Positions 1-37,925 of a DNA stretch of 37,925 nt are shown here, in pieces. The notes beneath the pieces are model-generated. The model had not been told where the DNA came from, made no database searches, and worked only from the letters and a program-made list of their open reading frames with translations. Numbering within the stretch: position 1 is the first letter of the stretch; each line of letters starts with the position of its first letter. The translations under genes and the position numbers were made by a program. The DNA is from Candidatus Dormiibacterota bacterium (GTDB lineage Bacteria; Acidobacteriota; Polarisedimenticolia; Gp22-AA2): assembly GCA_035635555.1 (NCBI GenBank), contig DASQAT010000025.1:1-37925 (forward strand), given 5' to 3'.

Positions 1-2855
1 CGGAGAAGAGGGTCTTCGGCAAGCTGTCCTGGGACATGTCGACGAACCACAAGCTGCAGTTCACGGCGACCTGGGATCCGCAGGAGTACGGCAACCTGGG
101 AGTCGATTCCTTCACGGCTGTGGAAGCGGGTTACACCGAAAAACGCGGCGGGCTCAACCTGACGCTCAAGGAGACGGCAGTCTTCAACCCGAACGTCTTC
201 CTCGAGACCACGGTCCAGCACTTCGCGACCCAGCCCCAGACGATTCCGACGCTGAACGCCGACACCAACCACAACGGAGTTCTGTTCATCGACCGGAACC
301 ACAACGGCTTCATCGACGCGACCGAGCGCGACCCGGGTGAGGACTACGATCTCGACCACGCCTTCGACATGTTCGAGGACATCAATCACGACCGCCATCT
401 CAGCCCCGGTGAGGACAGGGACCTCGACGGGCGGCTGACGTCCGGCGCCGGGTGCGAGGGGGTCCACCGGGAGGACGTCGATTGCGACGGCCACGTGGAT
501 CTGATCTGGGAAGACGACAACAACAACCACCAGCTCGATCCGGGCGAGGATCGGGACGGCGACGGCCGGCTCGATTACATCGACGAGGACGTGAACCACA
601 ACGGCGTACTCGATCCGGGTGAGGACAGGAACGACAACCAGCGCCTGGACACGTTCGATCCCCAATTCAAGAACATTCATCCCTACATCGAGGATCGGAA
701 CGGAAACCAGAACCTGGACGACCGCTCCTTCCCCAGCCTGCTGGATCCCCAGCCGCTCTATCCGTACGGCGAGCTGCGCCCGATCCCGGCCGACCGCGAC
801 TACACGATCGATCAGCAGACCCTGCGGACCAGCGGTCCGAACGCCGGAGCGTACCCCGGAGTACGGGGCTTCAGCGACTACACGGCGAACGCGGGGAGGA
901 TCACGCTGAAGGAAGACCTGACGGTCTTCGTTCCCGACTGGCACGGTCAGCACGACATGAAATTCGGCGGTGTTGTGGAGCGGGAGACCTACAACCAGGA
1001 CACCAGTCTCAGGCCGATTCTTCTGACCCACGCGAACCCGCCCACCGCGAACGTCATTCAACCGAGAGTCGGCGTCATCCTGCCGGCCGAGAACCAGGTG
1101 TTCAACAACGCCAGCAGCACGTCCTTCGGGATGTACGCGGTGGACACCTTCAAGCCTCTTCCGAACCTGACCCTGGGGATGGGGCTGCGCTTCGACCGCG
1201 AGGCGACCGACTCCTTCGGCTATACCCCCTTCGACCCGGTGGCCCAGCGCAACCTCTTCGACCGGCTCAACAACCTGGGGGGTGCCGAGGCCGACACGTC
1301 GGACGACAAGGAGCTCGGAAACGACGATGGTATTATCAGCGGGGGCTACTGCAGTGATCCGATCTTCTACATCCCCGGATTGGGCAATCCCTGCAAAAAT
1401 CCGATCAGGCCGCAGGGCATTCCCGGCCCCGATGGCGAGAACTACGATTCTATCGCCAATGTCGAGCAGGACCTGACGAACCTGAGGCGCGTGGCGCCGT
1501 CCCGGTTGACTCAGCACCACACGGCCACGACGCTGGCGGCCGCCAGCCTGAAGAATCTCTTCCCGGAGGCGGTCAGGATCGATCCGGTGACGGGTTACGA
1601 GGTCATCGACCGCGAGGTTCTGCGCGAGCGCGGCTCGGCCACCTTCCAGGAGCAGGAAGCCTTCCGGCTGACGAACAACAACCTGGCGCCGCGCGTGTCG
1701 ATCTCGTGGGATCCGTGGGCCGACTCCAAGACGAAGGTGTTCGCCAACTGGGGCCGCTACTACGATCGCCTCTTCCTGGACACGGTCATCCCCGAGGAGG
1801 GTCCCGATACGATCCAGCGCTATTACATCACGGACGAGAACGGCGTGACGGGGAGCGGCGTGCCCGACAACGGCATCGGTCCGCCGATCTCCAAGGCGCC
1901 GCCGAGCGCCACCCAGGTCGACCGCGGCCTGCAGACGCCCTTCTCCGACGAGCTGACGATCGGCTTCGAGCGCGAGCTGGCGCCCGAGATCTCCATCCGG
2001 CTCACGTACATCAACAAGAAGTACCGGGACCAGCTGCAGGACCGGGACATCAACCACAGCCTGCGCTTCGACGACGCGACCGGGGCGCCGCTGGACGAGA
2101 TCGGCGGCCTGTTGCAGTCGAGCGGCGGCGGGGGCGGCACGTCGGCGGCCCGGGTCAAGAACAACAAGCCGGACCTCTATATCCACAACTTCTTCTTCAA
2201 CCAGATCTACTTCCTGAGCAACATCAACTCGGCCCGCTACCACGGCATCGAGCTGCAGCTGACCAAGCGCCTGAGCCGCAAGTGGCAGATGGACGCCTCG
2301 TACACCTACTCCCGCAACCTGGGCTTCGCGGACAGCTTCTATTCGGCGCTGGGGGACGATCCGGCCACGGTCCCGTTCACTTACGGCTACCAGACCGACG
2401 ACGAGCGGCACGTGGTGAAATTCAACGCCACCACCTTCCTGCCGCATGACTGGCAGGTCGCCGGCACGGCGCAATGGACCTCGGGTCTTCCGTACAGCGT
2501 AGTCAGTTTCTTCTCGGACCTGGACAATTTCGACTTCCTGCAGACCCGTTTCCTGTACGGTCATACGCCCGAAACGTCGACCACGACGAACCCCAGCCGC
2601 GCCTTCGAGCCGTCGCGGCGCAACGATCAGCGTAACGACCCGATTCTGCTCATCAACCTGCACGCCGACAAGGCGTTCGTCCTCGGGAAGCTGAACTCGA
2701 AGCTGTTCTTCGATATCCAGAACATTCTCAACCGCGACTACCTGAGAATCTTCACCTACGAGCCGGCCTCCCCCGACCGCGGTGGCGCGCTCCAGATCAT
2801 CTCCGAGCGCAACTTCGGCCGGCGCTTCCAGATCGGCTTCCAGTTCGAGTTCTGA
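1..2855 (+). CDS. TonB-dependent receptor, Oar-like, 5'-truncated by window edge
   Basis: The reading frame is open to the left edge (first full codon at 3), so the signal peptide, plug and TonB box lie outside. What remains, about 950 residues, looks like the outer-membrane beta-barrel of an Oar/TonB-dependent receptor: alternating aromatic strands, segments such as LTLGMGLRFDRE and KVFANWGRYYDRLF, and a C-terminal strand FQIGFQFEF ending in Phe, as expected for BAM-inserted barrels. Counting from the Met codon at 36, residues 76-230 are an unusual insert of about ten acidic loops of the type DxNxNGxxD (DRNHNGFID, DVNHNGVLDPGE, DRDGDGRLD), resembling EF-hand or thrombospondin type 3 calcium loops. 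A strong hairpin terminator follows the stop. Family assignment is secure; ligand is unknown, and calcium binding is inferred from the motif. Confidence 0.85.
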   Translation, partial: EKRVFGKLSWDMSTNHKLQFTATWDPQEYGNLGVDSFTAVEAGYTEKRGGLNLTLKETAVFNPNVFLETTVQHFATQPQTIPTLNADTNHNGVLFIDRNHNGFIDATERDPGEDYDLDHAFDMFEDINHDRHLSPGEDRDLDGRLTSGAGCEGVHREDVDCDGHVDLIWEDDNNNHQLDPGEDRDGDGRLDYIDEDVNHNGVLDPGEDRNDNQRLDTFDPQFKNIHPYIEDRNGNQNLDDRSFPSLLDPQPLYPYGELRPIPADRDYTIDQQTLRTSGPNAGAYPGVRGFSDYTANAGRITLKEDLTVFVPDWHGQHDMKFGGVVERETYNQDTSLRPILLTHANPPTANVIQPRVGVILPAENQVFNNASSTSFGMYAVDTFKPLPNLTLGMGLRFDREATDSFGYTPFDPVAQRNLFDRLNNLGGAEADTSDDKELGNDDGIISGGYCSDPIFYIPGLGNPCKNPIRPQGIPGPDGENYDSIANVEQDLTNLRRVAPSRLTQHHTATTLAAASLKNLFPEAVRIDPVTGYEVIDREVLRERGSATFQEQEAFRLTNNNLAPRVSISWDPWADSKTKVFANWGRYYDRLFLDTVIPEEGPDTIQRYYITDENGVTGSGVPDNGIGPPISKAPPSATQVDRGLQTPFSDELTIGFERELAPEISIRLTYINKKYRDQLQDRDINHSLRFDDATGAPLDEIGGLLQSSGGGGGTSAARVKNNKPDLYIHNFFFNQIYFLSNINSARYHGIELQLTKRLSRKWQMDASYTYSRNLGFADSFYSALGDDPATVPFTYGYQTDDERHVVKFNATTFLPHDWQVAGTAQWTSGLPYSVVSFFSDLDNFDFLQTRFLYGHTPETSTTTNPSRAFEPSRRNDQRNDPILLINLHADKAFVLGKLNSKLFFDIQNILNRDYLRIFTYEPASPDRGGALQIISERNFGRRFQIGFQFEF
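261..725 (+). repeat. EF-hand/TSP3-like acidic repeats inside the receptor gene
   Basis: About ten degenerate units of 10-18 residues, each with D-x-[DN]-x-[DN]-G/x-x-[LVI]-[DST]. Examples in order are DTNHNGVLFID, DRNHNGFIDATE, DINHDRHLSPGE, DRDLDGRLTSG, DVDCDGHVD, DDNNNHQLDPGE, DRDGDGRLDYIDE, DVNHNGVLDPGE, DRNDNQRLDTFD and DRNGNQNLDD. Several are separated by PGED linkers. The spacing and Asp/Asn positions match calcium-binding loops of secreted proteins. Confidence 0.75.
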
Positions 2856-2870
2856 TCGCCAACGAATTCA

Positions 2871-2911
2871 GGCCGCCCGGTCCTCGTCGCGCGAGGGCCG
2901 GGCGGCCCTTT
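2871..2911 (+). terminator. Rho-independent terminator after the receptor gene
   Basis: A 16-bp stem (2871-2886 with 2892-2907, one G-T wobble) closes a 5-base loop (2887-2891) and is followed by CTTT. It lies 15 bases past the receptor stop and before the cysS promoter, so it separates the two transcription units. Confidence 0.8.
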
Positions 2912-2928
2912 GATCGCCCCGCCTTTCG

Positions 2929-2957
2929 TTGACACCACGAAGCCTCCGGGTTAGACT
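2929..2957 (+). promoter_or_regulatory. sigma-70-type promoter of cysS
   Basis: TTGACA at 2929-2934 and TAGACT at 2952-2957 are separated by 17 bases. The predicted transcript start is near 2964, giving a leader of about 20 bases before the cysS ATG. Confidence 0.75.
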
Positions 2958-2984
2958 CCCCGCCCGACTGCCCCGCTGAGGCCC

Positions 2985-4385
<1,401 letters not shown>

Positions 4386-4486
4386 GACCCGGGCCGCCCG
4401 GGCCAGGCATGATCCCGTCGCGCCGAGTTCAGCCTCCCGGCTAAACCGACCCGTTCCAGGCGTGGTCTAAGGACGCAGAGGAGGCG

Positions 4487-5053
4487 ATGCAGGTTGGCCC
4501 GGAGCGTCAGGACCCTGACGGAAGACTCGTGGCCCGCTTCCTCCAGGGGGACGGGTCGGCGTTCGACGAGCTCGTGCTGCGCCATCGTGTGGCCGTCTAC
4601 CGGCTCGCGTATCGTCTTCTCGGGAACCACTCGGAGGCGGATGATGTCTCACAGGAGGCGTTCTTGAGGGCCTATCGGGGGCTCCCGGGCTTCCGGGGGG
4701 ACGCCACGTTCCGCACGTGGATCGTCCGTATCGTGCTCAACCTGGCGCAGAGCGCGCGGCACGCGCGCCGCGCCACCGTATCGATCGAGGAGGCGGCCGT
4801 GCAGGGAGGGCGCTGCACCGCATCCGACGCCGTGCTCAGGCGCGAGGTCCGCAGCGCCGTCTCGGGCCTCCCCCCCCGCCAGCGGCAGGTGCTGGTCCTC
4901 AAGGTCTACGAGGGGATGAAATTCGCCGAGATTGCCCAGGCGGCCGACATGTCGATCGGCACCGCCAAGGCGACATTCTTCCAGGCGGTGCAGAATCTCC
5001 GGGCGCGGCTGGCGCCGCAGCCGGCAGCGCCGGAAGAGGAGGCGTCCTCGTGA
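4487..5053 (+). CDS. ECF-family RNA polymerase sigma factor
   Basis: A 188-residue sigma-70 family factor with only regions 2 and 4. Region 2 spans about residues 25-80 (FDELVLRHRVAVYRLAYRLL, then ADDVSQEAFLRAYRG and FRTWIVRIVLNLA). Region 4 spans about 125-180 (LPPRQRQVLVLKVYEGMKFA, then IAQAADMSIGTAKATFFQAV with its helix-turn-helix). An AGAGGAGG Shine-Dalgarno lies before the ATG. The stop overlaps the GTG start of the anti-sigma gene by four bases (GTGA), and a Spy/CpxP-like exported protein follows. This is the usual layout of an envelope-stress or metal-stress ECF unit in which the membrane anti-sigma holds the sigma until a periplasmic signal arrives. The regulon cannot be read from the window. 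Confidence 0.93.
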   Translation: MQVGPERQDPDGRLVARFLQGDGSAFDELVLRHRVAVYRLAYRLLGNHSEADDVSQEAFLRAYRGLPGFRGDATFRTWIVRIVLNLAQSARHARRATVSIEEAAVQGGRCTASDAVLRREVRSAVSGLPPRQRQVLVLKVYEGMKFAEIAQAADMSIGTAKATFFQAVQNLRARLAPQPAAPEEEASS

Positions 5054-5598
5054 CCGACTGCGCCGGGACGCGCGAGCGAATCACGGCTTGGCTCTCCGGC
5101 GAGCTCGGTCCGGACGATCGTCGTGTCCTCGAGGATCACCTCTCGGCCTGCGCCTCCTGCGCCGCCGACGCCGGGCGCCTGCGCCAGGCGCTCGATCTCC
5201 TGACGGTCGGCGACGTCCCCGATCCGGGCCCTGTGTACTGGTCGTCCTTCGGCCGCAGACTGCGGGTGCGCATCGATGCCGCCCGGCGGCGGGTGCGTCT
5301 GCTGCGGTGGACCGCGACGATCGCGGCGGCGGCCGTGATCGTCGCGGGTCTTTCTCTCCAGAGGCCGCGTCACGGGATCGCTCCGTCGCCCCGCGCGCCG
5401 ACGATCGAGGAGGCGGAGGCGCGGCTGCGCGACGCCCTCCGCCGGGCGGCGGCGGAGGGGGACGAGCCGATCCCGATCGAGACCATCCTGGACGAAATCG
5501 CCCCGGCGGACTCGCTCGAGGGGACCGGTCTGGCGGGCGACCCGACGCCGGAGGACGAACGGCGGTTGTCGGACGACCTGCTCGACTCGCAGGGCTAG
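5050..5598 (+). CDS. zinc-finger transmembrane anti-sigma factor
   Basis: A 182-residue protein from GTG at 5050, overlapping the sigma stop by four bases; GGAAGAGGAGG upstream is a strong ribosome site. The cytoplasmic N-terminus has a zf-HC2-type anti-sigma domain with C4 and the H30-x3-C34-x2-C37 signature (HLSACASC). A single membrane span lies near residues 92-111 (TATIAAAAVIVAGLSL), followed by a short periplasmic tail rich in Arg and Glu. It should bind the ECF sigma encoded just upstream and release it on envelope signal. The tail is too short to suggest what is sensed; the Spy-like protein encoded next may take part. Assignment rests on the HxxxCxxC motif, topology and context. Confidence 0.88.
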   Translation: MTDCAGTRERITAWLSGELGPDDRRVLEDHLSACASCAADAGRLRQALDLLTVGDVPDPGPVYWSSFGRRLRVRIDAARRRVRLLRWTATIAAAAVIVAGLSLQRPRHGIAPSPRAPTIEEAEARLRDALRRAAAEGDEPIPIETILDEIAPADSLEGTGLAGDPTPEDERRLSDDLLDSQG

Positions 5599-5632
5599 GA
5601 ACATGTCCAAGGTGGAAGGAGGCCGCATCGGC

Positions 5633-6211
5633 ATGCGAAGCAGATCATGGAGACATCGCGCCGCCGGCGTGGTGTTGGGAGTCCTCGCGTCGGTGGCGAT
5701 CGCGGCGGGGCAGACGCACAGGGAGAAGCCGCCCGGAGCGGGACCTCCGGGTGCGCGGGCCGGCGAAGTGCGCGAAGCCATGGAACAGATGGTCATCGCG
5801 CGGATGAAAGTGGCGCTGCACCTGACCGAGGCGCAGGAGACGACCGTGATCCCGCGCGTGCAGAAGCTCATGCAGGCGCGTCGCGACCACGCCGCGAAAC
5901 GGCGGGCGGCCATGGCGCAGTTGCGGGCGTTGCTCCAGGACGGGACCGCGGGCGACCGCGAGATCGAACAGTCCCTCCAGGCCGTCCGGAAGGTCGACGA
6001 TGATTTCCGCGACCGGGAGGAGGGTCTGCGCGACGCCATCGACCGCGAGCTCACGTGGAGGCAGCGGGGTCGCATGGTGTTCTTCGAGGCCCGCCTTCGT
6101 CGGGTGATGCAGCGCCGCCTCCAGGATGCGATGGGAGGCGCCCGCGGACCGGCCGGTCCACCCGCGGAGGACGATGATCAGGAAGACGGCCCGCCAGAGG
6201 AAGGTCTGTGA
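5633..6211 (+). CDS. Spy/CpxP-like periplasmic LTxxQ protein
   Basis: A 192-residue exported protein. I prefer ATG 5633 over the in-frame ATG 5603 because GGAAGGAGG sits 10 bases before it and it begins a clean signal peptide (RSRSWRHR then AAGVVLGVLASVAIAAG). The mature part is mostly charged helix with the phrase LHLTEAQETTVIPRVQKLMQ, resembling the LTxxQ motif of Spy/CpxP and heavy-metal sensor proteins, then heptad-like helices (DREIEQSLQAVRKVDDDFRD). The C-terminus is acidic and Pro-rich. As third gene of the sigma/anti-sigma operon it is probably a periplasmic chaperone-like or signal-input partner of the anti-sigma. The metal link is family knowledge only; no His/Cys cluster is visible here. 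Confidence 0.75.
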   Translation: MRSRSWRHRAAGVVLGVLASVAIAAGQTHREKPPGAGPPGARAGEVREAMEQMVIARMKVALHLTEAQETTVIPRVQKLMQARRDHAAKRRAAMAQLRALLQDGTAGDREIEQSLQAVRKVDDDFRDREEGLRDAIDRELTWRQRGRMVFFEARLRRVMQRRLQDAMGGARGPAGPPAEDDDQEDGPPEEGL

Positions 6212-6627
6212 TCGGAAGGTTCGCGGGGCTCGCCGAGGGAACGCCCCCCTACGAGTCGCCTCCGGGCCGTCACATCCGGCTGGGGCGTCGGGGAGAGGAG
6301 GCGGCCGAGCGTCACCTCGCATGCCGGGGTTATCGCATCCTGGAGCGCCGCTACCGCACCCGCGCCGGGGAGATCGACTTCATCGCCGAGGATGGCGCGA
6401 CCCTCGTCTTCGTGGAGGTCAAGACCCGCTCGTCGCTGCGCTTCGGACGACCGTCCGAGGCGGTCGGTTTCCGGAAACGCGCCCGGATCGCCGCCGCGGC
6501 CTCCCTGTACCTGGCGCTCCGCGGCGGCCACGAGCGCCCCTGCCGGTTCGATGTCGTGGAAGTCCTCGAGTCCGCGGGAGGGGCGTTCCGGGTGCGCCTC
6601 ATCCGCGACGCCTTCGAGGCCGGCTGA
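6208..6627 (+). CDS. YraN/UPF0102 family endonuclease-like protein
   Basis: A 139-residue protein of the UPF0102 (YraN) family, which has a restriction-endonuclease-like fold. Signatures are RLGRRGEEAAERHLACRGY near the N-terminus, then RTRAGEIDFIAEDGATLVFV and EVKTRSS, giving the D-(x)n-ExK nuclease arrangement, and GRPSEAVGFRKRARI. The cellular role is poorly known; association with Holliday junction or DNA processing has been suggested for the family. The GTG start at 6208 overlaps the preceding stop by four bases (GTGA), so it is translated from the sigma-factor operon, although its function is probably unrelated. Confidence 0.9.
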   Translation: MIGRFAGLAEGTPPYESPPGRHIRLGRRGEEAAERHLACRGYRILERRYRTRAGEIDFIAEDGATLVFVEVKTRSSLRFGRPSEAVGFRKRARIAAAASLYLALRGGHERPCRFDVVEVLESAGGAFRVRLIRDAFEAG

Positions 6628-6648
6628 AGCCCCCTCCGTGCGCTCACC

Positions 6649-6678
6649 TTGACAGTCCACGGAATCGCCCGGTAAGAT
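6649..6678 (+). promoter_or_regulatory. promoter of tRNA-Gly
   Basis: TTGACA (6649-6654), 18-base spacer, TAAGAT (6673-6678). The predicted start lies about 23 bases before the mature tRNA 5' end. Confidence 0.7.
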
Positions 6679-6707
6679 CCTCGCGCGCCCGGCGTCCCCG
6701 GGTGTGA

Positions 6708-6782
<75 letters not shown>

Positions 6783-6788
6783 ATCTGT

Positions 6789-6815
6789 GGGCCGGCTTCC
6801 CGACGGGGCCGGCCC
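6789..6815 (+). terminator. hairpin after tRNA-Gly, possible terminator
   Basis: An 8-bp perfect GC stem, GGGCCGGC (6789-6796) with GCCGGCCC (6808-6815), and an 11-base loop; a weak ATTT follows a few bases later. It separates the two tRNA units. No true U-tract, so its strength is uncertain. Confidence 0.5.
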
Positions 6816-6844
6816 GCGTCATTTGAGGGACCCGGGGCCCCGGA

Positions 6845-6873
6845 TTGACAGTCCCCGGCGCCCCCGGTAGAAT
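6845..6873 (+). promoter_or_regulatory. promoter of tRNA-Cys
   Basis: TTGACA (6845-6850), 17-base spacer, TAGAAT (6868-6873): the best match to the sigma-70 consensus in the window. It places the transcript start near 6880, before the tRNA at 6908. Confidence 0.8.
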
Positions 6874-6907
6874 TTTCCGCCACCGCATCATTCTCGGGTC
6901 TCGGGCT

Positions 6908-6982
6908 GGCGGCGTAGCCAAGCGGTAAGGCAGAGGTCTGCAAAACCTCGATACATCGGTTCGATTCCGATCGCCGCCTCCA
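6908..6982 (+). tRNA. tRNA-Cys (anticodon GCA)
   Basis: The 75-base cloverleaf has acceptor stem GGCGGCG (6908-6914) with CGCCGCC (6972-6978). The anticodon arm GAGGTCTGCAAAACCTC has GCA in the loop, and the T arm is ATCGGTTCGATTCCGAT. Discriminator T6979 and encoded CCA follow at 6980-6982. Confidence 0.97.
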
Positions 6983-7042
6983 CCCGACTCTTCGCCCGCC
7001 GTCCTTGCTTTCCAGCCCGCGGGGATTATTTTTGATCGCGAC

Positions 7043-7588
7043 ATGGTCTCCATGCTTCGCGCCATCCTGTCCGATTACGACTTCTGGGTGAACTTCGTCT
7101 CCAATATGCTCGCCGGCATCCTGTTGACGCTGGTCTTCGGGTTGGTGCTCACCAGCGTCATGAGCCACTTCAACCAGAAGCGCAAGGTCAAGGAGCAGCG
7201 CCGCAAGTTCCTGGAGTTCATCGAGAGGGAGCTCAAGCGGAACACCAATTCCCTGACGGCCGCCCTGGAGGAGCTGCCGAAGGGGAACCTGCCGTATCCG
7301 CTGTTCGAGGTCTCGGCCTGGAAGGTCTCGGTCAATTCGTCGCTGCTCGACAACATGGACGTGGAGCTCATCCACCCGATCCTGTCCTCCTACAACCGGA
7401 TCTGGGCGGCGAACGACCTGTACCAGAGTCTCCTGGAGGCCTATTTCGAGCGCCTGGCGCGCCCCTCCGAGGCGTCCGAGAAGCGCTACCTGTTCTTCCG
7501 GAAGACCCTTCTCGACCGGCTGCGCGATCTGCAGCCGAAGCTCAGCGATTCCCTGCAGCAGATCGACAGCCACTTGAAAGCGGCCTGA
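7043..7588 (+). CDS. small membrane-anchored protein of unknown function
   Basis: A 181-residue protein I do not recognise. It has one hydrophobic span near residues 15-40 (NMLAGILLTLVFGLVLTSVM), then a basic stretch (NQKRKVKEQRRK) and a cytoplasmic, mainly helical domain with leucine-rich, coiled-coil-like segments at about 55-75 and at the C-terminus (FFRKTLLDRLRDLQPKLSDS). The basic residues after the span favour N-out, C-in topology. An AT-rich patch, TTATTTTTGAT, lies just upstream and may carry the -10 element. The gene stands alone between the tRNAs and a convergent aminotransferase. The protein reads as a genuine globular sequence, not an artefact. Confidence 0.75.
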   Translation: MVSMLRAILSDYDFWVNFVSNMLAGILLTLVFGLVLTSVMSHFNQKRKVKEQRRKFLEFIERELKRNTNSLTAALEELPKGNLPYPLFEVSAWKVSVNSSLLDNMDVELIHPILSSYNRIWAANDLYQSLLEAYFERLARPSEASEKRYLFFRKTLLDRLRDLQPKLSDSLQQIDSHLKAA

Positions 7589-7610
7589 GACTCGGACGCG
7601 CTCCCCGGGT

Positions 7611-8963
7611 TCAGACGGAGGCGAAGGCGGCGTCGAGGATGGCGACCGCCTTGTCGGCGTCCGACTCGCGCGCGATCAGGGGCGGAGACAGGCGAATCGT
7701 CGACGCGCCGCACGGCAGCGTCAGGAGCCCGCGCTCGAACGCCCTCTCGATGACCGCGTGGCGCTCGCGCGGGGCGGGGGTGCGCTTCGCACGGTCGGAG
7801 ACGACCTCGATCCCGACCATCAGGCCGAGGCCGCGGACGTCGCCGATGAGGCGGTGCTTCTCCTGAAGGCTCTTGAGCCGGCCGATGAGATGCGACCCGA
7901 CGTGCGCGGCGTTCTCGATGAGCCCCTCCTGCAGCAGGCGCAGCGTCGCCACGGCCGCCGCGCAGGAGACCGGGTTCCCGCCGAACGTCGAGCCGTGCCC
8001 GCCGTCGTTCCATTTCATGACGTCGTCCCGGGCGATGACGGCGGAGATCGGCATCCCCGAGGCGATCCCCTTCGCCAGGATGATCATGTCGGGGTCGATG
8101 CCGTAATGCTCGAAGGCGAACATCTTCCCGGTCCGCCCCATGCCGCACTGCACCTCGTCGGCAATCAGGAGGATGCCGTTCACGCGGCAGATCTCCTGGA
8201 TCCTCGGCAGGAAGTCCCTGTGCGGCGGGATGAAGCCCCCTTCCCCCTGGATCGGCTCGACGAGGATCGCCGCCACCTCCTTGGGGTCCACCGAGTGATG
8301 GAAGTACGTCTCGGTCAAAAGCTCGAGGCATTCGACCGAGCACGACTGGGGGTCGCGATTGACGGGGCAGCGGTAGCAATAGGCATAGTGCGTGTGCAGG
8401 ATCTCCGGAACGAACGGGCCGTATCCCTTCCGCTGCACCGGCTTACTCGCGGTGAGCGTCATGGCCCCGTAGGTCCGGCCGTGGAAGGCGCCGAAGAAGC
8501 CGACCACCTTCTGCCGCCCGGTGCGGAGGCGCGCCAGCTTGACGGCCGTCTCGACCGCCTCGGCCCCCGAGTTGGTGAGGAAGACCCGCTTGTCCCCCCG
8601 GATCGGCGCCAGACGCGCCAGCGTCTCGCACAGCTCGATGTAGACCGGGTAATAAAAATCGGTGTAGCAGATGTGGAGGAGTCTGCCGGCCTGGTCCTGC
8701 ACCGCCTTCACGACCTCGGGATGACAGTGACCGGTCGAGACCGTCGAGATCCCCGCGGCGAAGTCGAGGAACCGGTTCCCGTCCACGTCCTCGACGACCA
8801 TGCCCTGGGCCCGCCCCACGACCAGCGGCACGTCCTTGCTCAGGTTCTGCGAGACGGTCCGGGCGTCCCGCGCGATGAACTCCCTGGCCTTCGGGCCCGG
8901 GAGCGGGGTGGTGATCTTCGGGTAGTCGCCAGGATAGTCCGGCGGGAACGGCGAGCCTGCCAC
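7611..8963 (-). CDS. class III PLP-dependent aminotransferase (GabT/ArgD-like), copy 1
   Basis: A 450-residue fold-type I class III aminotransferase that would exchange an amino group between an omega-amino compound (GABA-, ornithine- or lysine-like) and an oxo acid. Key segments: EDVDGNRFLDFAAGISTVST, TNSGAEAVETAVKLAR, FHGRTYGAMTLTASK, the EPIQGEGGF loop, IADEVQCGMGRTG and the PLP lysine K298 in LAKGIASG. A Cys-rich insert CYRCPVNRDPQSCSVEC recalls an archaeal-type GabT group that includes amino-acid racemases, so racemase activity is possible. GTG at 8963 is chosen for its AGGAGG site six bases upstream; longer in-frame extension would run through the promoter. It is divergent from the sulfatase and a paralogue of the gene at 10577. 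Confidence 0.88.
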   Translation of the reverse strand: MAGSPFPPDYPGDYPKITTPLPGPKAREFIARDARTVSQNLSKDVPLVVGRAQGMVVEDVDGNRFLDFAAGISTVSTGHCHPEVVKAVQDQAGRLLHICYTDFYYPVYIELCETLARLAPIRGDKRVFLTNSGAEAVETAVKLARLRTGRQKVVGFFGAFHGRTYGAMTLTASKPVQRKGYGPFVPEILHTHYAYCYRCPVNRDPQSCSVECLELLTETYFHHSVDPKEVAAILVEPIQGEGGFIPPHRDFLPRIQEICRVNGILLIADEVQCGMGRTGKMFAFEHYGIDPDMIILAKGIASGMPISAVIARDDVMKWNDGGHGSTFGGNPVSCAAAVATLRLLQEGLIENAAHVGSHLIGRLKSLQEKHRLIGDVRGLGLMVGIEVVSDRAKRTPAPRERHAVIERAFERGLLTLPCGASTIRLSPPLIARESDADKAVAILDAAFASV

Positions 8964-8984
8964 GGTGTTCCTCCTGAGGCCGTC

Positions 8985-9013
8985 ATTCTCACAAGCCGCG
9001 CGCGGGCTGTCAA
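8985..9013 (-). promoter_or_regulatory. promoter of aminotransferase copy 1
   Basis: On the minus strand: TTGACA (9013-9008), 17-base spacer, GAGAAT (8990-8985) preceded by TGT, an extended -10. The start near 8978 gives a 15-base leader containing the AGGAGG ribosome site. Confidence 0.7.
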
Positions 9014-9033
9014 GGACTGGCGCGGCCCGGTGT

Positions 9034-9062
9034 TTGACCGGGTCCGGGCGCTTTGCTACGAT
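9034..9062 (+). promoter_or_regulatory. possible promoter overlapping the sulfatase start
   Basis: TTGACC (9034-9039), 17-base spacer, TACGAT (9057-9062). The -10 hexamer overlaps the ATG at 9061. If it is used, translation must begin at a later codon such as TTG 9073. Confidence 0.4.
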
Positions 9063-10473
9063 GCGCGCCGTCTTGTCGAGACGAGTCTTTCCACTGCTCC
9101 TGATGCCGCTCCTGCTGGCCGGCTGCGGCGAGAGCGCGCGCCCGAACGTCCTGCTGATCATCTTCGACACGGCGCGCGCCGATCGCTTCCCCTTCGACGG
9201 CTACACGCGGCCCACGACACCCAATCTGATGCCGATCGCGGCCGAGGGGGTCGTCTACACCCAGGCCTTCTCCCCCGCGCCCTGGACGGTGCCCGCGCAC
9301 GCCAGCCTGTTCACGGGGCAATACCCGTCCCTGCACCGGACCGACTGCGGGTCGCTGCGCCTGCCGGACCAGGTGACCACGCTCGCCGAGACGCTGCAGG
9401 CGGCGGGCTACCGCACCATCGGCTACACGGCCAACCCGTGGCTGGGGAGGGACTACAACTTCCAGCAGGGGTTCGACACCTACGGCGAGACCTGGCGCGA
9501 CGTCCCGCAGGAGAGCGAGGACACGGGGGCGGGTCTCACCAATGACAAGGTCATCCGCTTCCTGCGCTGGCGCGCCGACAACCCGGACGCCGCCTCGCAG
9601 CCGTTCTTTCTCTTCATCAACTATTTCGAGCCCCACCTTCCGTACCACCCGCCCGAGCCGGAGCGCTCGCGGTTTCTCCGGCCCGGGGCCGACCCGGCGA
9701 AGGTGAAGCGGCTGAGCCGCCTCGGCCACCCGGACGAGATGCGCTACATCGTCGGTCTCTCCGATCTGACGGACGACGACATGGGGGTCCTCAACGACCT
9801 GTACGACGGCGAGATCGCCTATACCGACCGGCGCGCGGGGGAGGTCCTGTCGGTCCTGCGCGAGCAGGGGATCCTCGACCGAACGATCGTCGCCATCGCG
9901 GGGGACCATGGCGAGAACATCGGCGACCATCACATGATGGATCACAAGCTGAGCGTGCACGACACCCTCCTGCACGTCCCCCTTCTCCTGCGCTACCCGC
10001 CGCGCATCCCGGGCGGCCGGTCGATCGACACGCGGGTGCAGATGCACGATCTGTATCCCACGATCCTGGGTCTCGCCGGCGTCGCCCCCCCGCAGGGCGC
10101 GGTCGTGGAGGCGGTGCCGCTGCCCGGGACCGGGCTGCCCGGCTCGGGGCGGCCCGCCGAGGGGCCGATCGTCGGCGAATTCGTCGGTCCGCCTCTCGAG
10201 TTCATCAAGGTGATGCAGGACCTCTTCCCCGGAAAGGACCTGTCGCGCTACAACCGCACGCTGATCGCGCTGCGGTACTCCGGCTACAAGATCCAGTGGG
10301 GTTCCGACGGCAGGCACGCCCTGTACCACGTCGACCAGGATCCGGGAGAGACGACCGACCTGGCCGCGACCGAGCCGGACCGGCTGCAGGAGATGGTCCG
10401 GCGGGTCCAGGACTGGCTGCACCGGCCGGCGCGCGCGGCGACATCGGCAGGCCGCAAGGCCTCCCCGCGCTGA
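9061..10473 (+). CDS. sulfatase-fold (alkaline phosphatase superfamily) lipoprotein
   Basis: A 470-residue lipoprotein with signal peptide and lipobox LAGC (C22). The fold is marked by NVLLIIFDTARADR at 29-42 (metal-binding D36) and AGDHGENIGDHHMMDHK near residue 280 (second metal site). In place of the C/S-x-P-x-R formylglycine signature it has T76-V-P78-A-H80 (APWTVPAHASLFTG), a variant in which Thr is the likely nucleophile. A phosphohydrolase or phosphotransferase role is therefore at least as likely as true sulfatase activity. It probably acts at the periplasmic face. The ATG at 9061 gives the complete signal peptide, but see the promoter that overlaps it. It is divergent from aminotransferase copy 1 and upstream of copy 2. 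Confidence 0.85.
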   Translation: MRAVLSRRVFPLLLMPLLLAGCGESARPNVLLIIFDTARADRFPFDGYTRPTTPNLMPIAAEGVVYTQAFSPAPWTVPAHASLFTGQYPSLHRTDCGSLRLPDQVTTLAETLQAAGYRTIGYTANPWLGRDYNFQQGFDTYGETWRDVPQESEDTGAGLTNDKVIRFLRWRADNPDAASQPFFLFINYFEPHLPYHPPEPERSRFLRPGADPAKVKRLSRLGHPDEMRYIVGLSDLTDDDMGVLNDLYDGEIAYTDRRAGEVLSVLREQGILDRTIVAIAGDHGENIGDHHMMDHKLSVHDTLLHVPLLLRYPPRIPGGRSIDTRVQMHDLYPTILGLAGVAPPQGAVVEAVPLPGTGLPGSGRPAEGPIVGEFVGPPLEFIKVMQDLFPGKDLSRYNRTLIALRYSGYKIQWGSDGRHALYHVDQDPGETTDLAATEPDRLQEMVRRVQDWLHRPARAATSAGRKASPR

Positions 10474-10539
10474 AACCGGCGGGGCCGGAGCCCCCGCGGT
10501 CCGCGTGGTAAACCCGAAGTTTCCCTCGCCGCTCCCCGC

Positions 10540-10570
10540 TTGACAGCCCGGCCGCCTGCTGGCTTATAGT
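10540..10570 (+). promoter_or_regulatory. promoter of aminotransferase copy 2, leaderless geometry
   Basis: TTGACA (10540-10545) and TATAGT (10565-10570), spacer 19. The predicted start falls on the A of the ATG at 10577, and no Shine-Dalgarno precedes that ATG. Confidence 0.65.
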
Positions 10571-10576
10571 CCGGGC

Positions 10577-11953
10577 ATGCCGCCCAAGGATCGAGTTTCA
10601 CTCGTCAAGACACCGCTTCCCGGCCCCCGGTCCAAACAGTTGATCGAGAAGGAGATCGGTCTCATGGCCGCGGGGGCGTACGGCCCCCCCTCGGAGCGGC
10701 GGTTCATCGCGGTAAAGGCCTCCGGGTCGCTCATCGAAGACGCGGACGGGAACCGCTTCATCGACTTCGGATCCGGCTGGGGGACGAACAACGTCGGTAA
10801 CTGCCACCCGGAGGTCGTGGAGGCGGTGTCCTCGATGATCCGCCAGCTCGGCGTGACCTGCTGGACGAGCGCCGGCAACACCGCTCAGCGCTTCGACCTG
10901 GCCGAGAGGCTCCTCGAGGTCTGCCCGAAGCGCACCGATCGGGTCCTGTTCCTGACGACGGGGACCGAGGCGGTCGAAGCGGCGCTGCGGGTGATGCGGC
11001 GCGCCTCGGAGCGCCCGTTCGTCATTTCGTTCTACGGGCAGTACCACGGCCTGTCCTACGGCTGCATGGCGGCCGGTCCTCTGGAATCACACGTGAGGGA
11101 GGACGTGGCGCCGCTCGTGAATGGCTTCGTGTACGCTCCTTATCCCTACAGTTTCAGAACGCCGCTGCGCTCGCATACGGGCGGCGGCCCCGGGCGGGCG
11201 ACGCTCGAGTACATCGAAGATCTCATCCTGACCTATGAAGTCCCGCCGTCGAAGATCGCCGGGGTCCTGGTCGAGCCGGTCGTCGGCGAGGCCGGTGTGT
11301 GGGTACCTCCGGACGATTTCCTGCCCGGCCTGCGCGACATGTGCGACGAGCACGGCTGGTATTACTGCATCGACGAGGTCCAGAGCGGGTTCGGCCGTTG
11401 CGGCAAAATGTGGGCGTTCGAGCACTGGAACGTCGAGCCGGACCTGATCGTCATCGGCAAGGGGCTGTCCGGCGGCACGATGCCGATCGCCGCGGTCGCC
11501 GGCCGGCACGAGATCTTCGACAAAGCGGAGGCGTTCGTCGCCGGGACCTACGCCGGACACCCGGCCGGCTGCGCCGCGGGGCTGAAGGCGCTCGAGATCA
11601 TCAAGCGCGACCACCTGCTCGAGTACGCGACCACGCTCGGGGATTACGGCCTGAAGAGGCTGCAGGCGATGAAGGAGAAGTACCCGATCATCGGCGAAGT
11701 GCGCGGCCTGGGGCTCTGGCTCGCCGTCGAGTTCGTCAAGGACCCCAAGACCCGCGCCAAGAACTTCGAAGCCGCCGCCGAGGTCAACCAGCACTGCCTC
11801 GAGAACGGTCTCTACTACATCCACGACAGCATCTCGTGGTTCGTCCGCATCCAGCCGCCGCTCAACATCGAGCGGTCCTTGTTCGAGCAGGGGCTGGACA
11901 TCCTCGAGGACGCCATCGCCCGCGTCAACGCCTCCGCACGACCCCGGATCTGA
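10577..11953 (+). CDS. class III PLP-dependent aminotransferase, copy 2
   Basis: A 458-residue class III aminotransferase related to copy 1 (both start with a TPLPGP segment followed by an E-D-x-DGNRF-x-DF motif). Hallmarks: TTGTEAVEAALRVMRRAS, the EPVVGEAGVWVPPDDF loop, CIDEVQSGFGRCGKM and PLP lysine K295 in VIGKGLSGG. The active-site loop lacks the CxxC insert of copy 1, and the central region carries an extra aromatic/Gly segment (VYAPYPYSFRTPLRSHTGGG), so its substrate probably differs. The ATG at 10577 lies seven bases after a -10 element and has no ribosome site, suggesting leaderless translation. Its last 29 bases overlap, tail to tail, the end of otsB. Specific substrate cannot be read from sequence. 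Confidence 0.87.
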   Translation: MPPKDRVSLVKTPLPGPRSKQLIEKEIGLMAAGAYGPPSERRFIAVKASGSLIEDADGNRFIDFGSGWGTNNVGNCHPEVVEAVSSMIRQLGVTCWTSAGNTAQRFDLAERLLEVCPKRTDRVLFLTTGTEAVEAALRVMRRASERPFVISFYGQYHGLSYGCMAAGPLESHVREDVAPLVNGFVYAPYPYSFRTPLRSHTGGGPGRATLEYIEDLILTYEVPPSKIAGVLVEPVVGEAGVWVPPDDFLPGLRDMCDEHGWYYCIDEVQSGFGRCGKMWAFEHWNVEPDLIVIGKGLSGGTMPIAAVAGRHEIFDKAEAFVAGTYAGHPAGCAAGLKALEIIKRDHLLEYATTLGDYGLKRLQAMKEKYPIIGEVRGLGLWLAVEFVKDPKTRAKNFEAAAEVNQHCLENGLYYIHDSISWFVRIQPPLNIERSLFEQGLDILEDAIARVNASARPRI

Positions 11954-12728
11954 ACCGGCTGTCGCGGCCGGCCGGACGCTCCCCGCGCAGGGCCACGAGC
12001 AGGGCCAGGAGATCGTCGATCTCCGTCTGATCGCGCAGGTAGTAGGCGGCTCTCGAGGCGCGGCTGCGGCCGACGCGGACCGTCACCAGCCCCCGGCCCC
12101 GGCCGTTCGAGAAGACCAGCTCATCGGATCCGTCGTCTCCCACGTAGAGAGCGGCCCGGCTGCGCGCCCGCTTCTGCAGCATCCGGACCGCGGTCCCCTT
12201 GTCCGGAGAGCCGACGGGGAGAAGGTTGATCCCGAAGTGGCCCGGGACGAGGCGGGCACGAGGGAGCGCGCGCGCGATCCGCAGGACCGCCTGTTGCGCG
12301 TGCGGCGGACTCGAGGCGTTCCGGAAGTGAATGGTCAGCGTATCCTTCTTGTCCTCGATCCACACGCCGCGCAGCGGACCCAGGCGGTCGCGCAGGAGGC
12401 GCCGCCAGCCGCGGACGGTCCTGCGCCTGTCGGCCTGCCCGCGCCCGCCCGCGCCCTCCTCGGCGCCGTGATTGCCGAGGATCGCCCACAGAGGAAGCCC
12501 CGCGATCCGTGGCCGAAGATCGCCGAGGGCCCGTCCGGTGATGACGGCACATCTGTAGAGCCCGGCGACCTCCGCCAGAAGCGACCGGGTTCGAGGACGA
12601 AGGCGTGTCCGTGCGGGTTCGGGAACGAGTGGCGCCAGCGTCCCGTCGAAATCGAACGCCAGAAGGGCGTCTGTCCGGGCCAGGGCCTGCAGCACGGGGC
12701 GCTGCTCGCGTCCCAGGATGTACCTCAC
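11925..12728 (-). CDS. otsB: trehalose-6-phosphate phosphatase
   Basis: A 267-residue HAD-superfamily phosphatase converting trehalose-6-phosphate to trehalose. HAD motif I is D26-F-D28-G-T (LLAFDFDGTLAPL). Also visible are VITGRALGDLRPRI, LGNHGAEE, the conserved cap segment (WIEDKKDTLTIHFRNA), and motifs III/IV in GSPDKGTAVRMLQ and YVGDDGSDELVF. The GTG start overlaps the otsA stop by four bases (GTGA), so translation is coupled to otsA. The Arg-rich C-terminal tail runs 29 bases into the end of the convergent aminotransferase gene. Cytoplasmic; second step of the OtsAB pathway. Confidence 0.93.
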   Translation of the reverse strand: MRYILGREQRPVLQALARTDALLAFDFDGTLAPLVPEPARTRLRPRTRSLLAEVAGLYRCAVITGRALGDLRPRIAGLPLWAILGNHGAEEGAGGRGQADRRRTVRGWRRLLRDRLGPLRGVWIEDKKDTLTIHFRNASSPPHAQQAVLRIARALPRARLVPGHFGINLLPVGSPDKGTAVRMLQKRARSRAALYVGDDGSDELVFSNGRGRGLVTVRVGRSRASRAAYYLRDQTEIDDLLALLVALRGERPAGRDSRFRSGVVRRR

Positions 12729-14977
12729 GGCGTGACGGTTTCTCTCGGCCCGGTGGGGTCCGAGAGACGATCGGAGACCTGGTGCCGCTGGCGCAGCCGG
12801 GCGGCGTCCACCAGCATCTGACCCGCCCACCTGTAGACGTTGAACTCGGACAGATACAGACGCATCGCGTGCATGCGCTCCTGCTGCTCCTCCGGGGACA
12901 TCTCCAGGGCCGCCGCGAGCGCGGCGCTCGACTGCTCGAGGTCGTACGGATTGACGATGAGCGCCTCGGTCAGCTCGCGCGCCGCGCCGGTGAAGCAGCT
13001 CAGGATCAGAACGCCGCGCTCGTCGTCGCGGGCCGAGAGAAACTCCTTGGCCACGAGATTCATCCCGTCGTGCAGACTGCTGATGTAGCAGACGTCCGCC
13101 GCCCGGTAGAGCCGCAGGATCTCGGGCGGCTCGTAGTGCTCGATCTTCAGGACGAGCGGCCGGTACGATCCCTGGCCGAACTTCCGGTTGATCCGGTCCG
13201 CCAGCTCCTCGACGCTCTGGCGCAGCCCGCGGTAGCGATCGATGGCCGTCCGGCTCGGCGCCGCGATCTGCACGAACGTGAAGTGGCCGCGGAACTGCGG
13301 GAAGCGCTCCAGGAGCCTCTCCACGGCGAGCAGACGCTCCTCGATCCCCTTCGTGTAGTCGAGACGATCGACCCCGAGACCCAGGAGCACGTCCGGCGCC
13401 ACTCCGTACTCCTCGAAGACTTCCCGCCGGCAGCGATCCACCGGCGGCGCGTCCTTGAGCAGGCGGTTGGGCCAGTCGACGGAGATCGGGTAGGCGCGAA
13501 CGAGCGTGGTCCAGCCCCGGTGGATGACCGCGCGGCTCTCCCGATCGATGCGCGCCTCGAGGTAGCGATCGACCGAGTCGATGAAGTTGTTGCAGTGGAG
13601 CCTGATGTGGAAGCCGAGGATGCTGCTCCCGAGCATTCCGTGGAGAAGCTCCTTGTGCCAGGGACAGATCTCGAAGTTCTCCGAGTTCGGCCACGGAATG
13701 TGCCAGAAGCTCAGGATCATCGCCCGCGGCAGCCGCTCGCGGATGATCCGGGGCACCAGGGCGAAATGATAGTCCTGCACGAAGATGATCGGATCGGGGG
13801 TGTCGACCTCCGCGCAGACGGCGTCGGCGAACTTGCGATTCACGCTCTGATAGACGCTCCAATCCTCGCCGCGAAAGACGGGGCGCGTGTGGGCGATGTG
13901 GCACAGGGGCCACAGCCCCTCGTTGGAGAAGCCGTAGTAGTAGCCCTTCTCCTCTTCGGGGGTGAGCCAGACCCTCCGGAGGGCGTACGACTCCTCGCCG
14001 GGCGGCACGCGGATGCGCCCCGCGCGGTCGCTCACCTCGCGATCGGCGGACCCGCCGCCATGCGCCACCCAGACGCCGGAAAAGGCGCGCATGACCGGTT
14101 CGAGCGCCGTCACCAGCCCGCTCGCCGGATGCAGGACCCGGATCGTCCCGTCGGGGCCGCGGTCATGGATATACGGCTCGCGATTGGCCAGGATGATGAC
14201 TTTCTCGCCGTGAAGGTAGCGCCGCAGATTGCGGCGCAGCCGATCGGCGGTCCAGGCGACGCCGCGACCTTCGGAGAGCGACTCCGAGGCGATCTGCTCC
14301 GCCAGATCCCGCACGTCCCTCACGATCGGCTGGAAGGCCCGCGACGGAGGCTTGCCGCGCAGAATGCGCCGCAGGTCCGAGGTCCAGTTGCGCCAGGAAA
14401 AGCGTGTGGCCAGCGCGGTGGCGAGCGAGGCCGCGACCGCCAGGATCCCGAACGCGGCCAGCGTGAAGCGCCGGGACGTCTCGGCGCGCAGGTCGGCGTA
14501 TGTCATGTCCTGCAGGAGAACGACGAAGCCGAGCCGGTGATCGCCGGCCTCCACGGGTACGGCGCTGACATGCACCCTCCCGCCGTCGAGATCCATCAGC
14601 CGGCTCCAGGTCGGCCACTCGCCGGTCTGCGGATCGCGCCGGGCGGAGGAGATCCGCGGGCCCACGCGCTCGCACGCCAGCGGCTGCGGGTACCCCGGCG
14701 TCGCGGCGATCGTCCCGCCGTCCTCGCCGCATGCCGCGGCCGCCAGGATCCGTGCGTCGCGTGCGATGTCGCCGAGGGTGCGGCCGACGTCGGCCCGATC
14801 GTCCGAAGTCCAGCCACGGACGAGATCGTCGTGGACTCTCGACACGGCGAGGGTCGCCTTCCTCGTGACGTCCTGCTCGAACCATGTGCGGCTGGTCTTG
14901 TCGACGAGCCGCGACGTGCCCCAGGCCAGGAGACCGAGGAGGAGCAGAACGAGGATCGCGCGAAGCGACTCTTTCAC
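12725..14977 (-). CDS. otsA: trehalose-6-phosphate synthase with membrane sensor-like N-terminus
   Basis: Glycosyltransferase family 20 enzyme making trehalose-6-phosphate from UDP-glucose and glucose-6-phosphate. The catalytic part begins near residue 258 (EKVIILANREPYIH) and shows HIPWPNSENFEICPW, VDRLDYTKGIEERLLAVER and HDGMNLVAKEF. Unlike the soluble enzyme of about 460-490 residues, this 750-residue protein begins with a membrane span (7-25), a likely periplasmic domain (26-170), a second span (171-194) and a HAMP-like stretch (195-232, RILRGKPPSRAFQPIVRDVR). This is the architecture of a transmembrane receptor. GTG 14977 is chosen because it opens the first span. The upstream frame stays open to 16261, but that part is antisense to the GH15 gene. 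Co-transcribed with otsB. The catalytic assignment is secure; sensing is inferred. Confidence 0.92.
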   Translation of the reverse strand: MKESLRAILVLLLLGLLAWGTSRLVDKTSRTWFEQDVTRKATLAVSRVHDDLVRGWTSDDRADVGRTLGDIARDARILAAAACGEDGGTIAATPGYPQPLACERVGPRISSARRDPQTGEWPTWSRLMDLDGGRVHVSAVPVEAGDHRLGFVVLLQDMTYADLRAETSRRFTLAAFGILAVAASLATALATRFSWRNWTSDLRRILRGKPPSRAFQPIVRDVRDLAEQIASESLSEGRGVAWTADRLRRNLRRYLHGEKVIILANREPYIHDRGPDGTIRVLHPASGLVTALEPVMRAFSGVWVAHGGGSADREVSDRAGRIRVPPGEESYALRRVWLTPEEEKGYYYGFSNEGLWPLCHIAHTRPVFRGEDWSVYQSVNRKFADAVCAEVDTPDPIIFVQDYHFALVPRIIRERLPRAMILSFWHIPWPNSENFEICPWHKELLHGMLGSSILGFHIRLHCNNFIDSVDRYLEARIDRESRAVIHRGWTTLVRAYPISVDWPNRLLKDAPPVDRCRREVFEEYGVAPDVLLGLGVDRLDYTKGIEERLLAVERLLERFPQFRGHFTFVQIAAPSRTAIDRYRGLRQSVEELADRINRKFGQGSYRPLVLKIEHYEPPEILRLYRAADVCYISSLHDGMNLVAKEFLSARDDERGVLILSCFTGAARELTEALIVNPYDLEQSSAALAAALEMSPEEQQERMHAMRLYLSEFNVYRWAGQMLVDAARLRQRHQVSDRLSDPTGPRETVTP

Positions 14978-14983
14978 GAAAAT

Positions 14984-14998
14984 AATTGTGACATAATT
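14984..14998. promoter_or_regulatory. palindrome between divergent otsA and GH15 genes
   Basis: AATTGTGACATAATT reads AATT-x-TG-A-CA-x-AATT, symmetrical about A14991. It fills the middle of a 27-base AT-rich gap between two divergent start codons in an otherwise GC-rich region. It overlaps a CATAAT -10 element (14992-14997) facing the GH15 gene, whose GTG begins seven bases after it. A TATTTT-like element faces otsA. A bound regulator could control both directions. Confidence 0.6.
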
Positions 14999-15004
14999 TG
15001 ACCC

Positions 15005-16771
15005 GTGCGCCTCGAGGATCTCGGACTGATTGGGAACTGCCAGTTCTCCGCCCTCGTGTCGCGCCGGGGCGATGTCGTGTGGTGCTGTCTCCCGCGCTTC
15101 GATTCCGAGCCGGTTTTCGCGAGTCTCCTCGATGCCGATTATGGAGGACGATTCACGGTCGCCCCCGCGGCGGATGCGAACGGGACGCAGCGCTACGTCG
15201 AAAACACCAATGTTCTCGAGACGACCTTCACGACGACCGACGGCTCGTTTCGTGTGCTCGATTTCGCGCCCCGCTACCTGCTTCACGACCGCTCGTTCCG
15301 GCCGACCCAGATCGTGCGGATCGTCGAGCCGGTGTCCGGCACGCCGCGCGTCCGCATCGCGTGCGAACCGTGTCTGGGCTGGTCGCGGCGGGCTCCGGAT
15401 CGGATTCAGGGATCGAACCACGTGCAGTTCGAAGGTTACGCGAGCCCCTTCCGGCTGACCACCGACATCCCCTTGTCCTATCTCGGAGGGCAGCCGTTCG
15501 CCCTCACCGAGAGACGCCATCTCGTCCTGGCCTGGGGGCCGCCCGTCGAGGAGGCGCTGCCGGCGCTGTGCGAAAGATTCCTGACGGAGACGCTGCGCTA
15601 CTGGCAGCGCTGGACCAAGCATTGCAACATCCCGCCTCTCTTTCAGGAGGAGGTGGTGCGATCGGCCCTGGTGCTGAAGCTCCATTGTTTCGAGGACACC
15701 GGGGCGATCGTGGCGGCGACGACGACCTCGATCCCGGAGGCGCCGGGCAGCGGCCGGACCTGGGACTACCGGTACTGCTGGCTGCGTGATGCGGCCTACG
15801 TGCTCGGGGCCTTCCGGCTCCTGGGGCACTTCGAGGAGCGCGAGCAGTTCGTGCGCTACCTCCTCGACATCGTGGCCCGCAATCCCTCGCTGGACCTGGC
15901 TCCGCTGTATCGCGTCGACGGGACGTCCGACCTGAACGAACGAATGCTTCCCGACTGGCCCGGCTTCGAAGGTGAGAAGCCGGTGCGGGTCGGCAATGCC
16001 GCCGCCGCGTACCGGCAGAACGACATCTACGGCGAAGTGATGCTGGCTCTCGCGCCGGTCATGCTCGACGCGCGATTCCGGGCGGATCAGACGCGCGAGA
16101 AGATCGATCTGCTCGAGCGCCTGGCGCGCCAGGCGGTCGCCGTGGCGGGGACCCCCGACGCGGGGATCTGGGAATACCGCACCGAGTGGATTCCGCAGAC
16201 CTTCTCGAGCCTGATGTGCTGGGCGGCGGCGGACCGCATGGCCAGGGTGGCCGCGCATCATCTCCCGGACCGGGAGGACGGCTACCGCGGGTCGGCGGCG
16301 TCGATCCGCGAGGACATCCTCAAAAACGCCTGGAACGCGGATCTGGGCAGCTTCGTCGCCGCCCGCGGCAGCCGCGATCTCGACGCGTCACTGCTCCAGA
16401 TGGCACCGCTCCACTTCCTGCCGCCGGATGATCCGCATCTCCGATCCACCATCGACACGATTCGCGGCCGCCTCGCCAGGGACGGATGGCTCCTGCGGTA
16501 CCTCCACGACGATGGCTTCGGCGCGCCGACCGTCGCCTTCGTCCTCTGCACCTTCTGGCTCGTCGAGGCCCTGGTCGCCACGGGCCGCGGCCCCGAGGCG
16601 CGCGAAACGTTCGAACGCGCGCGCGCCGCTCTCCCGCCCCTGGGTCTGCTCTCGGAGGACTTCGACCCCGCGACGCGCCGTCTCTGGGGCAACTACCCCC
16701 AGGCGTACTCGCACGTGGGCCTCATCCACGCCGCGTTCGCGGCGTCGCCGCGCTGGGCCGACATTCTGTGA
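15005..16771 (+). CDS. glycoside hydrolase family 15 (glucoamylase or trehalase)
   Basis: A 588-residue inverting GH15 enzyme of the bacterial glucoamylase/trehalase group; no signal peptide, so cytoplasmic. Family marks are LGLIGNCQFSALVSRRGDVV, WCCLPRFDSEPVFASLLD at the N-terminal beta-domain, then the (alpha/alpha)6 barrel with TWDYRYCWLRDAAYVLGAF (about 252), GIWEYRTEWIPQTFSSLMCW (about 387) and LLSEDFDP near 550, containing the predicted acid/base carboxylates. The divergent partner makes trehalose, and GH15 trehalases are known, so trehalose turnover is the favoured role; alpha-glucan hydrolysis is the alternative. The GTG start at 15005 follows a CATAAT element by seven bases, suggesting a leaderless message. 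Confidence 0.9.
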   Translation: MRLEDLGLIGNCQFSALVSRRGDVVWCCLPRFDSEPVFASLLDADYGGRFTVAPAADANGTQRYVENTNVLETTFTTTDGSFRVLDFAPRYLLHDRSFRPTQIVRIVEPVSGTPRVRIACEPCLGWSRRAPDRIQGSNHVQFEGYASPFRLTTDIPLSYLGGQPFALTERRHLVLAWGPPVEEALPALCERFLTETLRYWQRWTKHCNIPPLFQEEVVRSALVLKLHCFEDTGAIVAATTTSIPEAPGSGRTWDYRYCWLRDAAYVLGAFRLLGHFEEREQFVRYLLDIVARNPSLDLAPLYRVDGTSDLNERMLPDWPGFEGEKPVRVGNAAAAYRQNDIYGEVMLALAPVMLDARFRADQTREKIDLLERLARQAVAVAGTPDAGIWEYRTEWIPQTFSSLMCWAAADRMARVAAHHLPDREDGYRGSAASIREDILKNAWNADLGSFVAARGSRDLDASLLQMAPLHFLPPDDPHLRSTIDTIRGRLARDGWLLRYLHDDGFGAPTVAFVLCTFWLVEALVATGRGPEARETFERARAALPPLGLLSEDFDPATRRLWGNYPQAYSHVGLIHAAFAASPRWADIL

Positions 16772-16796
16772 GGAACGCGAAACGGCGGGATCGGTC

Positions 16797-18305
16797 TCAG
16801 CGCCAGGACGAGGGGTGCTCCTTCCAGGGGTGCTGGAAGACGCCCTCGATCTTCGGGTCGTTCGGTGAGAACCCGGTGCGCTCGCAGAGGAGGCGGCGCA
16901 GCTCCTTCTGGGCCTCGGCGGGAGGCGGGTCGATCTCGTGGGTATCGAGGAGCTTCCTCATCCTCTCGCGCGCCAGCTGCACCTCGTCCTTGCCGCGACG
17001 TTTCCAGTCACCGTAGGTTCCGCGGAAGGAGATGTAGGGCCAGTACCCCTGCCCCGACTTCAGGAACTCGCGCGTGTACGGCTGCCCGAGGTGGTGGTTG
17101 GGCGAGTGGCCGACCTTGTGGATCGATTCGACCATGAGCTTCTCGGCCGTCAGCTCCATGCCGTTGCGCACGAAGGACAGGATGTTGCAGATCTCCTCGT
17201 CGATGACCATCTGGGGGAAGGACAGGGTGTTGCCGTCCTCCAGGATGCCGATGCCCACGAGCAGATCGCAGCCGGAGAGCGCCGCGGTCATGCCGGTCGC
17301 CATGTTCTCGTAGCCGCACTGGATCCCGGGGATCTTGGCGTCCGAGCAGATGCCGCCCGCCATGTACGGCACGCCGTAGAACTCGGTCATCTGCGCGAAC
17401 GGGAGATTGAGGAGGATCCCCTCGGGCGACGCGGTCGAGGCGAGACCGGTCTTCATGTCGAGCGTCTCGGGGCCGGCCGGATAGATCATCGGCAGACCCG
17501 GCTGCACCAGCTGGTACAGGACGAGCCCGCTCAGGAACTCCACGTTGGTCTGCAGGAGCGTCCCGGCGACGGTGATGGGGGCCGTGGCCCCCTGCAGCGG
17601 CATCGGCCAGAAGACGATCGGCACCCACTCCTTCGCCAGCGCGATGCACGCCTCGGTCATCATGTCGTCGTGCTTCAAGGGGGACACGGGGCAGGTGACC
17701 ATCGAGAAATAGGGACGATCGCGCTGCTTGCGCCGGTCGCCGTACACCGCGTCGAGCATCGCGAGCAGGTAGGGCACGTCGTCGGGGTCCTGCACGCCCC
17801 CCACCATCTGGAAGTGCTTCTTCGACCACATGAAGGTGGAGGCCATCTCGAACAGCGCCCGGAAATCGGTCGAGGCATCGGTGGGGAAGACGGTCGACCA
17901 CATCACCTTGATCGGAGTCAGAGCGTCGGCCAGAAGAGTGCTGAGCGCCAGATCGTGCAGCGTCGAGGTGCGTCTCTCGCCGGTCTTCTCGTCGAGGGTG
18001 AACGAAGCCTGGCCGTCGGTCATGTGGTGCATCTGCTCGCCGTCGATCACCGCGTCGTTCTTGCCGTCCCGCGACGCCAGGACGAACTTGCGCGGCACGG
18101 TCTTCAGACAGCGCTCCACGAGGTCCGGCTTGACCCAGGCGACGCCCTTGTCGCGGTCCACCTTCTGTCCGTTCTGCTCCATGTAGTCGAGCGCCTTCTT
18201 GTTCTCGTAGAGCACGCCGGTCTTCTCGAGGATCTCGAGCGACGCCTCGTGGACGAGACGGACCTGTTTCTCGGACAGCATCGAGACCTTCGGGCGCGCG
18301 TTCAT
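16797..18305 (-). CDS. MttB-family (non-pyrrolysine) methyltransferase, copy 1
   Basis: A 502-residue COG5598 protein, homologous to trimethylamine:corrinoid methyltransferase MttB. The TIM-barrel core is clear: GATAPITVAGTLLQTNVEFL, LPMIYPAGPETLDMKTG, CSDAKIPGIQCGYENMATGM (from about residue 321) and DLLVGIGILEDGNTLSF. The frame has no internal amber codon, so it belongs to the non-Pyl branch, whose characterised members demethylate quaternary amines such as glycine betaine, proline betaine or carnitine. No corrinoid protein or reductive activator is encoded nearby, so methyl acceptor and substrate are unknown. ATG 18305 is chosen over GTG 18335 for its CAGGAG site. Two palindromic operators lie upstream. 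It faces the GH15 gene with 25 bases between. Confidence 0.88.
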   Translation of the reverse strand: MNARPKVSMLSEKQVRLVHEASLEILEKTGVLYENKKALDYMEQNGQKVDRDKGVAWVKPDLVERCLKTVPRKFVLASRDGKNDAVIDGEQMHHMTDGQASFTLDEKTGERRTSTLHDLALSTLLADALTPIKVMWSTVFPTDASTDFRALFEMASTFMWSKKHFQMVGGVQDPDDVPYLLAMLDAVYGDRRKQRDRPYFSMVTCPVSPLKHDDMMTEACIALAKEWVPIVFWPMPLQGATAPITVAGTLLQTNVEFLSGLVLYQLVQPGLPMIYPAGPETLDMKTGLASTASPEGILLNLPFAQMTEFYGVPYMAGGICSDAKIPGIQCGYENMATGMTAALSGCDLLVGIGILEDGNTLSFPQMVIDEEICNILSFVRNGMELTAEKLMVESIHKVGHSPNHHLGQPYTREFLKSGQGYWPYISFRGTYGDWKRRGKDEVQLARERMRKLLDTHEIDPPPAEAQKELRRLLCERTGFSPNDPKIEGVFQHPWKEHPSSWR

Positions 18306-18367
18306 GGGATTGATCTCCTGCGGAGATCTTGACACGGCGCGGATTTGCGGGTCAATCCTTTTTCCGC

Positions 18368-18396
18368 ATTAAACTGCGCAATTGAATGCCGTAACG
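18368..18396 (-). promoter_or_regulatory. candidate promoter of mttB copy 1
   Basis: A good -10, TTTAAT (18373-18368), but the position 17 bases upstream (18396-18391) reads CGTTAC, a poor -35 that lies inside operator palindrome 18388-18398. A weak second candidate, TTGACC with CAAGAT, lies closer to the gene. The pattern suggests regulator-dependent transcription. Confidence 0.45.
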
Positions 18397-18398
18397 AC
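18388..18398. promoter_or_regulatory. operator palindrome, mttB1 proximal copy
   Basis: GCCGTAACGAC (minus strand GTCGTTACGGC) is an 11-base near-palindrome of the shared form GYYGTTACGRC, followed toward the gene by ATTCAATT. The centre lies about 32 bases before the predicted start, over the -35 position. Confidence 0.6.
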
Positions 18399-18418
18399 AA
18401 TGACGTCCCGGCGCGCAT

Positions 18419-18429
18419 GTCGTAACGGC
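18419..18429. promoter_or_regulatory. operator palindrome, mttB1 distal copy
   Basis: GTCGTAACGGC (minus strand GCCGTTACGAC) with flank CTCAAG on its gene-distal side. The centre is 31 bases from the proximal copy and about 63 bases before the predicted start. The 15-base core and flank CTCAAGCCGTTACGA are repeated exactly upstream of mttB2. Confidence 0.65.
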
Positions 18430-18485
18430 TTGAGATCCCACGATTCGCAACGCCGATGCGGAGGGCGGTCGACCGCGCCATCGAC

Positions 18486-18515
18486 TTGATCTGACGGCGG
18501 ACGCCCTCATAAGAT
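18486..18515 (+). promoter_or_regulatory. promoter of the small gene at 18574
   Basis: TTGATC (18486-18491), 18-base spacer, TAAGAT (18510-18515), reading away from mttB1. The predicted start is near 18522. Confidence 0.5.
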
Positions 18516-18573
18516 GACGCGCAGCCGAACAGAGCCATTTCAACCCGCGAGCGCCGGGAGGACGAGGAGGCCG

Positions 18574-18861
18574 GTGATCGAGTTTCTTTCGCCACGCGAG
18601 GATGACGACCTCCGCCTTGCCGGGACGAAGGGGGCGGCGTGGGCGCGCGTGATCCGTCTTTTTCTCGACGGTCCCCGGCTTCTCCTCGGATGGGACCTGG
18701 CGCGGTCGGACGACGAGATCGCGCGGCTCGCCGGTCTCGATGACGCGACCGCGCGGCGCGCCATCGACGAGGCGGTCCGCTGGTCGGTGGAGCACCGGCT
18801 GCATCTCCTCGGCTGGCAGGAGCCGGACGGCGGCTGGCGCTATTTCATGGCGGTCGGCTGA
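18574..18861 (+). CDS. small protein with winged-helix-like segment
   Basis: A 95-residue soluble protein with no family I recognise. GTG 18574 is preferred because GGACGAGGAGG lies just before it; the frame also opens at 18514. Residues about 46-71 (DDEIARLAGLDDATARRAID) look like a helix-turn-helix, followed by EAVRWSVEHRLHLLG and a turn then beta strand (DGGWRYFMAV), consistent with a small winged helix. It is divergent from mttB copy 1 and upstream of an FAD oxidoreductase on the same strand, a typical place for a local regulator. DNA binding is an inference from this pattern and position; there is no counterpart at the second mttB locus. Confidence 0.6.
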   Translation: MIEFLSPREDDDLRLAGTKGAAWARVIRLFLDGPRLLLGWDLARSDDEIARLAGLDDATARRAIDEAVRWSVEHRLHLLGWQEPDGGWRYFMAVG

Positions 18862-18873
18862 GGGCGCAAGGAC

Positions 18874-18887
18874 TGGCTGATCAGCCA
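18874..18887. promoter_or_regulatory. 14-bp perfect palindrome upstream of oxidoreductase copy 1
   Basis: TGGCTGATCAGCCA is a perfect palindrome between the small gene and the oxidoreductase. It could be a regulator site or a short transcript hairpin; a different motif from the mttB operators. Confidence 0.4.
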
Positions 18888-18890
18888 CGA

Positions 18891-18907
18891 CCCGGCAGGC
18901 TGCCGGG
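18891..18907 (+). terminator. GC hairpin, weak terminator candidate
   Basis: CCCGGCA, GGC loop, TGCCGGG: a perfect 7-bp stem just after the 14-bp palindrome. No U-tract follows, so termination is doubtful. Confidence 0.3.
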
Positions 18908-18973
18908 CGCGTCTTGAAGAGATGAGAGACGGGGAGCGGGGCGGAACGGACGAAGCATAAGGGGCGCGGGTTC

Positions 18974-20569
18974 ATGGCGGGCGGCAAGCGGATCGCGATC
19001 ATCGGTGCCGGGCACAACGGTCTGGTGACCGCGAACCTGCTCGGCGAGGCGGGGCACCGGGTGACCGTGCTGGAGGCGCGCGCGATCGTCGGAGGCGCCT
19101 GTGTCTCCGAAGAGCTGTTCCCGGGCTACAAGGTCTCCTCCACGTCCTACGTCAGCACCCTGCTCATGCCCGAGGCGATCAGGCGCTTCGACCTGCCACG
19201 TCACGGCTACCAGGTCATCCGGCAGGACCCCGCCTTCTTCGTGCCGTTCCCGGACGGCCGGTCGATGACGCTGCGCGGCGACGAGCGCGACCTGCAGGAA
19301 ATCGCCAAATTCTCGCGCCAGGATGCCGGCGCATACCACGAGTTCCACTCCGCGCTCGAGAGGGTGGGCGAATTCGTCAAGCCGCTGCTGTTCAAGGCGC
19401 CGCCCCGCATCGACGGGCGCGCACCGCGCGACCTGTGGGATCTCCTGACGATGGGACTGGCGGCGCGCCGCCTCTCCGGCTACGACCTGCAGCTTCTCGT
19501 CCAGCTCGCGTCCCTGGGGATCGCGGACGTCCTCGACACCCGGTTCGAGTCGGAGGAGCTGAAGGCCTTCCTCTGCTCGCAGGCGGTCATCGGCGCTTAT
19601 GGAGGAGTGCACCAGCCCGGCACCGCCTTCCTTCTCCTGCACGACGTGTTCGGCGGTGTCGAAGGAGCCGCCGGAGTCTGGGGCGTCGTCGTCGGCGGCA
19701 TGGGGGCCATCACCCAGGCGCTCGCCTCCGCGGCCCGCGAGCGGGGTGTGGTCATCAGGACCGGGGCGCCCGTCGCGACGATCGAGCTCGGCGACGCGGG
19801 ACGGGTCGCGGGTGTCCGCCTCAGGAGCGGCGAAGTCGTGCCGGCCGACGTCATCGTCAGCAACGCGACGCCGCGCCGGACCTTCCTCGAGCTGCTCCCG
19901 GCGAGCGCCCTCCCCGCGCCGTTCGTGCAGCACATGGAGGGGTTCAAGGACCTGGGGGCGTCGCTGAAGGTGCATCTCGCGCTGTCGGCCCTGCCCGACT
20001 TCACGGCGATGCCCGGCAGGGAGCCCGGTCCGCAGCACCGCGGTCTCCTCAATTTCTGCCCGACGGTCGATTTCATCGAGCGGGCGTGGGACGACTGCAA
20101 GCGCGGAGCGTTCTCCTCCCGCCCGACCGTCGAGGCGTGCATCCACTCGGTCCTCGACCCGTCGTGCGCCCCTCCGGGGAGGCACATCATGACCTGCTTC
20201 GTGCAGTACGGTCCGCGCCACCTGAAGGAGGGAGGCTGGGAGAGCCTGAAGGAGACCGTCGCCGACCGCGTCGTCGCCGAAATCGCGCGCTACGCCCCGA
20301 ACTTCCCCGGCTCCGTCATCGCCCGGCACGTCTACACCCCGGAGGATCTCGAGACGATCTTCGGCCTGACCGGCGGGAACATCTATCACGGCGCCATGAC
20401 ACCGGACCAGCTGTTCACCTTCCGCCCGGCCCCCGGCTTCGCCGACTACCGCACGCCGCTCAAGAATCTCTACCTGTGCGGTTCCGGCACGCACCCCGGC
20501 GGGGGCGTCTGGGGCGCCCCGGGCTGGAACTCGGCCCACGAAATCCTGCGCGACATCGGCCGCGGCTGA
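18974..20569 (+). CDS. PYROXD2/CrtI-like FAD-dependent oxidoreductase, copy 1
   Basis: A 531-residue flavoprotein of the phytoene-desaturase/PYROXD2 group (COG1233). The FAD Rossmann motif is G11-A-G13-H-N-G16 (IAIIGAGHNGLVTANLLGEA), followed by GGACVSEELFPGYKVSSTSY, and the C-terminal FAD motif is NLYLCGSGTHPGGGVWGAPG. The middle has an insertion with FFVPFPDGRSMTLRGDERDL. Human PYROXD2 has been linked in genetic studies to methylated amine levels (recalled, not checked), which fits the neighbouring MttB homologue. A carotenoid role is unlikely, as no other carotenoid gene is present. The ATG follows a weak AAGGGGC site. It is a paralogue of the minus-strand gene at 24786, with the same spacing of motifs. 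Confidence 0.85.
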   Translation: MAGGKRIAIIGAGHNGLVTANLLGEAGHRVTVLEARAIVGGACVSEELFPGYKVSSTSYVSTLLMPEAIRRFDLPRHGYQVIRQDPAFFVPFPDGRSMTLRGDERDLQEIAKFSRQDAGAYHEFHSALERVGEFVKPLLFKAPPRIDGRAPRDLWDLLTMGLAARRLSGYDLQLLVQLASLGIADVLDTRFESEELKAFLCSQAVIGAYGGVHQPGTAFLLLHDVFGGVEGAAGVWGVVVGGMGAITQALASAARERGVVIRTGAPVATIELGDAGRVAGVRLRSGEVVPADVIVSNATPRRTFLELLPASALPAPFVQHMEGFKDLGASLKVHLALSALPDFTAMPGREPGPQHRGLLNFCPTVDFIERAWDDCKRGAFSSRPTVEACIHSVLDPSCAPPGRHIMTCFVQYGPRHLKEGGWESLKETVADRVVAEIARYAPNFPGSVIARHVYTPEDLETIFGLTGGNIYHGAMTPDQLFTFRPAPGFADYRTPLKNLYLCGSGTHPGGGVWGAPGWNSAHEILRDIGRG

Positions 20570-20593
20570 CGGAAGTGGTACGATCCTTCCGTC
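20568..20593 (+). terminator. hairpin at the end of oxidoreductase copy 1
   Basis: GACGGAAG (20568-20575) pairs with CTTCCGTC (20586-20593) around a 10-base loop; the stem overlaps the stop codon. There is no U-tract. The loop contains TACGAT, which could instead be a -10 for the downstream GST gene. Confidence 0.35.
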
Positions 20594-20617
20594 GCACCGA
20601 CACAGGAGGAGGTCTCC

Positions 20618-21277
20618 ATGCTGAAGCTCTACGCCTTCGACCGCTCGCCGTTCGGATGGAAGGTCCGGGTCGCGCTGGCCGAGAAGAAGATCCAGTACGA
20701 GATGATCGTCCCGGAGAACAAGAACGAGGATCCCGCCTTCGCGCGTCTGAACCCGTTCCGCAAGACACCGGTCCTCGTCCTGGAGGACGGCCGCACGATC
20801 TACGAGTCGACCCTCATCAACGAGTATCTCGAGGAGACGCACCCGCAGCCGCCGATGCTGCCGAAGGACCCTTACGAGCGGGCCCGGGTGCGCATGCTCG
20901 AGGACACCTTCGATCAGTACTTCTATCCCGCCATCCGCGATCTCACCAACTCGCAGTTCGACTACGAGCCGCCGGTGCTGCACCGCAAGAAGGCGGACAA
21001 GGTGGACCACAAGCTCCTGGAGGAGTCGCGCATCAAGGTGCACGAGCACCTGCAGCGGCTGGAAGGGGATCTCAAGGGAAGGGCCTGGTTCGGCGGCGAG
21101 ATCTTCTCGCTGGCCGACGCCGCCCTCATCCCGGCGATCACCGGAAACCTGAAGGTCCTCGGCATCCTGCCCGACGCGAAGTACGCGAAGATCGGCGACT
21201 GGGCGACGCGCGTGATGGCGCGGCCATCGTACAAGGCCGCGGTGCCGAAGGTGATGCCGACGATCAAGGAGGCGTAA
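20618..21277 (+). CDS. glutathione S-transferase family protein
   Basis: A 219-residue cytoplasmic GST. The thioredoxin-fold N-terminal domain reads LKLYAFDRSPFGWKVRVALA with S10 at the glutathione-activating position, then NPFRKTPVLVLEDGRTIYES (cis-Pro and the ES motif that binds glutathione). The all-helical C-terminal domain spans about 85-219 and contains GEIFSLADAALIPAI, the N-capping region of the family. AGGAGG lies before the ATG. It could conjugate electrophiles or act as a thiol-dependent lyase/isomerase. It is probably co-transcribed with or just downstream of the oxidoreductase; a link to its pathway is possible but unproven. Confidence 0.92.
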   Translation: MLKLYAFDRSPFGWKVRVALAEKKIQYEMIVPENKNEDPAFARLNPFRKTPVLVLEDGRTIYESTLINEYLEETHPQPPMLPKDPYERARVRMLEDTFDQYFYPAIRDLTNSQFDYEPPVLHRKKADKVDHKLLEESRIKVHEHLQRLEGDLKGRAWFGGEIFSLADAALIPAITGNLKVLGILPDAKYAKIGDWATRVMARPSYKAAVPKVMPTIKEA

Positions 21278-21313
21278 AGCGCGCGATCGACGGCTTCTGG
21301 ATAACGCCCGGGC

Positions 21314-21331
21314 CCTCGGCTTCGGCTGAGG
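21314..21331 (+). terminator. UUCG-loop hairpin after the GST gene
   Basis: CCTCGGC, loop TTCG, GCTGAGG: a 7-bp stem with one G-T pair and a stable UUCG tetraloop, 12 bases before the next ATG. No U-tract. It could be a weak terminator or a leader hairpin. Confidence 0.35.
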
Positions 21332-21343
21332 ACGGACACAACC

Positions 21344-23248
21344 ATGCCGATCCCCGACGACGGCACTGGCTGGCCGGGTCTCCTGGCGCGTCTCCTGCTC
21401 GGGAGCGCCGTCGTGGTCCTGAGCAGGGGTCTCGGGCGCCTCTTCGCCCGCTCCGCGCTCGCCGGTCTGTCGCGTCTCGCCTGGGACACGGCGTGCGGGC
21501 TGCCGATTTTCATCGGGATCCTTCTCGTCGCCGGACAGGTCCCCGGCGGCTTCGCATTCGCGCCGCTCGTCGGCGTGACGGTTCTCTGCCTGACAGGCGC
21601 CCTGCTCCTCGCACGCTTCGGCGCGCGGGGGCCAGGGGACGAGGCCGCGGCTCCCTGGGCGGGGGCAGCGCGCTGGGTCGTCCTCGTGATTCTCGCCGTC
21701 ACGCTCGTCGCCGGCCTGGCGTGGGACCGCGTTCCGTCGGTCTTCTTCGACACGCTGGCCTATCACTACGCGCAGCCGAATCTGTGGCTCGTCGATGGCC
21801 GTATCACACCGGCGACGTGGAGCCTGCACTCCTGGTTCCCTCCCGGCATGTCGGTGCTCTACGGTCTTGGCCTGGCGACGGCGGGGGAGCCTGCGGCCGC
21901 GGACGCGAACCTGCTCGTCGGCCTGCTCCTCCTCGCCCTGACGGCCGACCTGGCCCGGCGGTTGTGGGGCTCCGCCGCGGCGGCCGTCGCCGTCGGTCTC
22001 GTGCTGTCCCTGCCGATCACGATCCACGCCCTGGGGATCCCCGCCGCCGATCTCGGTCACGGGATGTTCGCGTTCGGAAGCCTGGGGGCCGGCCTCCTGG
22101 CCTGGAAAGGGCGCGACCTGTCCTGGCTGCGGCGGGCGTCCCTCCTGGCAGGAGGGGCCCTGCAGACGAAATGGCTGGGAGCACTCGTCCCGCTCGCTCT
22201 GTTCGTCGTCGTCCTGCTCGTCCTGGATCGCGGACGGCCCAGGCGCGCCGCCGTCTTCGCGGCGGCCCCGCTCGCGCTCATCCTCCCTTGGCTCGTGGCC
22301 AACGCGCTGGTCGTCGGCAACCCGGTCGCCCCGGCGCTGTCGTCGCTTCTGCCGACGCGCGGCCTCGCCCCGGGCGGCGCCGCCGCGTTCGAGATCGACG
22401 CGCGGGGCGGGCTGCCGGGCCTCGAGGACCTGCGTCTCCTGGGCCCACGGCTTGTCGAAGGGGACGCGGATGCGGATGCCTTCTACCCCACGCCGGCGTG
22501 GGGCTGGGTCCCGGTCCTTCTCCTGCCGGCGGGGCTCCTCATTCTTCGCGGTGACGTCTGGGCGCGTCGCGTCGTCTACGTCGCCCTGGCGACCTGGATC
22601 GTCTGGCTGCTGACTTTCCGCTGGGAGCGCTTCCTGGTCGCGACCTCGGCCCTCCTCGCTGCGGCATGCGCCGGCCTGATCGTGGGCCTGTGGCGGCTTG
22701 GAGGCGGCATGCGTGTGCTCCCCCTGGCCGGTCTCGTCCTGGGAGGCCTGGCGGGGGTGCGAGCGATCCTCTCGGTCCTCTCGTTCACGGGAGGGGAGGC
22801 GGTTCTTCTTGGAAGGATGGAGCCGCGGGCCTTCGTCGAGCGCGCGATCCCGGTCCTGAGACTGTTCGAAAGGGCGGGCTCGATCCTCGACCCGGCCGCG
22901 CACCGTATCCTGCTCGTCGGCGAGGACCGCCACCACAGGCTGGCGATCCCGCACGCCGCGCCGAGCGTCTTCAATCGGCACCCGCTCGCCGAGCTGCTGG
23001 CCGCGGGCGACAGCCCCGGCCAGGCCAGCGCGACACTCAGGGAGCTCGGGTTCACCCACGTGATCGTCGACCCGGCGGGTGTGTTGAGCTCGGCGGGGCG
23101 CTATCCCTCCCTGGCGCTGTTCCGGGAGCGGCCGGATCGTCTCGAGGACTACCTGCGCTCGCTCGGGGAGCCGCTCGACTCCGAGGGCGGGATAGGCCTG
23201 TTCAATCTGGCCGTGCCCGAGCCCGGGCCGCCCGGGGATCGTCGTTGA
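21344..23248 (+). CDS. polytopic GT-C-type membrane protein (glycosyltransferase 39-like)
   Basis: A 634-residue integral membrane protein with about ten or more hydrophobic spans (GFAFAPLVGVTVLCLTGALL, WVVLVILAVTLVAGLAW and others) and a hydrophilic C-terminal domain from about residue 490. The architecture, with an acidic loop just after an early span (VFFDTLAYHYAQPNLWLVDG) and WFPPGMSVLYGLG, matches the GT-C superfamily of polyprenyl-phosphate-sugar glycosyltransferases (ArnT/PMT/RgtA-like). The Asp in FFDTLAYH is the likely catalytic acidic residue. The start lacks a strong ribosome site. The gene is translationally coupled to a second such protein, so the two may act in the same cell-surface glycan or lipid modification. 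Exact activity is unknown. Confidence 0.7.
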   Translation: MPIPDDGTGWPGLLARLLLGSAVVVLSRGLGRLFARSALAGLSRLAWDTACGLPIFIGILLVAGQVPGGFAFAPLVGVTVLCLTGALLLARFGARGPGDEAAAPWAGAARWVVLVILAVTLVAGLAWDRVPSVFFDTLAYHYAQPNLWLVDGRITPATWSLHSWFPPGMSVLYGLGLATAGEPAAADANLLVGLLLLALTADLARRLWGSAAAAVAVGLVLSLPITIHALGIPAADLGHGMFAFGSLGAGLLAWKGRDLSWLRRASLLAGGALQTKWLGALVPLALFVVVLLVLDRGRPRRAAVFAAAPLALILPWLVANALVVGNPVAPALSSLLPTRGLAPGGAAAFEIDARGGLPGLEDLRLLGPRLVEGDADADAFYPTPAWGWVPVLLLPAGLLILRGDVWARRVVYVALATWIVWLLTFRWERFLVATSALLAAACAGLIVGLWRLGGGMRVLPLAGLVLGGLAGVRAILSVLSFTGGEAVLLGRMEPRAFVERAIPVLRLFERAGSILDPAAHRILLVGEDRHHRLAIPHAAPSVFNRHPLAELLAAGDSPGQASATLRELGFTHVIVDPAGVLSSAGRYPSLALFRERPDRLEDYLRSLGEPLDSEGGIGLFNLAVPEPGPPGDRR

Positions 23249-24789
23249 CCGCCACGGTCCCCGCGACCGCGCCGAACACCGGGAGTGACGCGAGTCCGGA
23301 GGCGCCGGCGCGCTGGCTGGCCTGGGCCGCGGCGGCGCTCGGGATTCTGACCCTCGCGGTGTACGCGAGGGCGCTCGGCGCCGGATTCTTCTCCGACGAC
23401 TACGAGTGGCTCGGCCGCATGACGCCCGCTCTGGAGCGGCCCCTGTATGTCTTCCGCGTCTTCTACCGCGACTTCAATCCGGTCCTGCACCTGAGCTTCG
23501 TCCTCGATTACCTGCTCGGAGGAGGAACGGCCCCGGTCTTCCACGCAACGTCTCTCCTCCTGCACGCGGCGACCACGACGCTGGTCGTCCTTCTCTGCGC
23601 GCGTCTGGCCGGAAATGCCTGGGCCGCCCTCGGCGCGGGGCTTCTCTGGGGCACGGGCGTCCGCGTCTCCGAAGTCGTCATCTGGCCGGCGGCCCGCGGC
23701 CACGCTCTGGCCGCGCTGTTCATCCTCGCGGGACTCCTCGTCCTGACCGGGGCGTCGCGCAGAAGGGTCCTGTGGGCCGCGCCCCTGTTCGCGGCCGGAT
23801 TGCTGACGAAAGAGGTGGCCTTCTTCCCGATGCTCCTGGCCCCCCTGTTCGCGCGCGACCGCTCCACGCGCCGGCACGCGGCGGCGGCCGTCGGCGTCCT
23901 GGCCGCGCTCTTCATCGTCTTCAACCTGCTCTTCAAGTCCGACTACCACACGTCGGGAGAGGGGGTGCGGGCGACCCTCCTCAAGCTGCCCTTCGTCGTG
24001 CTGCGCCCGATCGGCCTCGGAGATCTGTACGACTTCAGCGCCTCCGGCTTCGTGCTGTTCGCGGCGGCCGGGGCTGGCGTGTTCCTGCTCGGCTGGAATT
24101 CCCGGCCCGCCCGGCTCGGGCTTCTCTGGATCGCGCTGTGCACGGCGCCGATCCTGCCGCTCGAGAAGGTGTCGTCGCGCTACCTGTACCTCCTGTCGAT
24201 CGGCTACCCGCTTCTGGCCTGCGGCCTGCTCGCCCACCCCCGGTTCCCGACGCTGTCCGGCCCCATGAGGAGAGCGGCGGTCGCTCTGGGCGGGGTGGCC
24301 GTGGTCCTCCTGGCGGTGACCAACGCGCTCCTCGTGCAGCGCGAGATCGCCGACTACGGCATCCTGGCGCAGCCGTACGACGCCTGCTTCCGGACGCTGC
24401 GCGGTCCCGCGCTGGCGCTCTCACCCGGCGAGACCCTGGTCGTCGCCGAGACGCAGCCGCGCGCGGTGATCCCCTTCCTGGCCGGTCTGATGGAGGAGAG
24501 AGGGAACATCCGGAAACTGATACCCGAGCGCGCCGACGGCGTGGGGGGGCTGATCGGCCTCGCCGACCTCGTCAACGCGGCGCGGCCCGCACGCACGGGA
24601 GCGCTGGCGGTTGTCGCAGACCCGGCGCCGCAGGGACCGCGGCGGATCTATCTCTGGGACGGTCGCACCGCCGTCCTGGCCGAGGCGCTCCCGGACTCCG
24701 CCGCCGGGCGGGTCCTCGCGGCGAGGCTCGTCCCGTCGCCGGTTTTCTTCCAGCAGGACGGCAGCGCGCCCCTCCGCAACCCGCGCTAA
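23245..24789 (+). CDS. second polytopic GT-C-like membrane protein
   Basis: A 514-residue membrane protein starting at TTG 23245, overlapping the previous stop by four bases (TTGA). After a short Ala/Pro-rich N-terminus it has about ten spans and the GT-C-like loop motif FFSDDYEWLGRM (paired Asp after the first span), then RDFNPVLHLSFVLDYLLGG, PVFHATSLLLHAATTTLVVL and GNAWAALGAGLLWG. The C-terminal 130 residues are soluble. The family resembles O-antigen or protein O-mannosyl transferase-like proteins with TPR-type relatives. Its TAA stop overlaps the minus-strand TAG of the next gene in CTAA. Because the TTG is the only start near the overlap, coupling to the upstream gene is likely. Confidence 0.7.
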   Translation: MTATVPATAPNTGSDASPEAPARWLAWAAAALGILTLAVYARALGAGFFSDDYEWLGRMTPALERPLYVFRVFYRDFNPVLHLSFVLDYLLGGGTAPVFHATSLLLHAATTTLVVLLCARLAGNAWAALGAGLLWGTGVRVSEVVIWPAARGHALAALFILAGLLVLTGASRRRVLWAAPLFAAGLLTKEVAFFPMLLAPLFARDRSTRRHAAAAVGVLAALFIVFNLLFKSDYHTSGEGVRATLLKLPFVVLRPIGLGDLYDFSASGFVLFAAAGAGVFLLGWNSRPARLGLLWIALCTAPILPLEKVSSRYLYLLSIGYPLLACGLLAHPRFPTLSGPMRRAAVALGGVAVVLLAVTNALLVQREIADYGILAQPYDACFRTLRGPALALSPGETLVVAETQPRAVIPFLAGLMEERGNIRKLIPERADGVGGLIGLADLVNAARPARTGALAVVADPAPQGPRRIYLWDGRTAVLAEALPDSAAGRVLAARLVPSPVFFQQDGSAPLRNPR

Positions 24790-26387
24790 CGCCTCACGTC
24801 GCGCAGGATCTCGCGGGCGGCGTTCTTGCCGGGCGCCCCCATGACGCCGCCGCCGGGGTGCGCGCCGGAGCCGCACAGGTAGAGACCGCGGATCGGCGTG
24901 CGGTAATTGGCCCAGCGCGGCGCCGGGCGCAGGAAGAAGAGCTGGTCGGGGGTCATCTCGCCATGGAAGATGTTCCCCTCCGTGAGGCCGAAGATCTTTT
25001 CCAGGTCCCACGGGCTCAGGACCTCGCGCGCGATGATCGCCTTCTTGATGTTCGGGGCGTATTGCGCGAGGTTGTCGATGATCATGTCTCCCACCTTCTC
25101 GCGCACCTGGTCCCAGGTCCCTTCTTTCAGCTTGTAGGGGCCGTACTGCACGAACAGCGACATGACGTGGTGCCCCTTCGGGCAGAGGGTGTCGTCGAGG
25201 GTCGAGGCGACGTTGCCGTCGATCAGAGGGTGGGCCGACGGACGACCGTACTTGAGATCGTCGTAGGCGCGCTCGAGGTACTCGATCGACGGAGCGATCT
25301 CGAACATGGCCGGCTGGTGCGGCGCCTTCGGGTCCTGTCCGGGGAGGCACGTCCAGTCCGGCAGCTCGGACAGGGCGCAGTTGACCTTGATCGACGATCC
25401 CTGGATCCGGAACTTGCGGATCGACTCGGTGAATTCATCCGACAGCGTCCCCTTGTCGCACATCTTCAGGAAGGTCCGGTGCGGGTCGAGGTTGCTGGCC
25501 ACCAGGCGCGCGCGGACTTCGTCGCCGTTCGCGAGGTGCACGCCGCGGCAGACGCCCCCCTCGACGATGAACCGGCCCACCTCGGCGCTGGTCTTCACCT
25601 CGACGCCCAGGTCCTGGACCGATCGCAGCAGCGCGTTGGCGATGCCGCTCATGCCCCCCTTGACATAGCCCCAGGCGCCGGGCTGCCCTTCGATGCTGCT
25701 GCCGATCGAGTGGTGCAGCATGACGGCCGCCGAGCCGGGGGACATCGGTCCGACGCAGGTGCCGATGAGACCGTTGAGGGCCATCGCCGCCTTGACCTCG
25801 TCCGATTCGAAGCGCCGCGACAGGTAGTCGTCGCAGGAGGCGGTCATCAGCTCCATGAAGTGCTTCAGCTTCCTGTCGCCGAGCTTCAACAGCCGCCGCC
25901 CGAGCTTCCCGAACTCGAGGAGCTCGCGCAGGCCGCGCGGCGGGAACATCGGCGGGGTGGTGCGCAGGATCTCGTCCACGAACGGCTGCAGCTCGGCCAG
26001 GTCGGCGTTGAAGCGGCCGTACGCCTCGGCATCCTTCTTCGAGAACTTGGCGATCTCCCTCTTCGTCTTGTCCTCGTCCGCCGACCAGAGCATGTAGCGG
26101 CCGTCGGGGTAGGGATAGAACGAGTGGGGCTCGGGCACGAGGGTCTGGAAGCCGTACTCCTTCATCTTGAAATCGCGGATGACCTCGGGAAGAAGAAGAC
26201 TGCAGACGTATGAAGTCCGAGTGACGCGGTACCCCGGGATGAGCTCTTCGGTGACGCAGGCGCCGCCGACGATCGGGCGGCGTTCGAGCACCAGGACCTT
26301 GAGCCGCTCCTTCGCCAGGTACCCGGCAGCGATCAGGCCATTGTGGCCGCCTCCCACGACGATGGCGTCGTAGCGCGCCTGTGTCAT
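24786..26387 (-). CDS. PYROXD2/CrtI-like FAD-dependent oxidoreductase, copy 2
   Basis: A 533-residue paralogue of the gene at 18974, with the same motif order: G12-G-G-H-N-G17 (YDAIVVGGGHNGLIAAGYLA), GGACVTEELIPGYRVTRTSY, HSFYPYPDGRYMLWS and the C-terminal YLCGSGAHPGGGVMGAPG. AAGGGGTG precedes the ATG. It is divergent from mttB copy 2, and the shared 261-base gap holds the paired operator palindromes plus a leader hairpin. The predicted reaction is FAD-dependent oxidation or dehydrogenation of an amine-like or isoprenoid-like substrate. The arrangement beside mttB supports an amine, but no substrate-binding residues can be named. The stop codon TAG shares bases with the convergent TAA stop. 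Confidence 0.85.
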   Translation of the reverse strand: MTQARYDAIVVGGGHNGLIAAGYLAKERLKVLVLERRPIVGGACVTEELIPGYRVTRTSYVCSLLLPEVIRDFKMKEYGFQTLVPEPHSFYPYPDGRYMLWSADEDKTKREIAKFSKKDAEAYGRFNADLAELQPFVDEILRTTPPMFPPRGLRELLEFGKLGRRLLKLGDRKLKHFMELMTASCDDYLSRRFESDEVKAAMALNGLIGTCVGPMSPGSAAVMLHHSIGSSIEGQPGAWGYVKGGMSGIANALLRSVQDLGVEVKTSAEVGRFIVEGGVCRGVHLANGDEVRARLVASNLDPHRTFLKMCDKGTLSDEFTESIRKFRIQGSSIKVNCALSELPDWTCLPGQDPKAPHQPAMFEIAPSIEYLERAYDDLKYGRPSAHPLIDGNVASTLDDTLCPKGHHVMSLFVQYGPYKLKEGTWDQVREKVGDMIIDNLAQYAPNIKKAIIAREVLSPWDLEKIFGLTEGNIFHGEMTPDQLFFLRPAPRWANYRTPIRGLYLCGSGAHPGGGVMGAPGKNAAREILRDVRR

Positions 26388-26404
26388 GCGTCACCCCCTT
26401 CGAA

Positions 26405-26424
26405 GCGCTCCGCACACGGAGCGC
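26405..26424 (-). promoter_or_regulatory. leader hairpin of oxidoreductase copy 2
   Basis: GCGCTCCG, CACA loop, CGGAGCGC: a perfect 8-bp stem with a 4-base loop in the transcribed leader, ending 17 bases before the start codon and next to the ribosome site. It could influence translation or mRNA stability. Confidence 0.5.
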
Positions 26425-26442
26425 GTTTCATGCTGAAGGAAC

Positions 26443-26448
26443 AATCTA
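26443..26448 (-). promoter_or_regulatory. -10 element of oxidoreductase copy 2
   Basis: TAGATT on the minus strand; the site 17 bases upstream reads GACCTG, a poor -35. The start is predicted near 26436, which puts the operator at 26491-26501 about 60 bases upstream. Confidence 0.45.
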
Positions 26449-26490
26449 GCACAGGGATCGGGACACAGGTCCCTGACGCGGACGACCTTT

Positions 26491-26501
26491 GCTGTTACGG
26501 C
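26491..26501. promoter_or_regulatory. operator palindrome in the copy-2 gap, left
   Basis: GCTGTTACGGC, flanked on the right by TTCAATT, as in the proximal copy at mttB1 (there ATTCAATT). Centre 42 bases from the right copy. Confidence 0.6.
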
Positions 26502-26532
26502 TTCAATTTCCGCGGATCCGCGTCATTCTCAA

Positions 26533-26543
26533 GCCGTTACGAC
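26533..26543. promoter_or_regulatory. operator palindrome in the copy-2 gap, right
   Basis: GCCGTTACGAC within CTCAAGCCGTTACGACA, identical over these 17 bases to the distal site of mttB1 read on its coding strand. It sits about 73 bases before the predicted mttB2 start. Confidence 0.65.
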
Positions 26544-26574
26544 AATGCGGCGGGGCGCGCCCCGTCGAATGTCC

Positions 26575-26604
26575 TTGCGCCGGCAGGCCGATGGCGAGGA
26601 TAAT
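26575..26604 (+). promoter_or_regulatory. candidate promoter of mttB copy 2
   Basis: TTGCGC (26575-26580), 18-base spacer, GATAAT (26599-26604). The start near 26611 gives a leader of about 38 bases that includes GGAGGAGG before ATG 26649. Confidence 0.5.
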
Positions 26605-26648
26605 TTATGCCACGTCACCATCATGGAGCGGGTGCGGAGGAGGTCTTC

Positions 26649-28091
26649 ATGGTCCCCGAGGTCAGGATCCTGAGCGACGAGGAAGTGCGGCTGATGCACA
26701 CGCGGGCGCTCGACATCCTCGAGAAGGTCGGCATCAAGTACGAGAGCACGCGGGCCCTCGACCTCCTCGCCGAGCACGGCCAGAGGGTCGACCACGACAA
26801 GGGGCTGGCGTGGCTCGAGCCGGACCTCGTCCAGAAGTGCATCGAATCGACGCCGCGCGTCATCACGCTCGCCGGGCGCGATCCGAAGCACGATCTGCGG
26901 ACGGACGGGAAGCATCTGTATGTGACCACCAACGGCCAGGCGACGTTCACGCAGGACTACAAGACAGGCGTTCGACGCCAGGGACTGGTGCAGGACCTGC
27001 GCGACTCGACCAAGGCGGCGCACTACATCGACGTGGTCGATTACGTCTGGCCGATGGTCGTGCCGTTCGACGTGCCGGGGCCGAGCCGCGTGCTGCACGA
27101 GATGTACCACTCGTTCGCCATGACCTCGAAGCACATCCAGCACGAGATCCAGCTTCCCGAGCACGTGCCGTTCGCCCTGGAGATGCTGGAGATCCTCGCG
27201 GGCAGCAAGAACGAGCTGAAGCGCCGGCCCCCGTTCTCGATCGTCGCCTGCACCGTGTCCCCCCTGCAGCACGAGCCGAAGATGGCCGACCTGTGCATCG
27301 ACATGGCGCGCGCCGGCATCCCGATCGTCATCTGGCCGATGCCGCTCACGGGGGCCACCGCGCCCGTGACCGTGCCCGGCACCTGCCTGATGAGCCTGAT
27401 CGAGTTCCTGTCGGGTGTCGTCCTGTTCCAGCTCGCCGCCCCCGGCTGCCCGCTGATCTACCCTCTCGGCCCCGAGGTCCTGGACATGCGCTCGGGAATG
27501 GCGGTGTGCGGCAGCCCGGAGATCCCCCTGTTCAATCTGATCCTCGGACAGATGGCGAAGTTCTACAATGTCCCGGCGCTCGGGGTCGGTCTGAACTCGG
27601 ACGCCAAGATCCCGGGCGTGCAGGCGTCGTACGAGTCGATGCACACCGGCATGGCGGCCGCCCTCTCGGGCGCGGACCTGCTCGTGGGGATCGGCATCCT
27701 GGACGACAACAACACGATGTCGCTCACCGAGATGGTCATCGAGGCCGAGGTCGCCCGCATGGTAAAGCGGATCCGCGACGGGGTCGTCGTGAACGACGAG
27801 ACGCTCATGGCGAATCTGATCGAGAAGGCCGGGCCGGGGCAGCACTTCCTCGGGTTCAAGGAGACGCTGCACGGCCTGAAGACGGGCGCCGTGTTCTTCC
27901 CGAAGTTCTCCTACCGCAGCACGTACGACAAGTTCTTCGAGGAAGGGCACGACGAGATCGAGACCGCGCGCGCGGAGGTCGACCGGCTCCTGGCCCTCCC
28001 CGATCCCGACCCGCTTCCGCCCGAGGTCGACCGCGAGCTGAAGCGGATCCTCGCGGCCGCCGACAAGGCATGCGCCGAATCGGCCGCCTGA
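26649..28091 (+). CDS. MttB-family (non-pyrrolysine) methyltransferase, copy 2
   Basis: A 480-residue COG5598 protein, paralogous to copy 1 along its length: shared GATAPVTVPGTCLMSLIEFL, CPLIYPLGPEVLDMRSG, NSDAKIPGVQASYESMHTGM (from about residue 316) and DLLVGIGILDDNNTMSL. No amber codon interrupts the frame, so no pyrrolysine. The C-terminal parts differ from copy 1 (FPKFSYRSTYDKFFEEGHDE here), which may reflect another substrate. ATG 26649 is preferred to ATG 26607 for its GGAGGAGG site and position after the predicted start. It probably transfers a methyl group from a quaternary or methylated amine to a corrinoid protein encoded elsewhere. A PUT-like permease gene follows ten bases downstream, likely in one operon. 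Confidence 0.88.
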   Translation: MVPEVRILSDEEVRLMHTRALDILEKVGIKYESTRALDLLAEHGQRVDHDKGLAWLEPDLVQKCIESTPRVITLAGRDPKHDLRTDGKHLYVTTNGQATFTQDYKTGVRRQGLVQDLRDSTKAAHYIDVVDYVWPMVVPFDVPGPSRVLHEMYHSFAMTSKHIQHEIQLPEHVPFALEMLEILAGSKNELKRRPPFSIVACTVSPLQHEPKMADLCIDMARAGIPIVIWPMPLTGATAPVTVPGTCLMSLIEFLSGVVLFQLAAPGCPLIYPLGPEVLDMRSGMAVCGSPEIPLFNLILGQMAKFYNVPALGVGLNSDAKIPGVQASYESMHTGMAAALSGADLLVGIGILDDNNTMSLTEMVIEAEVARMVKRIRDGVVVNDETLMANLIEKAGPGQHFLGFKETLHGLKTGAVFFPKFSYRSTYDKFFEEGHDEIETARAEVDRLLALPDPDPLPPEVDRELKRILAAADKACAESAA

Positions 28092-28101
28092 GCCGCGCCT
28101 C

Positions 28102-29511
28102 TTGACGCCGGCCTCGGAACCCCCCGGGGAGCCCCCGGGCGCCGCTCGGCCTCCAGGGCCCTTCCCCTCGATCCACGCCCGGCGCGGCCTGCGCCTCATC
28201 CCCCTGATCGGCGTCATCTACTGCCTGTCGGCCGCCGGCCCCGCCGGAATCGAAGCGATGGTGCCGGCCTCCGGCCCGGGGCTGACCCTCATCCTGATCC
28301 TGCTGCTGCCGATCTTCTACGGCCTGCCCCTGGGTCTGGCGAGCGGCGAGATGAACAGCCGCTATCCCGTCGAGGGGGGCTACTACCGCTGGATCAAGGA
28401 GGTGTTCGGCGACTTCTGGGGGTTCCAAGCCGGCTGGTGGTCGTGGCTCGGCGCCTTCTTCGACGGCGCCCTCTACGCCGTGTGGGTGGCGGAGTACTGC
28501 GACCCGTTCCTGCCCGAGGCGTGGGTGCGGCCCGCGCACTGGGTCGTCCCGATCGTCGTGATCGCGATCTGCACCTGGATCAACGTGCGCGGCATCGAGG
28601 TCGTCGGGTGGTCCACGATGCTGTTCAACATTTTCCTCCTGAGCCCGTTCGTCATCCTGTGCATCCTCGGAGTGTCGCACTGGCAGCACAACCCGATGGT
28701 GCCCATGCGACCGCCGGGCAAGGGGTGGCTGCCGGCGCTGGGGGTCGGCGCGCTGATGGGGATGTGGAACTACTCCGGCTACGAGTCGCTGTCGACCGCC
28801 GCGGAGGAGATCGAGAACCCGCGTCGCAACTACCTGCGCGCCATCCTGGTCGCCATCTTGATCACCGTGCCGACCTATATCATCCCGCTGGCGATCGGTC
28901 TCGCCGCCACACCCGACTGGACGACCATCAACGAGGGCTCGTTCACCGACATGGGAAGGATCATCGGCGGCCCGCTCCTCGCGCTCTGGATCTCAGCCGC
29001 GGCGATCGTCAGCAACTTCGCGCTGTCGAACGTCAACCTGCTGGCCTACTCCCGCGTCCCGTTCGCGATGGCGCAGGACGGATTCCTTCCCGCCGGCCTG
29101 ACCCGGCTGCACCGCAAGTTCGGCACCCCCTTCGTGTCGCTGATCGCGACGTCGATCTGCTACTGCCTGCTGACCTTCATGAACGTCGAGCAGCTCACCT
29201 CGATCGAGATGTGGGTGTTCTCGCCGCTGTACGTGATGATCTACCTGGCGCTCTGGCGTCTGCGCTGCCGCCCGGCGGCGGACGGCGCGAAGGAGAAGGG
29301 CTACGTCATCCCCGCCGGGCGGCGAGGCATCTGGCTCGTGATCCTGCCGCCGATCATCCTGATCGTGATGGCCATCGGAGGGAGCGCCGGTGAGTATCTC
29401 TGGACCGGTGGATCGGCGATCCTGAGCGGCTTCCTGCTGTACCCGCTCGCGGCGTGGTGGAAGAGACGGGGTGACGTCAGTCGAACGAGAGAGCGCGGTG
29501 CTCCTTCATGA
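28102..29511 (+). CDS. APC-superfamily amine/amino acid permease, PUT-like
   Basis: A 469-residue cytoplasmic-membrane transporter with about 12 spans, starting at TTG 28102 ten bases after mttB2. The N-terminal tail is Pro-rich; the first span contains GPAGIEAMVPASGPG, the unwound-helix motif of APC carriers. VEGGYYRWIKEVFGDFWGFQ, AGWWSWLGAFFDGALYAVWV matches the pattern of plant polyamine uptake (PUT/LAT-like) permeases more than classical amino acid antiporters. MWNYSGYESLSTAAEEIENP fits the substrate-site span of the family. Likely role: uptake of a cationic amine or amino acid used by the MttB/oxidoreductase module. Substrate is inferred from resemblance by eye. The last 35 bases overlap the end of the convergent CoA-binding protein gene. 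Confidence 0.85.
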   Translation: MTPASEPPGEPPGAARPPGPFPSIHARRGLRLIPLIGVIYCLSAAGPAGIEAMVPASGPGLTLILILLLPIFYGLPLGLASGEMNSRYPVEGGYYRWIKEVFGDFWGFQAGWWSWLGAFFDGALYAVWVAEYCDPFLPEAWVRPAHWVVPIVVIAICTWINVRGIEVVGWSTMLFNIFLLSPFVILCILGVSHWQHNPMVPMRPPGKGWLPALGVGALMGMWNYSGYESLSTAAEEIENPRRNYLRAILVAILITVPTYIIPLAIGLAATPDWTTINEGSFTDMGRIIGGPLLALWISAAAIVSNFALSNVNLLAYSRVPFAMAQDGFLPAGLTRLHRKFGTPFVSLIATSICYCLLTFMNVEQLTSIEMWVFSPLYVMIYLALWRLRCRPAADGAKEKGYVIPAGRRGIWLVILPPIILIVMAIGGSAGEYLWTGGSAILSGFLLYPLAAWWKRRGDVSRTRERGAPS

Positions 29512-29914
29512 TGCAGCGGCTCATCACGACGCTCAACCCGGCGGCGCGCGCCTTCGCGGCGGAGGCGTTGTCCGCCAGACCCTCCTGCATCCAGATCACC
29601 TTCGCCCGCAGGGCGATCGCCTCGTCGACGATCGCCGGGATGAACTCCGGGCGGCGGAAGATGTCCACGATGTCGAGGGGTCCGGGGACCGACTCCAGGT
29701 CGGGATAGAACTTGAGCCCCGGGATCGAGGTCGCGTTCGGGTTGACGGCGAAGACCTGGTATCCCTGCGACGCGAGGTACCGGCCCACCCGGTAGCTGGC
29801 GCGCGCCGGGTCGTCCGAGTGCCCCACGACGGCGATGCTCCTGGCGGTCTTCAGGATATCCCGGATCTCGTCGCTCGACGCGTTCTGCAGGGGAACCTCG
29901 CAGCGCTCGCTCAC
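29477..29914 (-). CDS. CoA-binding domain protein (YccU-like)
   Basis: A 145-residue stand-alone CoA-binding Rossmann protein (YccU/COG1832 group). Recognisable segments: ILKTARSIAVVGHSDDPARA near residue 20 (nucleotide-binding turn), GYQVFAVNPN, PLDIVDIFRRPEFIPAIVDE, KVIWMQEGLADNASAAKARA and VVMSRCIMKEH with the conserved Cys near the C-terminus. The precise function of this family is unknown; CoA binding is family knowledge. The GTG start overlaps the upstream CDF gene stop by four bases (GTGA), so the two are co-translated. Confidence 0.92.
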   Translation of the reverse strand: MSERCEVPLQNASSDEIRDILKTARSIAVVGHSDDPARASYRVGRYLASQGYQVFAVNPNATSIPGLKFYPDLESVPGPLDIVDIFRRPEFIPAIVDEAIALRAKVIWMQEGLADNASAAKARAAGLSVVMSRCIMKEHRALSFD

Positions 29915-30867
29915 TTCACTCTCCCTTCCCGCGCGGCGGCCGGATGATCGATCGATTCGTCGGCGCCCGGAGGCTCGACGTGCGGGGTCACGTCGCGGAT
30001 GCCGGGGAAGCGGCCCTGGATCGACTCGATGACGCGGTGCGCGATGGCGTGCGATTCGCTGGTCGGCGTGTGCGGCGCGACCGTCAGGTGGAAGTCGAGG
30101 TGCACGTGGTCCGGCAGGCCGCGCGTCCGCACGTCGTGACAGTCGATGACCCCTTCGACCTGCATGGCGGCCGCCGCGATCTCCTCGGGGCTGTAGACGC
30201 GCGCGTCCGCGAGGACATCGAGCGACGACGCCACGATGCGGTAGCCGGCGCGCGCGATGAGACCGACCACGACGAAGGCGGCCAGCGGGTCGAAGATCGG
30301 CCGGCCGAGAGTCACGCCCGCGAGCCCGGCCAGAACCGCCAGCGACGCGTAGATGTCGCTGCGCGTGTGCAGGGAGTCCGCCACGAGGATCGGGCTTCGG
30401 AGCGCCCGGCCCCGCTTCGATTCGTAGATCGTCACGAACGTATTGATCAGGATCGTCAGGATCATGATGGCGAAGGACGCCCGGGTCACCACGGGAGGCT
30501 GCGGAGTCATCAGACGCGCGACCGAGCCGGTCAGGATCTCGTAGCAGGCCAGAAACAGCAGGAAGGTGATGCCGAGCGCCGCGATCACCTCGAACTTGCG
30601 GTGGCCGTAAGGATGGCCCGGGTCGGGCGGGCGCGCCGCGATCGCCGTCCCGACGAGCCCGACGACGTTCGACGACGAGTCCATCAGGGAGTGGAGCCCG
30701 TCCGCCACTATGCTGATGGCGCCGGTCATCAGGCCGTAGGCCAGTTTCACCGCGGCCACCAGGAGGTTGAGCGCCAGGACCTGCACGAGCACGGCGCGGA
30801 TGTCGCGGGACCGGGATACCTGGTGCCCGGGGGCGTCGCCGCGGACGATCGGGTGCGCTGCGGTCAT
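29911..30867 (-). CDS. cation diffusion facilitator family transporter
   Basis: A 318-residue CDF exporter moving Zn2+, Co2+, Fe2+ or Mn2+ out of the cytoplasm by proton antiport. Six spans are visible, with the metal site in span 2 (ADGLHSLMDSSSN, HxxxD) and span 5 (ADSLHTRSDIYAS, HxxxD). The linker is short without the His-rich loop of zinc-specific members. The cytoplasmic C-terminal domain (VEGVIDCHDVRTRGLPDHVH, LDFHLTVAPHTPTSESHAIA) has the ferredoxin-like fold with metal-sensing His residues. An ATG at 30900 is also in frame; I prefer 30867 since an AT-rich promoter-like stretch adjoins 30900. Neither has a clear ribosome site. In an operon with the CoA-binding protein. Confidence 0.92.
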   Translation of the reverse strand: MTAAHPIVRGDAPGHQVSRSRDIRAVLVQVLALNLLVAAVKLAYGLMTGAISIVADGLHSLMDSSSNVVGLVGTAIAARPPDPGHPYGHRKFEVIAALGITFLLFLACYEILTGSVARLMTPQPPVVTRASFAIMILTILINTFVTIYESKRGRALRSPILVADSLHTRSDIYASLAVLAGLAGVTLGRPIFDPLAAFVVVGLIARAGYRIVASSLDVLADARVYSPEEIAAAAMQVEGVIDCHDVRTRGLPDHVHLDFHLTVAPHTPTSESHAIAHRVIESIQGRFPGIRDVTPHVEPPGADESIDHPAAAREGRVK

Positions 30868-30901
30868 CGGGCTATTCTGCCACGTCCCGGGCGGCGGCAT
30901 A

Positions 30902-30907
30902 TATAAG
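30902..30907 (+). promoter_or_regulatory. -10 element in the CDF/secreted-protein divergent gap
   Basis: TATAAG in an ATATATAAGATGATAGG stretch, 14 bases before ATG 30922. The same AT-rich patch reads TTATATATG on the minus strand and may serve the CDF gene. Confidence 0.4.
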
Positions 30908-30921
30908 ATGATAGGGCCTCC

Positions 30922-32202
30922 ATGACGCTCCCCCGGCCCGGCCTCCCCGTGGCCGCAGCGCTGCTCTCTCTCGCCGCCGCGCTTCTGCCGGCTGTCCCCG
31001 TCCGGGCGGAGGAGCCGCTCCCGCCGCGCTACGAGCTTCTCTTCTCACCGACGCTCGACGCCGAGTGCGGCGCCCGGCTGGTCTCGTCCGCCGTGACCGG
31101 GACCGCCTCGGCTGAGGAGCGCCTGTTCCGGCCCTTCGGTTCGGGCGCGGGCGGTGCCATCGCCCGCGGCGCCCGCGCGCTCGTCTGGGACGCGCCGATG
31201 GCCTGGTGGTTCGGCGTGGCGCTGCACGAAGCGTCAGGCCACGGCGGGCGCGCCCGTGAGTTCGACGCCTCCCCGGGGGTGCACCTCGGATCCCCGTGGG
31301 GCGGCCGCGACTCGTACGCCTCCTTCGACCTCGCCGGCACCAGCAGCGAGGAGCGCCTCTACATCTATATAGGGGGCGTCGAGGCCAACACCCTCACCGC
31401 CACACTCCTCGAGCGGCGCGCCGTCGAAGGGGTCCGCATGCGCCCGATCGAGCTGCTCTACCTTCTCTCGAACCGCCTGGTCGCGAGCGACTACGTCCTG
31501 CGCACGACACCGAACCCGCGCACCGACCCGGCGCGCTTCTTCGGCGAGTACCAGGGGGGCGGCGACGTCGCCAATTACCTCGGTTTTCTGCACGAATTGC
31601 ATGACACCGGCAGCGGCATCACCCCGACCGCCGTCGACGCCACAATCGAACGCGAGTACCGTCGCCTCCGCCGCCAGGCTTACTGGAACGCCCTCGACCC
31701 CGGTGCGTGGTGGGCGCTCGCCTCCGCCCTGCGCCAGGCGGCGCGGGGCGACGACACCGCCGCCGTCCCTCTGCCGCGTGCCGGCCGATTTCGCTACATG
31801 CCCGTGCTGTCCTCGGAGTGGACTCCGTCCGGTGGCGGAACGTCGCTCGAGTGGATGATGGCGCCGGCAGGCCCGGCCGCGGGATCTCCTGCCGCTCCGC
31901 GCGCCCGGACGCTGTCCTTCGTCGCCCGCCGGGGACGCGGCCCCTCCGGATCGTTCGCCGCGCTCGGCGCGAGCGCGGAGGACATCGTCCCGGCCGGCCG
32001 ATTCCGCCTCGGCGGCGCCGCCGAGGCGTGGCGCGACCCGCGCGGTGGACTCGGCGGAGGGGCCCGCCTGCGCGCCCGCATCGTCCGCGGAGCCCTGCGG
32101 GGGCTCTACATCGATCTCGGCGTGAAGTCACAGGGGTACTGGATCGCCCAGCCGGCGAGCCCGGGCCCCTACGCCGCCATTGGGCTGCTGTATCTCCCCT
32201 GA
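30922..32202 (+). CDS. secreted protein of unknown family with HExxxH motif
   Basis: A 426-residue exported protein with a typical signal peptide ending near AVPVRAEE. I do not recognise the family. Residues 102-107 read HEASGH in the context FGVALHEASGHGGRAREF, followed about 45 residues later by YIYIGGVEANTLTATLLERR, and a run of aromatic/Gly-rich segments to the end. HExxxH is the zinc motif of dipeptidyl peptidase III (M49) and some other metallopeptidases, so a zinc hydrolase is possible, with E in GGVEANT as a candidate third ligand. The last 120 residues (alternating short strands, ending YAAIGLLYLP) look like beta-barrel or outer-membrane-associated sequence. Divergent from the CDF gene. 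Confidence 0.7.
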   Translation: MTLPRPGLPVAAALLSLAAALLPAVPVRAEEPLPPRYELLFSPTLDAECGARLVSSAVTGTASAEERLFRPFGSGAGGAIARGARALVWDAPMAWWFGVALHEASGHGGRAREFDASPGVHLGSPWGGRDSYASFDLAGTSSEERLYIYIGGVEANTLTATLLERRAVEGVRMRPIELLYLLSNRLVASDYVLRTTPNPRTDPARFFGEYQGGGDVANYLGFLHELHDTGSGITPTAVDATIEREYRRLRRQAYWNALDPGAWWALASALRQAARGDDTAAVPLPRAGRFRYMPVLSSEWTPSGGGTSLEWMMAPAGPAAGSPAAPRARTLSFVARRGRGPSGSFAALGASAEDIVPAGRFRLGGAAEAWRDPRGGLGGGARLRARIVRGALRGLYIDLGVKSQGYWIAQPASPGPYAAIGLLYLP

Positions 32203-32219
32203 TCCCCGCGACCTGATGT

Positions 32220-32230
32220 ATCGTTACGAT
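32220..32230. promoter_or_regulatory. palindrome ATCGTTACGAT before the small exported protein
   Basis: A perfect 5-1-5 palindrome that shares the core CGTTACG with the mttB operators and overlaps a TACGAT -10-like hexamer (32225-32230). Only one copy here and the flanks do not match. Confidence 0.3.
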
Positions 32231-32258
32231 GCGCGTCGCGCACGAGGAGGGTCACACG

Positions 32259-32684
32259 ATGAGAGGACGGCTCGTCACGCTCGCAGCAATGCCGCTGATC
32301 CTGCTGGTCACCGTCACGCCGCTGGTCGCGAAGAAGAAGCCCCAGAACGAGGAATCCTCGTGGAACATCAGAATCACGCCCGACTCCAAGGCCGCGGGGG
32401 AGGGGGAGAAGGTGATCAACGATACGCTCATCCTGCAGCAGGGATTCCTGCGGTCGAAGGTCGGCACCGACGAGCACGGCTTCGGGACCGGCCCGTACAC
32501 CCTCAAAGGGAAGGAGATCACGGCCCAGATCAAGAGCAACTACGAAGGGAAGATCGACTGGTCGTGTCTCTGGACGGGCGACACGATCGCCGGACGCATG
32601 GTCTGGACCCGCCGCGACGGCGCCGTTCTGACCTACACGTTTTCGGGCGCGCGCGCTCCCGTCGAGAAGGCGAAGAAGAGGTGA
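32259..32684 (+). CDS. small exported protein of unknown function
   Basis: A 141-residue protein starting at ATG 32259 with GAGGAGGG upstream (an earlier in-frame ATG at 32229 would spoil the signal peptide). The signal peptide runs to about residue 21 (LVTLAAMPLILLVTVTPLVA), then a Lys-rich KKKPQNEESS. The mature part is beta-rich: WNIRITPDSKAAGEGEKVIN, LRSKVGTDEHGFGTGPYTL, IDWSCLWTGDTIAGRMVWTR, RDGAVLTYTFSGA, suggesting a lipocalin-like or calycin sheet, a guess from strand pattern. It overlaps the following methyltransferase by four bases. Confidence 0.7.
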   Translation: MRGRLVTLAAMPLILLVTVTPLVAKKKPQNEESSWNIRITPDSKAAGEGEKVINDTLILQQGFLRSKVGTDEHGFGTGPYTLKGKEITAQIKSNYEGKIDWSCLWTGDTIAGRMVWTRRDGAVLTYTFSGARAPVEKAKKR

Positions 32685-33346
32685 GGCAGGAGGGTGAGGC
32701 CACCCGAGGGGAAGTCATCCACTGGGCGCCCGTGTACCAGGCCGTATTCGGACCGCTCCTCCGGAGGACGCACCGCGCAGTCGTCGAGCTGGCCGCTTTG
32801 CGGGCGGGGGAGCGGGTGCTCGACGTCGGCTGCGGGCCCGGAAGCCTGGCGATCGCATTGAAAGCGTCCGTCGGACCGACGGGACCCGTGCACGGCATCG
32901 ACGCCTCGCCGGAGATGATCGAAGTGGCGCGTCGCGCCGCATCCAAGGCGGGAGTGGACGTCAATTTCCAGGTGGGCCTGGCGGAAGCGATACCATTTCC
33001 GGACGGGACGTTCGACCTGGTCGTGAGCCAGCTCGCGATTCACCACCTGCCGGACGACCTGAAGCCATCCGCCTTCGTAGAGATGCACCGGGTGCTGAAG
33101 TCAGGCGGGAGGTGCCTGATCGTCGATTTCGAGCCTCCGAAGTCCGTCCCCGGGCGCCTCGTTGCGCGGCTGGTCATCGGACCCATGATGATGCATACGA
33201 ACGTGAAGAACTATCAGGCTCTTCTGGAAAACGCCGGATTCAACACGGTCGAAACGGGCCGGACCCGGCACAGACTTCTGTCCTTCATTCGAGGACGCGC
33301 CGCGAGTCCAAATTCAGCCATGCAATCGCATGGACATCGGAGGTAA
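32681..33346 (+). CDS. class I SAM-dependent methyltransferase
   Basis: A 221-residue Rossmann methyltransferase. Motif I is VLDVGCGPGSLAIALKA, motif II PVHGIDASPEMIEVARRAA, then FQVGLAEAIPFPDGTFDLVV and SQLAIHHLPDDLKPSAFVEM, with HRVLKSGGRCLIVDFEPP, as in UbiE/COQ5 and small-molecule methyltransferases. GTG 32681 overlaps the preceding stop (GTGA) and gives a compact N-terminus (the frame is open further upstream, but that is antisense-like Arg-rich sequence inside the previous gene). Substrate is unknown; the lipid or quinone type is the usual reading for this group. The C-terminus is Arg/Ser-rich. Confidence 0.87.
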   Translation: MRQEGEATRGEVIHWAPVYQAVFGPLLRRTHRAVVELAALRAGERVLDVGCGPGSLAIALKASVGPTGPVHGIDASPEMIEVARRAASKAGVDVNFQVGLAEAIPFPDGTFDLVVSQLAIHHLPDDLKPSAFVEMHRVLKSGGRCLIVDFEPPKSVPGRLVARLVIGPMMMHTNVKNYQALLENAGFNTVETGRTRHRLLSFIRGRAASPNSAMQSHGHRR

Positions 33347-33350
33347 CATC

Positions 33351-33668
33351 TTGTCCAGATCCCGTCAGAGTCGCATCGCAAGAGAAATTGTTTCCGCACG
33401 CGACGCCTTGAGCGCTTTCGACCGCTCCCTGCGTCGCCTCGCTCCCATGCTCTCCGCCGCCGCTTCCCTGCACGCCGCTTCCGGCAAGAACGGCCGCGCC
33501 CGCCCCGTCCTCTCCGCCAAGGCCCGCGCCTCCCTGGTCCTCCAGGGCCGCTACATGGGCTTCATGCGGCAGCTGAAGCCGAAGCAGAAGGAGCAGGTCC
33601 GGAAGATCAAGGAGGCGAGTGGCGTGAGGACAGCGATCGTGAGGGCAAGAACCCTGGTCCACGGATAG
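33351..33668 (+). CDS. small basic protein of unknown function
   Basis: A 105-residue, strongly basic protein. I choose TTG 33351 because GGAGG (33339-33343) lies seven bases before it; ATG 33330 is in frame but overlaps the methyltransferase. It is predicted helical: SRSRQSRIAREIVSARDALS, then LSAKARASLVLQGRYMGFMR, QLKPKQKEQVRKIKEASGVR. Conserved-looking charged/hydrophobic phrases suggest nucleic-acid or ribosome binding, but this is not a recognised family. It is followed 11 bases later by another small gene, suggesting a two-gene unit. Confidence 0.6.
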   Translation: MSRSRQSRIAREIVSARDALSAFDRSLRRLAPMLSAAASLHAASGKNGRARPVLSAKARASLVLQGRYMGFMRQLKPKQKEQVRKIKEASGVRTAIVRARTLVHG

Positions 33669-33679
33669 GGAAAGGAAGC

Positions 33680-33907
33680 ATGACGCTCCAGGAGGCAAGG
33701 CGGTACCTGGTGGAAGCCGGCTACCGCATCAAGAAGGAGGAACGACTCGGGAACAATACCGGCATAGTGTTGCGCCTCGATGGAGGGGCCATCGTCAAGG
33801 TGTTCGACAACGGCAACTATTCCTGCGATGGAAAGAACTGCGAGGTGGTCGAGGCCCTCCTCGATCGAGGTCTCGCCACGCCGTCCCGCAATACGGACAC
33901 TCTCTAA
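33680..33907 (+). CDS. small acidic-core protein of unknown function
   Basis: A 75-residue protein with AAAGGAAG before its ATG. Helix (TLQEARRYLVEAGYRIKKEE), then strand-turn-strand GNNTGIVLRLDGGAIVKVFD, NGNYSCDGKNCEVVEALLDR. The GAIVKVFDNGNYSCDGKN pattern vaguely recalls the small TBP-like domain of RNase HIII and TIR-associated nucleotide-binding proteins (strand ending in a Tyr/Phe-Asp-x-Gly turn). That is only a resemblance. Two Cys (CDGKNC) could bind metal. Likely co-transcribed with the upstream small basic protein. Its TAA overlaps the convergent mtgA TAG in CTAA. Confidence 0.6.
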   Translation: MTLQEARRYLVEAGYRIKKEERLGNNTGIVLRLDGGAIVKVFDNGNYSCDGKNCEVVEALLDRGLATPSRNTDTL

Positions 33908-34635
33908 GGGACCCGCATGTGTTCCATCTCGTCGAGCAGGATCTCCGTCCTCTCATCGAGGTACGGCGTGCTCATGTTGTTCGTGTAGGAGCGCGGATTC
34001 GGGATCATCGCCGCGAGCCGCGCCGCCTCTTCGGGTGCGAGGTCCGCGGCGGCCTCCCCGTAGTAATGCTGCGCGGCGGCCTCTGCGCCGTAGATTCCGT
34101 CCCCCCATTCGATCACGTTCAGATAAACCTCCAGGATGCGCCGTTTGCTGAGCACATGCTCGATCATCAGCGTGATCACGGCTTCGTGCGCCTTGCGCAG
34201 GTAGGTGCGCGGCCGTGCGAGGAACAGGTTCTTGGCGAGCTGCTGGCTGATCGTCGATCCGCCGCGACGGATGCGCCCGCTGCGCGCGTTCTTCTCGTAG
34301 GCCTTGTGGATCTCATCCACGTCGAACCCTTCGTGGTCGAGGAACTTCTGGTCTTCGGCGGCGATGACGGCGAGCTTTAAGTTGATTGAGATCTCATCGT
34401 ACGGCACCCAGCGGTGCTGAAGACGGGCGCCCGGATCGCTGGACCGCAGGTGCTCGAGGCCGCGCTGCATGAACGCGGTCGTGCCCGGGTCGTGGTCGCG
34501 CAGCCGCCATACCTGGCAGAAGAACCAGCCGTTGTAGCCGGCGAGCACGAGCAGGAACAGGGCGAAAAGCCGCCCCAGCAAGCCGCGAAGCCCCGGCGGC
34601 GGTGCGGTACGAACGCGCTGGACTGACGGAGCCAT
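33904..34635 (-). CDS. mtgA: monofunctional biosynthetic peptidoglycan transglycosylase
   Basis: A 243-residue GT51 protein that polymerises lipid II into glycan strands in the periplasm while anchored by one N-terminal span (about residues 20-40, LLGRLFALFLLVLAGYNGWF). Catalytic-site signatures are clear: AVIAAEDQKFLDHEGFDVDE (catalytic Glu), RRGGSTISQQLAKNLFL, KRRILEVYLNVIEWGDGIYG and YYGEAAADLAPEEAARLAAM. No transpeptidase domain follows, hence MtgA rather than a bifunctional PBP1. It begins three bases after the VirJ-like gene stop, so the two form an operon. Confidence 0.95.
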   Translation of the reverse strand: MAPSVQRVRTAPPPGLRGLLGRLFALFLLVLAGYNGWFFCQVWRLRDHDPGTTAFMQRGLEHLRSSDPGARLQHRWVPYDEISINLKLAVIAAEDQKFLDHEGFDVDEIHKAYEKNARSGRIRRGGSTISQQLAKNLFLARPRTYLRKAHEAVITLMIEHVLSKRRILEVYLNVIEWGDGIYGAEAAAQHYYGEAAADLAPEEAARLAAMIPNPRSYTNNMSTPYLDERTEILLDEMEHMRVP

Positions 34636-34638
34636 CGG

Positions 34639-35574
34639 TCACCGTGGCGAGACACGGCCGTGCCGGGGCCTCGGGCTCCCGGGGTCGGGCGCGGCCGGCG
34701 CGGTCGCCCGCGAGGCACCCTGCTGCATGAGCGATTCGATCCAGTCGAGCGCGTCGTCGACCTCGCGCAACATCGCGTCATCCGCCCCCCCGAACCCGTG
34801 GTTCCGGGCCTTGACCGCGCGAAGTCGCCGCATCCCGGTGTCCGCCCCGAAGAGTGTACGGGCCTCCGCAGCCGGCATGTAGCGATCGTTCGTCGACTGG
34901 ATGACCGAGATGGGGATGTCGTACGCGCTCTTGAGCCGGACGTAGGTCAGGACCTGACCGTTCTCCATCGTGCTCGGGTCGCGGCTCGCGGCCAGTTTCC
35001 TCGACCTGCGTCGCTCGCGGATCTCGTCGGTCTCCCGCGTCAGCGCCAGGGCGACCGCGCCGGCGGGCCGCGGCTGAAGCGCCGGCTGGGCCGCGGCGAC
35101 CACCATGATCTCCGCCCCGCGGGAAACGCCCACCAGGATTGCCGGTGTCGCGGCGGGGAGGCCCATCTCGTGCTTCGCGGCGTCGATGATCGAAGCGAGA
35201 TCCCCCGCCAGCAGGTCGGGCGAGATGAATTCCTTCTCGCGCTTGATGTTCTTCAGATAATCGCGGGATTCGATCCCGACCAGCGGATACCCGCGCTCCG
35301 CCAGGTGCCGGAACACCAGCTTGCTCGTCCCCACCCACCCGCCGTCGCCCGTCGCGTAGAGAATCAGGACCGATGGGGATCGAGGGGTCCGAGGACTGAC
35401 AAGACACAACTCCGGCTTGCGGCCGGCGAGCGGCCCCTCGGCGGTCCGCTGCACGCACACGCTCGCCGGCACTGAGAGACGACACATGCAGCCCGCGGAG
35501 AACATCGCGGGAACGGCCGCGACGAGAGCCCCGGCGAGTGTCCGGGCGAGCGTCTCGGCTCCTCGGCGAAACAT
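34639..35574 (-). CDS. VirJ/AcvB-like alpha/beta hydrolase lipoprotein
   Basis: A 311-residue protein of the bacterial virulence VirJ/AcvB type. ATG 35574 follows a GAGGGAG site. The signal peptide ends in a lipobox-like FSAGC (C29), and the mature protein starts CMCRLSVPASVCVQR. The family phrase ILYATGDGGW (about residue 80) and the nucleophile elbow VGVSRGAEI are visible, with the later Asp in STNDRYMPAAEARTLFG and His in ARNHGFGGADDA completing a likely Ser-Asp-His triad. AcvB homologues hydrolyse lysyl-phosphatidylglycerol in some bacteria, so a periplasmic lipid hydrolase role is plausible. In an operon with mtgA, which fits cell-envelope work. Confidence 0.87.
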   Translation of the reverse strand: MFRRGAETLARTLAGALVAAVPAMFSAGCMCRLSVPASVCVQRTAEGPLAGRKPELCLVSPRTPRSPSVLILYATGDGGWVGTSKLVFRHLAERGYPLVGIESRDYLKNIKREKEFISPDLLAGDLASIIDAAKHEMGLPAATPAILVGVSRGAEIMVVAAAQPALQPRPAGAVALALTRETDEIRERRRSRKLAASRDPSTMENGQVLTYVRLKSAYDIPISVIQSTNDRYMPAAEARTLFGADTGMRRLRAVKARNHGFGGADDAMLREVDDALDWIESLMQQGASRATAPAAPDPGSPRPRHGRVSPR

Positions 35575-35658
35575 CGCGACTCCCTCGAGAATCCGGAAAA
35601 TGCTATCACTCCCCCGCTCCCATGCCGACCCCGGGGACCAAAGATGACGCGGAGGGAT

Positions 35659-35664
35659 TAGACT
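35659..35664 (+). promoter_or_regulatory. -10 element of the TPR protein gene
   Basis: TAGACT seven bases before ATG 35672, no clear -35. Spacing suggests a leaderless transcript. Confidence 0.4.
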
Positions 35665-35671
35665 CAGGGGC

Positions 35672-37327
35672 ATGAAGCTGTCCAAGGCTCGTCCACTGGC
35701 GCTGGCGCTTGTCTGTCTGTCCACCGTCGCGACCGCGGACCAGGGGGAGCACCGCCACGGCGTCCCCGAGAAGCTCGGCAAGGTCGACTTTCCCGTTTCC
35801 TGCGCGGACGAGGTGCATCAAGGGTTCCAGCGCGCCGTCGCGCTCCTCCACTCCTTCGCCTACGAGGACGCCGAGAAGGGATTCCATGACGTGGCCGCGC
35901 AGGACCCGAAGTGCGCCATGGCGTGGTGGGGCGTCGCCATGACGCAGTTTCACCCGATCTGGGCGGCGGCCAACCCGGCGGCGGGGCCCACACCCGCAGA
36001 GATGAAGAAGGGGCGGGACGCGGCGGCGACGGCCCGTCGGATCGGCGCGCCGACCGGGCGGGAGAACGATTACATCGCCGCCGTCGATGCGTTCTACAGG
36101 GACTCGGAGGAGATGGACTACCCGAAGCGCGCGCGCGCCTTCGAGAAGGGAATGGAGCGGGTTCACCGCAGGAACCCGAAGGACCAGGAGGCGGCGATCT
36201 TCTACGCGCTGGCCCTGCTCGGCACGGCGTCACCCGCGGACAAGACGTACGCGAAGCAGAAGCAGGCCGCCGCGGTCCTCAACGCCGTCCTGCCCGATGC
36301 GCCCGAGCATCCCGGGGTCGCCCATTACCTCATCCACAGCCTGGACTATCCCGAGCTGGCGAGCCTGGCCCTGCCGGCGGCGCGGGCCTACTCGACGATC
36401 GCACCGTCGGCCCCTCACGCGCTCCACATGCCGTCGCACATCTTCACGCGACTCGGTCTCTGGGACGAGTCGATCCAGTCGAACCTCGCGTCCGCCGCCT
36501 CCGCGCGGGAGCACGTGACGGTGCCGCATCCCGGCACGACGTCTTTCGACGAGCTGCACGCCCTCGACTACCTCGAGTACGCCTATCTCCAGCTCGGACA
36601 GGACAAAAACGCCGCGGGCGTCGTCGCCCAGGTGGCGAACGTGACGCAGACCGACGTGCCGCAGTTCGCCGCGGCCTATGCCCTCGACGCGGTCCCCGCC
36701 CGTTACCCGCTCGAGCGCCGCAAGTGGGCCGACGCCGCGAAGCTCACGGTCGCCCCCGGCGGATTCCCGTGGGACCGATTCCCCTACGCCGAGGCGCTGA
36801 CGTACTTCGCGCGAGGGCTGGGCGCGGCCCGCAGCGGCAGACTTCCCGTCGCCCGCGAGGCGCTGGCGCGGCTCGAAGCCATCCAGGCCGGCCGGGTCAA
36901 GGCCGGTGACGATTACTGGGCCGGACAGGTGAAGGTCCAGCAGCTGGCCGTCGCCGCGTGGATCGCGCAGGCAGAGACAAGGGGAGACGAGGCTCTCCGG
37001 ACGATGCGGACCGCAGCCGATCTCGAGGACGCGAGCGAGAAGCACCCCGTCACGCCGGGCCACATCCTGCCGGCCCGCGAGCTCCTGGGGGATATCCTGC
37101 TGGAACGAAACGACCCGGCCCACGCCCTGATCGAGTACGAGAGCTCGCTCACCCGGACGCCGGGCCGGTTCGGCGCCACGTACGACGCGGCGCATGCGGC
37201 GGAGATGGCAGGAGACTGGGCGAAGGCGCGAGTCTACTATCTGAAGCTCGAGGCGCTGGCCGCCCACGCCGACGGCGGGCGTCCCGAGCTGGATTCCATG
37301 CGGACCTTCCTGGCGCGGAAGGACTGA
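35672..37327 (+). CDS. exported tetratricopeptide-repeat protein
   Basis: A 551-residue protein with a signal peptide (KLSKARPLALALVCLSTVAT) then solenoid TPR/SEL1-like helices: GFQRAVALLHSFAYEDAEKG, CAMAWWGVAMTQFHPIWAAA, PGVAHYLIHSLDYPELASLA, APHALHMPSHIFTRLGLWDE, a conserved phrase of this family, YLEYAYLQLGQDKNAAG, and PAHALIEYESSLTRTPGRFG near the C-terminus. No catalytic motif is seen; a periplasmic scaffold or protein-interaction role is likely. The conserved His/Pro-rich HMPSHIF motif is typical of a large group of TPR proteins in Acidobacteriota and related phyla. Ends before a strong bidirectional terminator. Confidence 0.85.
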   Translation: MKLSKARPLALALVCLSTVATADQGEHRHGVPEKLGKVDFPVSCADEVHQGFQRAVALLHSFAYEDAEKGFHDVAAQDPKCAMAWWGVAMTQFHPIWAAANPAAGPTPAEMKKGRDAAATARRIGAPTGRENDYIAAVDAFYRDSEEMDYPKRARAFEKGMERVHRRNPKDQEAAIFYALALLGTASPADKTYAKQKQAAAVLNAVLPDAPEHPGVAHYLIHSLDYPELASLALPAARAYSTIAPSAPHALHMPSHIFTRLGLWDESIQSNLASAASAREHVTVPHPGTTSFDELHALDYLEYAYLQLGQDKNAAGVVAQVANVTQTDVPQFAAAYALDAVPARYPLERRKWADAAKLTVAPGGFPWDRFPYAEALTYFARGLGAARSGRLPVAREALARLEAIQAGRVKAGDDYWAGQVKVQQLAVAAWIAQAETRGDEALRTMRTAADLEDASEKHPVTPGHILPARELLGDILLERNDPAHALIEYESSLTRTPGRFGATYDAAHAAEMAGDWAKARVYYLKLEALAAHADGGRPELDSMRTFLARKD

Positions 37328-37376
37328 TCCACTCCCCCGCGGGCCGCCGAGGGGATGGCCTGGACGGCCGGCAACG

Positions 37377-37412
37377 AAAAGGGCCTTCGGGGTGACCCCC
37401 GAAGGCCCTTTG
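37377..37412. terminator. bidirectional Rho-independent terminator
   Basis: AAAA, 12-bp perfect stem (37381-37392 with 37397-37408), TGAC loop, TTTG. The A-run and T-run let it stop transcripts from both the TPR gene and the convergent Cys-rich gene. Confidence 0.9.
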
Positions 37413-37440
37413 TATTTCGGTATCTGAGCGTGGACCGATC

Positions 37441-37878
37441 TCAGGCCTTGTCTGTGTGCTCGCCGTGCTTGCAGCAGGCGCCGGCCGGCTGGTTGGCCCA
37501 GTCCTGGATGGCCTTGATCGTCTCGGGGGAGTTGCCGGTCGCGGTGATCGTGCCACCGTCGTCGGTCATCTCCACCTTGGTCGTCACGCCTTCCATGGAG
37601 AGAGGGCAGTCCGGGCAGGCTTCGCCGTTGGCGTGAGCGGAGAGGTGTTCCTTGATGAGTGCGACCGCCTCGGCGTTCTTCCCTCGGAGGGTCACGACGG
37701 CCCCCTCGTCGGTCATCTTCGCGTCCTTGACGACCTTCTTGTCCAGGTTGCAGTGCGCGCCCTTGCCGGCCGCCTCAGCCTTGCCCTTATCGCAGTGCGC
37801 CCCGGCGAAGGCAGCGCCCACGAAGGCGATCGGAAGTACAACGGCCCAGAGAACTTTGCTACGCAGGACATTCCGCAT
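37441..37878 (-). CDS. exported Cys/His-rich protein with internal duplication
   Basis: A 145-residue secreted protein from ATG 37878 (GAGGAGG upstream), signal peptide to about residue 25 (VLWAVVLPIAFVGAAFAG). The mature part starts with AHCDKGKAEA and KGAHC, has NGEACPDCPLSMEG in the middle and ends PAGACCKHGEHTDKA, giving about seven Cys with His. Two homologous blocks are visible: KDAKMTDEGAVVTLRGKNAE, AVALIKEHL and TTKVEMTDDGGTITATGNSP, ETIKAIQDWA, a small alpha/beta repeat. I suspect a metal-binding periplasmic protein, but no family is recognised. A TATGAT -10 lies at 37910-37905. Confidence 0.75.
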   Translation of the reverse strand: MRNVLRSKVLWAVVLPIAFVGAAFAGAHCDKGKAEAAGKGAHCNLDKKVVKDAKMTDEGAVVTLRGKNAEAVALIKEHLSAHANGEACPDCPLSMEGVTTKVEMTDDGGTITATGNSPETIKAIQDWANQPAGACCKHGEHTDKA

Positions 37879-37904
37879 GAGTGTTTGCCTCCTCGAAGGC
37901 ACCT

Positions 37905-37910
37905 ATCATA
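37905..37910 (-). promoter_or_regulatory. -10 element of the Cys-rich protein gene
   Basis: TATGAT on the minus strand, with the start codon 27 bases downstream and GAGGAGG between; the -35 region runs to the window edge and is not resolved. Confidence 0.45.
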
Positions 37911-37925
37911 CGCGACCCGCCGCCC

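Follow-up and report, generated by a model that had tools for sequence, protein, structure and literature searches.

The window, i.e. the whole 37,925-nt stretch of DNA analyzed here, contains two loci (A and B), each with a gene for a corrinoid methyltransferase of the MttB superfamily near a gene for an FAD oxidoreductase (Table 1). Superfamily membership (COG5598) is indicated by the PF06253 MTTB domain, which scores over its cut-off in both MttB-A and MttB-B. The two methyltransferases are 46% identical and the two oxidoreductases 45% identical. Assignment to the pyrrolysine-type trimethylamine methyltransferases was rejected because neither frame contains a stop (there is no in-frame amber) and the TIGR02369 score (∼400 bits) falls short of its cut-off (525). 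As judged from a ribosome site and a start that are conserved in relatives, MttB-B most likely starts at 26649, not at 26607. At locus A, the first divergent neighbor of mttB-A is a 95-codon ORF, the start region of which is conserved in several relatives, and the oxidoreductase gene follows it. Two tandem tRNA genes are found elsewhere in the window (6708-6779 and 6908-6979, + strand). A relative of MttB-B, 72% identical, is encoded in an Elusimicrobia MAG (L071, 10013-12836) and is followed there by the same kind of permease. The palindrome described below is absent from that locus, and a methionine-synthase activation domain adjoins the methyltransferase, for which horizontal transfer is possible.

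Table 1. Genes, palindromes, and predicted promoters of the two mttB loci in the window
Feature	Position	Strand	Evidence and remarks
mttB-A, MttB-superfamily corrinoid methyltransferase, 502 codons	16797..18305	-	PF06253 2.7e-80 on longer frame; TIGR02369 6.7e-120, below cut-off
Predicted mttB-A promoter	18326..18355	-	-35 TTGACC 18355-18350, -10 CAAGAT 18331-18326; block conserved in alignment of 7 upstream regions of A; predicted from sequence
Operator A proximal palindrome TTGTCGTTACGGCAT	18386..18400 (core 18388-18398)	-	centre 38 nt before -35 hexamer, ∼-74
Operator A distal palindrome AAGCCGTTACGACAT	18417..18431 (core 18419-18429)	-	centre ∼-105 from predicted transcription start; conserved in A orthologs, 8 genomes
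95-codon ORF, divergent, between operator A and oxidoreductase	18574..18861	+	no Pfam match
FAD oxidoreductase A (CrtI/CrtO-like amine-oxidase fold)	18974..20569	+	PF01593 6e-23; NF045689 9e-76, below cut-off
FAD oxidoreductase B, divergent from mttB-B	24786..26387	-	PF01593 8e-14
Operator B distal palindrome AAGCCGTAACAGCAA	26489..26503 (core 26491-26501)	-	inverted vs proximal copy; centre ∼-115 from predicted mttB-B transcription start
Operator B proximal palindrome AAGCCGTTACGACAA	26531..26545 (core 26533-26543)	+	centre 37 nt before -35 hexamer, ∼-73
Predicted mttB-B promoter	26575..26604	+	-35 TTGCGC 26575-26580, -10 GATAAT 26599-26604; conserved in 7 B orthologs; predicted from sequence
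mttB-B, MttB-superfamily corrinoid methyltransferase, start corrected	26649..28091	+	PF06253 3e-88; ribosome site and start conserved
Amino-acid/polyamine-type permease, immediately downstream of mttB-B	28102..29511	+	PF13520 3.5e-38

Four copies of an 11-mer (GYYGTTACGRC), two in front of each mttB gene, had been reported in the window. All four are present (cores in Table 1) and they are its sole exact matches, when 0.06 would be expected and none of 100 shuffles reached four. The centre-to-centre spacings, 31 bp at A and 42 bp at B, were likewise given correctly. Other details needed revision. The motif is a palindrome, but its full length is about 15 bp rather than 11, and the identity between one copy at each locus extends over 18 bases (TCTCAAGCCGTTACGACA) rather than 17. 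TTCAATT, put forward as a second common element, shows no conservation among relatives at locus A, and at locus B it belongs to the AAGC arm (reversed) of the first copy, so we dropped it. Within the window the paired sites are confined to the two mttB loci, as had been noted, but a third pair lies outside, on contig C10 of the same genome, where it precedes a gene encoding an IclR-family regulator. The distal copies at B and iclR are inverted relative to the proximal B copy, and the distal A copy has an AAGC arm that runs in the same direction as the proximal B copy.

The iclR gene is the first of an operon that continues with genes for a corrinoid protein, a MetV-like protein, a MetF-like protein, a pterin-binding methyltransferase, and RACo. 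Its product has the HTH_IclR domain at the N terminus (PF09339, 2.2e-13) and IclR_C at the C terminus (PF01614, 1.9e-42), both over their cut-offs. The corrinoid protein matches TIGR02370 (7.6e-64) and is MtgC-like (3.2e-62), the MetV-like protein is a DUF5981 match, the MetF-like protein an MTHFR match, the methyltransferase a pterin-binding match, and the corrinoid reactivase was identified by its RACo domains. Gene order is kept in three relatives, and in a fourth as far as the contig reaches. By family membership, this operon supplies what is missing from the mttB loci, i.e. an acceptor for methyl groups, their transfer to folate, their oxidation, and reactivation of the corrinoid. The three promoters would therefore control a seemingly complete pathway for corrinoid-dependent demethylation.

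The operators were compared in eight genomes of one family, i.e. this Acidobacteria genome and seven relatives, those with names being Acidobacteria gp22 and groundwater MAGs. Altogether, 44 palindromes were collected from 22 promoters. They share the consensus (A)(A/T)GCCGTWACRGCA(T), in which the central base is A or T. Three positions, counted from the centre, are invariant (44/44), namely G at -5, C at +5, and A at +6. Identity over the 2x15 palindrome columns is 82% (A), 89% (B), and 93% (iclR), compared with 40, 46, and 61%, respectively, for the spacers between palindromes and ∼53% for other upstream DNA. Both copies and their spacing, the conservation of which had been the proposed check, are thus kept upstream of orthologous mttB genes. 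All A loci have a spacing of 31 bp, and the B and iclR loci one of 42 or 43 bp (7/7 genomes for iclR), the longer distance being found in the B pairs of three relatives and in the iclR pair of one. Separately, a 17-mer (GTTGCGAATCGTGGGAT, window ∼18435-18451, - strand), whose distance from the distal A palindrome, measured to the palindrome centre, is 19 nt, shows 82% identity in seven aligned genomes and is without an equivalent at the B and iclR loci.

Genome-wide, the single 11-mer is not enriched, with 13 matches in the 4.28-Mb genome against 21 for a reversed control. What is informative is thus the arrangement in pairs. Pairs were searched as patterns at two spacings, allowing at most two mismatches per pair. 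The 31-bp form (GYYGTWACRRC-N20-GYYGTWACRRC) occurs exactly once per genome in 8/8 genomes, always before the mttB-A ortholog. The 42-bp form (same pattern with N31) occurs in this genome only before mttB-B and before iclR; the relatives have it at the same two loci and show two extra matches, each with two mismatches and without shared context. When the 15-mer AAGCCGTWACRGCAT was searched in the eight genomes with at most one mismatch, 25 of 26 matches lay by position within the three loci and the remaining one at an unrelated place, apparently inside a gene. The motif is therefore neither missing from orthologous upstream regions nor widely and randomly spread, and as a pair it is practically confined to these loci. 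Candidate members of the regulon with a single site (one-mismatch 13-mer, this genome) were rejected on inspection of three, two being in coding frames (C55 and C16) and one being partnerless (C1). The palindrome is also absent near the other MttB paralogs of the genome (C21 and C3), which argues that the regulon is specific to the MttB-A/MttB-B pair. The C21 gene (75125-76618, L014) has a much higher family score (614 bits), and its matched frame contains, close to the beginning, a single in-frame TGA that is probably an upstream stop.

At all three promoters, both palindromes lie wholly upstream of the predicted -35 hexamer. For each promoter, that hexamer begins at the same distance from the centre of the proximal palindrome in 7/7 genomes (Table 1; 25 nt at iclR), unlike the start codon, the distance of which from the operator varies widely. 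Relative to the predicted transcription start of iclR, its sites are at ∼-61 (proximal) and ∼-103 (distal). This invariant geometry suggests an activator, and the operator positions, as far as they can be read from sequence, look activator-like. The predicted -35 of the B and iclR promoters (TTGCGC) is weak, and that of mttB-A (TTGACC) is close to consensus. A sigma-54/NtrC-type enhancer pair was rejected, because none of the three alignments has an invariant GG-N10-GC (-24/-12), and so was an RNA element, Rfam finding only the two tRNAs in the window. On the other side of the B divergent region, upstream of the oxidoreductase gene, CAATCTAGCACA (window ∼26443-26455) is almost invariant in seven genomes and reads as an extended -10 (TGTGCTAGATT) with no clear -35.

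Taken together, these findings support the predicted common regulator of both MttB modules, which may bind as two dimers on one face of the DNA. The IclR protein is the leading candidate, since no other regulator was detected at the three loci except an ECF sigma factor encoded 13 kb away from operator A, and since IclR has a pair in its own promoter and co-occurs with the mttB pair. Its orthologs (at least 89% identity) are found only in G000-G006, all of which have the MttB genes; the next best protein among 149 genomes is 40% identical and was set aside, none of the other operon genes being adjacent to it in its 3.7-kb locus. In the IclR family, autoregulation is usual and binding as a tetramer possible, and tandem sites are most commonly two helical turns apart (18-22), three and four turns also being over-represented (PMC8222616). 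Palindromes integral turns apart are also what we find (31 and 42/43 bp). We therefore consider that mttB-A, mttB-B, and the iclR operon probably form a dedicated regulon with three promoters, in which the pairs serve as operators and IclR is the activator that binds them.

Other explanations can be weighed against the same data. The copies might match by chance or belong to a dispersed repeat that has no role in regulation. This reading agrees with a single 11-mer at or below the genome background, but is refuted by the comparative data and is next to impossible, considering that the pairs are confined to three promoters and keep their spacing across four genera while the flanks have diverged. 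A second question is who binds. The palindrome fits neither of the published IclR consensus types (GKTYCRYW3-4RYGRAMC and TGRAACAN1-2TGTTYCA), from which IphR, PbaR, and TsdR are known exceptions, and upstream of A and B the best matches to these group 1/2 consensuses are no better than in shuffled sequence. In contrast, a separate palindrome of the first type in the iclR leader, downstream of the upstream iclR promoter (GTTTCAATATAAGGAAC, GTTTC-N7-GRAAC; L079 9747-9763, contig C10), fits 15/17 consensus positions, better than any other site of its type in that 20 kb. A GTTTC-N7/8-GRAAC-like site is also present in the oxidoreductase B leader (window 26425-26442), with similar sites in the B divergent region of several genomes and a perfect GTTTC-N7-GAAAC at B in two relatives. 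The same three promoters might therefore be controlled through the pairs by a regulator encoded elsewhere, e.g. a response regulator, in which case IclR would act on the GTTTC-N7-GAAAC palindrome that follows the upstream iclR promoter and perhaps on one in the oxidoreductase B leader. It also speaks against IclR that G007 has both mttB loci and no iclR was found there (in an assembly that is 63% complete). We nevertheless regard another binder as rather unlikely. The iclR leader element is poorly conserved (14-16/17 in seven genomes, with 67% identity vs 61% for the operator spacer), the GTTTC element is lacking at locus A in this genome, the three loci have no other regulator gene, and only IclR joins a pair in its own promoter with the genome distribution of the pathway.

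Whether IclR or not, the regulator could also be a repressor, an inducer freeing the pair and de-repressing the pathway. Many IclR proteins are repressors (PMC8222616), and the near-consensus -35 of mttB-A would suit such control. The position of the palindromes at an invariant distance wholly upstream of the -35 and the weak -35 at B and iclR speak against repression, which we judge improbable; IclR acting as an activator at the pairs appears reasonably likely.

With IclR as the activator, the system might work as follows. MttB-A and MttB-B would take methyl groups from one or two methylated nutrients to one corrinoid protein, from which they would pass to tetrahydrofolate; MetF/MetV would oxidize the folate-bound methyl, and RACo would reactivate the corrinoid. 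IclR would most likely occupy both palindromes, which are separated by three or four helical turns, in the form of two dimers or a single tetramer and, together with an effector (probably substrate or product), activate from upstream of the -35, its own promoter included. The divergent oxidoreductases are possibly under the same control. More tentatively, the system may represent a lineage-specific corrinoid demethylation regulon of uncultured Acidobacteria, in which an IclR-type activator uses a new class of operator (GCCGTWACRGC palindromes) and two substrate methyltransferases are coupled to one shared methyl-transfer operon. Since three-turn and inverted four-turn arrangements would both be accepted, one tetramer would then read two architectures.

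MttB-superfamily genes are widespread, mostly without a known substrate. The three-promoter regulon brings together in a single pathway both paralogs, the genes for methyl oxidation, and a corrinoid protein that is encoded on a different contig. The effector of its regulator would reveal the substrate. The 22 promoters with fixed geometry, moreover, form a clean natural set from a little-cultured phylum. In the literature searched, we found no link between IclR, MttB, and corrinoid proteins and no IclR-linked corrinoid demethylation regulon with this operator, and little on regulation of the MttB superfamily beyond sigma-54 control of mttB in Clostridia (PMC12316311), which differs from the candidate IclR regulator here.

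Control by a factor that regulates its own gene and acts at paired palindromes is of a known kind. Autoregulation and multiple palindromes at whole helical turns are described for the IclR family (PMC8222616), as at these loci. The nearest curated models of the candidate are TIGR02431 (1.1e-47) and BhcR NF045644 (1.7e-45), both well below their cut-offs. The activators PcaR, PcaU, PobR, and BhcR share its domain architecture, but have GTNCG-N5-6-CGNAC operators, whereas those here are centred on GCCGTWACRGC, and serve aromatic or glyoxylate metabolism rather than corrinoid-dependent demethylation. TtgV, one of the relatives of this IclR with a solved structure (2xrn), controls efflux. It is cited for asymmetric binding as a tetramer (PMC8222616), and its two dimers on one operator provide a model that resembles the paired sites, although here the tetramer is putative and the centres are 31 or 42/43 bp apart. 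As for the enzymes, the MtgB/MtgC, MtpB, MtcB, and MtyB systems (for glycine betaine, carnitine, and related compounds) likewise use MttB-superfamily methyltransferases without an in-frame amber, the MtgC-like corrinoid protein and RACo are present here as well, and the nearest solved MttB structures include a glycine betaine methyltransferase (9yce). Unlike in MtgB/MtgC-type systems, there are two MttB paralogs, each near an FAD oxidoreductase, and the genes are split over separate contigs and united by common operators.
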